NCBI RefSeq assembly: GCF_007004665.1
Contig: NZ_ML660052.1
Span: forward strand, 806,001-870,000
From: Denitrobaculum tricleocarpae
Lineage (GTDB): Bacteria; Pseudomonadota; Alphaproteobacteria; Kiloniellales; Kiloniellaceae
Length of the DNA stretch: 64,000 nt
Direction: 5' to 3'
Shown here in pieces: positions 1 through 64,000 of this stretch (its first letter is position 1; the number at the start of each line of letters is the position of its first letter). The notes beneath the pieces were generated by a model that was given only the letters and a program-made list of their open reading frames with translations, was not told the DNA's origin and made no database searches. Made by a program: the position numbers and the translations under genes.

Positions 1-1
1 C

Positions 2-169
2 TTTACAGCGGCTTGTGGTTTGATCGCGGCCTGTCAGCCGACTGTCCGGGTCGAGGCACCGAAGGAGCCCATCACCATCAACCTGAATGTCAAACTCGAC
101 GCAGAAGTGCGCCTGAAGCTGGAAGAGCAGGCCCGCGAGGAAGTCGAAGCCAATCCGGAGATTTTCTGA
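2..169 (+). CDS. ynbE: YnbE-family lipoprotein, C-terminal part (5' end outside window)
   Basis: Small outer-membrane-type lipoprotein, cut by the window start. The visible 55 residues hold a lipobox (LIAAC, Cys at visible residue 11), then the family hallmark PKEPITINLNVKL and a charged helical tail ending at TGA 167-169. In E. coli, YnbE works with the AsmA-like protein YdbH, which bridges inner and outer membrane for phospholipid traffic, and with YdbL. The next gene is a YdbL homologue, which supports the call. A ydbH-like gene is expected just upstream, outside the window. The identification rests on motif plus neighbour; the missing start could add a few residues of signal peptide. Confidence 0.8.
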   Translation, partial: FTAACGLIAACQPTVRVEAPKEPITINLNVKLDAEVRLKLEEQAREEVEANPEIF

Positions 170-273
170 TGCGCAGCAGCGATAAGACCACGGTCTCCAG
201 ACCCGGCGGGAGAGGCGCGCCCTGCGACAGCCTGCCGGACAGCCCCTCATCGAGAACAACTGGTCAACAGCAT

Positions 274-627
274 ATGACAGATAAGACTCTGACCGGCCGC
301 CGTGCCTTCCTTTCCCTTCTTACGGCTCTTGCCCTGCTCACCGCGGGCGGCATGGGGCACTCCGCCTATGCGGCTTCGCTTGATGATCTTCGCAAGCAGG
401 GCGCGGTTGGCGAGCGCTTTGACGGCCTGGCGGTCGCCCGTCAGGGAAGCGCCAAGGATGTGGTCAAGGACGTCAACGCGAAGCGGAGCAAAATCTATCA
501 GCGCGAGGCGAAAAAGACCGGCGCGGACGTGACCGCAGTCGGAACGATCTTTGCCAAACAGATCATGAAGAAGGCGCCCAAGGGTACCTGGTTCCTGAAT
601 GCGGATGGCGATTGGGTGCAAAAATAG
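274..627 (+). CDS. ydbL: YdbL family (DUF1318) periplasmic protein
   Basis: 117-residue exported protein. From ATG 274 it has a signal peptide with a twin-arginine-like stretch (GRRAFLSLL), a hydrophobic core and a likely cleavage after AYA. The mature part keeps DUF1318 features: LDDLRKQGAVGE near the start and GTWFLNADGDWVQK at the end. In E. coli YdbL is proposed to act as a chaperone for YnbE in the YdbH-YnbE trans-envelope bridge. The start is uncertain. An ATG at 169 overlaps the ynbE stop and has GGAG 8 nt upstream, but would put 35 extra residues before the signal peptide. Both genes form one operon. Confidence 0.8.
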   Translation: MTDKTLTGRRAFLSLLTALALLTAGGMGHSAYAASLDDLRKQGAVGERFDGLAVARQGSAKDVVKDVNAKRSKIYQREAKKTGADVTAVGTIFAKQIMKKAPKGTWFLNADGDWVQK

Positions 628-742
628 CAGCAGTTGTTATCTATTTCCGATGCCGTAACCTGAAGCATGAGTCCGGTCGTAAAGCACGATAGCGTGTTGG
701 ATGCGTCAGGTCTGCTGTGCGTTCAATCTATCTATGGATACA

Positions 743-757
743 TGCAAGACTCTTGCA
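743..757. promoter_or_regulatory. 15-bp perfect palindrome, candidate TetR operator
   Basis: TGCAAGA-C-TCTTGCA is a perfect inverted repeat 60 bp before the TetR gene. It overlaps a candidate -35 (TTGCAA, 753-758), which is followed 18 nt later by a candidate -10 (TATCTA, 777-782). The -10 is itself the left arm of a second inverted repeat (TATCTA / TAGATA, 777-792). Binding here would block transcription, as expected for autorepression. Confidence 0.6.
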
Positions 758-817
758 ATTTGGCTGCTGGAATGCCTATCTAATAGTAGATAAGCGACTG
801 TACAAAATGGTGACGAC

Positions 818-1357
818 GTGAGTGATACCATTGAAAAACTGATGGATGCGGCCGAGAGCGGCATCCGGCTGCGCGGCTATCACGCGGTCAGCTTCCGCGA
901 CCTCGCGGAAGAACTGGGCATTAAGAGTTCCAGCGTCCACTATTATTTCCGCCAAAAGGAAGACCTGGGCATTGCACTGGTCGAGCGCTATGCCGAGCGC
1001 TTTTTTGCGACGCTCGACGCCAAAACCAAAAAGGCAAAAACTCCTGAGGACCGGATACGCGTGTTTGCGCGAGTTTATCGCGATGCCCTCACAGGGTCCG
1101 ACAGGATCTGCCTCTGCGGGATGCTGGGGGCGGAAAGCTGCGGCCTGCCGCCTGAGCTGTCGGAGGCTGCCGCCGGTTTTCTTCAGGCGAACATCGATTG
1201 GGTGGCCGAGTCTCTGTCCGGTACCATGAAGCCCAAGGCCCGCAAGAAGCGCGCGGCCCATGTCGTAGCGACCCTGCAGGGAGCCATGATTCTGGCCAGC
1301 AGCCTCAAGGACTACGGGCTCTACGACCATGCGGTGCAGGATCTGCTGGCGGCGTGA
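818..1357 (+). CDS. TetR/AcrR family transcriptional regulator
   Basis: 179-residue repressor with the TetR-type N-terminal helix-turn-helix (residues about 10-55, including FRDLAEELGIKSSSVHYYFRQKEDL) and an all-helical ligand domain with a CLCGMLGAE segment seen in many small-molecule-sensing TetR proteins. The start is GTG 818; no good Shine-Dalgarno is visible. A palindrome near the predicted promoter suggests autoregulation. The gene is monocistronic and converges on the alkC-like gene, with 8 bp between the stops. There is no obvious neighbouring efflux pump or enzyme on the same strand, so the inducer and regulon cannot be named. Confidence 0.9.
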   Translation: MSDTIEKLMDAAESGIRLRGYHAVSFRDLAEELGIKSSSVHYYFRQKEDLGIALVERYAERFFATLDAKTKKAKTPEDRIRVFARVYRDALTGSDRICLCGMLGAESCGLPPELSEAAAGFLQANIDWVAESLSGTMKPKARKKRAAHVVATLQGAMILASSLKDYGLYDHAVQDLLAA

Positions 1358-1365
1358 ATCTTAAG

Positions 1366-2463
1366 CTAGAGAGAAAGCGTGAAGTAGGAGCGTGCGACCG
1401 CTTGACCGTTGACGATGACTTCAACGTGGTGCAGGCCGGGGTAATAGCGCCGTGTTGTTATCGGCCGGATAGCGTGTTTCTTGGCGAGTCTCGTCTGGCC
1501 GCCTGATTCGAGCGACAGGCTCTTCCATTTGAAAACCTTGGGTGAGCGCGTGCCGTCTGCCTTCACGTGGTGAACCGCATAGTCGATCATCAAATCCTGA
1601 CTCGCGGTGGCGTCCGATTCCAGGGTCAGCTCAAAAAGCAGGTTCTCGCCGAGTGTAAGCGTCGGTGTATGGAGTGCGAGCTCCGCCGAGAGTTTCTTCG
1701 GCGCAGTGAAACCGAAAACCTCGAGCGCGCCCTGATGCCCCTGTTTCAGGAGTGTCCGGCAGGCATGGCGGATGAGGCGCTTCCGGCTCTCGGAGGCGTC
1801 CTTCATCCATTGCGCGGCGATGCGCGCGACCAGATCGGGATGGTCTTTGGCGATATCGTTGAGATTGTTGGCGACCGAACGGCGCACGTAGTTTTCAGGA
1901 TCGTCGCGCAGTCTGGCGAGGATAGGCAGGATCGGAGCCGGGTCCTTCATCAGGGCCGGCAGGCGCATTGCCCAGGGCAGCCGCGGGCGGCATCCCTCCG
2001 AAGCCAGGCGGCGGACGTGATGGTTGCTGTTTTCGCTCCAGCGCCGCATCTGCGCCAGGGCACGAGGCTGATCTTGCAGAAGAAAATAACGGATTCCAAA
2101 CTCCGAACTAAAGAGCACGGTGATCTTCTCCAGAAGATCCATCGCCGTTTCGAAGTGCCGCTGTCCGGCGCGGCCCACATAATCGTTGAGCGGCAGGATC
2201 GCCCAGCCTGAGAGGCCGGTCTTATCGCCGTCGGGCAGGCTGGCGCGCAGAATGGCGGCCGCCTCCGCGAAGTCATCCGGCAGGTGATGCTCCAGGGCAG
2301 CGACAATCTGGTTCGAGCGTTCTTTCAGTTCCAGCTTATCAAGTTCGTGGGCGGCCTCGGCGACAAAGGCTTCACGCGGAAACCGCGGCCAGGCTTTCGA
2401 GAGATGGCTTGCCATCTCGTCGACCAACGCGGCAGAGATAAAATTTTTAAAGGGTTCGGGCAT
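1366..2463 (-). CDS. alkC: AlkC-type DNA alkylation repair glycosylase with C-terminal Ig-like domain
   Basis: 365-residue HEAT-like-repeat DNA glycosylase of the AlkC/AlkD superfamily, which removes alkylated bases such as N3-methyladenine. The N-terminal ~250 residues are helical repeats and hold the AlkC signature VRRLASEGCRPRLPW and repeats such as DDPENYVRRSVANNLND. The last ~105 residues are beta-rich (for example LTLGENLLFELTLES), matching the immunoglobulin-like domain of the AlkC-alpha subgroup. The chosen start is ATG 2463 (MPEPF); earlier in-frame codons overlap the upstream gene. It lies 8 bp after the ABM-fold gene on the same strand, so the two are probably cotranscribed. Confidence 0.88.
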   Translation of the reverse strand: MPEPFKNFISAALVDEMASHLSKAWPRFPREAFVAEAAHELDKLELKERSNQIVAALEHHLPDDFAEAAAILRASLPDGDKTGLSGWAILPLNDYVGRAGQRHFETAMDLLEKITVLFSSEFGIRYFLLQDQPRALAQMRRWSENSNHHVRRLASEGCRPRLPWAMRLPALMKDPAPILPILARLRDDPENYVRRSVANNLNDIAKDHPDLVARIAAQWMKDASESRKRLIRHACRTLLKQGHQGALEVFGFTAPKKLSAELALHTPTLTLGENLLFELTLESDATASQDLMIDYAVHHVKADGTRSPKVFKWKSLSLESGGQTRLAKKHAIRPITTRRYYPGLHHVEVIVNGQAVARSYFTLSL

Positions 2464-2471
2464 CGTTGACC

Positions 2472-2783
2472 TTATGCATCGACTGATGACAGCAGTTTGC
2501 CGGAGGTGAAATGGGCGAGAAGTTTGAAATCCGAAATCTGTGCAAAGATCTCGGCGAACGCCGGGTCTGATTTGACCTTTTCGCCGGCGGCTTTGGCGCT
2601 TTCGTAGTCGTCCCACTCGATCAGATCCGCCATCAGGTTGAGCGGTTCCAGTCCGTTGAGGGGACGGTAAGCCCGAAATCCCGGATAGGACTTTGTCGCT
2701 TCCATGGCTTTGCGGCGTGCCGTGATAGCGCTTTCCCGGTTGGTCACCTGGTAGACGACGATTTCGTAGACGCTGCTGCTCAT
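2472..2783 (-). CDS. Small dimeric alpha-beta barrel (ABM/EthD-like) protein
   Basis: 103-residue protein with the ferredoxin-like fold pattern of antibiotic-biosynthesis-monooxygenase-type proteins: an initial strand (YEIVVYQVT), a helix with YPGFRAYRPL, a strand MADLIEWDDYESAKAA, and a DPAFAEIFAQI helix. Such proteins act as small cofactor-free oxygenases or degradative isomerases, but the substrate cannot be inferred. AAGGA lies before ATG 2783. It is divergent from the WYL regulator at 3005 and upstream of the alkC-like gene, so the WYL protein is a plausible regulator of this pair. Confidence 0.75.
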   Translation of the reverse strand: MSSSVYEIVVYQVTNRESAITARRKAMEATKSYPGFRAYRPLNGLEPLNLMADLIEWDDYESAKAAGEKVKSDPAFAEIFAQISDFKLLAHFTSGKLLSSVDA

Positions 2784-2903
2784 TCTCGATTTCCTTTTTG
2801 GGGCATGACGCCGGTGACGGGCGTCAGGGGTGAATGCGACTGTTAAACCACAACCCTACTGACAACCTTATGGCCATTGCAGTATGAGAGACTGTTGCCG
2901 ATC

Positions 2904-2960
2904 CTGATCGAGGCCTTGATCGTCACCGCGCTGATCGTCAAGGCCCTGATTGTCGCGGCC
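2904..2960. repeat. Imperfect 15-bp tandem repeats in a divergent promoter region
   Basis: A 12-bp partial unit (2904-2915) is followed by three 15-bp units, 2916-2930, 2931-2945 and 2946-2960, each built on (C/T)TGAT(C/T)GTC followed by a GC-rich end. They sit between the ABM-fold gene and the WYL regulator. They may be iterated binding sites for the WYL protein or a slipped-strand duplication. The overlapping reading frame has no ATG or GTG start. Confidence 0.55.
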
Positions 2961-3004
2961 CGATCTGCCGCGGGCGGGATCGGAGCCAAGAAGGAAAACA
3001 AGCC

Positions 3005-3688
3005 ATGAGACCCGCCGAGCGTCTGTTCCGAATTATCCAGATTTTGCGTGCAAGCGGCCGCGTTATGACCGCGGCTGATATCGCGGAGCGTCTGGAAGTC
3101 TCGCCCCGGACCGTCTATCGGGATCTTGGGCATCTGATGGCATCCGGCGCGCCGATCGACGGTGAACGCGGCGTGGGTTATCTGCTGCGCGAGGCCTTCG
3201 ATGCGCCGCCGCTCACCTTTACCTTCGAACAGCTGGAGGCGCTGGCGTTTGGGGCAAAAGCCGTCCAGGTGCTGGCCGGCGAAGACCTGGGCATCGCGGC
3301 GCGCGAGGCACTGGCCAAGATCGAGATGTCGATTCCCCCGGAGCACGCACGCCGCTTGAAGACGGCACCGCTTTTTGCCATGCGGGGGGCAAAACAACCG
3401 GCACCGCCCAAACTGCTCGGCCCCCTTCGCCGGGCGATCTCCGAGCGGCGCAGGCTGCAGATTCTCTATCGAAGCCTGGCTGATCAGGAGAGCGAGAGAC
3501 TGATCCGCCCGCTCGGCCTGACCAATTTCGGTCCGGTCTGGTTGCTGACCACCTGGTGCGAGCTCCGGCAGGATTTCCGGGATTTCCGGGTCGACCGGAT
3601 CCAGAGATATGAGGTTCAGGCCGGACGATTTGAGGCGGAGCCGGACAAATCGTTCGAGAGTTACATCGCAAGATACACGGATTGCTGA
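3005..3688 (+). CDS. YafY-type HTH/WYL-domain transcriptional regulator
   Basis: 227-residue regulator. Residues about 5-60 form the HTH (TAADIAERLEVSPRTVYRDL), followed by a linker and a WYL domain (residues about 140-225), here with ILYRS, SERLIRPLGL and a W-L-L-T-T-W segment in place of the usual W-Y-L. WYL proteins respond to ligands, often nucleotides or DNA-damage signals. It is divergent from the ABM-fold/alkC-like pair across a 221-bp spacer with tandem repeats, so control of DNA-repair-linked genes is plausible but unproven. ATG 3005 is the first sensible start. Confidence 0.88.
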   Translation: MRPAERLFRIIQILRASGRVMTAADIAERLEVSPRTVYRDLGHLMASGAPIDGERGVGYLLREAFDAPPLTFTFEQLEALAFGAKAVQVLAGEDLGIAAREALAKIEMSIPPEHARRLKTAPLFAMRGAKQPAPPKLLGPLRRAISERRRLQILYRSLADQESERLIRPLGLTNFGPVWLLTTWCELRQDFRDFRVDRIQRYEVQAGRFEAEPDKSFESYIARYTDC

Positions 3689-3732
3689 GGCGCAATTTCC
3701 TCGCAGCGGGAGCTTGACGAATGTGAAGATAA

Positions 3733-3744
3733 GTGTATATACAC
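3733..3744. promoter_or_regulatory. MarR operator copy 1 (12-bp perfect palindrome)
   Basis: GTGTATATACAC is perfectly self-complementary and lies 6 bp before the marR ATG. A -35 (TTGACG, 3714-3719) and a -10 (TATATA, 3736-3741, spacer 16) can be placed so that the -10 is inside the palindrome. Binding would occlude RNA polymerase. A near-identical copy precedes the next gene. Confidence 0.7.
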
Positions 3745-3750
3745 ATAACT

Positions 3751-4197
3751 ATGAAATCCAAACCTCACTCTGTCACGGAACTCGCCGACTGCACCTGCGC
3801 CAACCTGCGCAAGGCGGCAAGGATCGTCACTCAGGCCTACGACTTTGCCTTGCAGCCGAGCGGGCTCAAGTCGACGCAGTTCATCCTCTTGGCCAATCTT
3901 GTCGAGCAGGGGGACATGCCGCTCACCCAGCTTGCGGAGGCGCTGGTCATGGACCGCACGACCCTGACCCGAAATCTCAAGCCGCTGTTGCGGCAGGGCC
4001 TGATCCGGATTGAGCAGGAAGAGGATCTGCGGGTCCGGAAAGTCAGTCTGACAGGGGATGGGCTGCGGAGCGTCGAGGACGCGCGGCCCCTTTGGGAGGA
4101 AATTCAAGCTCGGATCGGTGAGCGTTTGGGCGATGACCGCTGGTCCGGCTTGATCGATGATCTTGGCGCCACGGTCGAGGCTTTTCAGGAGAGTTGA
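3751..4197 (+). CDS. MarR family transcriptional regulator
   Basis: 148-residue winged-helix repressor. The MarR core includes QFILLANLVEQGDMPLTQLAEAL, the recognition helix MDRTTLTRNLKPLLRQGL and the wing IRIEQEEDLRVRKVSLT. N-terminal Cys residues (ADCTCANL) could sense oxidants or electrophiles, as in OhrR-like MarR proteins; this is speculation from the sequence. ATG 3751 is chosen over an upstream GTG (3733) that is part of the operator. With the predicted promoter, the mRNA would begin almost at the ATG, so translation may be leaderless. It probably controls itself and the membrane protein at 4286. Confidence 0.9.
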   Translation: MKSKPHSVTELADCTCANLRKAARIVTQAYDFALQPSGLKSTQFILLANLVEQGDMPLTQLAEALVMDRTTLTRNLKPLLRQGLIRIEQEEDLRVRKVSLTGDGLRSVEDARPLWEEIQARIGERLGDDRWSGLIDDLGATVEAFQES

Positions 4198-4215
4198 TTT
4201 TTTTTGAGTCACTAT

Positions 4216-4227
4216 GTGCATATACAC
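4216..4227. promoter_or_regulatory. MarR operator copy 2
   Basis: GTGCATATACAC differs at one base from the perfect palindrome GTGTATATACAC in front of marR. It lies 58 bp before the membrane-protein gene and 18 bp after the marR stop. Two copies flanking one regulator gene suggest that MarR controls both transcripts. Confidence 0.65.
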
Positions 4228-4285
4228 CTAAAAATAACACCGGTCTCGTTCCCTGAGGTTCGAGCCCGATGCCGGAGACATAAAG

Positions 4286-5032
4286 ATGCAACTTTCGATG
4301 ACACCCTTTTTGTTGGCTATCGAACTGGGGTTCTGTTTCTTCCTGACGTGGCATGGCCATCGCCGAGAGCCCGGGATCGGCTCGCTGCGTCCGGCGTACG
4401 TCTTCTTTGTTTGGTTGTCGCTCTACGCTGTCACGACGTCTTTGCTCGGCTATCACGGCTGGTATCTGCGCGAGGAGGTTTTGCGCCTGCTGCCGGGCTT
4501 CTGGCTTCAGCTGGTCACGGTTGCCGCAGCCGTCATACCTGTTCTTGTCTCAAGCGCGCTGCGCCAGGACCTGCGGCAGATTGTCGACGCCACTCCATGG
4601 CAGTGGTTTGCCTGGTTCCATGCTTTGCGGATTGCCGCCCTCGGCACGGCGGTCAAGACTATGACAGGTGAGTTCCCACTCTACTTTGAAGTCTTTGTCG
4701 GCATTCCGGATCTCTTGTTCGGCATCAGCGCGCTTTGGATTGCGGTTCTGGCCGGACGCGGCGGGATCAGCCGGCGCGGCTTCCTGCTTTGGAACCTGGT
4801 CGGGGTGCTGGTTATCGTCCCGTCTGCGCCGATCCTGCTGCAGCTCGGCCTTCCAGGACCGTTCCATGTTTTCACGGATCTGCCGGATGCCCGCGCGGTT
4901 TACAGCTACCCCATGTCCATCGCGCCCATGATCGGCGTGCCGCTCTTCGTGCTGGTCAACCTCTGCGTCGCCTGGCGTCTCTGGGAACGGGGGCGTTCAG
5001 AAAGGAGAGCAGCGTTGTCTCGGCCAACGTGA
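4286..5032 (+). CDS. Multi-pass membrane protein of unknown function
   Basis: 248-residue polytopic inner-membrane protein with about six to seven hydrophobic helices (residues roughly 5-22, 36-56, 70-92, 108-125, 135-155, 165-185 and 215-235) and a basic C-terminal tail. No family was recognised. Polar or aromatic residues within helices (WHGHRREPG, PWQWFAWFHALR) may line a cofactor or substrate site. GGAGA lies about 10 nt before ATG 4286. Because its promoter region carries the same palindrome as marR, it is probably the main MarR target, for example an exporter or a membrane-bound detoxification enzyme. That role is inference. Confidence 0.8.
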   Translation: MQLSMTPFLLAIELGFCFFLTWHGHRREPGIGSLRPAYVFFVWLSLYAVTTSLLGYHGWYLREEVLRLLPGFWLQLVTVAAAVIPVLVSSALRQDLRQIVDATPWQWFAWFHALRIAALGTAVKTMTGEFPLYFEVFVGIPDLLFGISALWIAVLAGRGGISRRGFLLWNLVGVLVIVPSAPILLQLGLPGPFHVFTDLPDARAVYSYPMSIAPMIGVPLFVLVNLCVAWRLWERGRSERRAALSRPT

Positions 5033-5097
5033 AGACCGGGTCAACATCTTCACCTCGTTACATAAGGATCTCGCTTTCCCGCCCGGCTTTATCACGT

Positions 5098-5111
5098 TTG
5101 ATCGATATCAA
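5098..5111. promoter_or_regulatory. FNR/FixK (Anr-type) binding site upstream of the POR operon
   Basis: TTGATCGATATCAA matches the FNR/FixK consensus TTGAT-N4-ATCAA at every defined base. Centred at about 5104.5, it would put a class II start (-41.5) near 5146, with a possible -10 around 5132-5138 (GGTAAC). The first POR gene starts at 5200. This indicates activation when oxygen is low. Confidence 0.8.
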
Positions 5112-5199
5112 GGTTTCATCTTCCCTGTCCGGGTAACTTGACCGCATTGCAGCGTGGCGTCTGCAAAGGACGCGCAACAAAAACAATGCGGGGCAGGGA

Positions 5200-5760
5200 A
5201 TGTTTCAGGTTCGAATTCACGGCCGCGGCGGCCAGGGTGTTGTGACGGCGGCGGAGATGCTGTCGATTGCCGCATTTCTGGAAGGTAAACACGCCCAGGC
5301 CTTTCCCAGCTTCGGGTCGGAGCGCATGGGCGCGCCGGTGGTGTCTTACTGCCGCATCGACGATAGAGAGATCCGTGCGCGCGAGCCGATCCTCGCGCCG
5401 GATGCCTTGATCATCCAGGATCCGACCCTGTTGCAGTCCGTCGATGTGTTTCAGGGTCTCAATCCCGAAGGTTTTATCCTGATCAACTCGCGCCGCTCCT
5501 TCGAGGATCTGGGGATCGCGGAGTTCGTGTCCGGATTTCCGGCTCATCATGTCTGCGATGTCGGGGCCACGGAACTGGCCGTCAAGCACGTTGGCCGGCC
5601 GGTCCCCAACGCGGCATTGCTCGGGGGTTTTGCCGCCATCTCCGGCCAGATCCACATGGAGTCCGTTGAGAAGGCGATCGAACAGAAGTTTCCGGGAACG
5701 ATCGGCGCTGCCAACGTGGCCGCCGCACGCGAAGCTTTCGAGCTGGCCCAGGCTGCATGA
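5200..5760 (+). CDS. porG: 2-oxoacid:ferredoxin oxidoreductase, gamma subunit
   Basis: 186-residue gamma subunit of the pyruvate/2-oxoacid:ferredoxin oxidoreductase family, which oxidatively decarboxylates 2-oxoacids to acyl-CoA and reduces ferredoxin. The N-terminal signature RIHGRGGQGVVTAAEML is the standard gamma-subunit start, followed by FPSFGSERMGAPV and PNAALLGGFAA. It is the first gene of the operon gamma-alpha-beta-flavoprotein, behind an FNR/FixK box. The substrate (pyruvate or another 2-oxoacid) cannot be decided from this subunit. Confidence 0.93.
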   Translation: MFQVRIHGRGGQGVVTAAEMLSIAAFLEGKHAQAFPSFGSERMGAPVVSYCRIDDREIRAREPILAPDALIIQDPTLLQSVDVFQGLNPEGFILINSRRSFEDLGIAEFVSGFPAHHVCDVGATELAVKHVGRPVPNAALLGGFAAISGQIHMESVEKAIEQKFPGTIGAANVAAAREAFELAQAA

Positions 5761-5805
5761 AAACAAGGTCGGCATGAAACAGGGTCTGCATAAGGGAGAA
5801 TTTCT

Positions 5806-7074
5806 ATGCTGAAGCAGGTTGAAGGATCGGTCGCCGTTGCCGAGGCGGTCGCCCTCTGCCGGCCCGAAGTGGTCTGCGCCTATCCCATCACGCCGCAGAC
5901 CCACATCGTCGAGGGTGTCGGCGCGCTGGTGAAATCCGGCGCACTTGAAAACTGCGAATTCATCAATGTGGAATCCGAATTCGCGGCGCTTTCGGTTGCC
6001 ATCGGCGCTTCGGCGGCGGGTGCGCGGGCCTATACCGCGACGGCCAGCCAGGGCATCCTCTTCATGGCGGAGGCGGTCTATAACGCCGCTGGCCTGGGCC
6101 TGCCCATCGTCATGACGGTCGGCAACCGCGCCATCGGGGCGCCCATCAACATCTGGAACGACCATACGGATGCCATGTCCGTGAAAGACGCAGGCTGGAT
6201 CCAGCTCTTTGCCGAGACCAATCAGGAGGCCGTGGATCTGCATATTCAGGCCTTCCGGCTGGCGGAGGAACTGAGCTGTCCGGTGATGGTCTGCATGGAC
6301 GGCTTTATCCTGACCCATGCCTATGAGCGGGTCGATGTTCCATCCCAGGAGGAAGTGGACGCCTTCCTACCGCCCTACGATCCGGTTCAGGTGCTCGATC
6401 CGGCGGATCCCTATTCCATTGGGGCCATGGTGGGGCCCGATGCCTTCACGGAGGTGCGCTATCTCGCCCATGACAAGCAGCTTCAGGCCCTGCAGCTGAT
6501 CCCCGAGATCGCCTCGGTGTTCAAGGATGTCTTTGGCCGGGAATCCGGCGGGCTGCTCCATCCCTATCGCACGGAGGGTGCCGAGACGGTCGTGGTTGCT
6601 CTGGGCTCGGTCAACGGCACCATCAAGGAGGTCGTCGATGCCATGCGCGAGGACGGGGCCGCGGTCGGGTCGGTCAGCATATGTTCGTTCCGGCCCTTCC
6701 CTCTGGCGGAGCTGAAAGCCGCGCTGGCGGGCGCCAGGAACATCGTGGTGGTGGAAAAGAGCCTCGCGCCGGGCCTCGGCGGTGTCGTTGCTTCCAATGT
6801 CCGCATGGCGATGCAGGAGACACCGCGTCCCGTCCATACCGTGATCGCGGGGCTCGGCGGGCGCCCCATCACCACCGCCTCACTCCGCAGGGTCGTGACC
6901 GAAGCGGCTTCGGGCACCTTGCCGGACGTGCATTTCCTCGACCTCGACGAGGCTGTCGTCGCACAGGAAATCGCGCGCGCCAAGAAAACCCGGCGCTCGG
7001 GTCCGGCCGCGGAGAATATCCTGAAGCACCTTGCGTCAGCGAAACCCACCGATACTGCGGGAGCCCTGCCATGA
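5806..7074 (+). CDS. porA: 2-oxoacid:ferredoxin oxidoreductase, alpha subunit
   Basis: 422-residue alpha subunit. It shows the pyrimidine-binding-fold start (VAEAVALCRPEVVCAYPITPQT), the conserved NVESEFAALSVAIGAS and TATASQGILFMAEAVY segments, and a C-terminal transketolase-C-like domain (ICSFRPFPLAEL, VVEKSLAPG). Together with the beta subunit it forms the thiamine-diphosphate active site. GGGAG precedes ATG 5806. The gene ends in an ATGA overlap with the beta-subunit gene, showing tight translational coupling. Length and motifs fit pyruvate-type (PorA) rather than the large fused enzymes. Confidence 0.93.
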   Translation: MLKQVEGSVAVAEAVALCRPEVVCAYPITPQTHIVEGVGALVKSGALENCEFINVESEFAALSVAIGASAAGARAYTATASQGILFMAEAVYNAAGLGLPIVMTVGNRAIGAPINIWNDHTDAMSVKDAGWIQLFAETNQEAVDLHIQAFRLAEELSCPVMVCMDGFILTHAYERVDVPSQEEVDAFLPPYDPVQVLDPADPYSIGAMVGPDAFTEVRYLAHDKQLQALQLIPEIASVFKDVFGRESGGLLHPYRTEGAETVVVALGSVNGTIKEVVDAMREDGAAVGSVSICSFRPFPLAELKAALAGARNIVVVEKSLAPGLGGVVASNVRMAMQETPRPVHTVIAGLGGRPITTASLRRVVTEAASGTLPDVHFLDLDEAVVAQEIARAKKTRRSGPAAENILKHLASAKPTDTAGALP

Positions 7075-8090
7075 CCGAAGAAAGCGCGCTGCAACGGGTC
7101 AAGTTCTACCAGACCGGCACCCATACTGTCGGGAACCGCCTGATGGACGATGCCGCCCGCAGCGTCCAGGCCTCGATGAACCGTTCGAACGCCATCACGT
7201 CGGGGCACCGCGCCTGTCAGGGCTGCGGGGAAGCGCTGGGCGCGCGCTATGCACTGGACTCCGCCATGCGGGCCGCCGAGGGGCAACTGGTCGCGGTGAA
7301 CGCGACGGGATGCCTCGAGGTCTTTACCACGCCTTATCCCGAAACCTCCTGGCAGATTCCCTGGCTGCATTCGCTCTTCGGCAATGCGCCCGCCGTCGCC
7401 ACCGGCGTGGCCGCGGCCATGCGGCGCAAAGGGCGCGACAAGGTGAAGGTCGTGGCCCAGGGCGGCGACGGCGGCACCACCGACATCGGCTTCGGCTGTC
7501 TCTCCGGCATGTTCGAGCGGAACGACGACGTGCTCTACATCTGCTACGACAACGAAGCCTATATGAATACCGGCGTGCAGCGCTCGTCGGCCACGCCGCC
7601 GGCTGCGCGCACAGCCACCACGCCGGCCCTCGGCGACGCGCCGGGGAATGTGTTCGGTACGGGCAAGAACATGCCGCTGATCGCCATGGCCCACAACATT
7701 CCCTACGTGGCGACGGCGAGCGTTGCCGACCTCCACGATCTTGAGGCCAAGGTCACCCGGGCCATGTCCGTTTCAGGGTCGCGCTACATCCACATCATGG
7801 TGCCATGCCCGCTCGGCTGGGGCTCCGCGCCCTGCGACACGATCCGCATCGCGCGGCTGGCGGTGGCCTGCGGCCTCTTCCCGCTCTTCGAGGCCGAACA
7901 CGGCGAGGTGGTGCGGACCAGCAAGATCCGCCGCCCCGTGCCGGTGGAGGATTACCTCCGGCCACAGCGCCGTTTCGCGCACCTCTTCAAGAAGGGCCAT
8001 GAAGATAAGGAGCGGATTGCCGCCCTCCAGCGCATGGCGGACAGCAACATCAGCCGCTTTGGCTTGTTCGCTGAAGGAGGCGAGTCATGA
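7071..8090 (+). CDS. porB: 2-oxoacid:ferredoxin oxidoreductase, beta subunit
   Basis: 339-residue TPP- and [4Fe-4S]-binding subunit. Visible cluster ligands are CQGC (Cys49, Cys52), the Cys of NATGCLEV (Cys81) and the Cys of VPCPLGW. The TPP motif is GGDGGTTDIG (residues 131-140) with CYDNEAYMNTG downstream. All four PorB-type cysteines are present, so the intramolecular cluster should be functional. The ATG overlaps the porA stop, and its own stop overlaps the start of the flavoprotein gene (ATGA on both sides), so the operon is translated as a coupled unit. Confidence 0.94.
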   Translation: MTEESALQRVKFYQTGTHTVGNRLMDDAARSVQASMNRSNAITSGHRACQGCGEALGARYALDSAMRAAEGQLVAVNATGCLEVFTTPYPETSWQIPWLHSLFGNAPAVATGVAAAMRRKGRDKVKVVAQGGDGGTTDIGFGCLSGMFERNDDVLYICYDNEAYMNTGVQRSSATPPAARTATTPALGDAPGNVFGTGKNMPLIAMAHNIPYVATASVADLHDLEAKVTRAMSVSGSRYIHIMVPCPLGWGSAPCDTIRIARLAVACGLFPLFEAEHGEVVRTSKIRRPVPVEDYLRPQRRFAHLFKKGHEDKERIAALQRMADSNISRFGLFAEGGES

Positions 8091-9724
8091 GCAAGGAACT
8101 GCCTTTCGCCATTACGCTGGACCCGGGTACCAGCTTGGCCAACGAGACCGGCTCCTGGCGCACGGAAAAGCCGGTTTATGTCGACCGGCTGCCGCCTTGC
8201 AACAATGCCTGCCCTGCAGGTGAGAACATTCAGGCCTGGCTGTTCCATGCGGAGGAAGGCGATTACGAACAGGCCTGGCAGGTGCTAATGGCGGACAATC
8301 CACTGCCCGGTGTCATGGGCCGTGTCTGCTATCACCCTTGCGAAACCGCCTGTAATCGCGCGCAGCTGGATGAGGCCGTCGGCATCCACGCGATCGAGCG
8401 CTTCCTCGGCCGCCGGGCCTGGGAGCAGAAGTGGAAGCCGAGGTTCGACGCCGAGCCCTCCGGCAAGCGGGTGCTGGTGGTTGGCGCCGGGCCCAGCGGT
8501 CTCTCCGCCGCCTACCACCTGACCCGGCTCGGCCATACGGTTACGATCCGCGAGGCCGGTCCCATGGCGGGCGGCATGATGCGCTTCGGCATTCCCAAAT
8601 ACCGCCTGCCGCGGGACGTTCTGGACTATGAAATCCAGCGCATCCTCGATATGGGGGTGACGCTCGAGCTGAACACCAAAGTCGAGGACATCGAGGCCGC
8701 CTTTACCTCCGAGGGTTTCGACGCGGTCTTTGTGGCGGTCGGCGCGCACTTGGCCAAACGGATCAACATCCCCGGCTACGCGGCAGGGAAAATTCTCGAT
8801 GCCGTCTCGGTGCTGCGCGACATCGAAACCGGGGCGGAACCGCCGCAGCTGGGCCGGCGCGTCGTGGTCTACGGCGGCGGCAACACGGCGATGGATGTGG
8901 CGCGGACGGCGAAGCGCCTGGGCGTCGAGGAATCCATGATCGTCTACCGGCGCTCCCGAAAGGAGATGCCCGCCCACGACTTTGAGGCCACCGAGGCCGA
9001 AGAAGAGGGCGTAATGATCCACTGGCTACGCACGATCAAGCAGATCGACGAGACGGGGTTCCAGGTCGAGAAAATGGCCATCGACGAACATGGCCGCCCG
9101 CAGCCGACCGGCGAGTTCGAGACCATCGAAGCGGACACGCTGATCCTGGCACTGGGCCAGGATGTCGACACCTCTTTTCTGGGCGAAGTCCCCGGTGTTG
9201 AAATCGCCAGGGACGGCGTGGTCGAAGTCGACGGCCATATGATGACCGGTCGCGCGGGTCTCTTCGCCGGGGGCGATATGGTGCCCGCGGAACGCACCGT
9301 GACCGTCGCCGTCGGCCACGGCAAGAAAGCCGCCCGCAATATCGATGCCTGGCTCAGTGGCGGAAAGTACCGGCCCGGCGAGAAGCACGAGCTCGCGGCC
9401 TTCGACAAGCTCAATACCTGGTACTACACCGATGCGCCGCAAACCCAGCAGCCCCAGCTGGAACTGGTCCGCAGGCAATCCGGCTTCGACGAAGTCCTGC
9501 AGGGCCTGACCGAAGACAATGCGCTCTATGAGGCCAGACGCTGCCTGTCCTGCGGCAACTGCTTCGAATGCGATAATTGCTACGGAATCTGTCCAGACAA
9601 CGCGGTCACGAAGCTGGGGCCGGGCAAGCGCTTCGCGTTCAATTACGACTACTGCAAAGGCTGCGGCATGTGCGCCGCCGAGTGCCCCTGCGGCGCGATC
9701 ACCATGGTGCCGGAGGCGGTTTGA
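8087..9724 (+). CDS. GltD-like NAD(P)H flavoprotein fused to a PorD-type 2x[4Fe-4S] ferredoxin domain
   Basis: 545-residue fusion. Residues about 35-110 form the N-terminal Fe-S domain of GltD-like oxidoreductases (CNNACPAGENIQAW, then CYHPCETACNR). Residues about 125-440 are the FAD and NAD(P)H Rossmann domains (VLVVGAGPSGLSAAYHL, VVVYGGGNTAMDVARTAKR, TGRAGLFAGGDMV). The C-terminal ~60 residues are a PorD-like tail with CLSCGNCFECDNCYGICP and CKGCGMCAAECPCGA. It should pass electrons between the TPP/Fe-S core and NAD(P)H, replacing separate delta-subunit and ferredoxin:NADP reductase genes. It starts inside the porB stop codon. Confidence 0.9.
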   Translation: MSKELPFAITLDPGTSLANETGSWRTEKPVYVDRLPPCNNACPAGENIQAWLFHAEEGDYEQAWQVLMADNPLPGVMGRVCYHPCETACNRAQLDEAVGIHAIERFLGRRAWEQKWKPRFDAEPSGKRVLVVGAGPSGLSAAYHLTRLGHTVTIREAGPMAGGMMRFGIPKYRLPRDVLDYEIQRILDMGVTLELNTKVEDIEAAFTSEGFDAVFVAVGAHLAKRINIPGYAAGKILDAVSVLRDIETGAEPPQLGRRVVVYGGGNTAMDVARTAKRLGVEESMIVYRRSRKEMPAHDFEATEAEEEGVMIHWLRTIKQIDETGFQVEKMAIDEHGRPQPTGEFETIEADTLILALGQDVDTSFLGEVPGVEIARDGVVEVDGHMMTGRAGLFAGGDMVPAERTVTVAVGHGKKAARNIDAWLSGGKYRPGEKHELAAFDKLNTWYYTDAPQTQQPQLELVRRQSGFDEVLQGLTEDNALYEARRCLSCGNCFECDNCYGICPDNAVTKLGPGKRFAFNYDYCKGCGMCAAECPCGAITMVPEAV

Positions 9725-9774
9725 GGATTGCCGTTGGCACGGAGGTTTTCGCGAGCGTGTTGTGATTCGTGAGA

Positions 9775-9850
9775 TGGTGCCCCATGACAGACTCGAACTG
9801 CCAACCCCCTGATTACAAATCAGGTGCTCTACCAGTTGAGCTAATGGGGC
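9775..9850 (-). tRNA. tRNA-Thr (anticodon TGT)
   Basis: On the minus strand, 76 nt including an encoded CCA. The acceptor stem GCCCCAT pairs with ATGGGGC; the D-loop (AGCTCAACTGGTAGAGC), anticodon stem CCTGA/TCAGG around TTTGTAA (anticodon TGT) and T-loop GTTCGAGTC are all present. It reads ACA codons (and other ACN by wobble). It lies 50 bp after the convergent POR operon. Confidence 0.95.
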
Positions 9851-10166
9851 TCAGGGTGTGGCGGCGGTGCTGCGCGCCATCAGGTAGGTTGGGCGGAAAA
9901 TAGTGCTTTCGGGGCGCGAGGGCAACCAGTCAATTTTCTGGCACAGATTTCTGTGGCCCGCTTGCGCTAAACCGCTGAAAGAATTCCAGGAATCCGTGTT
10001 TCGAGGCTGGTCTGGGCTGTGGGGTTCTCCACCGGCGTTAACCTTTTGCGAGCATATGTCACAAGATTGCGCCTACTTTGCCCCCGGTTTGACGCAACAG
10101 GTTAATGCCGGCCGCAGATATCTTCGGCTTTGGATCGAGTGCAGTGCCAAGCCGGAAGGAACCCTG

Positions 10167-10346
10167 ATGGGGCAGATTGATCACGGATACGATATTTCGA
10201 CCGTTGCCCGCCTTATGTTGCCCAGCGAAGTGGAGCGCAATTCGATCGACGTGCTTGACGTTCTGGATTGCGATCCGGAGCGTATGGAGCCGATCTTCTC
10301 GGTAAACGACCCCTCCAGCTATCAGTCGGCGATGCCGGAGCGCTGA
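10167..10346 (+). CDS. Small hypothetical protein (59 aa)
   Basis: 59-residue acidic reading frame from ATG 10167 with GGAAGGA about 7 nt upstream, which is the main reason to believe it. The protein starts MGQIDHGYDISTVARLMLP and is rich in Asp and Glu (VLDVLDCDPERMEP). No family was recognised, and there is no signal peptide or membrane segment. The frame stays open upstream to GTG 9903, but that longer version has poor composition and no ribosome-binding site. The gene sits alone between tRNA-Thr and the PAS_5 gene. Confidence 0.4.
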   Translation: MGQIDHGYDISTVARLMLPSEVERNSIDVLDVLDCDPERMEPIFSVNDPSSYQSAMPER

Positions 10347-10925
10347 CGGCCCGAATTCGTTCCAACGCGGACCCGTTCCCGGCCGGCGCGGCGCCAGCCC
10401 GGCCGCGGTGTTCCTGGGATTTTATCGCGGCTAACCTGTGCAATGAGATACGGCCGCGGGGTGACAGCATCGAGACCCTTTTCCGCCGTCTGACCGGCAA
10501 GCGCGCCCACCGAATTCAGCTCAATGCGAAAACCGCCCCCTCCGCTGCTGCACGGCAAACATTGCGGATGCGTCTGAAGACGGCGACGCTTTGAGTTTCA
10601 GGGTCGATAGCCCCTGTGACGAGGCGCACTGCTTGTGCATGAATTTGCGGCGCCGATTCGGGTATCGGGCCTGCCTCTGTGACCGGAGCGGCATACCCGT
10701 CCATTTTCTAGCGCAAATTGTGTGCCCGCCGTATGTCTGTCGGAATCTTCTCCACTAACTCTGTTGGCCGGAAAAGACGCGCTAAACATTTCAAATACAT
10801 TGGAAAAACCCGTTGATCCAGCGCTCTTGGGCGGAATCCGGGCACCGGGATGCTGCGATCTCTACTTGTCTATGCTATTTATATTTGTATATAGACGTTA
10901 GCTCTGCAAGTTAAGGGATGTGTTG
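10347..10925. other. Non-coding spacer with a promoter for the PAS_5 gene
   Basis: 579 bp without a convincing gene; open frames here lack ribosome-binding sites and look like GC-rich noise. Near its end is a promoter-like pair, TTGTCT (10866-10871) and TATATA (10888-10893) with a 16-bp spacer. An inverted repeat GTCTAT / ATAGAC (10868-10873 and 10891-10896) brackets this promoter and could be an operator. Confidence 0.4.
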
Positions 10926-10964
10926 ATGTTTCCGCTGTCGCGCCGGAGGAAAAGCTATTTCTGA
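10926..10964 (+). other. Short upstream reading frame overlapping the PAS_5 gene
   Basis: ATG 10926 has a good Shine-Dalgarno (AAGGGA, 10913-10918) and encodes MFPLSRRRKSYF followed by TGA. The last codons TAT-TTC-TGA sit just after a GGAGGA (10945-10950). The PAS_5 protein continues in the +1 frame across this point. It is either a coupled leader peptide or the true first exon-like piece of the PAS_5 gene joined by a +1 frameshift. Confidence 0.4.
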
Positions 10965-11541
10965 TTCCGCGTCTTGGGATCTCGCCGATCAGATCGCCAA
11001 AGAGAACTTCTCACAGCTGAACCAATTGCATATCGACAACGGGGTTTCGCCCCCAAAGGTTGTGTGGCAGCCGCGCGGGCGTGATCTCCAACACGAGCAG
11101 CTCCAGTTTCTGTTGGCTTACTGGAAAAACCTGAGCGACGGAGACGGCCGAGTCGCGGCAGATGAGATCGACCCCCTGAACATGTGGCCCGCACTCGGCT
11201 TTGTCATACTGGTGGATGTTGTGGAGGGCGGTGAAGACTTCCGGGTCCGGGTCTACGGTTCTGCGATTGCCCAGTCGGTCGACGTGGATGTTACCGGCAA
11301 GCTGATATCCGAGACACCCTGGCAGGGTGTCGTCATGGATTTCTTTTATGCCGTCTACCGGGCCGTCCTGATTCGTCCCGAACCGCTCTACACCGAACAC
11401 GAGCCGCCCGCCGACGTGGGCGTTAAGTTATGGCACCGCCTGATGCTGCCCCTCGGGGGCGCTGACGGTAAGATCTGCCGTGTCCTGGTCGGCAATGTGC
11501 CCGGTGAGTGGCGAAAGCCGGTCAAGGACGGCGAGGACTAA
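10957..11541 (+). CDS. PAS_5 family (PF07310-like) protein
   Basis: Alphaproteobacterial PAS_5 protein, about 194 residues from the assumed start. The core LQFLLAYWKNLSDGDG, the ADEIDPLNMWPAL segment, and the strand FRVRVYGSAIAQSVDVDVTGK match the family pattern. Such proteins are single PAS-like sensor domains of unknown signal. The start is unresolved. ATT 10957 has GGAGGA 6 nt upstream; TTG 11026 lacks one; a frameshift from ATG 10926 is also possible. The upstream residues (SWDLADQIAKENFSQLNQ) look like real protein, so the short TTG version is probably truncated. It converges with the aminotransferase gene. Confidence 0.7.
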   Translation: MSDSASWDLADQIAKENFSQLNQLHIDNGVSPPKVVWQPRGRDLQHEQLQFLLAYWKNLSDGDGRVAADEIDPLNMWPALGFVILVDVVEGGEDFRVRVYGSAIAQSVDVDVTGKLISETPWQGVVMDFFYAVYRAVLIRPEPLYTEHEPPADVGVKLWHRLMLPLGGADGKICRVLVGNVPGEWRKPVKDGED

Positions 11542-11595
11542 GGCTCAGGTCACGGGACCTCCCGACACGGCCACACGCCGACAGACTATGTCGTG

Positions 11596-11638
11596 CCCAG
11601 AGACCAGATGACACCCAGAGACCAGATGATACCCAGAG
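11596..11638. repeat. 18-bp tandem repeat between convergent genes
   Basis: Two units, 11596-11613 and 11614-11631 (CCCAGAGACCAGATGACA with one base changed in the second), plus a 7-bp partial third copy. It lies just beyond the aminotransferase stop (11640). A recent slipped-strand duplication is the simplest reading. Confidence 0.75.
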
Positions 11639-11639
11639 G

Positions 11640-13022
11640 CTACATCACGCCGAGATCTTTGGCGGTCATATCCAAAGACAGGCGCGCGCGCTTGAACAGC
11701 TCATCGATCTCCGGCTTCGACATGATCAGCGGCGGCGAGACCACAAGGGTATCGCCCACCGCCCGCATGATCAGACCGTTGCCGGTCGCATAGTCCTTGC
11801 AGAGCGCGCCGGTGGTGCCGACATCGGCGAAACGCGCGCGCGTCGCCTTGTCCTTCGCCAGTTCGATGGCGCCCAGGAAGCCGACCCCTCTGACTTCGCC
11901 GACCAGCGGATGATCCGCCAGTTCATTCAGCTTTGCCTGCAGGTAGGGACCGGTCTTGCTGCGCACCTTCTCGACGATGTTCTCTTCTTCCATCAGCCGG
12001 ATGTTCGCCAGAGCCACCGCACAGCAGACCGGATGTCCGGAATAGGTGAAGCCGTGATAGAACTCGCCGCCGTCTTCGATCAGGGTGCCGGCGACACGCT
12101 CGCCGACCATGACGGCGGAAAGTGGCAGGTATCCCGAGGAAATACCCTTGGCGAGCGGCATGATGTCCGGCGAAATGCCGAAGGTCTCGCAGCCGAACCA
12201 GTTGCCGGTGCGCCCGAAGCCGCAGATCACTTCATCGGCGATCAAGAGGATGTCGTACTTCCGGCAGATTTCCTGGACCTTCGGCCAGTAACTCTCGGGT
12301 GGAATGATGACGCCGCCGGCGCCCTGGACCGGTTCCCCGATGAAGGCGGCGACATTCTGCGCACCGAGAATCAGGATCCTGTTTTCCAGTGCTTCGGCGG
12401 CCTTGAGGCCGAGCTCGTCCGGTGTCAGATCGCCGCCCAGATCGAACCAGTAGGGCTGCATGACGTGCTCGAAGCCGGGCAGGGGGAGATCGGCCTGGCC
12501 ATGCATGGCCGCCATGCCGCCAAGGCTTGCCGCCGCCATGGTGCTGCCATGGTAGGCGTTATTGCGGCTGATGAAGATTTTCTTGGTCGGTTTCCGGGCC
12601 AGGTTCCAGAAGTGGCGCACCATGCGCACGATGGTGTCGTTGGCATCGGAGCCCGAGGAACCGTAGAACACATGGTTCAGGCCGTCGGGGGTGATCTTGG
12701 CCAGCTTCTCCGAGAGCTCCACCGACGGGGGTGTCGCGGTTTTGAAGAAGGTGTTGTAATAGGGCAGTTCCAGCATCTGGTCGTAGGCCGCCAGTGCCAG
12801 TTCCTTGCGGCCGTAACCCATATTGACGCACCAGAGGCCGGCCATGCCATCCAGGATCCGGTTGCCTTCGGAGTCGGTGAGCCAGACACCCTCGGCCTTG
12901 GTGATAATGCGGCTGCCCCCCTCGTTGGCCAGGCCTTTGGTGTCGGTGAAGGGATGCAGATGGTGCTTGGCGTCGGCCTCGCGCCACCAGGCGGTTTCAT
13001 TGCGGGAAAGTTGGGTGCTCAT
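11640..13022 (-). CDS. Class III (omega) aminotransferase, putrescine/diamine:pyruvate type
   Basis: 460-residue PLP enzyme of the omega-amino acid/diamine transaminase group. Visible are LDGMAGLWCVNMGYGRKEL, the PLP phosphate motif YGSSGSDANDT, the cofactor Asp in LLIADEVICGFGRTG, the Schiff-base Lys in LAKGISSGYLPL, and HGFTYSGHPVCCAVALANI. Enzymes with this pattern move the terminal amino group of putrescine or other omega-amines to pyruvate. ATG 13022 starts the conserved N-terminus; a longer frame upstream is not conserved in character. The next gene upstream on the strand is the glutamylpolyamine-synthetase-like enzyme, 281 bp away, so it may have its own promoter. Confidence 0.9.
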   Translation of the reverse strand: MSTQLSRNETAWWREADAKHHLHPFTDTKGLANEGGSRIITKAEGVWLTDSEGNRILDGMAGLWCVNMGYGRKELALAAYDQMLELPYYNTFFKTATPPSVELSEKLAKITPDGLNHVFYGSSGSDANDTIVRMVRHFWNLARKPTKKIFISRNNAYHGSTMAAASLGGMAAMHGQADLPLPGFEHVMQPYWFDLGGDLTPDELGLKAAEALENRILILGAQNVAAFIGEPVQGAGGVIIPPESYWPKVQEICRKYDILLIADEVICGFGRTGNWFGCETFGISPDIMPLAKGISSGYLPLSAVMVGERVAGTLIEDGGEFYHGFTYSGHPVCCAVALANIRLMEEENIVEKVRSKTGPYLQAKLNELADHPLVGEVRGVGFLGAIELAKDKATRARFADVGTTGALCKDYATGNGLIMRAVGDTLVVSPPLIMSKPEIDELFKRARLSLDMTAKDLGVM

Positions 13023-13303
13023 AATCTCGGTTCCTCGATCTGCAGTCTTTGAACGCGGCGTCGGTAGGACGCGCGGATAAGGCTCTGGCGCCAGGCGGTG
13101 CGAGCCGTCGTTCAGGCGGTCAAGGATTGAAGCCGATACGCGCACAGAGGATCAGGAGTTCGGCCAGACGTGACGGCAGCCCGCGGCTGGCGCGGGGCAG
13201 GTCATCGCTCACATCGTGCTTTACAGGCCGCATTGGCTTCTCACAGTGGTGTCGCAGGAGCAGGATCCCTGAAGCTGAGCCGTTTCGTCAAGCTGGATCA
13301 GGG

Positions 13304-14650
13304 TCAAACATTCAGAAGCAGATGCTCGCGTTCCCAGGAGGAGATGACCTTCTGATAAGCCAGCAACTCGGTTTCCTTTACGATCGTGACCGCATCGATG
13401 AATTTTTCCCCCAGAACGGGCTTGATCGCCCGGGTGCCGTTAAAGCGGGTGAGCGCGTCATAGAGGGTCCGCGGCAGGGTATGGGCGAGGCGGTACGCGC
13501 TGCCCTCTACCGGGGAGCGGGGTTTGAGCTTCTGGGTCATGCCCAGGTATCCGCAGGCAAGCGAGGCGGCGATCGCCAGATAGGGGTTGGCGTCCGCGCC
13601 GGCCAGGCGGTTTTCCACCCGGCGGCCGAAGGGGTCCGAATGGGGTACGCGCAGGCCGACGGTGCGATTGTCGTAGGCCCAGTGTGTATTGATCGGCGCA
13701 TCTGAATCCGGAATCAGACGGCGGTAGCTGTTCACGTTGGGTGCCAGCAGCGGCATCATGGCCGGCAGGTGTTTTTGCAGGCCCGCGATATGCTGGTGAA
13801 AGAGCTTGGTGTCCTTGCCGTTCTTCTGCGCGAAGAGGTTCTTGCCGGTTTCGCTGCTCAGCAGGCTCTGATGAATGTGCATGGAACTGCCGGGCTCGTC
13901 CTGCATGGGTTTCGCCATGAAGGTCGCATAAACCGAATGCCGCAGACCGGCCTCGCGCACCGTGCGTTTGAAGAGAAAGGCCTGATCCGCCAGCGCCATC
14001 GGTTCGCCGTGATTGAAGTTCATCTCCATCTGGGCGGCCCCGGCTTCGTGGGTGAGCGTGTCGACATCCAGATTCTGGGCTTCGCAGTAGTCGTAGACAT
14101 CCTCGAAGAGGGGATCGAATTCGTTGACCGCGTCCACCCCGAAGGCTTGACGCGACGTTTCCCGCCGGCCCGAGCGTCCGATCGGCGGTTCCAGGGGGTA
14201 GTCCGGGTCGGTGTTGACGTCGACCAGGAAAAACTCCAGCTCCGGCGCGATAACCGGCGTCCAGCCTTTTTCTTCGTAGAGAGCCAGGATGCGGCGCAAA
14301 AGATGACGGGCCGCGATGTCCACGGGACTGCCGTCCATAAAGAAGGCATCGCAGATCACCTGAGCCGTCGGCTCGCTGTACCAGGGCACGACCCGGATGG
14401 TGCTGGGATCGGGCAGGAGATAAACGTCCTGGACCGCCGGGCTGATCACTGAGTCCTCGTTATCCGGGTAACGGCCGTTCACGGTCTGAACGAACACGCC
14501 CTCGGGAATCCGCAGGCCGTTGTTGCGCATGCCCTGCACGAATTTGGCCGCCGGCAGGATCTTTCCGCGTGCGATCCCGGCCATATCGGGCACCAGGCAT
14601 TCGACCTCTTCAATTTCGTATTCTTTCAGAAAAGCTTCGATCGAATCCAT
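13304..14650 (-). CDS. puuA: Glutamine synthetase family protein, gamma-glutamylputrescine synthetase (PuuA)-like
   Basis: 448 residues, type-I glutamine synthetase fold. Catalytic-domain marks include APELEFFLVD, the AAQMEMNFNHGEPM metal/ammonia-site region, SSMHIHQSLL, and the C-terminal RRVENRLAGADANPYLAIAA. Divergence from true GlnA and the neighbouring PuuR-like regulator and diamine transaminases point to gamma-glutamylation of putrescine or a related amine with ATP. It lacks the adenylylation-type C-terminal region of GlnA. The other PuuA-pathway enzymes (PuuB, PuuC, PuuD) are not in this window. Confidence 0.88.
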   Translation of the reverse strand: MDSIEAFLKEYEIEEVECLVPDMAGIARGKILPAAKFVQGMRNNGLRIPEGVFVQTVNGRYPDNEDSVISPAVQDVYLLPDPSTIRVVPWYSEPTAQVICDAFFMDGSPVDIAARHLLRRILALYEEKGWTPVIAPELEFFLVDVNTDPDYPLEPPIGRSGRRETSRQAFGVDAVNEFDPLFEDVYDYCEAQNLDVDTLTHEAGAAQMEMNFNHGEPMALADQAFLFKRTVREAGLRHSVYATFMAKPMQDEPGSSMHIHQSLLSSETGKNLFAQKNGKDTKLFHQHIAGLQKHLPAMMPLLAPNVNSYRRLIPDSDAPINTHWAYDNRTVGLRVPHSDPFGRRVENRLAGADANPYLAIAASLACGYLGMTQKLKPRSPVEGSAYRLAHTLPRTLYDALTRFNGTRAIKPVLGEKFIDAVTIVKETELLAYQKVISSWEREHLLLNV

Positions 14651-14762
14651 GCTGGAACTCTTGGGCTGATGACGTTCTGCGCAGTTTTGTTTGTGGCGCC
14701 GCGACGGCGGCGGCGGGCCGGATGAAAAGCCCCGGTCTGATGACCGAACTGAGGGTTAGACT

Positions 14763-14792
14763 GCTTAACTATGGCTAACAAATCGCTAACAC
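14763..14792. promoter_or_regulatory. 11-bp-phased direct repeats upstream of the puuA-like gene
   Basis: Read on the minus strand, GTTAGC occurs twice with 11-bp spacing (14785-14790 and 14774-14779), and a degenerate third copy GTTAAGC (14763-14769) continues the phase. They lie 113-142 bp before the puuA-like start codon, on one face of the helix. A binding array for a regulator is plausible. Confidence 0.45.
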
Positions 14793-14830
14793 GGACACCC
14801 GGCGGCTGCAACCACACCTCGGACGGGCAA

Positions 14831-14861
14831 GAAAAAACGCCGGACCTCAATGGCCCGGCGT
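14831..14861 (-). terminator. Rho-independent terminator of ald
   Basis: On the minus strand, ACGCCGG and CCGGCGT form a 7-bp GC-rich stem followed directly by a run of six T. It lies 36 bp after the ald stop codon. Confidence 0.9.
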
Positions 14862-14897
14862 CTCGATGAAACCGCAATCCCTTTTCCGATCTGCCTG

Positions 14898-16016
14898 CTA
14901 GAGTCCAAGTGCCTCTTGCGGGGCGACGTAGGTCATGCCGTGCGCGTCGGCGACGGCTTTATAGGTGACCTTGCCCATGGCAACGTTCAGGCCTTCCATC
15001 AGATGCGGGTCTTCCGCAAGGGCGCGTTTGTATCCTTTATCGGCCAGAGCCAGCGTAAAGGGCAGGGTGGCGTTATTCAGGGCGAAGGTCGAGGTCCGGG
15101 CAACGGCGCCGGGCATGTTGGTCACGCAATAGTGGACCACATCCTCTTCCACGTAGGTCGGGTTGTCGTGCGTCGTTCCGCGCGAGGTCTCGAAGCAACC
15201 GCCCTGGTCGATCGCAATGTCGACAACCACCGAGCCCGGGCGCATGTTTTTCAGCATGTCGCGCGTGACCAGTTTGGGGGCGGCAGCACCGGGCACCAGC
15301 ACCGCACCGATCACCAGGTCCGCACCCGCGACATGGCTTTCGATCGCATCCACGGTCGAATAGATGGTGTTCAGCGTCGGGCCGAACTGCATATCAAGCT
15401 CGTTGAGGCGCTGGAGGGAGCGGTCAATGACGGTGACCGCCGCTTCCATGCCCATGGCCATGCGGGCTGCATTGGTACCCGAGACGCCGCCGCCGATGAT
15501 CACGACCTTCGAGGCTGCAACGCCGGGCACGCCCCCCAGCAGCATGCCCGAGCCACCCTGTTCCTTCTCCAGGCAGTGGGCGCCGACCTGCACCGACATA
15601 CGTCCGGCGACTTCGCTCATGGGGGTCAGCAGCGGCAGGCCGCCGCGGGCCGAGGTGACGGTCTCGTAGGCGACCGCGACACAGCCGGAGTCCATAAGGC
15701 CCCTGGTCTGCGCTTCGTCCGGTGCAAGGTGCAAATAGGTGAACAGCAACTGTCCTTCGCGCAGCTGGGCGTACTCGCCGGGCTGCGGCTCCTTGACCTT
15801 CACCACCATCTCGACGCTGTCGAAAATCTCCTGCGCGGTTCCGGCTATGCTTGCGCCCGCGTTGCGGTAGTCATCGTCACTAAAGCCGACGCCGCTTCCG
15901 GCAGCCGTCTCGACGACGACCTTATGTCCGTGATGAATAAGCTCGCGGACCGAGCTGGGAATGAGGCCGACACGGTATTCGTGATTTTTGACCTCTTTCG
16001 GCACACCAATGAGCAC
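14898..16016 (-). CDS. ald: Alanine dehydrogenase
   Basis: 372-residue NAD-dependent L-alanine dehydrogenase: L-alanine + NAD+ + H2O to pyruvate + NH4+ + NADH. The N-terminal [17 protein letters not shown] holds the substrate Arg and the VVKVKEP Lys; the Rossmann motif is [30 protein letters not shown] and [13 protein letters not shown] are family signatures. The start is GTG 16016 with AAGGAG 8 nt upstream. Its own terminator follows. Placed between two transaminases that use pyruvate as acceptor, it probably recycles the alanine they make. Confidence 0.96.
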
Positions 16017-16127
16017 GGGGTTCTCCTTAGAAACTCAAATAAAAAGCAAAGCGGATCGCCGGTTCGCGGATTTATCCGGTCTTGGCGACCCGGAGGTTGG
16101 GTTCGTGACAGCTATTCTTGCCGCCGA

Positions 16128-17480
16128 TCAGTCAGTCGCCTCGAGAGCTTCTTTGATGGTCTCGAAAATCTGATCGATCTGTTCTTTTGTGACGATCAAG
16201 GGCGGCGAAACGGCCAGAGTGTCGCCGGCGATCCGGATCAGCAGGCCTTTCTCGAAGCAGTGCCGGTAGACATCGTACGCCCGCTTTGTCGGGGCGCCGG
16301 GGCGCGGCTCCAGCTCGATGGCCGCGACAAGCCCCAGATTGCGGATGTCGATGATGTGCTTACTGCCCTTGAGCGCGTGGGCCGTGTTCTCGAGATAGGG
16401 AGAGAGCTCCCTGGCGCGTTCGAACAGACCTTCTTCGCGGTAGACTTCCAGGGTTGCCAAAGCGGCCGCCGCAGCGACCGGGTGACCCGAATAGGTATAG
16501 CCGTGGAAGAGCTCGATGGTGGCGCCCGTCTCTTCGCCGTAGTCCATCATGGTTTCGTAGATACCCTTGCGGCAGATCACCGCGCCCATGGGGATCGTGC
16601 CGTTGGTCAGGCCCTTGGCGCAGGTGATCATATCGGGTTCGACGCCAAAGTACTCGGTGGCGAAGCTGTCGCCGAGACGGCCGAAGCCGGTGATGACCTC
16701 ATCGTAAATCAGCAGAATGCCGTGCTTGTCGCAGATCGCGCGCAGCTTCTCGAGGTAACCCTTTGGCGGTGGCAGCACACCGGTGGAGCCGGCCATGGGT
16801 TCGACGATCACGGCGGCGATTGTCGCCGGATCATGCAGGGCGCAGATCCGCTCCAGATCCTCCGCGAGGTGTGCGCCCCACTCCGGCAGGCCACGGCTGT
16901 AGGCCTGCTCGGCATGACTGTAGGTATGTGGCAGGTGATCGACGCCGTTGAGCAAAGATCCAAAGAAATTCCGGTTCTTGACGATTCCGCCGACCGAGAT
17001 CCCACCGAAGCCGGAGCCGTGATAGCCGCGTTCCCGGCCGATCAGGCGGGTCCGCTCGCCCTGGCCGCGCGCCCGGTGATAGGCCAGGGCCATCTTGAGG
17101 GCGGAATCGGCGGCTTCCGAGCCGGAGTTACAGAAGAAGACGTGATCGAATTCGCCGCTCAGCATATTGGTCAGGCGCGAGGCCAGCTCGAAGGCAAGGG
17201 GATGGCCGAACTGGAAGGTCGGCGCGAAATCGAGTTTGGCGACCTGTTCCTGAACGGCTTTAACGATCCGCTCGCGCGAATGACCGGCGTTCACGCACCA
17301 GAGACCCGCAGAACCATCGAGGATCTGGCGGCCGTCCAGCGAGGTATAGTGCATGTCTTTCGCGGCCGTGAGCAGAAGCGGGTTTTTTTTGAACTCCCGG
17401 TTCCAGGTATATGGCATCCAAAAGGATTCGAGATTGTTCGGAGACGCATCGAAGCCTCCGGAGGAATTCAGTCCGTCCAT
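16128..17480 (-). CDS. Class III aminotransferase, omega-amino acid (beta-alanine):pyruvate type
   Basis: 450-residue PLP transaminase, distinct from the one at 11640. It shows FWMPYTWNREFKKNP at the N-terminus, as in beta-alanine:pyruvate aminotransferases, FFCNSGSEAADSALKMAL for the PLP phosphate, LIYDEVITGFGRLGDSF for the cofactor Asp, TCAKGLTNGTIPMGAV with the Schiff-base Lys, and HGYTYSGHPVAAAAALA. ATG 17480 with AGGGG 7 nt upstream is preferred over the adjacent GTG 17483. It is divergent from the PuuR-like regulator, and the spacer holds a PuuR-like site. Confidence 0.92.
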   Translation of the reverse strand: MDGLNSSGGFDASPNNLESFWMPYTWNREFKKNPLLLTAAKDMHYTSLDGRQILDGSAGLWCVNAGHSRERIVKAVQEQVAKLDFAPTFQFGHPLAFELASRLTNMLSGEFDHVFFCNSGSEAADSALKMALAYHRARGQGERTRLIGRERGYHGSGFGGISVGGIVKNRNFFGSLLNGVDHLPHTYSHAEQAYSRGLPEWGAHLAEDLERICALHDPATIAAVIVEPMAGSTGVLPPPKGYLEKLRAICDKHGILLIYDEVITGFGRLGDSFATEYFGVEPDMITCAKGLTNGTIPMGAVICRKGIYETMMDYGEETGATIELFHGYTYSGHPVAAAAALATLEVYREEGLFERARELSPYLENTAHALKGSKHIIDIRNLGLVAAIELEPRPGAPTKRAYDVYRHCFEKGLLIRIAGDTLAVSPPLIVTKEQIDQIFETIKEALEATD

Positions 17481-17620
17481 CACGACACCCCTGCGATTAC
17501 GGCACCTTAGTCTGTGCCGGCGTTTTCATTGAATTGCTTGGTTGGAGATTATCAATGATTAAGAAAGTAAACAACCGCCTTGTTTTTAGGCATTTTAGGC
17601 CGTATTTTGCGTTTAAATGT

Positions 17621-17635
17621 TAAATATAATAGACA
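17621..17635. promoter_or_regulatory. PuuR-like operator overlapping a TATAAT box
   Basis: TAAATATAATAGACA agrees at 12 of 15 positions with the E. coli PuuR box as I recall it (AAAATATAATGAACA). It contains TATAAT (17625-17630), a perfect -10 for the regulator gene whose ATG is at 17645. It lies between the divergent aminotransferase and regulator genes. Confidence 0.6.
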
Positions 17636-17644
17636 TATAAGCAT

Positions 17645-18256
17645 ATGGCCGATAACGACGATTCAGAGAAAATTCTCAATAAAATCAATGGGGAAGGGGT
17701 GGCTGACGATGACTTCGACCTGGGGCAGCGTCTGCGGTCTCTGCGGGAGCTCCATAATCTCTCGCAACGGCAACTGGCGAAGCGGGCGGGTGTGTCAAAT
17801 GCGGTCATTTCGCTGATTGAGCAAAACCGCACCAGTCCTTCGGTCGGAATGTTGAAGAAGGTGCTGGGGGGGATTCCCATGTCGATGACCGACTTCTTCG
17901 CGCTGGATGTGGCGCCGCGGGAGAAGGTGTTCTTCAAGTCCGATGAATTGACCGAAATCGCCGGGGGAAAGATCTCCTTCCGGCAAGTGGGCCGGGACCT
18001 GACCGGCAAAGCGCTGCAGATCCTGCGCGAGCGCTACCAGCCCGGCGCCGACACAGGCGATACGATGCTGCGCCATGACGGAGAGGAGTCGGGCATCGTC
18101 ATCCGCGGGCGCTTCGAGGTTACGGTCGGCGAGCAGCGCCGGATACTGGGCCCGGGCGACGCCTTCTACTTCGACAGCCGCATTCCGCACCGCTTCAGGA
18201 ATGTCGGTGAGGAGGAGGTCGAGGTCGTCACCGCCTGCACACCGCCCAGCTTCTGA
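17645..18256 (+). CDS. puuR: PuuR-like XRE/cupin transcriptional regulator
   Basis: 203 residues. An XRE-type HTH (residues about 26-80; LGQRLRSLRELHNLSQRQLAKRAGVS, stated here only as a motif region, then VISLIEQNRTSPS) is followed by a C-terminal cupin (residues about 120-200; GEESGIVIRGRFEVTV, LGPGDAFYFDSRIPHRF). This is the architecture of the putrescine-responsive repressor PuuR. It is divergent from the omega-aminotransferase and shares its promoter region. With TATAAT at 17625-17630 the transcript would start within about 8 nt of the ATG and no Shine-Dalgarno is visible, so it may be leaderless. Confidence 0.88.
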   Translation: MADNDDSEKILNKINGEGVADDDFDLGQRLRSLRELHNLSQRQLAKRAGVSNAVISLIEQNRTSPSVGMLKKVLGGIPMSMTDFFALDVAPREKVFFKSDELTEIAGGKISFRQVGRDLTGKALQILRERYQPGADTGDTMLRHDGEESGIVIRGRFEVTVGEQRRILGPGDAFYFDSRIPHRFRNVGEEEVEVVTACTPPSF

Positions 18257-18281
18257 AAAGCTGTCGAAACCGGACCCACCT

Positions 18282-19196
18282 CTATTTCAGCAGCTCGTAG
18301 AGAGCGACGGCGGCGGCGTTGGACACGTTCAGGGCGGAGATCGGCTCCCGGGTCGGCAGATGCACCAGTTCGTCGCAGGTTTCACGGGTCAGGCGGCGCA
18401 GGCCGCTGCCCTCGGCCCCGAGCACCAGGGCCACCGGGCCGTCGCTTTTGGCATCCGCGAGGGTCCGTTTTCCCTCGCCCGCGAGGCCAAGCGACCAGTA
18501 ACCCGCCGTTTTGAGGCTCTCCAGAGCCCGCGCCAGATTGGTCACGGCGATGTAAGGGGTGTGGTCGAAGGCGCCGGATGCCGTCTTGACCAGAACCCCG
18601 CTCTCCGCGGCGGCATTGCGGCCGGTGGTGACCACCGCCTGGGCGCCGAAGGCTGCCGCGGAGCGCAGAATTGCACCGACATTCTGGGGATCGGTGACCT
18701 GATCGAGAACCAGTACGACAGGGCGTCTGGCAGTTTCCGGCAAGGGCGCGGCCAGCAGGTCCTCCAGGTGCGGTTGGGTCAGGGGCGCGCATTGCAGCGC
18801 CAGTCCCTGGTGCACCGCCGAGTCGGGCAGGGCGCTCATGAAGTCTTCGCGGTTGGCCTGATGGGCGGGTGGGGCGCCGGGCAGGGCCAGCAGCTTATCC
18901 AGAGCTTCGCCATGTCGCTGGCCGGCTTCCTTGCTAACAAGCAGACGTTCCTTGCGCCGTTTCGGATTCGCCAGAGCCGCCAGGACGGCATGGACGCCGA
19001 AGAGCCAGTGTGCCCGGTGGGCTGGGCCCGAGGGGCCTTTGGCGGAACCTCCCGGCCTTGCCGCCGGACCTGGACCGTTTCCTTCGGTTTTTGGGCGTTT
19101 CGGGCTGCCGGCATTGCTGCGCTGGCGCGAGTGGCTGCGGTCCATCCCCTTGGCGGTGGATTTTCGGCGGTTTTTCGGGTGCTTGCTTTGGGTCAT
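18282..19196 (-). CDS. rlmB: 23S rRNA (guanosine-2'-O-)-methyltransferase RlmB (SpoU/TrmH family)
   Basis: 304 residues. Residues about 1-60 are a basic, low-complexity, probably disordered extension. Then come the L30e-like substrate-binding domain (HWLFGVHAVLAAL) and the SPOUT catalytic domain with the three SpoU motifs: LDQVTDPQNVGAILRSAAAFG, LVLGAEGSGLRRLT and ALNVSNAAAVALYE. It methylates G2251 (E. coli numbering) of 23S rRNA using S-adenosylmethionine. It converges with the PuuR-like gene. The long basic tail is typical of alphaproteobacterial versions but unusual in length. Confidence 0.92.
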   Translation of the reverse strand: MTQSKHPKNRRKSTAKGMDRSHSRQRSNAGSPKRPKTEGNGPGPAARPGGSAKGPSGPAHRAHWLFGVHAVLAALANPKRRKERLLVSKEAGQRHGEALDKLLALPGAPPAHQANREDFMSALPDSAVHQGLALQCAPLTQPHLEDLLAAPLPETARRPVVLVLDQVTDPQNVGAILRSAAAFGAQAVVTTGRNAAAESGVLVKTASGAFDHTPYIAVTNLARALESLKTAGYWSLGLAGEGKRTLADAKSDGPVALVLGAEGSGLRRLTRETCDELVHLPTREPISALNVSNAAAVALYELLK

Positions 19197-19297
19197 AATG
19201 GCGGGTAATATGGCATCAAGAGCCTCAGGTTCTGCAAGCGTTGCCTTCAGCCAAAATAATCTTTTGGCTGCGAGGGGCGCTGTCTTTATGTTTGAAG

Positions 19298-19325
19298 TTG
19301 ACAGGCCCGATTAAATCAACATATT
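19298..19325 (+). promoter_or_regulatory. Sigma70-type promoter for the tRNA-Tyr/tRNA-Gly/tuf transcript
   Basis: TTGACA (19298-19303) and CATATT (19320-19325) with a 16-bp spacer, 36 bp before tRNA-Tyr. The -35 is a perfect match. Confidence 0.6.
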
Positions 19326-19360
19326 TCGCATCTTCGTTGCGCCGTCGAACGGGATCCTCT

Positions 19361-19445
19361 GGAGGGGTGCCCGAGTGGCTAAAGGGGACGGGCTGTAAAC
19401 CCGTTGGCTATGCCTACGTTGGTTCGAATCCAACCCCCTCCACCA
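19361..19445 (+). tRNA. tRNA-Tyr (anticodon GTA)
   Basis: 85 nt with encoded CCA and a long variable arm, as for class II tRNA-Tyr. GGAGGGG pairs with CCCCTCC; the anticodon loop CTGTAAA carries GTA; the T-loop is GTTCGAATC. It is the first gene of the tRNA-Tyr, tRNA-Gly, tuf group. Confidence 0.95.
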
Positions 19446-19538
19446 AATCGCCGTTTCGGCAGGCTGAGCGGACGTTTCGGATAAGGTTAACCGCCTTGCC
19501 GGAAATCTGCCGAAAGCGGGAGTGCAGCGGACGAAATT

Positions 19539-19612
19539 GCGGGTGTAGCTCAATGGTAGAGCCCCAGCCTTCCAAGCTGGTTACGAGGGTTCGATTCCCT
19601 CCACCCGCTCCA
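19539..19612 (+). tRNA. tRNA-Gly (anticodon TCC)
   Basis: 74 nt with encoded CCA. GCGGGTG pairs with CACCCGC; the anticodon loop CTTCCAA carries TCC; T-loop GTTCGATTC. It lies 93 bp after tRNA-Tyr and 89 bp before tuf, the same grouping as glyT next to tufB in E. coli. Confidence 0.95.
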
Positions 19613-19701
19613 GGTTTTACGGAGCTCCCCGGATCGCTGTGGTCTGAGGAAATTGTAACATACTCTAGCTAGTGCGCTGACGCGAGCACGGGAACAAAAC
19701 A

Positions 19702-20892
19702 ATGGCTAAGGAAAAGTTTGAGCGGAATAAGCCGCACTGCAACGTTGGTACGATTGGTCACGTTGACCATGGCAAGACGACGTTGACGGCAGCGATTACG
19801 AAGGTTTTGGCTGAGAGCGGCGGTGCGGAGTTTTCCGCGTACGACCAGATTGACAAGGCGCCTGAAGAGAAGGCGCGCGGGATCACGATTTCGACGGCAC
19901 ACGTTGAGTATGAGACGGATAACCGTCACTACGCGCACGTTGACTGTCCCGGTCACGCCGACTACGTGAAGAACATGATCACGGGTGCGGCGCAGATGGA
20001 CGGCGCGATCCTTGTTGTTTCCGCTGCCGACGGTCCGATGCCTCAGACCCGCGAGCACATTCTGCTTGCGCGTCAGGTTGGCGTTCCCGCGATTGTGATC
20101 TTCATGAACAAGGTCGACCAGGTTGACGACGAAGAGCTTCTTGAGCTTGTCGAGCTTGAGATCCGCGAGCTTCTGTCTTCGTACGATTTCCCGGGCGACG
20201 ATATTCCGATCATCAAGGGGTCTGCTCTTGCGGCTCTTGAAGACGGCGACGCCGCGATCGGTAAAGACGCGATCCTGGAGCTGATGGCTGCTGTCGACAG
20301 CTACATCCCGCAGCCTGACCGTCCAGTTGACCGTCCGTTCCTGATGCCGATCGAGGATGTTTTCTCGATTTCGGGCCGTGGTACGGTTGTTACGGGCCGT
20401 GTTGAGAGCGGTATCGTGAAGGTCGGCGACGAGATCGAGATTGTGGGTCTGAAGGAGACGAAGAAGACGACCTGCACGGGCGTTGAGATGTTCCGCAAGC
20501 TTCTGGACTCTGGCGAGGCGGGCGACAACATCGGCGCGCTTCTGCGTGGTGTCGGTCGTGAAGACGTTGAGCGTGGTCAGGTTCTTGCGAAGCCGGGTTC
20601 GATTACGCCGCACACGAATTTCAAGGCCGAAGCCTACATCCTGACGAAGGAAGAGGGCGGCCGTCATACGCCGTTTTTCACGAACTACCGTCCGCAGTTT
20701 TACTTCCGTACGACGGACGTGACGGGTGTTGTGACGCTTCCTGAAGGCACGGAGATGGTGATGCCTGGCGACAACATCGCGATGACGGTCGAGCTGATCG
20801 CGCCGATCGCGATGGACGAAGGCCTGCGTTTCGCGATCCGCGAAGGCGGCCGCACCGTCGGTGCAGGCGTCGTCGCAGGCATCGTTAAGTAA
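19702..20892 (+). CDS. tuf: Translation elongation factor Tu, copy 1
   Basis: 396-residue GTPase that delivers aminoacyl-tRNA to the ribosome. G1 motif GHVDHGKT (residues 19-26), DCPGHADY and NKVD are all present, with full-length domains 2 and 3. The protein is identical to the second copy at 36523, and the genes differ at only two synonymous bases near the 5' end. Codon choice differs from neighbouring ribosomal genes (many CTT, GTT, ACG, CGT). It is probably cotranscribed with the two tRNAs upstream. Confidence 0.98.
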
Positions 20893-21060
20893 AACCGGAT
20901 CATTCGGGGTGCGCGTCTCGCTGAGACGACGCGCTCCGGATCAGCTCCTCAGCCGCGTGCGATTTAGGTCGCAGGCGGCTCTGGCGTTTGAAAGCTTCGA
21001 TCTCCGGATTGAGGGTAAAATCGCTGAAAACCGGGTTTTCGCGGGTTTCAGCGAGGCGAT

Positions 21061-21136
<76 letters not shown>

Positions 21137-21166
21137 ATATAGGTTCCTTCGCCGGGAACGGGGCTT

Positions 21167-21196
21167 TTGCCGCAAGAGCTGCGGCATATATATGAT
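21167..21196 (+). promoter_or_regulatory. Candidate promoter for secE-nusG-rplKA
   Basis: TTGCCG (21167-21172) and TATGAT (21191-21196) with an 18-bp spacer, 58 bp before secE, within an AT-rich patch just after tRNA-Trp. Confidence 0.4.
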
Positions 21197-21253
21197 TTAA
21201 ATGTTTTCGTTGTGTTCGGCGGAAACCGTGTGGAATAAGGACGTAGTCGCAGA

Positions 21254-21451
21254 ATGGCCAAGACCAGTCCGGGTCAATTCATTCGGGAAGTACGGCAGGA
21301 AACCTCCAAGGTGACCTGGCCGACGCGCAAAGAGACAATCGTGTCCACCATCATGGTGTTCGTGATGGTGTTCCTTGCTGCGCTCTTCTTCTTTTTCGTC
21401 GACCAGATTCTTGCTTTCGGGATCGGCCAGATCCTCGGGTTCGGGAGCTAA
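21254..21451 (+). CDS. secE: Preprotein translocase subunit SecE
   Basis: 65-residue single-span SecE. The amphipathic cytoplasmic helix carries the signature FIREVRQETSKVTWPTRKET, followed by one transmembrane helix (residues about 34-58). It clamps SecY (encoded at 47386) in the SecYEG channel. The short form with one helix is normal outside enterobacteria. It is separated from nusG by 3 bp, the conserved secE-nusG pair. Confidence 0.97.
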   Translation: MAKTSPGQFIREVRQETSKVTWPTRKETIVSTIMVFVMVFLAALFFFFVDQILAFGIGQILGFGS

Positions 21452-21454
21452 GTC

Positions 21455-21985
21455 ATGGCAATGCGATGGTACGTTCTCCACGTTTATTCCGGTTTTGAGA
21501 AGAAAGTCGCAGAATCGATCCAGGATCAGGCCGTCCAGAACGGGATGGAAGACTTCTTTGAAGAGGTGCTGGTCCCGACCGAAGAAGTGGTCGAGATGCG
21601 TCGGGGCCAGAAGGTCAATTCCGAGCGCAAGTTCTTCCCTGGCTATGTATTGATCAAGATGGACCTGACGGACGAGTCCTGGCACCTGGTCAAGAACACG
21701 CCGAAAGTAACCGGCTTCCTTGGCAACAAGGGGCGTCCGCTGCCGATTTCCCAGAAAGAGGCGGAGCGGATTCAGACCCAGGTGCAGGAAGGCGTCGAAC
21801 GTCCGAAACCCTCGATTACCTTCGAGATCGGGGAAACCGTGCGTGTCAGTGACGGACCGTTTACCTCCTTTAACGGTCTGGTCGAAGAAGTTGATGAGGA
21901 GCGGGCCCGCCTCAAGGTGGCCGTTTCCATCTTTGGCCGTTCGACACCTGTTGAGCTGGAATACGCTCAGGTGGAGAAGCAGTAG
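21455..21985 (+). CDS. nusG: Transcription termination/antitermination protein NusG
   Basis: 176 residues. The NGN domain (MRWYVLHVYSGFEKKVAESI, then FFPGYVLIKMDLTDESWHLVKNTPKVTGFLG) binds the RNA polymerase clamp helices. The KOW domain (VRVSDGPFTSFNGLVEEVD) contacts Rho or ribosomal protein S10. The start is ATG 21455, 3 bp after secE. A GC-rich hairpin follows the gene before rplK. Confidence 0.97.
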   Translation: MAMRWYVLHVYSGFEKKVAESIQDQAVQNGMEDFFEEVLVPTEEVVEMRRGQKVNSERKFFPGYVLIKMDLTDESWHLVKNTPKVTGFLGNKGRPLPISQKEAERIQTQVQEGVERPKPSITFEIGETVRVSDGPFTSFNGLVEEVDEERARLKVAVSIFGRSTPVELEYAQVEKQ

Positions 21986-22000
21986 GCCGTTGAGTGTGAT

Positions 22001-22023
22001 CCCGTCCGGGTTCGCCGGACGGG
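22001..22023 (+). terminator. Hairpin between nusG and rplK (weak terminator or attenuator)
   Basis: CCCGTCCGG and CCGGACGGG form a perfect 9-bp stem with a 5-nt loop, followed by TATTTTA. The T-rich tail is short, so partial termination or processing is more likely than a full stop. Confidence 0.6.
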
Positions 22024-22087
22024 TATTTTAGCGCGGGAGGTTGGCCATAACCGCACCGCGCGACCCATGAACCGAAAGGGTTAATTG

Positions 22088-22516
22088 ATGGCAAAGAAGA
22101 TCGCAGGCTATATCAAGCTTGAGATTCCGGCTGGTCAGGCGAATCCCTCGCCGCCCGTCGGACCCGCGTTGGGACAGCGCGGACTGAACATTATGGAGTT
22201 CTGTAAGGCTTTTAACGCAGCCACGCAGAACACCGAGCAGGGTACCCCGACGCCGGTGATCATCACCGCTTATTCGGACCGTTCCTTCTCGTTCGAGACC
22301 AAGACGCCGCCGGCGAGCTACTTCCTGAAGAAGGCCGCGGGCCTGAAAAAGGGTGGCGCGACGCCGAGTAAGGCTGTCGCGGGCAGTGTGACCATGGATC
22401 AGGTGCGCGAGATCGCACAGACCAAGATGGTCGATCTGAACGCCAACGATATCGATGCCGCCGCCAAGATCATCATGGGCTCGGCGCGCTCGATGGGTCT
22501 CGAGGTGAAGGGATAA
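22088..22516 (+). CDS. rplK: 50S ribosomal protein L11
   Basis: 142 residues, binds the GTPase-associated centre of 23S rRNA and is the site of thiopeptide action. Family marks are [33 protein letters not shown] and the C-terminal [17 protein letters not shown] 22088 is used; a TTG directly before it is discarded. It is 4 bp before rplA, the usual L11-L1 unit. Confidence 0.98.
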
Positions 22517-22520
22517 AGCC

Positions 22521-23228
22521 ATGGCTGGAAAAAACAACGGAAAGCGGTTGGCGAAATCCTACGAAGGCATCGACCGCAACTCGGCTTACGGTCTTTCGGA
22601 GGCTGTCAGCCTGATCAAAGGCGGCGCGAGCGCCAAGTTTGACGAGACCATCGAGATCGCCATGAACCTGGGTGTTGACCCGCGTCATGCGGATCAGAAC
22701 GTCCGCGGCGTCGTTGCGTTGCCGCACGGTACCGGTAAGACGGTCCGTGTCGCGGTCTTCGCCAAGGACGCGAAGGCGGATGAAGCCCGCGAAGCCGGCG
22801 CCGATATCGTCGGTGCCGACGACCTTGCCGCTGAAATTCAGTCCGGCAAGTTCGAGTTCGACCGCGTGATTGCAACGCCCGACATGATGGCGGTCGTTGG
22901 CCGTCTCGGTAAGATCCTCGGTCCGCGCGGCATGATGCCGAACCCGAAGCTGGGTACGGTGACGCCTGATGTCGCCGGCGCCATCAAAGCCGTCAAGGGC
23001 GGTCAGGTGGAGTTCCGGGTCGAGAAGGCCGGGATCGTTCATGCCGGTGTCGGTAAGGCCAGCTTCGGTGAAGATGCGCTGGTCGAGAACGTCCGGGCAT
23101 TTGTCGAGGCCATCCAGAAGGCAAAGCCGACCGGTGCAAAGGGCACTTACGTGAAGCGGGTGGCTCTGTCCTCGACCATGGGCCCCGGTGTGAAGATTGA
23201 TGTTTCCAGCCTGTCGGCTTCGGCGTAA
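22521..23228 (+). CDS. rplA: 50S ribosomal protein L1
   Basis: 235 residues of the L1 stalk, helping E-site tRNA release. It contains [38 protein letters not shown], and [17 protein letters not shown]. In other bacteria L1 represses its own L11-L1 mRNA. A 323-bp structured spacer separates it from rplJ. Confidence 0.98.
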
Positions 23229-23551
23229 GCCGGGCCAGCGGGCGTAGAGATTCGGCTGCGTTCTTCGGGACACAGCCGATAAGACGGAGCGGCAGCAAAA
23301 TCTGCCGTTCCAACCTGTCCAAGACTGTAGGTGCCCTGACGGGTCTCCCAAGAAGCGGGAAACTTCAGGGGCTTAAGCCGCAAGGGCCTGCATAGACGGG
23401 AAGCGAGTTTGGCGGGTGCCCGTTAGGGGCCAATCAGGCTTGAACTTCCAGGACAGGCGAACCGGATTTCCGGGAGCTTTTCCGGAAATCCTCGTGCAAA
23501 CCGGCTGATGGCCGCCCTGGTGGGCATCGGCTAAAAAGAGCGGAGCGATCC
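23229..23551 (+). ncRNA. L10-type leader before rplJL-rpoBC
   Basis: 323 bp without a gene, rich in pairing potential, in the position where the L10(L12)4 complex binds its own mRNA leader in many bacteria. The clearest element is GGATTTCCGG (23464-23473) pairing perfectly with CCGGAAATCC (23482-23491) around an 8-nt loop, about 60 nt before the rplJ start. Shorter pairings lie upstream. The call as an L10 leader rests on position and structure, not on a covariance search. Confidence 0.6.
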
Positions 23552-24070
23552 GTGGACCGATCACAAAAAGCAGAGTTGGTATCGGCTCTCAATGCAACGT
23601 TCGAAAGCGCGGCTCTCGTCGTGGTGACCCAGCAGTCTGGGTTGACCGTGACCGAGGTGTCGGGTCTTCGTACGCAGATGAGAGACGCTGGTGCCAGCTA
23701 CAAGGTGACTAAAAATCGGCTCACGCGTCTTGCGCTTGAGGGCACGAAGTATAAGGCGCTGGAGTCAATGTTTACGGGACCGACCGCAATCGCGACGTCG
23801 GAAGATCCCGTGGCGGCGGCAAAGGTCTGCGTCGAGTTCGCCAAGAAGAACGAGAAGCTGACCATCGTCGGCGGTGCAATGGGTGAGACGATTCTTGATC
23901 CTGCCGGGATCAACGCTCTCGCCAAGTTGCCGTCGCTCGACGAATTGCGCGGAAAACTTATTGGCGTTCTGCAGGCGCCGGCAACCAAGGTTGCTGGTGT
24001 TGTACAGGCCCCGGCCGGGAAACTGGCTCGGGTGTTCAGCGCCTACGGCTCTCAAGACGAGGCGGCGTAA
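23552..24070 (+). CDS. rplJ: 50S ribosomal protein L10
   Basis: 172 residues, base of the L7/L12 stalk. The N-terminal rRNA-binding part has DRSQKAELVSALNATF and VTKNRLTRLALEGT; the C-terminal helix binds L7/L12 dimers. It starts at GTG 23552 with GGAGCGATCC upstream. The long C-terminal helix fits binding of three L7/L12 dimers, though this cannot be shown from sequence alone. It is cotranscribed with rplL, 37 bp downstream. Confidence 0.97.
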   Translation: MDRSQKAELVSALNATFESAALVVVTQQSGLTVTEVSGLRTQMRDAGASYKVTKNRLTRLALEGTKYKALESMFTGPTAIATSEDPVAAAKVCVEFAKKNEKLTIVGGAMGETILDPAGINALAKLPSLDELRGKLIGVLQAPATKVAGVVQAPAGKLARVFSAYGSQDEAA

Positions 24071-24107
24071 GCCTCTCGAGGAAACAGTTCAAGCCTAGGA
24101 GATTAAA

Positions 24108-24485
24108 ATGGCTGATTTGGACAAATTGGTAGACGAGCTCTCGAAGCTCACTGTTATCGAAGCTGCTGAGCTGGCTTCAAAGCTCGAAGAATCCTGGGGC
24201 GTTTCCGCCGCTGCACCGGTTGCTGTTGCTGCCGTTGCCGGTGGTGGCGATGCAGGTGCTGCTGCTGAAGAGCAGACCGAGTTCGACGTTGTTCTTGCCG
24301 CTGCCGGCGAGAAGAAGATCAACGTGATTAAAGAAGTCCGCGCCATCACCGGTCTTGGTCTGAAAGAAGCCAAGGACCTGGTTGAGTCCGCACCGAAAGC
24401 CGTCAAGGAAGGTGCCAGCAAGGACGAAGCCGCAGAGCTTAAGAAGAAGCTCGAGGATGTTGGTGCGACGGTCGAGCTCAAGTAA
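24108..24485 (+). CDS. rplL: 50S ribosomal protein L7/L12
   Basis: 125 residues. The N-terminal dimer domain ([19 protein letters not shown]) is joined by an Ala/Val/Gly-rich hinge to the factor-binding domain ([37 protein letters not shown]). It recruits EF-Tu and EF-G, both encoded nearby. AGGAG precedes ATG 24108. It is present in several copies per ribosome, which fits the leader and downstream attenuator-like hairpin. Confidence 0.98.
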
Positions 24486-24515
24486 TCAGAGCCGATCGGA
24501 CGTAACGCAAGGTCC

Positions 24516-24554
24516 GGCCGGCGTGCGTGGGAAACCGCGTACGCCGCGTCGGCC
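24516..24554 (+). promoter_or_regulatory. GAAA-capped hairpin in the rplL-rpoB spacer
   Basis: Ten consecutive pairs (24521-24530 with 24535-24544, two G-T wobbles) close a GAAA tetraloop, with five more outer pairs (24516-24520 with 24550-24554) across a 5-nt bulge. There is no T run, so it resembles the processing or attenuation structure between rplL and rpoB in E. coli rather than a full terminator. Confidence 0.6.
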
Positions 24555-24742
24555 TTCTGCGTATTTTGATTTGGGCCTGTTCGCAGCAGGCCGGCCGGAT
24601 GGAACCGAAGGCCTAAAACCGGGTTCCTCGGGCGGGATGCCGCTGATCGCAGAGAGTGAAACTGCTGGTCCGGTGTTTCGTGAAAAACAAAGATTCTTGG
24701 CGCACCCGCGCCAAAACCTGATGCAACGAGGACATGACTGAC

Positions 24743-28912
<4,170 letters not shown>

Positions 28913-28914
28913 GA

Positions 28915-28966
28915 CGAGCGGATGATCTTGCCGGCGCATTTGTAACGGATGTGCCGGCAGCGCTCG
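28915..28966 (+). promoter_or_regulatory. Two-tier hairpin in the rpoB-rpoC spacer
   Basis: An 11-bp inner stem (28929-28939 with 28949-28959, one G-T wobble, 9-nt loop) lies inside a 6-bp outer stem (CGAGCG 28915-28920 with CGCTCG 28961-28966). It fills most of the 88-bp spacer and ends about 34 nt before rpoC. An RNase III site or translation control of rpoC is possible. Confidence 0.6.
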
Positions 28967-28973
28967 CTTTTAG

Positions 28974-33200
<4,227 letters not shown>

Positions 33201-33231
33201 CCGCCGACTCAGATAGATCATTGCGTTAAAG

Positions 33232-33285
33232 CGCCGCCGCCGGGTTCTTTTCTTTCAAGAATCCCGGCGGCGGCGTTGTCTTTTT
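33232..33285 (+). terminator. Strong rho-independent terminator after rpoC
   Basis: CGCCGCCGCCGGG plus TTCTT pairs with AAGAA plus TCCCGGCGGCGGCG (33232-33249 with 33257-33275, one bulged base), followed by TTGTCTTTTT. It starts 32 bp after the rpoC stop. Confidence 0.92.
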
Positions 33286-33313
33286 GACCCGCAAAAAAAG
33301 GGTTTCCAAAGGC

Positions 33314-33342
33314 TTGACGCGGTAGGGGTGCATCAATAGTAT
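33314..33342 (+). promoter_or_regulatory. Promoter of the rpsL-rpsG-fusA-tuf operon
   Basis: TTGACG (33314-33319) and TAGTAT (33337-33342) with an ideal 17-bp spacer, directly after the rpoC terminator. It predicts a leader of about 170 nt before rpsL; the rest of the 33201-33519 spacer shows no gene. Confidence 0.7.
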
Positions 33343-33519
33343 GCGCCAACCTTGAGGGGGCTGGTGGTAGATCCAGTGCGGTTTAGACGCAGCCTCGACG
33401 GTACACGAGATGAAAAATTTAATTGCTGTTTCAGACGGCGCTGAAAGCTCCGCGGGGGTAAGGCTATTGCCCCGCCGCGGTGCTTTGCTTCGAGAGCTAG
33501 GTTTAAGGAAGTAACCTGA

Positions 33520-33891
33520 ATGCCGACGATTAACCAATTGATCCGTAAGCCGCGTAAAGCGCCTGTCACACGGAACAAAGTACCGGCGCTGGAAGCCTGC
33601 CCGCAAAAGCGGGGGGTTTGCACGCGCGTCTATACCACCACACCGAAGAAGCCGAACTCGGCGCTGCGTAAAGTTGCGCGTGTCCGCCTGACCAACGGCT
33701 TCGAAGTCACCAGCTACATCCCGGGCGAAGGTCATAACCTTCAGGAGCACTCGGTAGTCATGCTGCGCGGCGGGCGCGTCAAGGATTTGCCCGGTGTTCG
33801 CTATCACATCATTCGCGGCACCTTGGATACACAGGGTGTCAAGGATCGCCGTCAGCGCCGTTCGAAGTACGGCGCCAAACGGCCGAAATAA
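33520..33891 (+). CDS. rpsL: 30S ribosomal protein S12
   Basis: 123 residues at the decoding centre. [18 protein letters not shown] and [12 protein letters not shown] keep the two lysines (positions 42-43 and 87-88 in the usual numbering) whose change gives streptomycin resistance, so the sequence is of the sensitive type. AAGGAAG lies before ATG 33520. It opens the str operon after its own promoter and leader. Confidence 0.98.
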
Positions 33892-34377
<486 letters not shown>

Positions 34378-34398
34378 CGAAGCAAGAGAGCCCGCGTC

Positions 34399-36474
34399 AT
34401 GTCTCGCACCACTCCACTTGAGCGCTATCGCAACATCGGCATCATGGCCCACATCGATGCCGGTAAGACGACCACAACAGAGCGCGTTCTGTATTACACC
34501 GGTGTTTCCCACAAGATCGGTGAGGTCCACGATGGCAACGCCACCATGGATTGGATGGAGCAGGAGCAGGAGCGGGGTATCACCATTACCTCTGCGGCCA
34601 CGACCTGTTTCTGGAACGATCACCGGATCAACATCATCGACACTCCGGGCCACGTCGACTTCACGATTGAAGTCGAGCGTTCGCTCCGGGTTCTCGACGG
34701 CGCTGTCGCGGTGTTTGACTCGGTTGCCGGTGTCGAGCCGCAGTCCGAGACGGTCTGGCGTCAGGCCGACAAGTACAACGTGCCGCGGATCTGCTTCGTC
34801 AACAAAATGGACCGTATCGGTGCCGATTTTTACCGCTGCGTAGACATGATCGTTGACCGTCTCGGCGCAACGCCGCTGGTGATGCAGCTGCCGATCGGCT
34901 CCGAGAGCGACTTCCTGGGCGTTGTCGATCTGATCAAGATGAAGGCGATCGTCTGGAAAGACGAGACCATGGGCGCGGAATATGTCGAAGAAGACATTCC
35001 GGCCGATCTTGCCGACAAGGCTGCGGAATACCGCGAGAAGCTTCTCGATCTTGCGGTTGAGCAGGACGATGCGGCGATGGAAGCCTATCTTGAAGGCAAC
35101 GAGCCGGATGCCGAGACGCTGAAGCGCTGCATCCGTAAGGGAGCTTGCTCTTCTTCCTTTGTCCCGGTTCTTTGCGGAACGGCCTTTAAAAACAAGGGTG
35201 TGCAGCCGCTTCTCGATGCTGTGGTCGATTTCCTGCCGTCCCCGATCGATGTCGACTCGGTGACCGGCGTTAAGCCCGACACGGAAGAAGAGCTGGTCCG
35301 CAAGACCTCTGACGACGAGCCTGCGTCTGCGCTGGCCTTCAAGATCATGACCGACCCCTTCGTCGGCTCCCTGACCTTCGTGCGTGTCTACTCGGGCGTC
35401 TTCACCACCGGTACCCAGATCCTGAACTCGGTCAAGGGCAACCGCGAGCGTGTTGGCCGGATGCTGCAGATGCACTCCAACCACCGTGAAGACATCAAGG
35501 AAGCCCGCGCGGGCGACATCGTCGCTATTGCCGGCCTGAAGAGCACGACCACCGGTGAAACGCTGTGTGATCCGCTGAAGCCGATTATTCTGGAGCGCAT
35601 GGAATTCCCCGATCCGGTGATCGAGGTCGCTGTCGAGCCGAAGACCAAGGCCGACCAGGAAAAGATGGGTGTCGCTCTGGGCCGTCTGGCGCAGGAAGAT
35701 CCGTCCTTCCGGGTTTCGACCGATGTCGAGAGCGGTCAGACCGTGATCAAAGGCATGGGCGAGCTTCACCTCGACATCATCGTCGACCGCATGAAGCGCG
35801 AATTCAAAGTCGATGCGAATGTCGGTGCACCGCAGGTGGCGTATCGTGAGACTATTTCCCGCGCGGCCGAGGTCGACTACACCCACAAGAAACAGTCGGG
35901 TGGTTCCGGTCAGTTCGCACGTATCAAGCTGACCTTCGAGCCGGTCGATCCGGGCGAAGGTTATTCCTTCGACAACTCGATTTCCGGTGGTGCGGTTCCG
36001 AAAGAATTCATCCCGGGCGTTGAAAAGGGCCTGATTGCCGCGCAGGCAACGGGCGTGATGGCCGGTTTCCCGGTGATCGACTTCAAGGTCACGCTGACCG
36101 ATGGCGCCAGCCATGACGTCGACTCCTCGGTTCTGGCATTCGAAATTGCGGCCCGCGCCGCCTTCCGCGAAGGCGTGCAGAAGGCCGGACCTGCTCTTCT
36201 TGAGCCGGTCATGAAGGTTGAGGTTGTGACGCCCGAAGAATACATGGGCGACATCATCGGCGATCTGAATAGCCGCCGCGGCAACGTGTCCGGTATGGAC
36301 AACCGCGGCAACGCACAGGTGATCAACGCGATGGTCCCCCTTGCGAACATGTTCGGTTACGTTAACAACCTGCGCTCCATGAGCCAGGGCCGGGCACAGT
36401 ACACCATGCATTTTGACCACTATGAGCGGGTGCCGCAGGCAGTCGCGGACGAGGTGGTCGCCAAGATGGCCTAA
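34399..36474 (+). CDS. fusA: Translation elongation factor G
   Basis: 691-residue translocation GTPase. G1 AHIDAGKT (residues 17-24), G2/switch [16 protein letters not shown]3 DTPGHVDFT and G4 NKMD are intact, with domains II-V following ([20 protein letters not shown] in domain [10 protein letters not shown] in domain V). It is the third gene of the str operon, 21 bp after rpsG and 48 bp before tuf copy 2. No duplicate fusA is seen in the window. Confidence 0.98.
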
Positions 36475-36522
36475 CCCGCGCAGGCGTGGTTTTGATCATC
36501 CTATGGACGGAGAATAGAGAAG

Positions 36523-37713
36523 ATGGCTAAGGAAAAGTTTGAGCGGAATAAGCCGCACTGTAACGTTGGTACGATTGGTCACGTTGACCATGGTAAGACG
36601 ACGTTGACGGCAGCGATTACGAAGGTTTTGGCTGAGAGCGGCGGTGCGGAGTTTTCCGCGTACGACCAGATTGACAAGGCGCCTGAAGAGAAGGCGCGCG
36701 GGATCACGATTTCGACGGCACACGTTGAGTATGAGACGGATAACCGTCACTACGCGCACGTTGACTGTCCCGGTCACGCCGACTACGTGAAGAACATGAT
36801 CACGGGTGCGGCGCAGATGGACGGCGCGATCCTTGTTGTTTCCGCTGCCGACGGTCCGATGCCTCAGACCCGCGAGCACATTCTGCTTGCGCGTCAGGTT
36901 GGCGTTCCCGCGATTGTGATCTTCATGAACAAGGTCGACCAGGTTGACGACGAAGAGCTTCTTGAGCTTGTCGAGCTTGAGATCCGCGAGCTTCTGTCTT
37001 CGTACGATTTCCCGGGCGACGATATTCCGATCATCAAGGGGTCTGCTCTTGCGGCTCTTGAAGACGGCGACGCCGCGATCGGTAAAGACGCGATCCTGGA
37101 GCTGATGGCTGCTGTCGACAGCTACATCCCGCAGCCTGACCGTCCAGTTGACCGTCCGTTCCTGATGCCGATCGAGGATGTTTTCTCGATTTCGGGCCGT
37201 GGTACGGTTGTTACGGGCCGTGTTGAGAGCGGTATCGTGAAGGTCGGCGACGAGATCGAGATTGTGGGTCTGAAGGAGACGAAGAAGACGACCTGCACGG
37301 GCGTTGAGATGTTCCGCAAGCTTCTGGACTCTGGCGAGGCGGGCGACAACATCGGCGCGCTTCTGCGTGGTGTCGGTCGTGAAGACGTTGAGCGTGGTCA
37401 GGTTCTTGCGAAGCCGGGTTCGATTACGCCGCACACGAATTTCAAGGCCGAAGCCTACATCCTGACGAAGGAAGAGGGCGGCCGTCATACGCCGTTTTTC
37501 ACGAACTACCGTCCGCAGTTTTACTTCCGTACGACGGACGTGACGGGTGTTGTGACGCTTCCTGAAGGCACGGAGATGGTGATGCCTGGCGACAACATCG
37601 CGATGACGGTCGAGCTGATCGCGCCGATCGCGATGGACGAAGGCCTGCGTTTCGCGATCCGCGAAGGCGGCCGCACCGTCGGTGCAGGCGTCGTCGCAGG
37701 CATCGTTAAGTAA
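36523..37713 (+). CDS. tuf: Translation elongation factor Tu, copy 2
   Basis: 396 residues, identical in protein sequence to copy 1 at 19702. The two genes differ at two synonymous bases only (codons near positions 13 and 24). It occupies the classical tufA place after fusA. Flanking DNA is unrelated between copies, so the match stops at the gene borders, which points to ongoing gene conversion. It is followed by a CGGCCG hairpin and the structured rpsJ leader. Confidence 0.98.
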
Positions 37714-37785
37714 TCCAGATTTACCTCGGGTAATTCGCGGCCGGATAACGGCCGGGTTCAAACAGTTATAGAACGCGAAAGGGGC

Positions 37786-37837
37786 GCCGGTATCAGGTGC
37801 GTGGCTCAACGAGCCCGAAGAGATCCTGATCACCGGC
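37786..37837 (+). promoter_or_regulatory. Structured leader before the S10 operon
   Basis: GCCGGTATCAGG (37786-37797) pairs with CCTGATCACCGGC (37825-37837) with one bulged base. Inside is GGCTC-AAC-GAGCC (37803-37815). The structure ends 17 nt before the rpsJ start in the 141-bp tuf-rpsJ spacer. In E. coli the S10 leader is the target of L4; the encoded L4 is two genes downstream. Confidence 0.6.
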
Positions 37838-37854
37838 AGCCATAGGGGCTGAAA

Positions 37855-38169
37855 ATGGACAGCCAGAATATTAGAATACGGCTTAAAGCCTTCGATCATC
37901 GGGTGCTCGACACGTCGACCGCCGAGATCGTCGGAACTGCCAAGCGGACGGGCGCACAGGTACGCGGTCCGATCCCACTGCCGACCCGCATTGAGAAGTT
38001 CACGGTTCTCCGTGGCCCTCACATCGACAAGAAGAGCCGCGAACAGTTCGAAATCCGGACTCACAAGCGTCTTCTGGACATTGTCGACCCTACACCGCAG
38101 ACCGTTGACGCGCTGATGAAGCTCGACCTGGCCGCCGGTGTAGACGTCGAGATCAAGCTGAAAGGCTAA
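37855..38169 (+). CDS. rpsJ: 30S ribosomal protein S10
   Basis: 104 residues, also the NusE antitermination factor. [21 protein letters not shown] and [20 protein letters not shown] are diagnostic. It is the first gene of the S10 operon, behind a strong leader structure, and 5 bp before rplC. S10 can bridge the ribosome to NusG, encoded upstream in this window. Confidence 0.98.
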
Positions 38170-38174
38170 GGGAT

Positions 38175-38954
38175 ATGCGCACGGGTATGATTGCGCAGAA
38201 GCTTGGCATGACGCGCGTGTTCACCGATGAAGGTCAACACGTTCCTGTCACCGTTCTTAAGGTTGACAAGTGTCAGGTCGTTGCAGTGCGCACGAAAGAA
38301 TCGGACGGCTATGCTGCCGTTCAGTTGGGTAACGGAAAGGCGAAGGTCAAACGCGTGACCAAGCCGATGCGGGGCCATTACGCGAAAGCCAAGGTCGAGC
38401 CGAAGCGCAAGCTTGGCGAGTTCCGGGTTTCCGACGACGCGCTTCTGGAAGTTGGCCAGGAGCTCTCGGTCAACCACTTCGTGGCTGGCCAGTTCGTCGA
38501 CGTGACCGGGACCTCGATCGGTAAGGGTTTCGCTGGTGCCATGAAGCGCCATAACTTCGGTGGCCTGCGGGCGACCCATGGTGTCTCGGTCTCGCACCGT
38601 AGTCATGGTTCGACTGGTAACAGTCAGGATCCGGGTAAGGTCTTCAAGGGTAAGAAGATGGCCGGTCACATGGGTGATGTGCGGGTAACCACGCAGAACC
38701 TCAAGATCGTCTCGACCGACGAAGACCGTGGTCTCATCCTGGTCAAGGGTGCGGTCCCCGGCGCTGAAGGCGGCTGGGTCCGGATCAGCGATGCGGTGAA
38801 GCGCGCTCTGCCCAAGGACGTGCCTTTCCCGGCCGGGATCGTTGCGGCTGCGGTTGAAGAAGCACCTGCCGAGGCCCCTGAAGAAGCTCCGGCTGAAGCA
38901 GAAGCCCCTGCAGCAGAGGCTCCCGAAGCCGCTAGCGAAGATAAGGATCAATGA
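38175..38954 (+). CDS. rplC: 50S ribosomal protein L3 with an acidic Ala/Glu/Pro C-terminal extension
   Basis: 259 residues; the body ([41 protein letters not shown], near the peptidyl-transferase centre) is normal. The last ~35 residues are a low-complexity tail made of Ala, Glu and Pro ending in KDQ, roughly 40 residues beyond the usual length. The stop overlaps an ATG at the start of the next gene. The tail looks disordered and its role is unknown. Confidence 0.97.
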
Positions 38955-38956
38955 CC

Positions 38957-39577
38957 ATGAAGTGTTCGGTCACGACCCTCGAAAACAAAGCCGCCGGCGA
39001 GATTGAGTTGAACGACTCGGTCTTCGGACTTCCCGTCCGGGCGGACATTCTGGGCCGCATGGTCAACTGGCAGCTCGCGAAGCGGCGCGCCGGTAACCAC
39101 AAGGTCAAGGGACGGAGTGAAGTTTCCGGTTCGACCCGGAAGATCACCAAGCAAAAAGGTGGCGGCGGTGCCCGTCACGGTAGCATCCGTGCCCCGATCT
39201 TCCGTGGCGGTGGCGTTGTCCATGGTCCGGTCGTTCGGGATCACAATCTGGACCTGCCCAAGAAGGTCCGGAAGCTGGCTCTCAAGACGGCTCTGTCGTC
39301 CAAGGCGGCTGACGGAAAGCTGATCGTTCTGGACAGCGCGGACGTCAAGGATGCCAAGACTTCGGCTCTGTCGAAGCAGTTCGGCACACTCGGCTGGGGT
39401 TCGGTGCTGGTCATCGACGGTGCGGCTGTAAACGAGGGCTTTGCCCGCGCAGCCCGCAACATTCCCGGCGTCGACGTTCTGCCGCAGCAGGGTGCCAATG
39501 TTTACGACATTCTGCGGCGCGACACTCTAGTGTTGACCAAAGATGCTGTAGAAGCGCTGGAGGCGCGACTGAAATGA
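38957..39577 (+). CDS. rplD: 50S ribosomal protein L4
   Basis: 206 residues from ATG 38957 ([14 protein letters not shown]), preferred over ATG 38951 because AAGGA (38943-38947) is then 9 nt away. The extended loop ([22 protein letters not shown]) lines the exit tunnel. L4 is the autoregulator of the S10 operon in gammaproteobacteria; whether it acts on the leader seen here is unknown. Its stop overlaps the rplW start (ATGA). Confidence 0.97.
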
Positions 39578-39906
39578 GTAAGGGGCGCGCGCGCAACAAG
39601 CCGCCGGTGACGATTTCCAAGGAGCGGATGTACGAAGTGATTCGTCAGCCGGTCGTGACGGAAAAATCGACATTGGGTTCAGAGCACAACCAGGTTGCCT
39701 TCAAGGTGGCCATGGATGCGACCAAGCCGGAGATCGCTCTGGCGGTCGAAGGTCTGTTCGATGTCAAGGTGAAGGCGGTTAACACCCTTCGCCAGGCCGG
39801 CAAGACAAAGCGGTTCAAGGGTCGTCCGGGCCGCCGGGTCGAAGTCAAGAAAGCATACGTCACGTTAGAAGAGGGTCACAGCATCGACGTGACCACGGGA
39901 ATCTGA
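39574..39906 (+). CDS. rplW: 50S ribosomal protein L23
   Basis: 110 residues at the tunnel exit, docking site for trigger factor and [19 protein letters not shown] and [16 protein letters not shown] are family marks. A basic N-terminal piece of about 15 residues ([15 protein letters not shown]) precedes the usual start. Translation is coupled to rplD by a 4-bp overlap. The alternative start at Met19 (MYEVIRQP) cannot be ruled out. Confidence 0.96.
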
Positions 39907-39910
39907 AGCA

Positions 39911-40741
39911 ATGGCGCTAAAAACTTACAGTCCGACGACGCCATCACGCCGTAATCTGGTGCTGATCGACCGTTCGGGTCTCTGGAAGGGCAAGCCGGTC
40001 AAGAAACTGACCGAGGGCCTGACCAAGAGTGGCGGACGCAACAACACCGGCCGGGTTACCGCCCGCCGGCAGGGTGGCGGTCACAAACGCAACTATCGTA
40101 TTGTCGATTTCAAGCGTCGCAAGTTCGACGTGGCCGCGACGGTTCAGCGGATTGAATACGATCCGAACCGGACCGCGTTTATCGCGCTCATCGAATATGC
40201 CGATGGCGAGCTCTCCTACATCCTGGCGCCCCAGCGTCTGGCCGTGGGCGACAAGGTCATCTCCGGCGCAAAGGCCGACATCAAGCCCGGCAACGCGATG
40301 CCGCTCGGCTCGATCCCGGTCGGAACGATCGTGCACAACGTCGAGATGAAGCCGAGCAAAGGCGGCCAGATCGCCCGCTCGGCTGGCACCTATGTTCAGA
40401 TCGTCGGCCGCGACGCCGGTTACGCTCTGCTGCGTCTTGGATCGGGCGAAGTCCGCATGGTCCGGTCGGAATGCATGGCGACCATCGGCGCCGTCTCGAA
40501 CCCCGACGAGTCGAACCAGAAATTGGGCAAGGCCGGCCGCAAGCGCTGGATGGGCAAACGCCCATCGGTCCGCGGTGTCGCCATGAACCCGATTGACCAT
40601 CCGCACGGCGGCGGCGAAGGCCGCACCTCCGGCGGTCGCCATCCGGTGACCCCCTGGGGCAAGCCGACGAAGGGCGCCAAGACGCGCCGTAACAAGAAGA
40701 CGGACGGCCTCATCGTGCGCCGCCGTCACAAGAAACGCTAG
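39911..40741 (+). CDS. rplB: 50S ribosomal protein L2
   Basis: 276 residues, essential for peptidyl transferase and subunit association. [20 protein letters not shown] starts the protein; [20 protein letters not shown] and the highly conserved C-terminal [20 protein letters not shown], holding the functional His, are present. It lies 4 bp after rplW. Confidence 0.98.
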
Positions 40742-40753
40742 GGGAAGGCCGCC

Positions 40754-41032
40754 ATGGCTCGCTCCGTATGGAAAGGTCCGTTCGTCGATGGTTATCTGCT
40801 GAAGAAGGCAGATACAGTCAGAGGTTCCGGACGCAACGAAATCATTAAGACCTGGTCGCGCCGCTCGACGATCATGCCGCAGTTTGTCGGCCTGACCTTC
40901 GGTGTCTACAACGGCCAGAAGTTCCTGCCGGTTCTGGTGACCGAAAATATGGTCGGTCACAAGTTCGGCGAATTCTCTCCGACGCGGACCTACTACGGTC
41001 ACGCCGCGGATAAGAAATCCAAGAGGGGCTAA
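40754..41032 (+). CDS. rpsS: 30S ribosomal protein S19
   Basis: 92 residues in the 30S head, contacting S13 (encoded at 49545). [38 protein letters not shown] and [22 protein letters not shown], each a normal family segment, are seen. Length is standard. It lies 12 bp after rplB and 2 bp before rplV. Confidence 0.98.
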
Positions 41033-41034
41033 CG

Positions 41035-41415
41035 ATGAGTAAGTCGAAAACCCCGCGCGCATTGGCTGAGAACGAAGCCAGGGCAATTGCGCTGAACATG
41101 CGGACCAGCTCTCAGAAGCTGAACCTGGTTGCTGCGAGCATTCGTGGCAAATCGGCCGAAAACGCCCTGGCGGAGCTGAGCTTCTCCAAGCGCCGGATCG
41201 CCGGTGAGGTGAAGAAGGTTCTGCAGTCGGCCATTGCCAATGCGGAGAACAACCATCAGCTCGACGTCGACCGTCTGTATGTGGCGGAAGCTTCGGTGGG
41301 CAAGAGCTTCACCATGAAGCGCTTCCGGGCCCGTGCCCGCGGCCGGGTTGGCCGGATTGTGAAACCGTGGAGCCGCCTGACCGTGGTTGTGCGCGAGCGT
41401 GAGGAGACGGCGTAA
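41035..41415 (+). CDS. rplV: 50S ribosomal protein L22
   Basis: 126 residues. The beta-hairpin loop that reaches into the exit tunnel is formed by the C-terminal [20 protein letters not shown], where macrolide-resistance changes occur elsewhere; here it looks wild type. The stop TAA shares its last base with the rpsC ATG. Confidence 0.98.
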
Positions 41416-42092
41416 TGGGTCATAAAGTTAATCCAATCGGCCTGCGCGTCGGTATCAACCGGACCTGGGACTCCCGCTGGTTCGCCGATGCGAATTATTC
41501 TGACCTGCTGCTTGAGGATCTCGAGCTGCGCAAGTTCCTGCGCAAGCGCCTGCATCAGGCCGGTATCTCCCGGATCGTGATCGAGCGTCCGGCGAAAAAG
41601 GCCCGTGTGACGATCTACACGGCCCGGCCGGGTGTGGTCATCGGTAAGAAGGGTGCGGACATCGAGAAGCTCCGCGCGGCTCTTCAGAAGCGCACCAGCA
41701 GCGAAGTTCACTTGAACATCGTTGAGGTTCGCAAGCCCGAAATCGACGCCAAGCTGGTCGCCGAGAACATCGCCAGCCAGCTGGAGCGCCGCGTGGCCTT
41801 CCGCCGGGCGATGAAGCGTTCGGTTCAGTCCGCCATGCGCCTGGGCGCCGGTGGCATCCGGATCAACTGCGCCGGCCGTCTGGGCGGTGCTGAAATCGCC
41901 CGGACCGAGTGGTACCGTGAAGGCCGCGTGCCTCTGCACACCCTTCGCGCCGATGTCGATTACGGCGAAGCGACGGCACAGACGACCTATGGCGCTTGCG
42001 GCGTAAAGGTATGGGTCTTCAAGGGAGAAATCCTGGCCCACGACCCGATGGCGCAGGACAAGCGGTCGCAGGATTTGCAGGCTGCACGTTAA
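41415..42092 (+). CDS. rpsC: 30S ribosomal protein S3
   Basis: 225 residues with an N-terminal KH domain ([18 protein letters not shown], containing the GXXG-type loop) and a C-terminal S3 domain ([20 protein letters not shown]). It forms part of the mRNA entry helicase site. It begins [20 protein letters not shown] and overlaps rplV by one base. Confidence 0.98.
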
Positions 42093-42118
42093 GCAGTCAG
42101 GCTTGAGGAAATAGAGCA

Positions 42119-42538
42119 ATGTTGCAACCAAAGCGGACCAAATTCCGCAAAGCCCATAAGGGCCGGATCCATGGCAAGGCGAAGGGCGGGACCTCCCTGA
42201 ACTTCGGTGCCTACGGTATGAAGGCAATGACGCCCGGTCGCGTTTCGGCGCGCCAGATCGAGGCTGCCCGCCGGACCATCACCCGCCACATGAAGCGTGT
42301 CGGTAAACTCTGGATCCGCGTCTTCCCGGACGTGCCGGTTTCGAGCAAACCAGCCGAAGTCCGTCAGGGTAAGGGTAAGGGTAACCCGGAGTGGTGGGCG
42401 GCCCGGGTCAAGCCCGGCCGGGTCATGTTTGAACTCGATGGCGTTCCCATGGAGCTCGCTCGTGAAGCATTCAAGCTGGCTTCGGCCAAGCTGCCGGTGC
42501 AAACCAAGTTCATCGCCCGTGCCGGCGAGGAGGGTTAA
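42119..42538 (+). CDS. rplP: 50S ribosomal protein L16
   Basis: 139 residues near the A-site and central protuberance. [20 protein letters not shown] and the [18 protein letters not shown] segment are diagnostic, as is [18 protein letters not shown]. The Arg modified by RoxA-type hydroxylases in other bacteria would lie in this region; modification cannot be seen. GAGG precedes ATG 42119. Confidence 0.98.
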
Positions 42539-42541
42539 ATC

Positions 42542-42736
42542 ATGAAAGCGAGTGATCTGCGGGTTAAGACCCAGGACGAGTTGAAAGACGAGCTGATGGG
42601 ACTGCACAAAGAGCAGTTCAACCTTCGCTTCCAGAAGGCCAGTGGCCAGCTCGAAAATACGACGCGCGCACGACAGGTTCGCCGTGACATCGCGCGCATC
42701 AAAACCATCCTGCATCAAATGCAGGCCGTTTCTTAG
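42542..42736 (+). CDS. rpmC: 50S ribosomal protein L29
   Basis: 64 residues, two-helix protein at the tunnel exit next to L23. [20 protein letters not shown] and the [17 protein letters not shown] helix match the family. It is 3 bp after rplP and 10 bp before rpsQ. Confidence 0.96.
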
Positions 42737-42746
42737 GAGAGTATCA

Positions 42747-42998
42747 ATGCCGCGTCGTGTGTTGCAGGGTGTGGTGGTTAGTGACAAGACCGATAAGACG
42801 GTGACCGTCTTGGTCGAGCGGCGCGTCATGCACCCCATCTACAAGAAGTTTATTAAGCGTTCGAAACGGTACCACGCCCATGATGAGACCAATGCGGTCA
42901 AAGCAGGCGAGACCGTTCGGATCCGTGAGTGCCGTCCGATTTCCAAGACCAAGAGCTGGGAAGTTTTCGACGAGACAGCCGCCAGCGCTGAAGGTTAG
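42747..42998 (+). CDS. rpsQ: 30S ribosomal protein S17
   Basis: 83 residues from ATG 42747, with TTAGGAGAG upstream; a longer open frame begins inside rpmC and is discarded. [40 protein letters not shown] and [17 protein letters not shown] are the OB-fold signature of S17. Confidence 0.97.
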
Positions 42999-43007
42999 GG
43001 GCTCGCC

Positions 43008-43376
43008 ATGATTCAAATGCAATCCCAGCTCGATGTCGCCGACAATTCCGGCGCCCGTCGAGTCCAGTGCATCAAGGTGCTCGGCGGATCGAAGCGTAAG
43101 ACCGCAGGCGTCGGCGATGTCATCGTGGTGTCGGTGAAAGAAGCCATTCCGCGCGGACGTGTGAAGAAGGGCGATGTGCATCGCGCCGTGATCGTACGGA
43201 CCGCAAAGGAAATCCGTCGTGCAGATGGCAGCTCCATCCGTTTCGACAACAACGCTGCAGTCTTGATCAACAAGCAGGGCGAGCCGATCGGAACCCGTAT
43301 CTTCGGTCCGGTCACCCGCGAACTGCGTGCACGCCAGTACATGAAGATCATTTCTCTGGCGCCTGAGGTGCTGTGA
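43008..43376 (+). CDS. rplN: 50S ribosomal protein L14
   Basis: 122 residues, binds the silencing factor RsfS and bridges to the 30[21 protein letters not shown] and the C-terminal [20 protein letters not shown] are diagnostic. The stop TGA overlaps the rplX start codon by one base. Confidence 0.98.
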
Positions 43377-43699
43377 TGAGCAAGAAGTTTAAGATCAAAA
43401 AAGGCGACAAGGTGACGGTGATCACCGGTCGCGACAAAGGCAAGAAGGGCGAAGTGCTGCGTGTTGTGCGTGATGACGACCGTGTGGTCGTTCAGGGCGT
43501 CAACATCGTGAAGCGTCATACGCGTCCGACCGCCTCCACACCGGGTGGGATCGTCGAGCAAGAGGCGCCCCTCCATATTTCGAACGTTGCCCACATCGAT
43601 CCGAAGTCCGACCAGCCAACGCGCGTCGGGTTCCGGGTGGAAGAGGGCGGTCGCAAGGTGCGCGTTTCCAAGCGCTCCGGCGAAGCCATTGATATTTAA
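43376..43699 (+). CDS. rplX: 50S ribosomal protein L24
   Basis: 107 residues from ATG 43376. The KOW motif ([20 protein letters not shown]) and [10 protein letters not shown] are visible. It initiates 50S assembly. The preceding in-frame GTG (43373) is not used because it lies inside the rplN coding end and gives no better ribosome-binding site. Confidence 0.97.
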
Positions 43700-43713
43700 G
43701 GCGAGGCAGGACC

Positions 43714-44259
43714 ATGACGAAGCCGCGCTTCAAAGAGCATTACGAAACGACTGTTAAACCGGACCTGGTGAAGCAGTTTGGATACAAGAACACCATGTCG
43801 GCGCCCAAGATCGAGAAGATCGTGCTGAACATCGGTGTAGCCGGTGCCGTGCAGGACCAGAAGAAGGTCGCCGCCGCCGCAAACGAAATGGGTCTGATTG
43901 CCGGTCAGAAGCCGGTAATCACGAAGGCGAAGAAGTCGATCGCAGGTTTCAAACTGCGTGAAGGTATGCCGCTGGGCTGCAAGGTCACCCTGCGGAAGGA
44001 CCGGATGTACGAATTTCTGGATCGCCTGGTGACCGTGGCTCTGCCGCGCGTCCGCGACTTCCGCGGCGTTTCGGACAAGAGCTTCGATGGCCGCGGCAAC
44101 TATGCCATGGGCCTGAAGGAACAGATCGTCTTTCCCGAGATCGACTACGACGCCGTCGACGAGATCCGGGGCATGGACATCGTGATCTGCACCACTGCGA
44201 AGACCAATGAGGAAGCCAAGGCTCTCCTCGCCGGCTTCGATATGCCGTTCCAGAAATAG
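43714..44259 (+). CDS. rplE: 50S ribosomal protein L5
   Basis: 181 residues, binds 5S rRNA at the central protuberance. [36 protein letters not shown], and the C-terminal [19 protein letters not shown] are present. AGGCAGG precedes ATG 43714. Length and start are typical. Confidence 0.98.
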
Positions 44260-44280
44260 CGGCGGAAGGGATCGAAAAGA

Positions 44281-44586
44281 ATGGCTAAGGTTAGCGCCAT
44301 CAAGAAGAATCAGAAGCGTCGGAAGGTTGTTGCCCAGCAGGCAGCAAAACGTGCGGCACTCAAGGCTGTCGCCAACGACCGGTCTCTCTCTCCGGAGGAG
44401 CGCTTCCTGGCTCATCTCAAACTGGCAGAACTGCCCAGAGATGGTTCGAAAATTCGTGTTCGCAACCGTTGCGAATTGAGCGGACGTCCCCGTGGCGTCT
44501 ATCGGAAATTTAAGCTGTCGCGTATTGCATTGCGTGACCTCGCATCGATCGGCCAGATCCCTGGCATGGTCAAGTCGAGCTGGTAG
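44281..44586 (+). CDS. rpsN: 30S ribosomal protein S14
   Basis: 101-residue long form of S14, without the zinc-ribbon cysteines of the short form; the only Cys in the core is in [20 protein letters not shown]. Zinc-free S14 is usual in Proteobacteria. It lies 21 bp after rplE. Confidence 0.97.
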
Positions 44587-44601
44587 GAAAGGGTCCGCGC
44601 G

Positions 44602-45000
44602 ATGGCGATGAGCGATCCTCTTGGGGATATGCTAACCCGCATCCGGAACGGACAGCGTGTTGGTAAGTCAAAAGTAACGGCGCCGGCTTCCCGCCTGCGT
44701 TCGAACGTGCTTGATGTTTTGAAGCGCGAAGGTTTTATCCGGGATTTCCGTACACAGGAACAGTCCACGGGTATCAGCGAGCTCGAGATCGAACTGAAGT
44801 ACAATGAAGGCCAGCCGGTGATCAACGAGATCGCCCGCGTTTCGACGCCTGGCCGTCGTGTGTACTCTAAGATCAAAGAGTTGCCGCGTTATTACAACGG
44901 TCTGGGAATTACCATCCTGTCGACGCCACGCGGTGTGATGTCGGATCAGGAGGCGCGCGCTGCCAACGTGGGCGGCGAAGTTCTCTGCCGAGTATTTTAA
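44602..45000 (+). CDS. rpsH: 30S ribosomal protein S8
   Basis: 132 residues; [20 protein letters not shown] and the C-terminal [20 protein letters not shown] are diagnostic. The start may be ATG 44602 or the ATG at 44608 (MSDPLG). S8 is the autoregulator of the spc operon in E. coli, acting at the L5 start; no obvious S8-like helix was picked out here. Confidence 0.97.
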
Positions 45001-45012
45001 GGAATTGGGTCA

Positions 45013-45546
45013 ATGTCGCGCGTAGGCAAAAATCCTGTAGAGGTGCCCAGCGGCGTCGAGATTGCGGTCAAGGGCCGTTTGGTTTCGGCGAAAGGCAAGC
45101 TGGGTCAGCTCGAGTTCGAGGCAACTGATGACGTCGCGATCGAAGTCGCGGATGGCAAAGTCACGGTTACGCCGGTGAATAAGTCGAAGCAGGCCCGCGC
45201 CATGTGGGGCACCGCGCGTTCGCGGGTCCAGAACATGGTCACGGGTGTGTCCGACGGCTTCACGCGGGAACTCGAGATCAACGGTGTCGGTTATCGTGCC
45301 GCGGTTCAGGGTAAGAGCCTGAACTTGCAGCTCGGTTACAGCCACGATATCAACTTCCCGATCCCCGAAGGGATCTCGATCACCTGCTCCAAGCCGACCG
45401 CGATCACGATCTCGGGCGCCGACAAGCAGAAGGTCGGGCAGGTTGCATCCGAAATCCGCAGCTTCCGTCCGCCCGAGCCCTACAAGGGCAAGGGTGTGAA
45501 ATACGCGGAAGAGACGATCCTGCGTAAAGAAGGCAAGAAGAAGTAA
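45013..45546 (+). CDS. rplF: 50S ribosomal protein L6
   Basis: 177 residues with two alpha/beta repeats, near the sarcin-ricin loop. [20 protein letters not shown] starts it, and the C-terminal signature [17 protein letters not shown] is intact. It lies 12 bp after rpsH and 4 bp before rplR. Confidence 0.98.
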
Positions 45547-45550
45547 GGCC

Positions 45551-45913
45551 ATGCTGAGCAGCAAACAACTTCGCGACCGCCGCACAAACCGCGTCCGCGC
45601 GCAAATCAAGCGCAGAAGCGGTACTCGTCCCCGTTTGTCGGTTTTCCGGTCGAGCAAACACATTTACGCCCAGGTTATCGACGATGTGCAGGGGGTGACC
45701 CTTGCCGCCGCATCGACGGTCGATAGCAACCTCAAGTCTAAACTGGCGAAGGGTGCCGACAAGGCAGCTGCTATCGAGGTGGGTAAACTTATTGCCGAGC
45801 GTGCTGTCGCTGCCGGCGTCAAGGAAGTGGTCTTCGACCGTGGTGGATATATCTACCATGGCCGGGTGAAGGCGCTGGCCGACGCAGCACGCGAAAACGG
45901 CCTGGCATTCTAG
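45551..45913 (+). CDS. rplR: 50S ribosomal protein L18
   Basis: 120 residues, 5S rRNA binder. [40 protein letters not shown] and [20 protein letters not shown] are seen. Standard length; 12 bp before rpsE. Confidence 0.98.
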
Positions 45914-45925
45914 GAAAGCAGATCG

Positions 45926-46504
45926 ATGGCACGAGCCCCAAGAGAATCACGATCCCAGAGAGATGACCGTCGGCCGCGCGACCGCGACGAGCCGGAGCTC
46001 ATTGAGAAGCTGGTCGGTATCAACCGCGTCGCCAAGGTGGTCAAGGGTGGCCGGCGCTTCGGTTTCGCCGCGCTGGTTGTTGTCGGCGACGGCCGCGGAC
46101 GCGTTGGCCATGGCCACGGCAAGGCCCGCGAGGTCCCTGAGGCGATCCGCAAGGCGACGGAATCCGCCAAGAAGTCGATGATCCGCGTCCCGCTGCGTGA
46201 AGGCCGGACCCTGCACCACGACATCAAAGGTCACTACGGTGCCGGTCGTGTTGCCCTGCGGGCCGCGCCTGCAGGTACCGGTATCATCGCCGGCGGTCCG
46301 ATGCGCGCCATCTTCGAAGCCCTGGGTGTTCAGGACGTCGTTTCGAAGTCGGTCGGAACCTCGAACCCGCATAACATGATCAAGGCCACTTTCGAGGCTC
46401 TGTCGCGTTGTGCGAGCCCACGCATGGTTGCACAGCGCCGTGGCAAGAAGGTCTCCGATATTCTCGGCAACCGCACGGCGGGTGCTGCCGAGGCACGGGA
46501 GTAA
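45926..46504 (+). CDS. rpsE: 30S ribosomal protein S5
   Basis: 192 residues. After a charged extension of about 25 residues (many Arg, Asp and Glu) comes the dsRBD-like domain ([20 protein letters not shown]) and the C-terminal domain ([36 protein letters not shown]). It forms part of the mRNA entry site with S3 and S4. rpsD (S4) is not in this window. Confidence 0.98.
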
Positions 46505-46509
46505 GGTAG

Positions 46510-46704
46510 ATGGCCGCTAAGAAAAAGACGCTTAAGGTCGTGCAGATCGCCAGCCCAATCGGCCGGAAGAAAGATCAGCGCGCAACACTCGTCGGCCTCG
46601 GTTTGAACAAGATCAACCGGAGCCGCGAGCTCGAAGATACGCCGTCAGTGCGCGGCATGATCAACAAAGTCAGTCACCTCGTACGGGTTGAGAGCGACGC
46701 CTAG
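46510..46704 (+). CDS. rpmD: 50S ribosomal protein L30
   Basis: 64 residues. [20 protein letters not shown] and [20 protein letters not shown] are family segments. It is 5 bp after rpsE and 38 bp before rplO. Confidence 0.96.
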
Positions 46705-46742
46705 GCGCTGCTCTTCCCGCGACTGAAGCAGGGTAAAGAGAC

Positions 46743-47225
46743 ATGAAGCTCAATCAGCTGTCCGATAACGCAGGCGCCCGCAAGGCCGCCAAGCGCGTTG
46801 GCCGCGGCATCGGCTCCGGCACCGGTAAAACGGCCGGCGCCGGTCATAAGGGCCAGAAGGCCCGCAGCGGTGTTGCGATCAAGGGTTTTGAAGGTGGTCA
46901 GATGCCTCTGCACCGCCGCCTTCCGAAGCGTGGTTTCAACAATATTTTCCGCAAAAACTTCGTTGCCGTGAACATCGGCCGCCTCCAGGCTGCCATCGAT
47001 GCAGGCAAAGTTGACGCGAAATCCGAGATCAACGCCGAGACCCTGAAGGCCTCAGGCGTGGTCACAAATCCACGCGATGGCATTCGTTTGCTTGCATCCG
47101 GCGAATTGAAGACCAAAGTAAACATTGCGGTTGCGGGAGCATCCAAGGCCGCGATTGCTGCTGTCGAGAAAGCCGGCGGCACTGTGACCGTTGCTGCCGC
47201 CAAAGAGGCCGCAGCAGAGAGTTAA
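46743..47225 (+). CDS. rplO: 50S ribosomal protein L15
   Basis: 160 residues. [20 protein letters not shown], a Gly-rich RNA-binding segment ([20 protein letters not shown]) and [19 protein letters not shown] are present. The C-terminal end is Ala-rich. The 160-bp spacer to secY contains a CCCGGT-TTG-ACCGGG hairpin that might tune secY expression. Confidence 0.98.
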
Positions 47226-47385
47226 GAACGCCAGCGGGTTTGCGACGATGTCCTGAAAAGGGAAGTCCGCAAGCCTGCAGGCCGATTTTCGGGCCGCTTA
47301 GCCTCAGATCCCGGTTTGACCGGGGGAGAGCGAGGCAGATAGTGGGCCCAGGCATCGGCCATATGACACAACTGGGATAAAGTAT

Positions 47386-48723
47386 ATGGCCTCAGCCGCC
47401 GAACAACTTGCTGCAAATATGAACTTCGGCGCGCTTGCCAAGGCGACCGAACTCAAGAAGCGCATTTGGTTCACGCTTGGTGCTTTGGTGATTTATCGCC
47501 TGGGGACCTATATCCCGATTCCTGGTATCGACACCGCCATTTTTGCCACGATTTACCAGAATCAGGCACAGGGCGGCGTGCTCGACATTTTCAATGCCTT
47601 CTCGGGCGGTGCCCTGGAGCGCATGACGATCTTCGCGCTGAACATCATGCCGTATATTTCGGCATCGATTATCATGCAGCTGCTGACCGCCGTCTCACCG
47701 CAGATCGAAGCCTTGAAGAAAGAAGGTGAAGCCGGGCGGAAGAAGATCAACCAGTACACCCGCTACGGCACGGTTGTCTTGGCCGCTGTTCAGGCCTTCG
47801 GAATTGCCAAGGGGCTGGAAACGCTTGGAGGCACCGGCCAGTCGGCTGTCATTGAACCCGGGCTCTTCTTCCAGCTTTCGACGGTGATCACCCTGACCGG
47901 CGGCACCATCTTCCTGATGTGGCTCGGTGAACAGATCACCCAGCGCGGCGTCGGCAACGGGATCTCGCTGATCATTTTCTCGGGTATCGTGGCCAACCTG
48001 CCGATTGCTCTGGCGCAGGCCTTCTCTCTGGGACAGACCAACGCTCTGGCCATTCTGGTGCCTGTCTCCGCCGTTGCCATTATCGCATTCATCGTATTCG
48101 TAGAGCGCGCCCATCGCCGGATCATCGTTCAGTATCCGAAGCGTCAGGTCGGCAACAAGATGTTCGGCGGCGAAGCCTCGCATCTGCCGATGAAGCTGAA
48201 CGTCGCGGGTGTGATCCCGCCGATCTTTGCCTCTTCCCTCCTGCTGATGCCTTTGACGGCGGCCGGCTTTTCCGGCGGCGCGGGACCTGAGTGGCTGAAC
48301 TGGGTCGTCGCCAACCTCGGACGCGGATCGCCTGGTTATCTGCTGATTTTCTCGGCGCTGATTATCTTCTTCGCCTTCTTCTACACCAGCATTGTCTTCA
48401 ACCCCGAAGATACCGCTGACAATCTGAAGAAGCATGGCGGCTTCATCCCTGGCATCCGTCCGGGCAAGAACACCGCCACGTACCTGGAATTTGTGCTGAA
48501 CCGCCTGACCGTCGTCGGTGCCTGCTACCTCGCACTGGTCTGCCTGGTGCCTGAGATGGTCAGTGCAGAGTTCTCTGTGGTAACCTTTTATTTCGGTGGC
48601 ACGTCTCTCCTGATCATTGTTTCGGTCACCATGGATACAGTGGGTCAGATACATTCTCATCTGCTGGCGCATCAATACGAAGGACTCATCAAGAAGTCCA
48701 AGCTGAAGGGACGTCGGGGGTGA
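47386..48723 (+). CDS. secY: Preprotein translocase subunit SecY
   Basis: 445-residue, ten-helix channel of the Sec translocon. TM1 ends with YRLGTYIPIPGID, the plug follows, and the cytoplasmic loops that bind the ribosome and SecA are present (FVERAHRRIIVQYPKRQVGN). The C-terminal basic tail is KKSKLKGRRG. SecE is encoded at 21254. The stop overlaps the adk GTG start (GTGA). Confidence 0.98.
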   Translation: MASAAEQLAANMNFGALAKATELKKRIWFTLGALVIYRLGTYIPIPGIDTAIFATIYQNQAQGGVLDIFNAFSGGALERMTIFALNIMPYISASIIMQLLTAVSPQIEALKKEGEAGRKKINQYTRYGTVVLAAVQAFGIAKGLETLGGTGQSAVIEPGLFFQLSTVITLTGGTIFLMWLGEQITQRGVGNGISLIIFSGIVANLPIALAQAFSLGQTNALAILVPVSAVAIIAFIVFVERAHRRIIVQYPKRQVGNKMFGGEASHLPMKLNVAGVIPPIFASSLLLMPLTAAGFSGGAGPEWLNWVVANLGRGSPGYLLIFSALIIFFAFFYTSIVFNPEDTADNLKKHGGFIPGIRPGKNTATYLEFVLNRLTVVGACYLALVCLVPEMVSAEFSVVTFYFGGTSLLIIVSVTMDTVGQIHSHLLAHQYEGLIKKSKLKGRRG

Positions 48724-49370
48724 ACATCATTCTTTTGGGTCCGCCGGGGGCAGGTAAGGGCACTCAAGCGAAGCGATTACAAGATAAGCACGGCCTCGTG
48801 CAGCTTTCGACCGGCGAGATGCTTCGCGAGTTGAAGAATTCGGGCAGCGAGCTCGGGGCACAGGCGAAGGAAATCATGGATGCCGGCAAACTGATGCCGG
48901 ATGATCTGATGATCGAGATGATTTCCCAGCGGATTGACGCGCCGGATTGCGCGACGGGGTTTATCCTCGACGGCTTTCCGCGGACGACGCCGCAAGCTGA
49001 AGGTTTGGACAAAATGCTCGCCGATAAGGGCCTGAAGCTCGATTCGGTGATCGAAATGGCGGTCGATGAAGCGGCCCTGATCGCGCGGGTGGTGGGACGC
49101 TATTCCTGTGCGAAATGCGGCGCGGGCTACCATGACACTTTCCAGAAGCCGGCCAAGGACGGCGTCTGCGACAGCTGCGGCAGTGAGGAATTCTCGCGCC
49201 GCGCGGATGATAACGAAGAGACGATGCGGAACCGCTTGGCGACGTATCATGAACAGACCGCGCCGATCCTTCCCTACTACAGGGAAAAGGGCGTTTTGAA
49301 GACGATTGACGGCATGGCCGCGATCGACGATGTGACCGGGCAGATAGAAGCGATTCTTGCCGGGGGATGA
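48720..49370 (+). CDS. adk: Adenylate kinase with a four-cysteine LID domain
   Basis: 216 residues; AMP + ATP to 2 ADP. P-loop GPPGAGKGTQ at residues 6-15, GFPRTTPQAEGLD in the NMP-binding region, and a long LID with CAKC and CDSC, which should bind zinc. It starts at GTG 48720, overlapping the secY stop. The secY-adk pair is ancient; adk is followed directly by the promoter of the rpsM operon. Confidence 0.97.
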   Translation: MNIILLGPPGAGKGTQAKRLQDKHGLVQLSTGEMLRELKNSGSELGAQAKEIMDAGKLMPDDLMIEMISQRIDAPDCATGFILDGFPRTTPQAEGLDKMLADKGLKLDSVIEMAVDEAALIARVVGRYSCAKCGAGYHDTFQKPAKDGVCDSCGSEEFSRRADDNEETMRNRLATYHEQTAPILPYYREKGVLKTIDGMAAIDDVTGQIEAILAGG

Positions 49371-49373
49371 CGG

Positions 49374-49401
49374 TTGACTTGAGGGAGCGGGTGCATATAA
49401 T
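49374..49401 (+). promoter_or_regulatory. Strong promoter of the rpsM-rpsK-rpoA-rplQ operon
   Basis: TTGACT (49374-49379) and a perfect TATAAT (49396-49401) with a 16-bp spacer, starting 4 bp after the adk stop. It predicts an untranslated leader of about 135 nt. Confidence 0.8.
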
Positions 49402-49496
49402 CCCGCATCCTTCGGCGTGACCGCGACCGGAGAGTTTTGCCTGTCCAAACGTACCGAACTTCGGGCTTTGTTGGTTCGAGGCATAAATTAACAAGC

Positions 49497-49520
49497 TTCC
49501 CAGGGGTTTAGGCCTGGGAA
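49497..49520 (+). promoter_or_regulatory. Leader hairpin before rpsM
   Basis: TTCCCAGG (49497-49504) pairs perfectly with CCTGGGAA (49513-49520) around GGTTTAGG, ending 10 nt before AAGGAG of rpsM. It could gate ribosome access, comparable in place to the alpha-operon leader of E. coli. Confidence 0.55.
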
Positions 49521-49544
49521 TCACTGTTTTAAGGAGACCGTGGC

Positions 49545-49913
49545 GTGGCACGTATTGCTGGCGTCAATATCCCGACGCAAAAGCGGGTACAGATCGCTTT
49601 GACCTATATTCACGGAATTGGCCGCACCAAGGCCGTGGAAATCTGCAACACGGTGGGCATTCCTGCGGAGCGCCGGGTGAATGAACTGACCGACGACGAA
49701 GTCGTTCGGGTTCGTGAAGCCATCGACCGCGGCTACACGGTTGAAGGTGACCTTCGCCGCGAAGTGGCCATGAACATCAAACGTCTGATGGATCTGGGTT
49801 GCTATCGTGGTCTGCGGCATCGTAAGGGCCTGCCTGTTCGCGGACAGCGGACGAGCACCAACGCCAGAACCCGTAAGGGTCCGGCGAAGCCGATCGCAGG
49901 CAAGAAGAAATAA
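49545..49913 (+). CDS. rpsM: 30S ribosomal protein S13
   Basis: 122 residues from GTG 49545 with AAGGAG 9 nt upstream. [20 protein letters not shown] and the C-terminal basic tail ([20 protein letters not shown]) that reaches the P-site tRNA are present. It is the first gene behind the TATAAT promoter. Confidence 0.98.
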
Positions 49914-49943
49914 CTCAGAAGATAAGATAAGGTTTTACAGGCC

Positions 49944-50333
49944 ATGGCCAAACCTCAAGCACGTTTGCGTCGTCGCGAGCGGAAAAATATTTCTTCCGGC
50001 ATCGCGCACGTCAGTGCGACGTTCAATAACACGGTGATCACCATCACCGACGTTCAAGGCAACACCATCTCCTGGTCGTCGGCTGGTGGGCAGGGCTTCA
50101 AGGGATCGCGTAAGTCGACTCCCTACGCCGCGCAGCTGGCTGCCGAAGATGCTGGCCGTAAGGCACAGGACCACGGCATGAAGACGCTGGAAGTCAACGT
50201 GAAGGGCCCTGGTTCGGGCCGCGAATCGGCTCTGCGTGCACTGCAGGCGGTCGGCTTCACGATCACCGCGATCCGTGACGTGACCCCGATTCCGCATAAC
50301 GGTTGCCGGCCGCCGAAACGGCGCCGAGTTTAG
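49944..50333 (+). CDS. rpsK: 30S ribosomal protein S11
   Basis: 129 residues on the platform near the anti-Shine-Dalgarno. [19 protein letters not shown] and the C-terminal [17 protein letters not shown] are diagnostic; the Asn-Gly of that tail is the usual isoaspartate site. It is followed by two hairpins before rpoA. Confidence 0.98.
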
Positions 50334-50389
50334 ACCGTTTCACGGCACCGCCGGTCTTTTGACGGCGGTAAAAACGTGGCAAGTCGGAG

Positions 50390-50409
50390 GCCGGTGCAGA
50401 CCGGCTTTT
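50390..50409 (+). terminator. Terminator-like hairpin in the rpsK-rpoA spacer (attenuator candidate)
   Basis: GCCGGT-GCAG-ACCGGC followed by TTTT (50390-50409). A second hairpin ACCGCCG / CGGCGGT followed by AAAAA lies at 50347-50369. The gene order continues into rpoA, so partial read-through is needed. Confidence 0.5.
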
Positions 50410-50467
50410 GGCATTCAATGACAGCGGACCCGCGCAAGGCAGTCCGCAACATTATGAGGGCGCAATC

Positions 50468-51484
50468 GTGCTTCAGAAAAATTGGACCGAACTAATCAAG
50501 CCGAACAAGCTCGACATTCAGCCGGGACCTGACGGAACCCGGGTTGCGAAGGTCGTTGCAGAGCCTCTTGAACGGGGCTTTGGTCTGACACTTGGCAACG
50601 CGCTGCGCCGGATCCTTCTCTCGTCGCTGCAGGGTGCAGCGGTGACCTCGATCCAGGTCGACGGTGTCCTGCATGAGTTCTCCTCGATCCCCGGCGTCCG
50701 TGAGGACGTGACCGATGTGGTGTTGAACATCAAATCGATCGCGCTGCGCATGGGCGGTGACGGTCCCAAGCGGATGCGTCTGCGGGCCGAGGGTCCGGGA
50801 CCTGTGTCCGCCGGTCAGATCGAAACCGGTGCCGACATCGAAGTGATGAACCCGGATCTCATTCTCTGCACCCTGGACGACGGGGCGCGGATCGACATGG
50901 AGCTCACGGTCGAAATCGGCAAGGGTTATGTGGCGGCTTCGCAGAACCGTCCCGAAGATGCACCGATCGGACTGGTTCCGGTCGATTCGATCTTCTCGCC
51001 GGTGCGCAAGGTCTCCTACAAGGTCGAGAACACGCGTGTCGGTCAGGTCACTGACTACGACATGCTGACCATGCAGGTTGAGACCAACGGCGCGGTGACC
51101 CCTGAGGACGCGGTCGCTTTGGCCGCCCGCATCCTGCAGGATCAGCTTCAGCTCTTCGTGAACTTCGACGAGCCGCAGGTCCGCGAGATCGAAGATCGTC
51201 CGAGCGAGCCGCCGTTCAACAAGAACCTGCTGCGCAAGGTCGACGAGCTCGAGCTTTCGGTCCGTTCCGCCAACTGCCTGAAGAACGACAACATCGTCTA
51301 CATCGGCGATCTGGTTCAAAAGAGCGAAGGCGAGATGCTGCGGACGCCGAACTTCGGCCGGAAGTCGCTGAACGAGATCAAGGAAGTCCTCTCGACCATG
51401 GGTCTGCATCTTGGAATGGAGATCGCGGAGTGGCCGCCTGAGAACATCGAGGAACTCGCGAAGAAGCTGGAAGAGCCCTACTAA
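50468..51484 (+). CDS. rpoA: DNA-directed RNA polymerase subunit alpha
   Basis: 338 residues from GTG 50468 ([20 protein letters not shown]), with GAGGG 7 nt upstream; an ATG 60 bp earlier adds non-conserved residues. The dimerising N-terminal domain ([20 protein letters not shown]) and the C-terminal DNA/activator-binding domain ([39 protein letters not shown]) are complete. The C-terminal domain would contact FNR-type activators such as the one implied at 5098. Confidence 0.97.
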
Positions 51485-51645
51485 GCTCCGACTGCTTTGG
51501 CGGTAACCGGAACACTGTGTAAACCCGAGCCAGTCGGCTCAGCACGACGTACCTGGCTTCCCTGGGGAGTTTGAACCAGAAAGACATGGCGTTGTGATGC
51601 TTAATCGGTCTCGTGCGCGAGACCAGAGAGAACGGAGAGAAGACA

Positions 51646-52068
51646 ATGCGTCACGGAATGAGCGGTCGTAAGTTAAACCGCACCAGCAGCCACCGTAAGG
51701 CTATGTTCGCCAACATGGCGGTTGCCCTGCTGAAACACGAGCAGATCAAGACGACCCTGCCGAAAGCCAAGGATCTTCGCCGGATCGTCGACAAGCTGAT
51801 TACCCTCGGCAAGCGCGGTGATCTTCACGCCCGCCGTCAGGCAAACTCCGTTCTGCGCGATGACAAGATCACCGCAAAGCTGTTCGATGAGCTGGCAAGC
51901 CGCTACGAGAGCCGCGCCGGCGGGTACACCCGTGTGCTGAAAGCCGGTTTCCGTCATGGTGACATGGCGCCGATGGCGTACATCGAGCTGGTCGAGCGCA
52001 ATGTCGATGCCAAGGGTCAGGACTCCGGTCCGACCCAGGATGTCGAGGACGACGAAGACGAAGATTAG
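51646..52068 (+). CDS. rplQ: 50S ribosomal protein L17
   Basis: 140 residues from ATG 51646 ([20 protein letters not shown]), preceded by GGAGAGAAG; the frame extends upstream but without conservation. The body is standard and the C-terminus is a run of acidic residues (DVEDDEDED), common in alphaproteobacteria. A terminator follows, closing the ribosomal block. Confidence 0.97.
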
Positions 52069-52120
52069 GTTTTGCGGCCTGAAGCTCCAAACGGGGCTTC
52101 GGTGCACAGACTCTGCGACG

Positions 52121-52149
52121 AAGGCAGTCCCGTAAGGGCTGCCTTTTCT
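52121..52149 (+). terminator. Rho-independent terminator after rplQ
   Basis: AAGGCAG-T-CCC pairs with GGG-C-TGCCTT around GTAA, followed by TTCTC; a second hairpin (GAAGC...GCTTC, 52081-52100) precedes it. The pair marks the end of the ribosomal operon. Confidence 0.8.
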
Positions 52150-52345
52150 CGTTGAACATAGGGTCCGCAGCGTTTGACCTCGAGGAATCCACCTCTGAAA
52201 ACCGTGATTAAGCCCCTATATTAGGTTCAGGCTGCCGATGCACGACAAGGTGATGCGCTGTGAACCAGACCATGTTTAAACTGAGAGGCTGCGACCGCGC
52301 TGATTGGCACAGCTGTAGACCGAAACTTCTTGGAGCAGATTACAG

Positions 52346-53806
52346 GTGAAACCGCGTCATATCCTAAGCCCAAGTTGCTGTAAGGCCTTTGTTGTCGCTC
52401 TCGCCCTGCTGGTCGGCTCCCTGCAGGCTTCTCTTTCTTGGGCGCAGACGGACAGCACGGCGGCAGGTGCCCGCGTCCCCTCATCCGAAGGTGAGATAAA
52501 GCTCTCCTTTGCACCGGTGGTCAAGGCCACCGCGCCAGCGGTGGTGAACATCTTTTCGAAACGCCAGGTCACGCAACAGCGCCGCCCGTCGCTCTTTGAC
52601 GACCCCTTCTTCAAACGCTTTTTCGGCGAGCAGTTCGGCGGTCAGCGTAAGCGCGAGCGTATGGAGAGTTCGCTGGGTTCCGGCGTGATCGTCTCTGAAG
52701 ACGGCCTGATCGTCACAAACCATCATGTCATCAACGGTGCTACCGAGATCAAGGTGGTTCTCTCAGACCGCCGGGAGTTCCCTGCGGAACTGATCCTGGA
52801 CGACGAACGCACGGACCTTGCCGTTTTACGCGTGGACCCGGAAGGCGCCCGCCTGCCGACCATCCCGCTGCGCGACTCGGATGATGTCGAGGTGGGCGAT
52901 CTGATACTGGCGATCGGCAACCCCTTCGGAGTGGGACAGACGGTGACCAGCGGGATCGTCTCCGCCCTGGCGCGCACCCAGGTCGGGATTGGCGACTTCA
53001 GCTTTTTCATTCAGACGGATGCAGCGATCAATCCGGGCAACTCGGGTGGCGCCCTGGTGACGATGGATGGCCAGCTTCTGGGCATCAACACGGCGATTTA
53101 CTCGCGCAGCGGCGGCTCGGTGGGGATCGGTTTCGCGATTCCGGCCAACATGGTGCGCACGGTCATCGACTCGGCAAAGAATGGCGGTGCCCTGGTCCGG
53201 GCCTGGACCGGAATCACCGGCCAGACCCTGACCAGTGACCTGGCGATGGGCTTCGGTTTGGACCGGGCCGGCGGCGTGGTGGTCAGCCAGCTCTATGGCG
53301 GCGGGCCGGCCGACCGCGCCGGATTGAAGCCCGGCGACGTGATCCTGGCGGTCGACGGCGTGGAAATCCAGGACTACGAATCTCTTCGCTTCCGCGTGGC
53401 AACCCGTGGTCTGGGCGAGCAGGTTCCGATCGAGGTTTGGCGAGGGCGGCAGAACCTCGCGCTGAATCTCCCCATCGAGGCCGCGCCGGAGTCGCCGCCG
53501 CGCGAGGTCGTCCGCCTGCGGGGACAGCATCCACTGGCCGGCGCGCAGGTCGCCAACCTCTCGCCGGCACTGGCCGAGGAGCTTGACCTTCCCGGTGCCT
53601 GGGCCGGTGTTATCATCACCAAGATCGCCCGGGGCAGCACGGCGCAGCGGATCCGGATGCGTCCGGGCGATGTTCTGCTGGGTGTCAATGACCGGTCGAT
53701 CGCGGAAGTCGCGGATATCGACGGCGCCCTGGCCAGCAGCCAATCGCGGTGGCGGATCAGGTTCAGCCGGGGCGGAAAAGTCCGCTCCATCGATATCGGT
53801 CGCTAG
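52346..53806 (+). CDS. Do/DegP-type periplasmic serine protease with two PDZ domains
   Basis: 486 residues. A signal peptide (residues about 1-33, ending SWAQ) is followed by a trypsin-like domain with triad His127 (TNHHV), Asp157 (RTDLAVL) and Ser233 (GNSGG). PDZ1 lies around residues 265-365 (GGGPADRAGLKPGDVILAVD) and PDZ2 around 395-485 (RGSTAQRIRMRPGDVLLGVN). It degrades or refolds damaged envelope proteins. The start is GTG 52346. It is followed by rarA at 79 bp. The name degP, degQ or mucD cannot be settled. Confidence 0.95.
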   Translation: MKPRHILSPSCCKAFVVALALLVGSLQASLSWAQTDSTAAGARVPSSEGEIKLSFAPVVKATAPAVVNIFSKRQVTQQRRPSLFDDPFFKRFFGEQFGGQRKRERMESSLGSGVIVSEDGLIVTNHHVINGATEIKVVLSDRREFPAELILDDERTDLAVLRVDPEGARLPTIPLRDSDDVEVGDLILAIGNPFGVGQTVTSGIVSALARTQVGIGDFSFFIQTDAAINPGNSGGALVTMDGQLLGINTAIYSRSGGSVGIGFAIPANMVRTVIDSAKNGGALVRAWTGITGQTLTSDLAMGFGLDRAGGVVVSQLYGGGPADRAGLKPGDVILAVDGVEIQDYESLRFRVATRGLGEQVPIEVWRGRQNLALNLPIEAAPESPPREVVRLRGQHPLAGAQVANLSPALAEELDLPGAWAGVIITKIARGSTAQRIRMRPGDVLLGVNDRSIAEVADIDGALASSQSRWRIRFSRGGKVRSIDIGR

Positions 53807-53884
53807 GTCTTGCCGGCAAGGATAAGCTCGAAGGTGTTACATGCGGTCTGAAAACGTGAGCTTTTCGGTTATGAGGTCTCCGTA

Positions 53885-55177
53885 ATGTCCATGGGGCTCT
53901 TTGAAAGCCAGGCACCCCGGCCTCTGGCGGATCGTCTGCGTCCGCGCGCTCTGGACGAGGTCGTGGGGCAGGACCATCTGCTGAAGGACGATGCGCCGCT
54001 TGGCCGCATGGTGATGGGACACCGCCTTGCCTCCATGGTGCTCTGGGGGCCGCCCGGATGCGGCAAGACGACTATTGCCAGGTTGCTCGCCGACGTTTCC
54101 GATCTCGAGTTCGAGCCCTTGTCCGCGGTCTTCTCGGGTGTGGCGGATCTGCGCAAGGTCTTCGAGCGGGCCAAGGAGCGACGCCTGGCCGGGCGCGGGA
54201 CTCTGCTGTTTATCGACGAGATTCATCGCTTCAACCGGGCGCAGCAGGATGGCTTTCTCCCCTATGTCGAGGATGGCACCGTGGTGCTGGTTGGTGCCAC
54301 GACGGAAAATCCATCCTTTGAGCTGAACGCCGCGTTGCTGTCGCGCTGCCAGGTCTTCGTCCTGAAGCGTCTTGACGATACGGCGATGGATGAGCTCATG
54401 CGCCGTGCCGAGCGGGACAAGGGTAAAGCCTTGCCGCTCAAGGAGGATGCCCGCGCCGCGGTTGCCGCCATGGCGGATGGGGACGGGCGCTATCTGCTGA
54501 ACCTGGTCGAGGAGCTCTTTGCCCTGGAGGTCGGGGAGCTGCTTGATTCCGCGGCGCTTGCGGTGGTGATCCAGAAGCGGGCACCGATCTACGACAAGGC
54601 GCAGGAAGGGCACTACAACCTCATTTCCGCTCTGCACAAGTCTCTGCGAGGCTCCGACTGCGACGCGGCGCTTTACTGGCTCGCGCGTATGCTCTCGGCT
54701 GGTGAAGACCCCAACTACGTGGGCCGGCGTCTTTTGCGTTTCGCGGTCGAGGACGTCGGCCTGGCGGATCCGCAGGCTCTGACCCAGACCCTCGCGGCCT
54801 GGCAGAGCTATGAACGGCTCGGCAGTCCGGAGGGCGAGCTGGCGCTGGCCCAGGCGGTTGTCTATCTGGCGACCGCGCCGAAATCCAACGCGGCCTACAA
54901 GGCCTACAAAGAGTCGGTCCGCAGCGCCAAGGAGACTGGGTCTCTGGCACCGCCGATGCATATTCTGAACGCGCCGACGTCCCTGATGAAGGACCTTGGC
55001 TACGGTAAGGGCTATGCCTACGACCACGACACGGACGAGGGCTTTTCCGGGCAGAACTACTTCCCGGATGATATGCCGCGCCGGCAGTTCTACCGGCCGG
55101 TGGAGCGCGGCTTCGAACGGGAGATTCGAAAACGGCTCGATTATTGGGCGAAGCTGAGGGGCGAACGGGGCGCGTAA
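53885..55177 (+). CDS. rarA: Replication-associated recombination protein A (RarA/MgsA)
   Basis: 430-residue AAA+ ATPase of the clamp-loader clade acting at stalled forks. Walker A GPPGCGKTT (residues about 57-65), Walker B LLFIDEIHRFN, sensor 1 GATTENPSFELN and the C-terminal tetramerisation region (FPDDMPRRQFYRPVERGFE) are all present. Length is typical. It shares direction with the upstream protease gene, a frequent pairing in this class. Confidence 0.97.
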   Translation: MSMGLFESQAPRPLADRLRPRALDEVVGQDHLLKDDAPLGRMVMGHRLASMVLWGPPGCGKTTIARLLADVSDLEFEPLSAVFSGVADLRKVFERAKERRLAGRGTLLFIDEIHRFNRAQQDGFLPYVEDGTVVLVGATTENPSFELNAALLSRCQVFVLKRLDDTAMDELMRRAERDKGKALPLKEDARAAVAAMADGDGRYLLNLVEELFALEVGELLDSAALAVVIQKRAPIYDKAQEGHYNLISALHKSLRGSDCDAALYWLARMLSAGEDPNYVGRRLLRFAVEDVGLADPQALTQTLAAWQSYERLGSPEGELALAQAVVYLATAPKSNAAYKAYKESVRSAKETGSLAPPMHILNAPTSLMKDLGYGKGYAYDHDTDEGFSGQNYFPDDMPRRQFYRPVERGFEREIRKRLDYWAKLRGERGA

Positions 55178-55364
55178 CGCGCGGAAAGCCGCCGGTGTTT
55201 CCATCACTGCCTAGAATTTGAGCGCATTCACGTTATGGCTGCAGTGTGAGCCCTGCGTTTCCTGCGCGTCTGCCATTCCACCTTTCGAATTGTATCTGAC
55301 GCCATCAAGAGTAGGTTGCGCACACTCATTTTGCGGCTGAATAGACTCAGGTCAGAAGCACCGG

Positions 55365-55390
55365 GCAGAATCACTGAGCAGAATCACTGA
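55365..55390. repeat. 13-bp tandem duplication in the rarA downstream spacer
   Basis: GCAGAATCACTGA occurs twice head to tail (55365-55377, 55378-55390). The rest of the 311-bp spacer 55178-55488 shows no gene, terminator or clear promoter. Confidence 0.7.
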
Positions 55391-55488
55391 GAAGACTGAT
55401 CGCCTTTGGCGCTCAGTCAACTCCGGATCTGTATTGCGGCTCTCCCCACAGGGCTGCGCCGTCGTCAACGCCATTAAGGGATACAGGC

Positions 55489-56154
55489 ATGCCGGACTAC
55501 ACGTTACCCGAGAAGCAAACCGTCGCTCTTCTGACGCTCTCCGCGCAACGCGATTTTACGCTTCCCGGGTCGCCTGTGCGGGCCGCAGGGCTGGCTCGTG
55601 CCATCCCGGCCATGAAGCGCCTGGTGGACGGCTTCCGTCAGCAGGGGGCGCCGATCTATCATTCGGTGCGCCTCTATCGCCCTGACGGCACCAATGTCGA
55701 CGTCTGCCGGCGCCAGGCCGTCGAGGAAGGTCTGCGCATTCTCATGCCCGGCAGTTTTGGCTCTGAATTGATCGACGAAGTCAAACCCAAGGCCGGTATC
55801 CGCCTGGACCCGGATCTTCTCTTCGCCGGGAAGTTCCAGTCCATCGGCGAGAAAGAAGCCATCTTCTACCGCCCGCGCTGGGGTGCCTTCCACGACACCG
55901 GTCTGGAAGCGGAACTCAAGGCGCGCGGGGTGACCACCCTGGTGATCTGCGGCTTCAGCTTCGCCACCGGCACCCGGGCCACGATCTATGAGGCCAGTGC
56001 CCGCGACTTCCGTCTCGTGCTGGTGCCCGACGCGGTCTGTAACTCCACCGAAGAGGGCGTCCGCGAACTGGGCCGGATGGGCGTCTATCTGTTGAATGCC
56101 GAGAATTGCCTGACCTGGCTGACCAGTGAAGAGCGGTCAGGCGAGGCCGCCTGA
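55489..56154 (+). CDS. Isochorismatase-fold protein lacking the catalytic Asp-Lys-Cys triad
   Basis: 221 residues with a full cysteine-hydrolase (isochorismatase-like) fold. Close relatives as I recall them show D-x-Q-N-D-F, Y-K-P-R-W-G-A-F and N-C-P-R-T-T-I-Y-E-A-S. Here the same places read SAQRDFT, YRPRWGAFHDTG and TGTRATIYEASARDF, so Asp, Lys and Cys have become Ser, Arg and Gly. All other framework segments are kept (FRQQGAPIYHSVRLYRPDG, VDVCRRQAVEEGLRILMPGS). It is probably a binding or regulatory pseudoenzyme, unless it uses different chemistry. AAGGGA precedes ATG 55489. Confidence 0.85.
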   Translation: MPDYTLPEKQTVALLTLSAQRDFTLPGSPVRAAGLARAIPAMKRLVDGFRQQGAPIYHSVRLYRPDGTNVDVCRRQAVEEGLRILMPGSFGSELIDEVKPKAGIRLDPDLLFAGKFQSIGEKEAIFYRPRWGAFHDTGLEAELKARGVTTLVICGFSFATGTRATIYEASARDFRLVLVPDAVCNSTEEGVRELGRMGVYLLNAENCLTWLTSEERSGEAA

Positions 56155-56311
56155 TTTATAAAACAGATAGTTATTAACATCTGTTAACTTTCTACCTTTA
56201 ATGATCTCGGCAAAAGCCTTTCTCTGGGATGCTTTTGGGACTGTCCGTTGCGTTGGGAGGGGTGGTTTGCTAACAAGCCCAGCGCAGGATAATGCTGAGG
56301 ACCGGGCCGAC

Positions 56312-56450
56312 TAGAGCAGATCCGGTTTAGATGGAATCGCCTTCGGCGATCCGTCGTACCGGTGAATCTGCTCTACCACTATGATGTAGAGGGGGTTCAC
56401 ATGTTTTAGCGAAAACACAGAGTGTTTCCGTTAAAACATGACGCGCTCTA
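56312..56450. repeat. Mosaic hairpin element (RIME-like intergenic repeat)
   Basis: Three adjoining hairpins bounded by TAGAGC and GCTCTA. First, TAGAGCAGAT pairs with ATCTGCTCTA (56312-56375) around an inner GGAATCGCC/GGCGATCC hairpin. Second, CTCTAC/GTAGAG (56371-56391). Third, a 19-bp stem CATGTTTTA...TAAAACATG (56400-56440, one mismatch, AGA loop). It fills the spacer before crcB. The rest of 56155-56311 holds only an AT-rich inverted repeat (AACAGAT/ATCTGTT, 56162-56185). Confidence 0.75.
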
Positions 56451-56484
56451 GCGTTCGATTCTGAAGCGGCGTGAAAGGTGGCAG

Positions 56485-56871
56485 ATGCATATCCAGATTA
56501 TTCTGGCGGTGGCCTTGGGCGGCGCGCTTGGCGCGGTCGGGCGCTATCTTGCCGTCAGCCAGATCAGTCACTGGATGGGCGGCAGCTTTCCCTACGGAAC
56601 CCTCGCGGTCAATGTGGTCGGGTCCTTCGTCATGGCGGCATTGGTCGAGGTCTTTGCCTCTGTCTGGTCACCCTCCCAGATGATGCGGGCGTTTTTGACG
56701 GTCGGTTGCCTCGGGGCTTTCACGACCTTCTCGACTTTTTCCATGGAGACGGTGCTGCTGGTTGAGCGTGGTGAGACCGGACAGGCGGTCATCTACGCGC
56801 TGGCCTCCGTCATTCTCTCGGTGCTTGGGTTCTTTGCGGGGCTCCAGTTGTTCCGAACGATTTTAGGATAA
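56485..56871 (+). CDS. crcB: Fluoride ion channel CrcB/FluC
   Basis: 128 residues, four transmembrane helices, dual-topology homodimeric fluoride exporter. GGALGAVGRYL, the pore Asn in NVVGSF, and the TTFSTFS Phe-box/Na-site segment are all present. No fluoride riboswitch was recognised in front; the upstream spacer is a mosaic repeat. It is 7 bp before rluC, so the two are cotranscribed. Confidence 0.96.
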   Translation: MHIQIILAVALGGALGAVGRYLAVSQISHWMGGSFPYGTLAVNVVGSFVMAALVEVFASVWSPSQMMRAFLTVGCLGAFTTFSTFSMETVLLVERGETGQAVIYALASVILSVLGFFAGLQLFRTILG

Positions 56872-56878
56872 GCCTATT

Positions 56879-57943
56879 ATGCCTGTCGAAATGGTGACCG
56901 TAAGCAGCGAAGAATCCGGCGACCGCCTGGACCGCTGGCTAAAGCGCCGCTATGCGGACGTGACCCAGGGCCAGGTCGAGAAGCTGCTGCGGACCGGGCA
57001 GGTGCGCCTGGACGGCAAGCGCGCGAAGTCCTCGGCGCGGGTTGAAGCCGGACAGGTCGTCCGTGTGCCGCCTCTTGCGGCCGGTCCGGGCCGCTCGCCC
57101 GAAGCGGGAGCGCGCGCGGTCAGGAAGACCGCTGCCTCGAGCAAGGATATCAAGGCCTTGCAGGATGCGGTTATCTTCAAGGATGATTGGGTCCTAGCGA
57201 TCAACAAACCCAGCGGGCTTGCGGTGCAGGGCGGGACCGGACAAAGCCGACATGTGGACGCCATGCTCGACGGCCTGATCTTCGACCGCAAGGACCGTCC
57301 CAAGCTCGTTCACCGGCTCGACCGGGACACCAGCGGCGTGCTGCTGCTGGCGCGTACCGGCGCGGCGGCCCGCGATCTGACCGCGGCTTTCCGCGGGAAG
57401 GACGCCCGCAAGATCTATTGGGCCGTGGTGGTCGGAAAGCCCCCCAAGGCGCGCGGTGTGATCGACATGTCGCTGGGCAAGGCGGCTTCGGAGGGGGGCA
57501 TGGAGAAGGTTGCCGCCCTGGGCCCGGCAGGCAAACGCGCGCTGACGCTTTACCAGACAATTGCCACGGGGAAGGGGAAAAGCCGCGGGCTGACCTGGCT
57601 CGCGCTGATGCCTCTGACCGGGCGGACCCATCAGCTGCGCGTCCACTGCGCGGAGATGGGCATGCCGATCGTGGGTGATGGCAAGTACGGCGGCAAGCAG
57701 GCCTTCCCGGCGAAACCCGACTTTCCCAAACGCCTGATGCTCCACGCTCAGGAGATCGCCTTGCCGCATCCGGATGACGGTACGACCCTTCGGATCGCTG
57801 CGCCGCTGCCGGCGGATATGCAGGCGGCCTGGAAGGCATTCCACTTTGACATCAGGCACGGCGAAAACGTCGCGAACGATCTGGCGACCTATGCCGATGC
57901 GCTGGACCTGGAAAAGCGGAAACCGGATTCCATGGCGCGATAA
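56879..57943 (+). CDS. rluC: RluC/RluD-type 23S rRNA pseudouridine synthase
   Basis: 354 residues. An S4 RNA-binding domain (residues about 13-65; GDRLDRWLKRRYADVTQGQV) precedes the catalytic domain with the motif HRLDRDTSG (catalytic Asp148). GRTHQLRVHCAEMG and GDGKYGG complete the RluA-family core. The likely targets are uridines 955, 2504 and 2580 of 23S rRNA if it is a true RluC. A basic linker of about 30 residues separates the domains. Confidence 0.9.
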   Translation: MPVEMVTVSSEESGDRLDRWLKRRYADVTQGQVEKLLRTGQVRLDGKRAKSSARVEAGQVVRVPPLAAGPGRSPEAGARAVRKTAASSKDIKALQDAVIFKDDWVLAINKPSGLAVQGGTGQSRHVDAMLDGLIFDRKDRPKLVHRLDRDTSGVLLLARTGAAARDLTAAFRGKDARKIYWAVVVGKPPKARGVIDMSLGKAASEGGMEKVAALGPAGKRALTLYQTIATGKGKSRGLTWLALMPLTGRTHQLRVHCAEMGMPIVGDGKYGGKQAFPAKPDFPKRLMLHAQEIALPHPDDGTTLRIAAPLPADMQAAWKAFHFDIRHGENVANDLATYADALDLEKRKPDSMAR

Positions 57944-58108
57944 GCGCCATCGACAAAGATTCCGCGATGAGCGCCATCACCAGATACGCCGGACCTTTAA
58001 CGCTTCCTTGGCGCAGCCGGTCGCGGTTGCTAAGCTCGCCGTCCTTCGCGCATGGCGCCACGGTGGGTGAGCGTCCATTGATAACACTCGGACATTGCTG
58101 AAATCATT

Positions 58109-58810
58109 ATGCCTGACCACGCGAACGCCTCGGCAATGACACCTCGTCTGATCGTCTTCGACTTCGACGGCACCCTGGTGGATAGCCAGCGGGTGATCAT
58201 TGACTGCATGTCGGGCGCTTTCGCGCACCACGACCTGCCGGTGCCCACGCCGGATGCCATTCGCCGCTCCGTCGGGCTGGCCTTGGAATATGCCATCGCG
58301 TCCCTCCTGCCGGATCCCGACGACAGAGACCTCGCGGTCCGGGTCGCGGGTGCTTACCGTGAGCGCGCCTATGCGGTTCGCGAGAGCGGCAGTTACGACG
58401 AGCCTCTGTTCGAAGGCGTGCGCGAGACCATTGCAGCCCTGGACCAGCCGGAGATCTGGCTTGGCATCGCGACGGGCAAGAACCGCCGTGGCCTGCTGCA
58501 CAGCCTCGAAGTTCATGGATTGCACCATCACTTTACGACCTTGAAGACAGCGGACGACGGCCCGAGCAAGCCCCATCCCGAGATCCTGCAACAGGCCATG
58601 GATGAGACCGGTGTCGCACCGGAAAATACGGTGATGATCGGTGACACCACTTATGACATGTTGCTGGCGCAGAACGCCGGCGCGCAGGGGATCGGTGTTT
58701 CCTGGGGATACCATGGCACCGAGGAACTCTCGGCCAATGGCGCGTCGCGCATTGTGCAATCTTTCAGTGAACTTCTCGACGCGCTGTCGGAGAGCGCGCG
58801 AAAGGAGTAA
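58109..58810 (+). CDS. HAD-superfamily hydrolase, phosphoglycolate-phosphatase-like
   Basis: 233 residues. Motif I VFDFDGTLVDS (nucleophile Asp18, acid Asp20), motif II IATGKNRRGL (Thr), motif III Lys in PSKPHPEIL and motif IV MIGDTTYDML are complete, with a small helical cap (residues about 30-90), so it is a catalytically competent subfamily IA phosphatase. The substrate cannot be told from sequence. An alternative start at Met10 is possible. It lies in the crcB-rluC-HAD-ATP12 string. Confidence 0.88.
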   Translation: MPDHANASAMTPRLIVFDFDGTLVDSQRVIIDCMSGAFAHHDLPVPTPDAIRRSVGLALEYAIASLLPDPDDRDLAVRVAGAYRERAYAVRESGSYDEPLFEGVRETIAALDQPEIWLGIATGKNRRGLLHSLEVHGLHHHFTTLKTADDGPSKPHPEILQQAMDETGVAPENTVMIGDTTYDMLLAQNAGAQGIGVSWGYHGTEELSANGASRIVQSFSELLDALSESARKE

Positions 58811-58858
58811 TCTGTCGATGCGGGGGGCTCGGCGGCTGCAGGCAGATAACGGAATCGT

Positions 58859-59584
58859 ATGAGCACTTCAAGTAGTATCAAACGCTTTTATAAAAAAGCT
58901 GAAGTTGTTTCTTCGAAAGAGGGAGAAAGTGCCGGATTTACCGTCGCTCTCGACGGCCGGATTCTGCGCACACCCAACAAAGCGGCGTTACAGCTTCCAA
59001 CCCACAGCCTGGCCGAGGCGGTCGCATCCGAGTGGAACGCGCAGGGCGAAACGATCGATGCGCAGACCATGCCGATGATGACCCTGGCTTGCACCGCCAT
59101 CGATTGGGTCCACCAGGAACGGGCCCACGCGGTCGAGACAACGGCGGCCTTTGCCGAACACGATCTGGTCTGCTACTGGGCCGAAGAGCCCCCCGAGCTG
59201 GTGTCGCGGCAGCAGGAACACTGGCAGCCCTTGCTGGACTGGGTGACCTTGAGTTTTGACGCGCCGCTGATCGTCATTCCGGGCATTTTGTCCAAACCCC
59301 AGCCGGCGGCGTCCGTCGAAGCTTTGCGCCATGCGATCGAAAACCTCGACGACATGGCTTTGACCGCCTTACACACGGTGGTGTCCGCAGGGGGGTCGCT
59401 GGTGATCGGACTGGCATTGCTCCAACGGCGTCTGAGTGCGGACGAGGCCTTCACCGCGGCGCTGCTCGACGAGCTTTTTCAGATCGAGTTCTGGGGCGAG
59501 GATTCCGAAGCGGCGGCCCGCCATGCGGGCCTGCGCGGCGAATTCCATGCGGCTGCAAGTTTTCTATCCCTCCTGCGCGGATAG
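58859..59584 (+). CDS. ATP12 family F1-ATPase assembly chaperone
   Basis: 241 residues homologous to mitochondrial Atp12, which guards the alpha subunit of F1 during assembly. IKRFYKKAEVV, the FTVALDGRILRTPNKAALQL segment, WNAQGETIDAQTMPMMTLAC and the C-terminal QIEFWGEDSEAAARHAGLRG are family marks; the conserved acidic residue of WGED, needed in yeast, is present. It is essentially limited to alphaproteobacteria and mitochondria and so supports the lineage call. It converges with the phosphatase at 59592. Confidence 0.94.
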   Translation: MSTSSSIKRFYKKAEVVSSKEGESAGFTVALDGRILRTPNKAALQLPTHSLAEAVASEWNAQGETIDAQTMPMMTLACTAIDWVHQERAHAVETTAAFAEHDLVCYWAEEPPELVSRQQEHWQPLLDWVTLSFDAPLIVIPGILSKPQPAASVEALRHAIENLDDMALTALHTVVSAGGSLVIGLALLQRRLSADEAFTAALLDELFQIEFWGEDSEAAARHAGLRGEFHAAASFLSLLRG

Positions 59585-59591
59585 GTGACTT

Positions 59592-60182
59592 TCAAACGCC
59601 GGGAACCCGGACCCGCGCGGCGCTCTCATCGGACAGCATGAAAATTTCATCGTTGTCCTGATGGGCGGTCATGGTCTCTTCCCGCGACCAGCCGCAGAGA
59701 TAACCGACCAGACAGCGGTTGAGCATGCCATGGGCAACGGTGCAGATCACCGGTCCATCCGGCCGCAGGGCAGGTCGCAGGTTTTCCTCCGCGAAGCTCC
59801 TGACCCGCTGTACGACATCGGCATAGCTTTCTCCATCCGGGTACGGGCGGTTCCAGCGGTCGGCGTCCCGCCAAGCGGTTTTGCCTGGAAAGGCCACTTC
59901 GATTTCTTCCAGGGTCATGCCTTCGCAGGCGCCGAAACCGCATTCCTTAAGGCGGTCTTCGGGGCGGCGCTCCCGCCCGATAGTTTCGGCGATGGCCCCG
60001 GCGGTTTTCCAGGCGCGCTCAAGCGGGCTGGCGTAGAGCTCTTCGATCCCGGCGCTCGCCAGGAAAGCAGCGGCATTAAGGGCCTGTTGTTGACCCAGCA
60101 CGCTGAGCGGGGAATCCTGCTGGCCTTGAAAGCGTGCTTCGACATTCCATTCGGTCTGGCCATGACGTACGACGTAGAGCAT
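59592..60182 (-). CDS. Histidine phosphatase family protein (phosphoglycerate-mutase-like)
   Basis: 196 residues. The phosphohistidine motif VVRHGQTEWN (His8) and the second catalytic His in CTVAHGMLNR are intact, with the acidic residue region RLKECGFGACEGMTLEEIE. The substrate is unknown; relatives act on cobalamin intermediates, phosphoglycerate-like or broad phosphate esters. It is divergent from the gene at 60280 across 97 bp. Confidence 0.92.
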   Translation of the reverse strand: MLYVVRHGQTEWNVEARFQGQQDSPLSVLGQQQALNAAAFLASAGIEELYASPLERAWKTAGAIAETIGRERRPEDRLKECGFGACEGMTLEEIEVAFPGKTAWRDADRWNRPYPDGESYADVVQRVRSFAEENLRPALRPDGPVICTVAHGMLNRCLVGYLCGWSREETMTAHQDNDEIFMLSDESAARVRVPGV

Positions 60183-60279
60183 TCGCGCGTTCCGCGTTAG
60201 GTTTCAAATTGTGATGAGGTTTTGGGGCGCCGGTTCGATGTGCCCCGCAAATCTAGTGTGCGCCGGGAGCCTGTGCAAT

Positions 60280-60753
60280 ATGGAACAGCTGGAACTACCC
60301 AGCGACGAAGTCTGGTCCGAACGGAGGTTCTGGTTCGAGGATCTCGAGGCGACGGCCGGGCAAAGCGGCGCACCTGCGCCAAGCGAGCAGGCCTGCGCGC
60401 TGATGATCGATCTTCAGTCCAGCTTTTGCGCCGGGGCCTTTTCGGCAGTGGTGATTCTCGCCGCTGCCATTATCGAGGCGCAGGCCGAGAGGGCGCAAAT
60501 AGACGATAGACAGCAAGATCCGGGGTACCGAAAGGCCCGGCGTTGGTTGCAGGACCTGCGCAACAAACTGGTCCATGAAGACCGGGAGTCGCCCGCGATC
60601 ACGGTCGAGGATCACTGGCTGCGGCGCGGCGAATGGGAGACTGCGGCGCGGCGCGCTATTGTTCTGGCCTTTGCCGCGCTCTATCCCGATGCGGACTTGT
60701 CTGGCGCGCACCTGCCCGGGGCAGCACCGCACTCGCAGGAGGATCCGGCATGA
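60280..60753 (+). CDS. Hypothetical helical protein upstream of acylphosphatase
   Basis: 157 residues from ATG 60280 (MEQLELPSDEVWSERRFWFE), with GGGAG upstream. It is mainly helical, with a hydrophobic Ala-rich helix (GAFSAVVILAAAIIEAQAER) and the segment YRKARRWLQDLRNKLVHED. That resembles the RNxxxHE-type motif of DUF4145/HEPN-like domains, but I cannot assign it. Its stop overlaps the acylphosphatase start (ATGA), so the two are translationally coupled. Confidence 0.7.
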   Translation: MEQLELPSDEVWSERRFWFEDLEATAGQSGAPAPSEQACALMIDLQSSFCAGAFSAVVILAAAIIEAQAERAQIDDRQQDPGYRKARRWLQDLRNKLVHEDRESPAITVEDHWLRRGEWETAARRAIVLAFAALYPDADLSGAHLPGAAPHSQEDPA

Positions 60754-61034
60754 CCTCCTCCGTAAAGACTCTTCGCGCCGTGATTTCCGGGCGGGTTCAG
60801 GGCGTCTGGTTTCGCGGCTGGACCGAGCGGGAGGCAGGGAAGCTTGGATTGGACGGATGGGTGCGCAACTGCCCTGACGGGTCTGTCGAAGCTCTCTTTT
60901 CCGGCGAAGCTGTTGCGGTAGATGCCATGATCGAAGCCTGCTGGCGCGGCCCTCCCGCAGCAAAGGTGGTCTCGGTGGAAGTTGTCGAGGCTGAAGCGCC
61001 CGAGGAATCTGGCTTTCTTCACCTAAGACGCTAA
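60750..61034 (+). CDS. acyP: Acylphosphatase
   Basis: 94 residues, hydrolyses acyl-phosphate bonds. The signature GRVQGVWFRGWT contains the phosphate-binding Arg22, and GWVRNCPDGSVEALFSG contains catalytic Asn40. It begins inside the stop codon of the preceding gene. Confidence 0.95.
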   Translation: MTSSVKTLRAVISGRVQGVWFRGWTEREAGKLGLDGWVRNCPDGSVEALFSGEAVAVDAMIEACWRGPPAAKVVSVEVVEAEAPEESGFLHLRR

Positions 61035-61134
61035 ATGCCACAGGAAGTACACGGCCTGGCTGCAGCGTTTCCCTGCTAGTATTTTCTCTTTGGTTTTCGA
61101 TAGCCTGTCGTTCGCGTCTTGATCGGGAAGAACT

Positions 61135-61839
61135 TTGCTGCGCTGTCATCCTGAGAAGGGGATCTCCGGACCAGCCAGATATGCTCTGGCTGCCGCGTTT
61201 TCACTCGCCGTCATGCTGGCGAGCGGAGAGGCCACGAAAGCGGGCGTTATCTCGGCCAGCGCCGTGCTTGATTCAGGGCAGGAAGTGCCGCCCGGCTTCT
61301 CCGATGCCTCCGGACGGGCGGACTTCAGCTATGATAGTGACAGCGGCACCTACAGATTCGAGCTGCGGGTGTCCGGGATCACGCTCACCGATATCACTTT
61401 TCCGGATGGGAGCGGTTTGGCCTTCGGCGCCGCCGGCCCGGTCCACCTGCACAGCGCGGCTCGGGGTGCCAACGGACCCATCGTCGCGCCTTTCAACGAC
61501 CGGGTGCTCTATTCCGAAGACGGAGATGGCTTCCGGCTGAGCTCGTTCGGTCCGCTGGACAGTCTCGTCACCGGTCTCACGGCGGAAGCTTTTTTGAACC
61601 AGCTCGCACTTGAGAGTCTTTACGTCAATGTTCATAGCTTCCCCAATTTCCCAGGCGGGGAGATCCGCGGGCAGCTTGTCGTCATCGCCGAACCGGCCGG
61701 TCTCGCTCTGCTGGGGTTCGGTCTGGCCCTTCTCCTTCTTGCCCGGGTGGTTCGTCGGCGCGGATTCAGCCTTCGCCGCGTAAGCCCACGCCTTATCAGC
61801 GTGGTCCGACGGAAACTTGCTCTGTCCGAGCGCCGTTAG
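61135..61839 (+). CDS. CHRD-domain secreted protein with a PEP-CTERM-like C-terminus
   Basis: 234 residues. A signal peptide (residues about 15-37) precedes a CHRD domain (VLDSGQEVPPGFSDASGRAD, VHLHSAARGANGPIVAPF, YVNVHSFPNFPGGEIRGQL). The C-terminal region EPAGLALLGFGLALLLLARVVRRR resembles a PEP-CTERM sorting signal (shown here only as a region: Glu-Pro, hydrophobic helix, Arg cluster), but about 24 basic residues follow it. It starts at TTG 61135 with GGGAAG upstream. No exosortase gene is in the window. Confidence 0.8.
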   Translation: MLRCHPEKGISGPARYALAAAFSLAVMLASGEATKAGVISASAVLDSGQEVPPGFSDASGRADFSYDSDSGTYRFELRVSGITLTDITFPDGSGLAFGAAGPVHLHSAARGANGPIVAPFNDRVLYSEDGDGFRLSSFGPLDSLVTGLTAEAFLNQLALESLYVNVHSFPNFPGGEIRGQLVVIAEPAGLALLGFGLALLLLARVVRRRGFSLRRVSPRLISVVRRKLALSERR

Positions 61840-61873
61840 CGCCAGTAAAAAACCTGTCTTCGAGCTATTATTT

Positions 61874-61893
61874 CGATAATTCTAGAAATATTG
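61874..61893. promoter_or_regulatory. ArsR operator and promoter in front of arsR
   Basis: The imperfect palindrome CGATAATTC-TA-GAAATATTG lies directly before TTGACT (-35, 61894-61899), with TTTAAT (-10, 61917-61922) 17 bp further. A +1 about 7 bp after the -10 falls on the ATG at 61929, predicting a leaderless transcript. The same motif recurs before arsP. Confidence 0.7.
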
Positions 61894-61928
61894 TTGACTC
61901 GGAAGAATACCTGGCCTTTAATGGCGTC

Positions 61929-62246
61929 ATGGAAATTCTGCAAGCAGCACGCTGTCTCGACAAGCTGGGCAACCCGACCCGGCTGGAGGTCTTCCGGCTT
62001 CTGGTGAAGGCGGGCAAGGCCGGGCTCGCGGTGGGCGATCTGCAGGAACACTTGAACGTTCCGGCCTCGACACTGTCGCACCACATCTCGCATCTGGTGA
62101 ATGCGGGTCTTGTGCATCAGGAGCGCGAGGGACGGGTTTTGCGCTGTCGCCCGGATTTCGCGCTCATGCAGTCGCTGATCGATTTTATGACCGAGGAATG
62201 CTGCGAAGGGCTTGGACCTGCGCAGCAGAGCAGGGATGCCGGCTGA
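61929..62246 (+). CDS. arsR: ArsR family metalloregulator
   Basis: 105-residue winged-helix repressor. KLGNPTRLEVFRLLVKAGKA, the recognition helix VPASTLSHHISHLVNAGLV and the wing HQEREGRVLRC are typical. Possible metalloid ligands are Cys9 (ARCLDKL), the Cys of LRCRPDF and the CC pair of TEECCEGL; the classical alpha3 CVC is absent, so it is a different ArsR sensor type. It is followed 69 bp later by the permease with a matching operator. Confidence 0.9.
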   Translation: MEILQAARCLDKLGNPTRLEVFRLLVKAGKAGLAVGDLQEHLNVPASTLSHHISHLVNAGLVHQEREGRVLRCRPDFALMQSLIDFMTEECCEGLGPAQQSRDAG

Positions 62247-62271
62247 GCGCCCTTTTTTTGACGTGAAACTT

Positions 62272-62291
62272 CGATGATTCTGGAATTATCG
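62272..62291. promoter_or_regulatory. ArsR operator in front of the permease gene
   Basis: CGATGATTC-TG-GAATTATCG is palindromic with one mismatched pair and extends to TCGAT...ATCGA over 22 bp. It resembles the site before arsR (first nine bases CGATAATTC). It ends 24 bp before the permease GTG. Confidence 0.7.
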
Positions 62292-62315
62292 ATTGTAAAA
62301 CAGGAGAGTTAGGCC

Positions 62316-63359
62316 GTGACGGTTCTGGTCGAACGTGTAGTGGGTCTTGGGGGCCGGGTCTGGCGTCTGGACCGGGTCTGGTTGACGTTTTTTCTGCTGT
62401 TTGCGGTGCTCGCCGTCGCACTTCCCGCGCAGGCGATGGACAGCGTTTCCTTTGTCATCGATGCTTTTCTCTGGATCGCGCCTTTTCTTCTGCTCTCGGT
62501 CTTGATGGCTGCCTGGCTGAAGGCTGCCGGCGCCGACCGGCTGATCGGCGCTGTCGTTTCGCGCTCTCCCGCGATGGGTATTCTTGTGGCGGCGGCGGCC
62601 GGATCGCTCTCGCCCTTCTGTTCCTGCGGGGTCGTGCCTCTGGTTGCGGCTTTGCTGGCGGCTGGGGTTCCGCTGCCGGTGGTGGCGGCCTTCTGGCTCT
62701 CGTCCCCGCTGATGGATCCGGAGCAGTTCATCCTGCTGGGCGCGACCATTTCCATGGAGTTTGCCATGGTCAAGCTGGTGACGGCCTTTGCTCTCGGGCT
62801 CATGGCGGGATTCGCGACTCTCTGGCTACAGCGCGCGGGCGCCTTTGCCGATCCGCTCAAAGGCATTGCCACCTGCGGCGGCTGCGGCTCGAAATCCCTG
62901 ACCTCGACAGAGGGCGTGCGCTGGGCCTTCTGGAAGGAGAGCGAGCGCTGGTCGGCCTTCTCGGGCGAGGCGCGCGATGTCGGTCTCTTTCTCACCAAGT
63001 GGCTGCTGCTGGCCTTCGCGATCGAAAGTCTGATGGTGGCCTGGATGCCGCCCAACCTGATTGCCTCTTCCCTGGGCGCGGATCAGGGCCTGCTGGCGAT
63101 CCCGCTGGCGGCGGCCGTCGGCGTGCCCGCCTACCTCAACGGTTTTGCCGCGATCCCGTTGGTGGGCGAACTGATGTCCATGGGCATGGCCCCCGGCGCC
63201 GCCATTACCTTCCTTGTTGCGGGCGGCGCGACCTCGATCCCGGCGGCCATGGCGGTCTACGCCCTGGTGCGCAAGACCGTGTTTGCCTGGTACCTGCTGC
63301 TGGCCTTCATCGGCAGCCTGCTGGCCGGGTTCGGATACCAATTGCTGCTGTCGATGTGA
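62316..63359 (+). CDS. arsP: ArsP-type permease (DUF318/YraQ family), probable organoarsenical exporter
   Basis: 347 residues, about eight to ten transmembrane helices. The SPFCSCGVVPLVAALLAAG signature holds the cysteines important in ArsP, which exports trivalent methyl- and phenyl-arsenicals. A cytoplasmic loop carries CGGCGSK. It starts at GTG 62316 with GGAGAG upstream. Pairing with an ArsR regulator and identical operators supports a metalloid role. Other substrates handled by DUF318 permeases cannot be excluded. Confidence 0.88.
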   Translation: MTVLVERVVGLGGRVWRLDRVWLTFFLLFAVLAVALPAQAMDSVSFVIDAFLWIAPFLLLSVLMAAWLKAAGADRLIGAVVSRSPAMGILVAAAAGSLSPFCSCGVVPLVAALLAAGVPLPVVAAFWLSSPLMDPEQFILLGATISMEFAMVKLVTAFALGLMAGFATLWLQRAGAFADPLKGIATCGGCGSKSLTSTEGVRWAFWKESERWSAFSGEARDVGLFLTKWLLLAFAIESLMVAWMPPNLIASSLGADQGLLAIPLAAAVGVPAYLNGFAAIPLVGELMSMGMAPGAAITFLVAGGATSIPAAMAVYALVRKTVFAWYLLLAFIGSLLAGFGYQLLLSM

Positions 63360-63391
63360 CCTCCTGAAATCTAGGCGCCGAGAGAAGACGC

Positions 63392-64000
63392 GTGCCTCGC
63401 ATTATTCTTGCGACCTGTGCCAAGTATCCGCGGCTCTCTGCCTCGAATTCGGCCTATGCTGACGCTTTGCGGTCGAAGGGCTGCGATGTGCAGACGCCGG
63501 CCTGGAACGAGGCACCGATTGAGGCGTTCCTGGACAGTGACCTGATTCTCTTGAGGCAGACCTGGGACTACCAGGATGATCCCGGCGGCTTTGCCGCCTG
63601 GGTCGCACGGGTCTCGAGCTTGAAGGGCAATATTGAGAACCCACCCGAATTGGTCATCTGGAACAATGACAAACGCACCCTGAACGAGGTGACGCAGTCG
63701 GGGGTCCCGGTGCCGCCGACCTGCGGGCTGATGCCTGAGGCACCTGCGGAGATGTTTTCACGGTTGGATTCGGAAAAAATCGTTTTGAAGCCTGCTTTCG
63801 GCGGCAGCGGTACGGGTGTGCGGCTTTGCAGCGAGGCGGATTTCGAAGGCCAGCTTTGTGACGCGCGACGTGAAGCGCCCGGCCGGCCGTTCCTCGCGCA
63901 GGCGTTCCTGCCGGAAATAGCGGCGGGAGAGTGGAAGATCACCTGCATCGGCGGACGTGTGGCCTTCGCGGTGCATGCCAAGCCAAAGCCGGGCGAGTTC
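63392..64000 (+). CDS. ATP-grasp domain protein, N-terminal part (3' end outside window)
   Basis: 203 codons remain open to the window end, starting at GTG 63392, 32 bp after arsP. The pre-ATP-grasp part (VPRIILATCAKYPRLSASN, DLILLRQTWDYQDDP) and the ATP-binding Lys/Gly loop (IVLKPAFGGSGTGVRL) followed by EWKITCIGGRVAFAV match RimK-like peptide/amide ligases such as those seen in glutathione-like or cycloserine pathways. The substrate is unknown. The short spacing suggests the arsR-arsP transcript may continue into it. Confidence 0.85.
   Translation, partial: MPRIILATCAKYPRLSASNSAYADALRSKGCDVQTPAWNEAPIEAFLDSDLILLRQTWDYQDDPGGFAAWVARVSSLKGNIENPPELVIWNNDKRTLNEVTQSGVPVPPTCGLMPEAPAEMFSRLDSEKIVLKPAFGGSGTGVRLCSEADFEGQLCDARREAPGRPFLAQAFLPEIAAGEWKITCIGGRVAFAVHAKPKPGEF

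Follow-up and report, generated by a model that had tools for sequence, protein, structure and literature searches.

A predicted class II FNR-type promoter upstream of a 2-oxoacid oxidoreductase operon in Denitrobaculum tricleocarpae

A palindrome of the FNR/FixK type stands before a set of 2-oxoacid oxidoreductase genes in Denitrobaculum tricleocarpae, and raises the question of whether the box switches these genes on when oxygen is low. The whole stretch of DNA analysed, referred to here as the window, is 64 kb long, and its features are given in Table 1. The box upstream of porG is real. As the earlier note had stated, TTGATCGATATCAA agrees with TTGAT-N4-ATCAA at all ten defined bases, and 88 bp lie between the end of the box and the porG ATG. 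A pattern search found this single exact occurrence in the window; shuffled windows contained 0.02 exact matches on average, with one or more in 2 of 100 shuffles. When one mismatch was allowed there were three sites against 1.11 expected, a count reached by 9 of 100 shuffles, and the two weaker sites, at 5473 and 46603, were therefore rejected as chance level.

Table 1. Positions of the promoter elements and genes in the window
Feature	Position	Strand	Basis
FNR/FixK-type box TTGATCGATATCAA	5098..5111	+	10/10 defined bases of TTGAT-N4-ATCAA
Predicted -10 hexamer TAACTT	5134..5139	+	22 nt after box, class II spacing; offset enriched over 33 sites
Predicted transcription start	5146..5146 (about; base A)	+	arithmetic: box centred at -41.5
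porG, gamma subunit of 2-oxoacid oxidoreductase, 186 aa	5200..5760	+	PF01558 8.9e-40; TIGR02175 198.6 bits (cut-off 81.1)
porA, alpha subunit, 422 aa	5806..7074	+	PF01855, PF17147; PorA_Arch 444.5 bits (below cut-off 550)
porB, beta (TPP) subunit	7071..8090	+	PF02775; best solved match 9bt4 chain C, 5.3e-87
GltD/NfnL-like FAD-NAD(P) subunit with fused PorD-type double [4Fe-4S] domain, 545 aa	8087..9724	+	PF07992, PF14691, Fer4 models

Conservation was examined firstly among close relatives. A PorG orthologue (E 1e-30 or better) is found in 2 of 23 genomes of the family, both from the genus itself, ie in two of its four genomes. One congener (G003) also has the operon; its box is the same, and three positions differ over the 102 bp that run from the box to the ATG. 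Identity extends over roughly the first 86 bases of porG as well, so that this pair by itself cannot single out the promoter. At 1e-40, 15 of the 61 genomes of the order have an orthologue. An exact box lies within 150 bp of porG at seven of these 15 loci and a one-mismatch box within 93 bp at three more; two have one-mismatch boxes only farther out (-191 and -226), and the remaining three have no box within one mismatch in the 300 bp upstream of porG. The search was widened by a scan of genome contigs, in which the best 80 of 426 relatives were examined. All four genes occur in the same order in 64 of the best 80; the stretches from the other 16 reach no farther than about 2.9 kb from the start of porG, the distance at which the fourth gene would be expected. 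An exact box was present no more than 250 bp before porG in 9 of the 80 and a box with at most one mismatch in 21, while 19 permuted palindromes gave at most 0 exact matches and 2 with one mismatch or fewer.

The 15 loci of the order and the best 80 of the 426 relatives, minus L060 and L089 (which nearly duplicate L046 and L084), make up a set of 93. The core TTGA-N6-TCAA occurs within 140 bp before porG at 33 of these 93 loci, from alpha- and betaproteobacteria, which are not 33 independent events; eleven permuted palindromes and eleven other spacings were each found at 0-1 loci. The core is absent within the same 140 bp at the other 60, including all 19 rows labelled Rhodocyclaceae, and FNR control is therefore not general for the operon. 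These 60 loci, the exact matches in the occasional shuffled window and the fact that at least two of the genome's exact sites (see below) fall inside predicted reading frames are all compatible with a chance palindrome of no function, porG being transcribed from some other promoter. That reading is set aside by the recurrence of the core at a third of the loci against 0-1 in the controls, together with the shared distance to a -10-like hexamer described below, and we give it the smallest probability of any considered here.

The records with a box come from Kiloniellaceae, Hyphomicrobiales, Rhodospirillales/Rhodospirillaceae, other families of the same order, Comamonadaceae and other Betaproteobacteria. 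On a PorG tree the box label, which here includes one-mismatch boxes (34 of 93 loci, without L060 and L089), appears in several separate parts and requires 13 changes, at least six of them forced by starred branches. The tree was made by a quick method from PorG only, 33 of its 89 inner branches have support below 80, and its shuffled control is a lenient one, since the set includes near relatives. The PorG proteins of L054 to L059, from other families of the order, are placed among mostly betaproteobacterial sequences, a placement that horizontal transfer would explain; the aligned porG start is an ATT codon in L054, L055 and L056. Locus L047 has two exact boxes before the operon, at -146 and -64.

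The position of the box relative to a -10 element was determined over 33 box sites (the set without L046 and L060). The match to TATAAT has its maximum 22 nt after the box, with a mean of 2.48, followed by 2.12 at a spacer of 21, and 2000 letter shuffles gave a match of at most 2.06 at any offset. An A at position 2 together with a T at position 6 of the hexamer is seen at 14 of the 33 sites at 22 nt, compared to 7 at 21 and 6 at 23. The candidate hexamer of porG itself is weak, having three of the six bases of TATAAT. The 22-nt spacing is constant across the loci although the sequence of the spacer varies; it is the geometry of class II FNR promoters, and no other observation speaks as strongly for an activator role of the box. 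FNR can also repress, and the porG start is a predicted one, which leaves place for another promoter that the box might overlap or block. Such a role would not suit the 2-oxoacid oxidoreductase family, whose members are generally oxygen-sensitive, since the enzyme would be repressed at low oxygen, and the spacing retained despite differing spacers is that of activation. Repression is thus a very improbable reading of the box.

Across the genome the exact palindrome is found 22 times in 6.44 Mb and 0 times when read backwards; a control palindrome, TGATT-N4-AATCA, occurs once, and twice read backwards. The earlier note had proposed a search for further sites, and some of the 22 do stand before genes of the kinds that FNR is known to control. 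Neighbouring genes were identified from their reading frames with Pfam or NCBIfam models. One exact box lies 212 bp upstream of an SCP2-domain gene; the next gene is a peptidase-U32 gene, and we take the two to be ubiT-ubiU. Others precede genes for FtsH and for a hemerythrin-domain protein as well as further genes; several have no evident target. Another lies 34 bp before hemN, a known target in FNR-type regulons according to passages of PMC4999443. A TorA/BisC-type molybdopterin S/N-oxide reductase gene (L145:7383-10245, on C5) has an exact box 125 bp before its reading frame; its TIGR00509 score is 802.8 bits, below the cut-off of 1017.55.

Two exact boxes, with a divergent Crp/FNR regulator, belong to a set of genes on C16 (L147:529-7093) consisting of a large subunit, a Rieske subunit and two di-haem peroxidases. 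The large and small subunits pass arsenite-oxidase-type models, with 434.4 bits (cut-off 359.05) and 116.8 bits (cut-off 95.65), and the arrangement resembles the idrABP1P2 layout of iodate reducers given in passages of PMC8692401. The reading of the set as a putative iodate-reduction operon rests on this layout; the string 'Kiloniell' is absent from the main text of that paper.

The genome contains 30 matches to PF13545, seven of them with E below 1e-10, and the best is C9:290017. An FNR-family gene of the kind sought by the earlier note (fnr, fixK or anr) is thus present, and one of the note's grounds for abandoning its reading, a genome lacking such a gene, falls away. Cysteines C34, C37, C45 and C133 of this protein align with the FNR cluster region (C-x2-C-x7-C and a fourth Cys), the third being two residues off the FNR spacing, and its recognition helix has the form E-x-x-S-R, with ETVSR aligned to ETISR of FNR. 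It scores 197.5 bits with the FnrL equivalog (NCBIfam, Rhodobacter type), which has a cut-off of 300. An exact box lies 146 bp upstream of the reading frame. The boxed gene shares its neighbourhood (L144:6003-10629, on C9) with the start of a FixL-like kinase gene about 1 kb away (246.4 bits, under the cut-off of 850) and with a fixJ gene about 3 kb away (268.6 bits, over the cut-off of 255).

The same E-x-x-S-R helix is present in C16:19817, which has no N-terminal cysteine motif and adjoins two exact boxes, and in three FtrB-like proteins (C6:338664, C18:50996 and C6:280735); by this likeness, all four could use the same box. According to passages of PMC4999443 the sites of FnrN and FixK are much alike, and those of Anr and Dnr are indistinguishable in passages of PMC5398030, so that the regulator which binds could differ. 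The box might then be real and serve mainly another Crp/FNR protein such as C16:19817, or the C9 gene, with its FixL-like and fixJ neighbours, might be governed mostly by FixLJ in the manner of FixK. The signal would be nitric oxide, some other oxidant or FixL-sensed oxygen instead of direct sensing by FNR. We consider this unlikely, because the C9 protein possesses each of the four cluster cysteines and gives the best PF13545 match of the genome, while the neighbours of the C16 regulator suggest that its own target may be the idr-like operon.

The four genes downstream of the box are consecutive on the same strand. The porB ATG overlaps the porA stop by four bases, as does the flavoprotein ATG the porB stop. 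The gamma, alpha and beta domains and the PorD-type ferredoxin of the four-subunit 2-oxoacid oxidoreductase superfamily are all present, PorD being fused to the flavoprotein, in which the GltD/NfnL-like part is followed by the C-terminal PorD-type part. This protein exceeds the cut-offs for both PRK12771 (788.7 bits, cut-off 516) and PorD_KorD (65.5, cut-off 60.05). In family searches porB was represented by 7155-8087, ie without its first 28 codons, and in that form reached 63.8 of the 261.9 bits of the PorB_KorB subfamily model. No pyruvate synthase equivalog of NCBIfam was reached (PorA 444.5 of 550, PorB 346.3 of 405, PRK08534 206.5 of 225, porB again without the 28 codons), and substrate and acceptor are therefore inferences. 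The operon is a predicted 2-oxoacid oxidoreductase whose substrate is probably pyruvate. Judging by the last gene, the acceptor may be NAD(P)+, and a Y-R-R motif follows the nucleotide fold at 43 of the 45 loci where a pattern search located that fold, an arrangement which would favour NADP(H) over NAD. The earlier note had called the enzyme a 2-oxoacid:ferredoxin oxidoreductase; the 2-oxoacid core is borne out by Pfam and NCBIfam, while 'ferredoxin' is unproven, and the enzyme is possibly NAD(P)-coupled and not ferredoxin-only.

The four-subunit pyruvate:ferredoxin oxidoreductase 9bt4 shares the gamma, alpha and beta subunits, and porB aligns with its chain C over most of its length, with matching C-x2-C cysteines and TGCLEV and PCPxGW motifs. 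The window's operon differs from it in the fusion of the delta subunit to a GltD/NfnL-like flavoprotein and in the missed equivalog cut-offs. The NADH-dependent phenylglyoxylate dehydrogenase PadEFGHI has a similar 2-oxoacid oxidoreductase core and also a GltD-like subunit; identity with it was rejected on scores far below the cut-offs (PadE 154.7 of 300, PadG 270.1 of 700 and PadI 197.4 of 700 bits). In the pyruvate:NADP+ oxidoreductase (PNO) of Euglena a PFOR core is joined to an NADP-reducing flavoprotein of a different family from the one in the window. The two would work alike, the parts here being separate subunits.

The genome also has a pyruvate dehydrogenase E1 alpha gene (512.6 bits, cut-off 393.85) and a cbb3 oxidase gene, ccoN (768.8 bits, cut-off 583.15), with a one-mismatch box 49 bp before the ccoN reading frame. 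With these and the other low-oxygen genes present, the operon appears to be an accessory route for low-oxygen conditions, not the hidden route of a strict aerobe. The low-oxygen route proposed by the earlier note is therefore retained in accessory form, and its picture of a simply aerobic organism is not, given the cbb3 oxidase, the TorA/BisC-type reductase and the idr-like operon. Two partner processes were considered and rejected: support of nitrogenase in a NifJ-like role, as no nifH in the genome is over the cut-off (best 29.6 of 394.35 bits), and denitrification, as neither NirK nor NapA, the two searched for, is over the cut-off. A COX1-family gene at C6:275152 has no NCBIfam match at 1e-20, and its 4251-base locus contains neither an exact nor a one-mismatch box; its neighbours are presumably norC, norB and norQ.

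The earlier note's interpretation of the box and the POR operon is supported by these comparisons, and we think it highly probable that porGAB and the flavoprotein gene are activated by FNR at low oxygen from a class II promoter. In this model we infer binding, start site, oxygen response, co-transcription, substrate and electron acceptor. The palindrome would act as operator for a class II promoter dependent on FNR. At low oxygen the FNR/FnrL-type regulator C9:290017 would hold an iron-sulphur cluster and dimerise, and the dimer on the box at -41.5 would help RNA polymerase to start at the predicted position, giving a putative porG-porA-porB-gltD/porD transcript. With oxygen the cluster would be lost and the operon turned off, as would suit an oxygen-sensitive TPP/iron-sulphur enzyme. 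The enzyme would decarboxylate pyruvate, or a close 2-oxoacid, to the acyl-CoA, and the electrons would most likely reach NAD(P)+ by way of the PorD and flavin domains of the fusion protein. The likeness to alphaproteobacterial class II FNR/FnrN/FixK promoters, as presented in passages of PMC4999443 and PMC5398030, extends to the palindrome, the -10 spacing for a box at -41.5, a regulator of the same kind in the genome, and the occurrence of sites before hemN and before the gene of the regulator itself. The difference lies in the target, here a pyruvate/2-oxoacid oxidoreductase operon: the alphaproteobacterial FnrN/FixK regulon described in passages of PMC4999443 comprises mainly redox and haem genes, and the word 'pyruvate' is absent from the main text of that paper. 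A literature search over titles and abstract starts, with most subscription papers outside its scope, gave no paper on FNR control of such operons and none on an NAD(P)-linked enzyme built in this way, both being weak negatives.

A wider proposal is offered tentatively, and we are inclined to doubt it. The operon may encode an oxygen-repressed, multi-subunit pyruvate:NAD(P)+ oxidoreductase similar in effect to Euglena PNO, which would have spread horizontally among facultative alpha- and betaproteobacteria, many lineages having their own class II FNR promoter, and would replace pyruvate dehydrogenase at low oxygen, yielding NADPH.

If FNR activation of the operon is correct, the organism, and perhaps other carriers of the operon too, would possess a second way of turning pyruvate into acetyl-CoA, switched by FNR, alongside pyruvate dehydrogenase and with a different electron balance. 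The idea is testable, since a named strain, Rhodoferax antarcticus ANT.BR (L113), carries the operon with an exact box at -105. The switch would be readable from about 45 bases of promoter, and a step of central carbon metabolism would be added to the alphaproteobacterial FnrN/FixK regulon.
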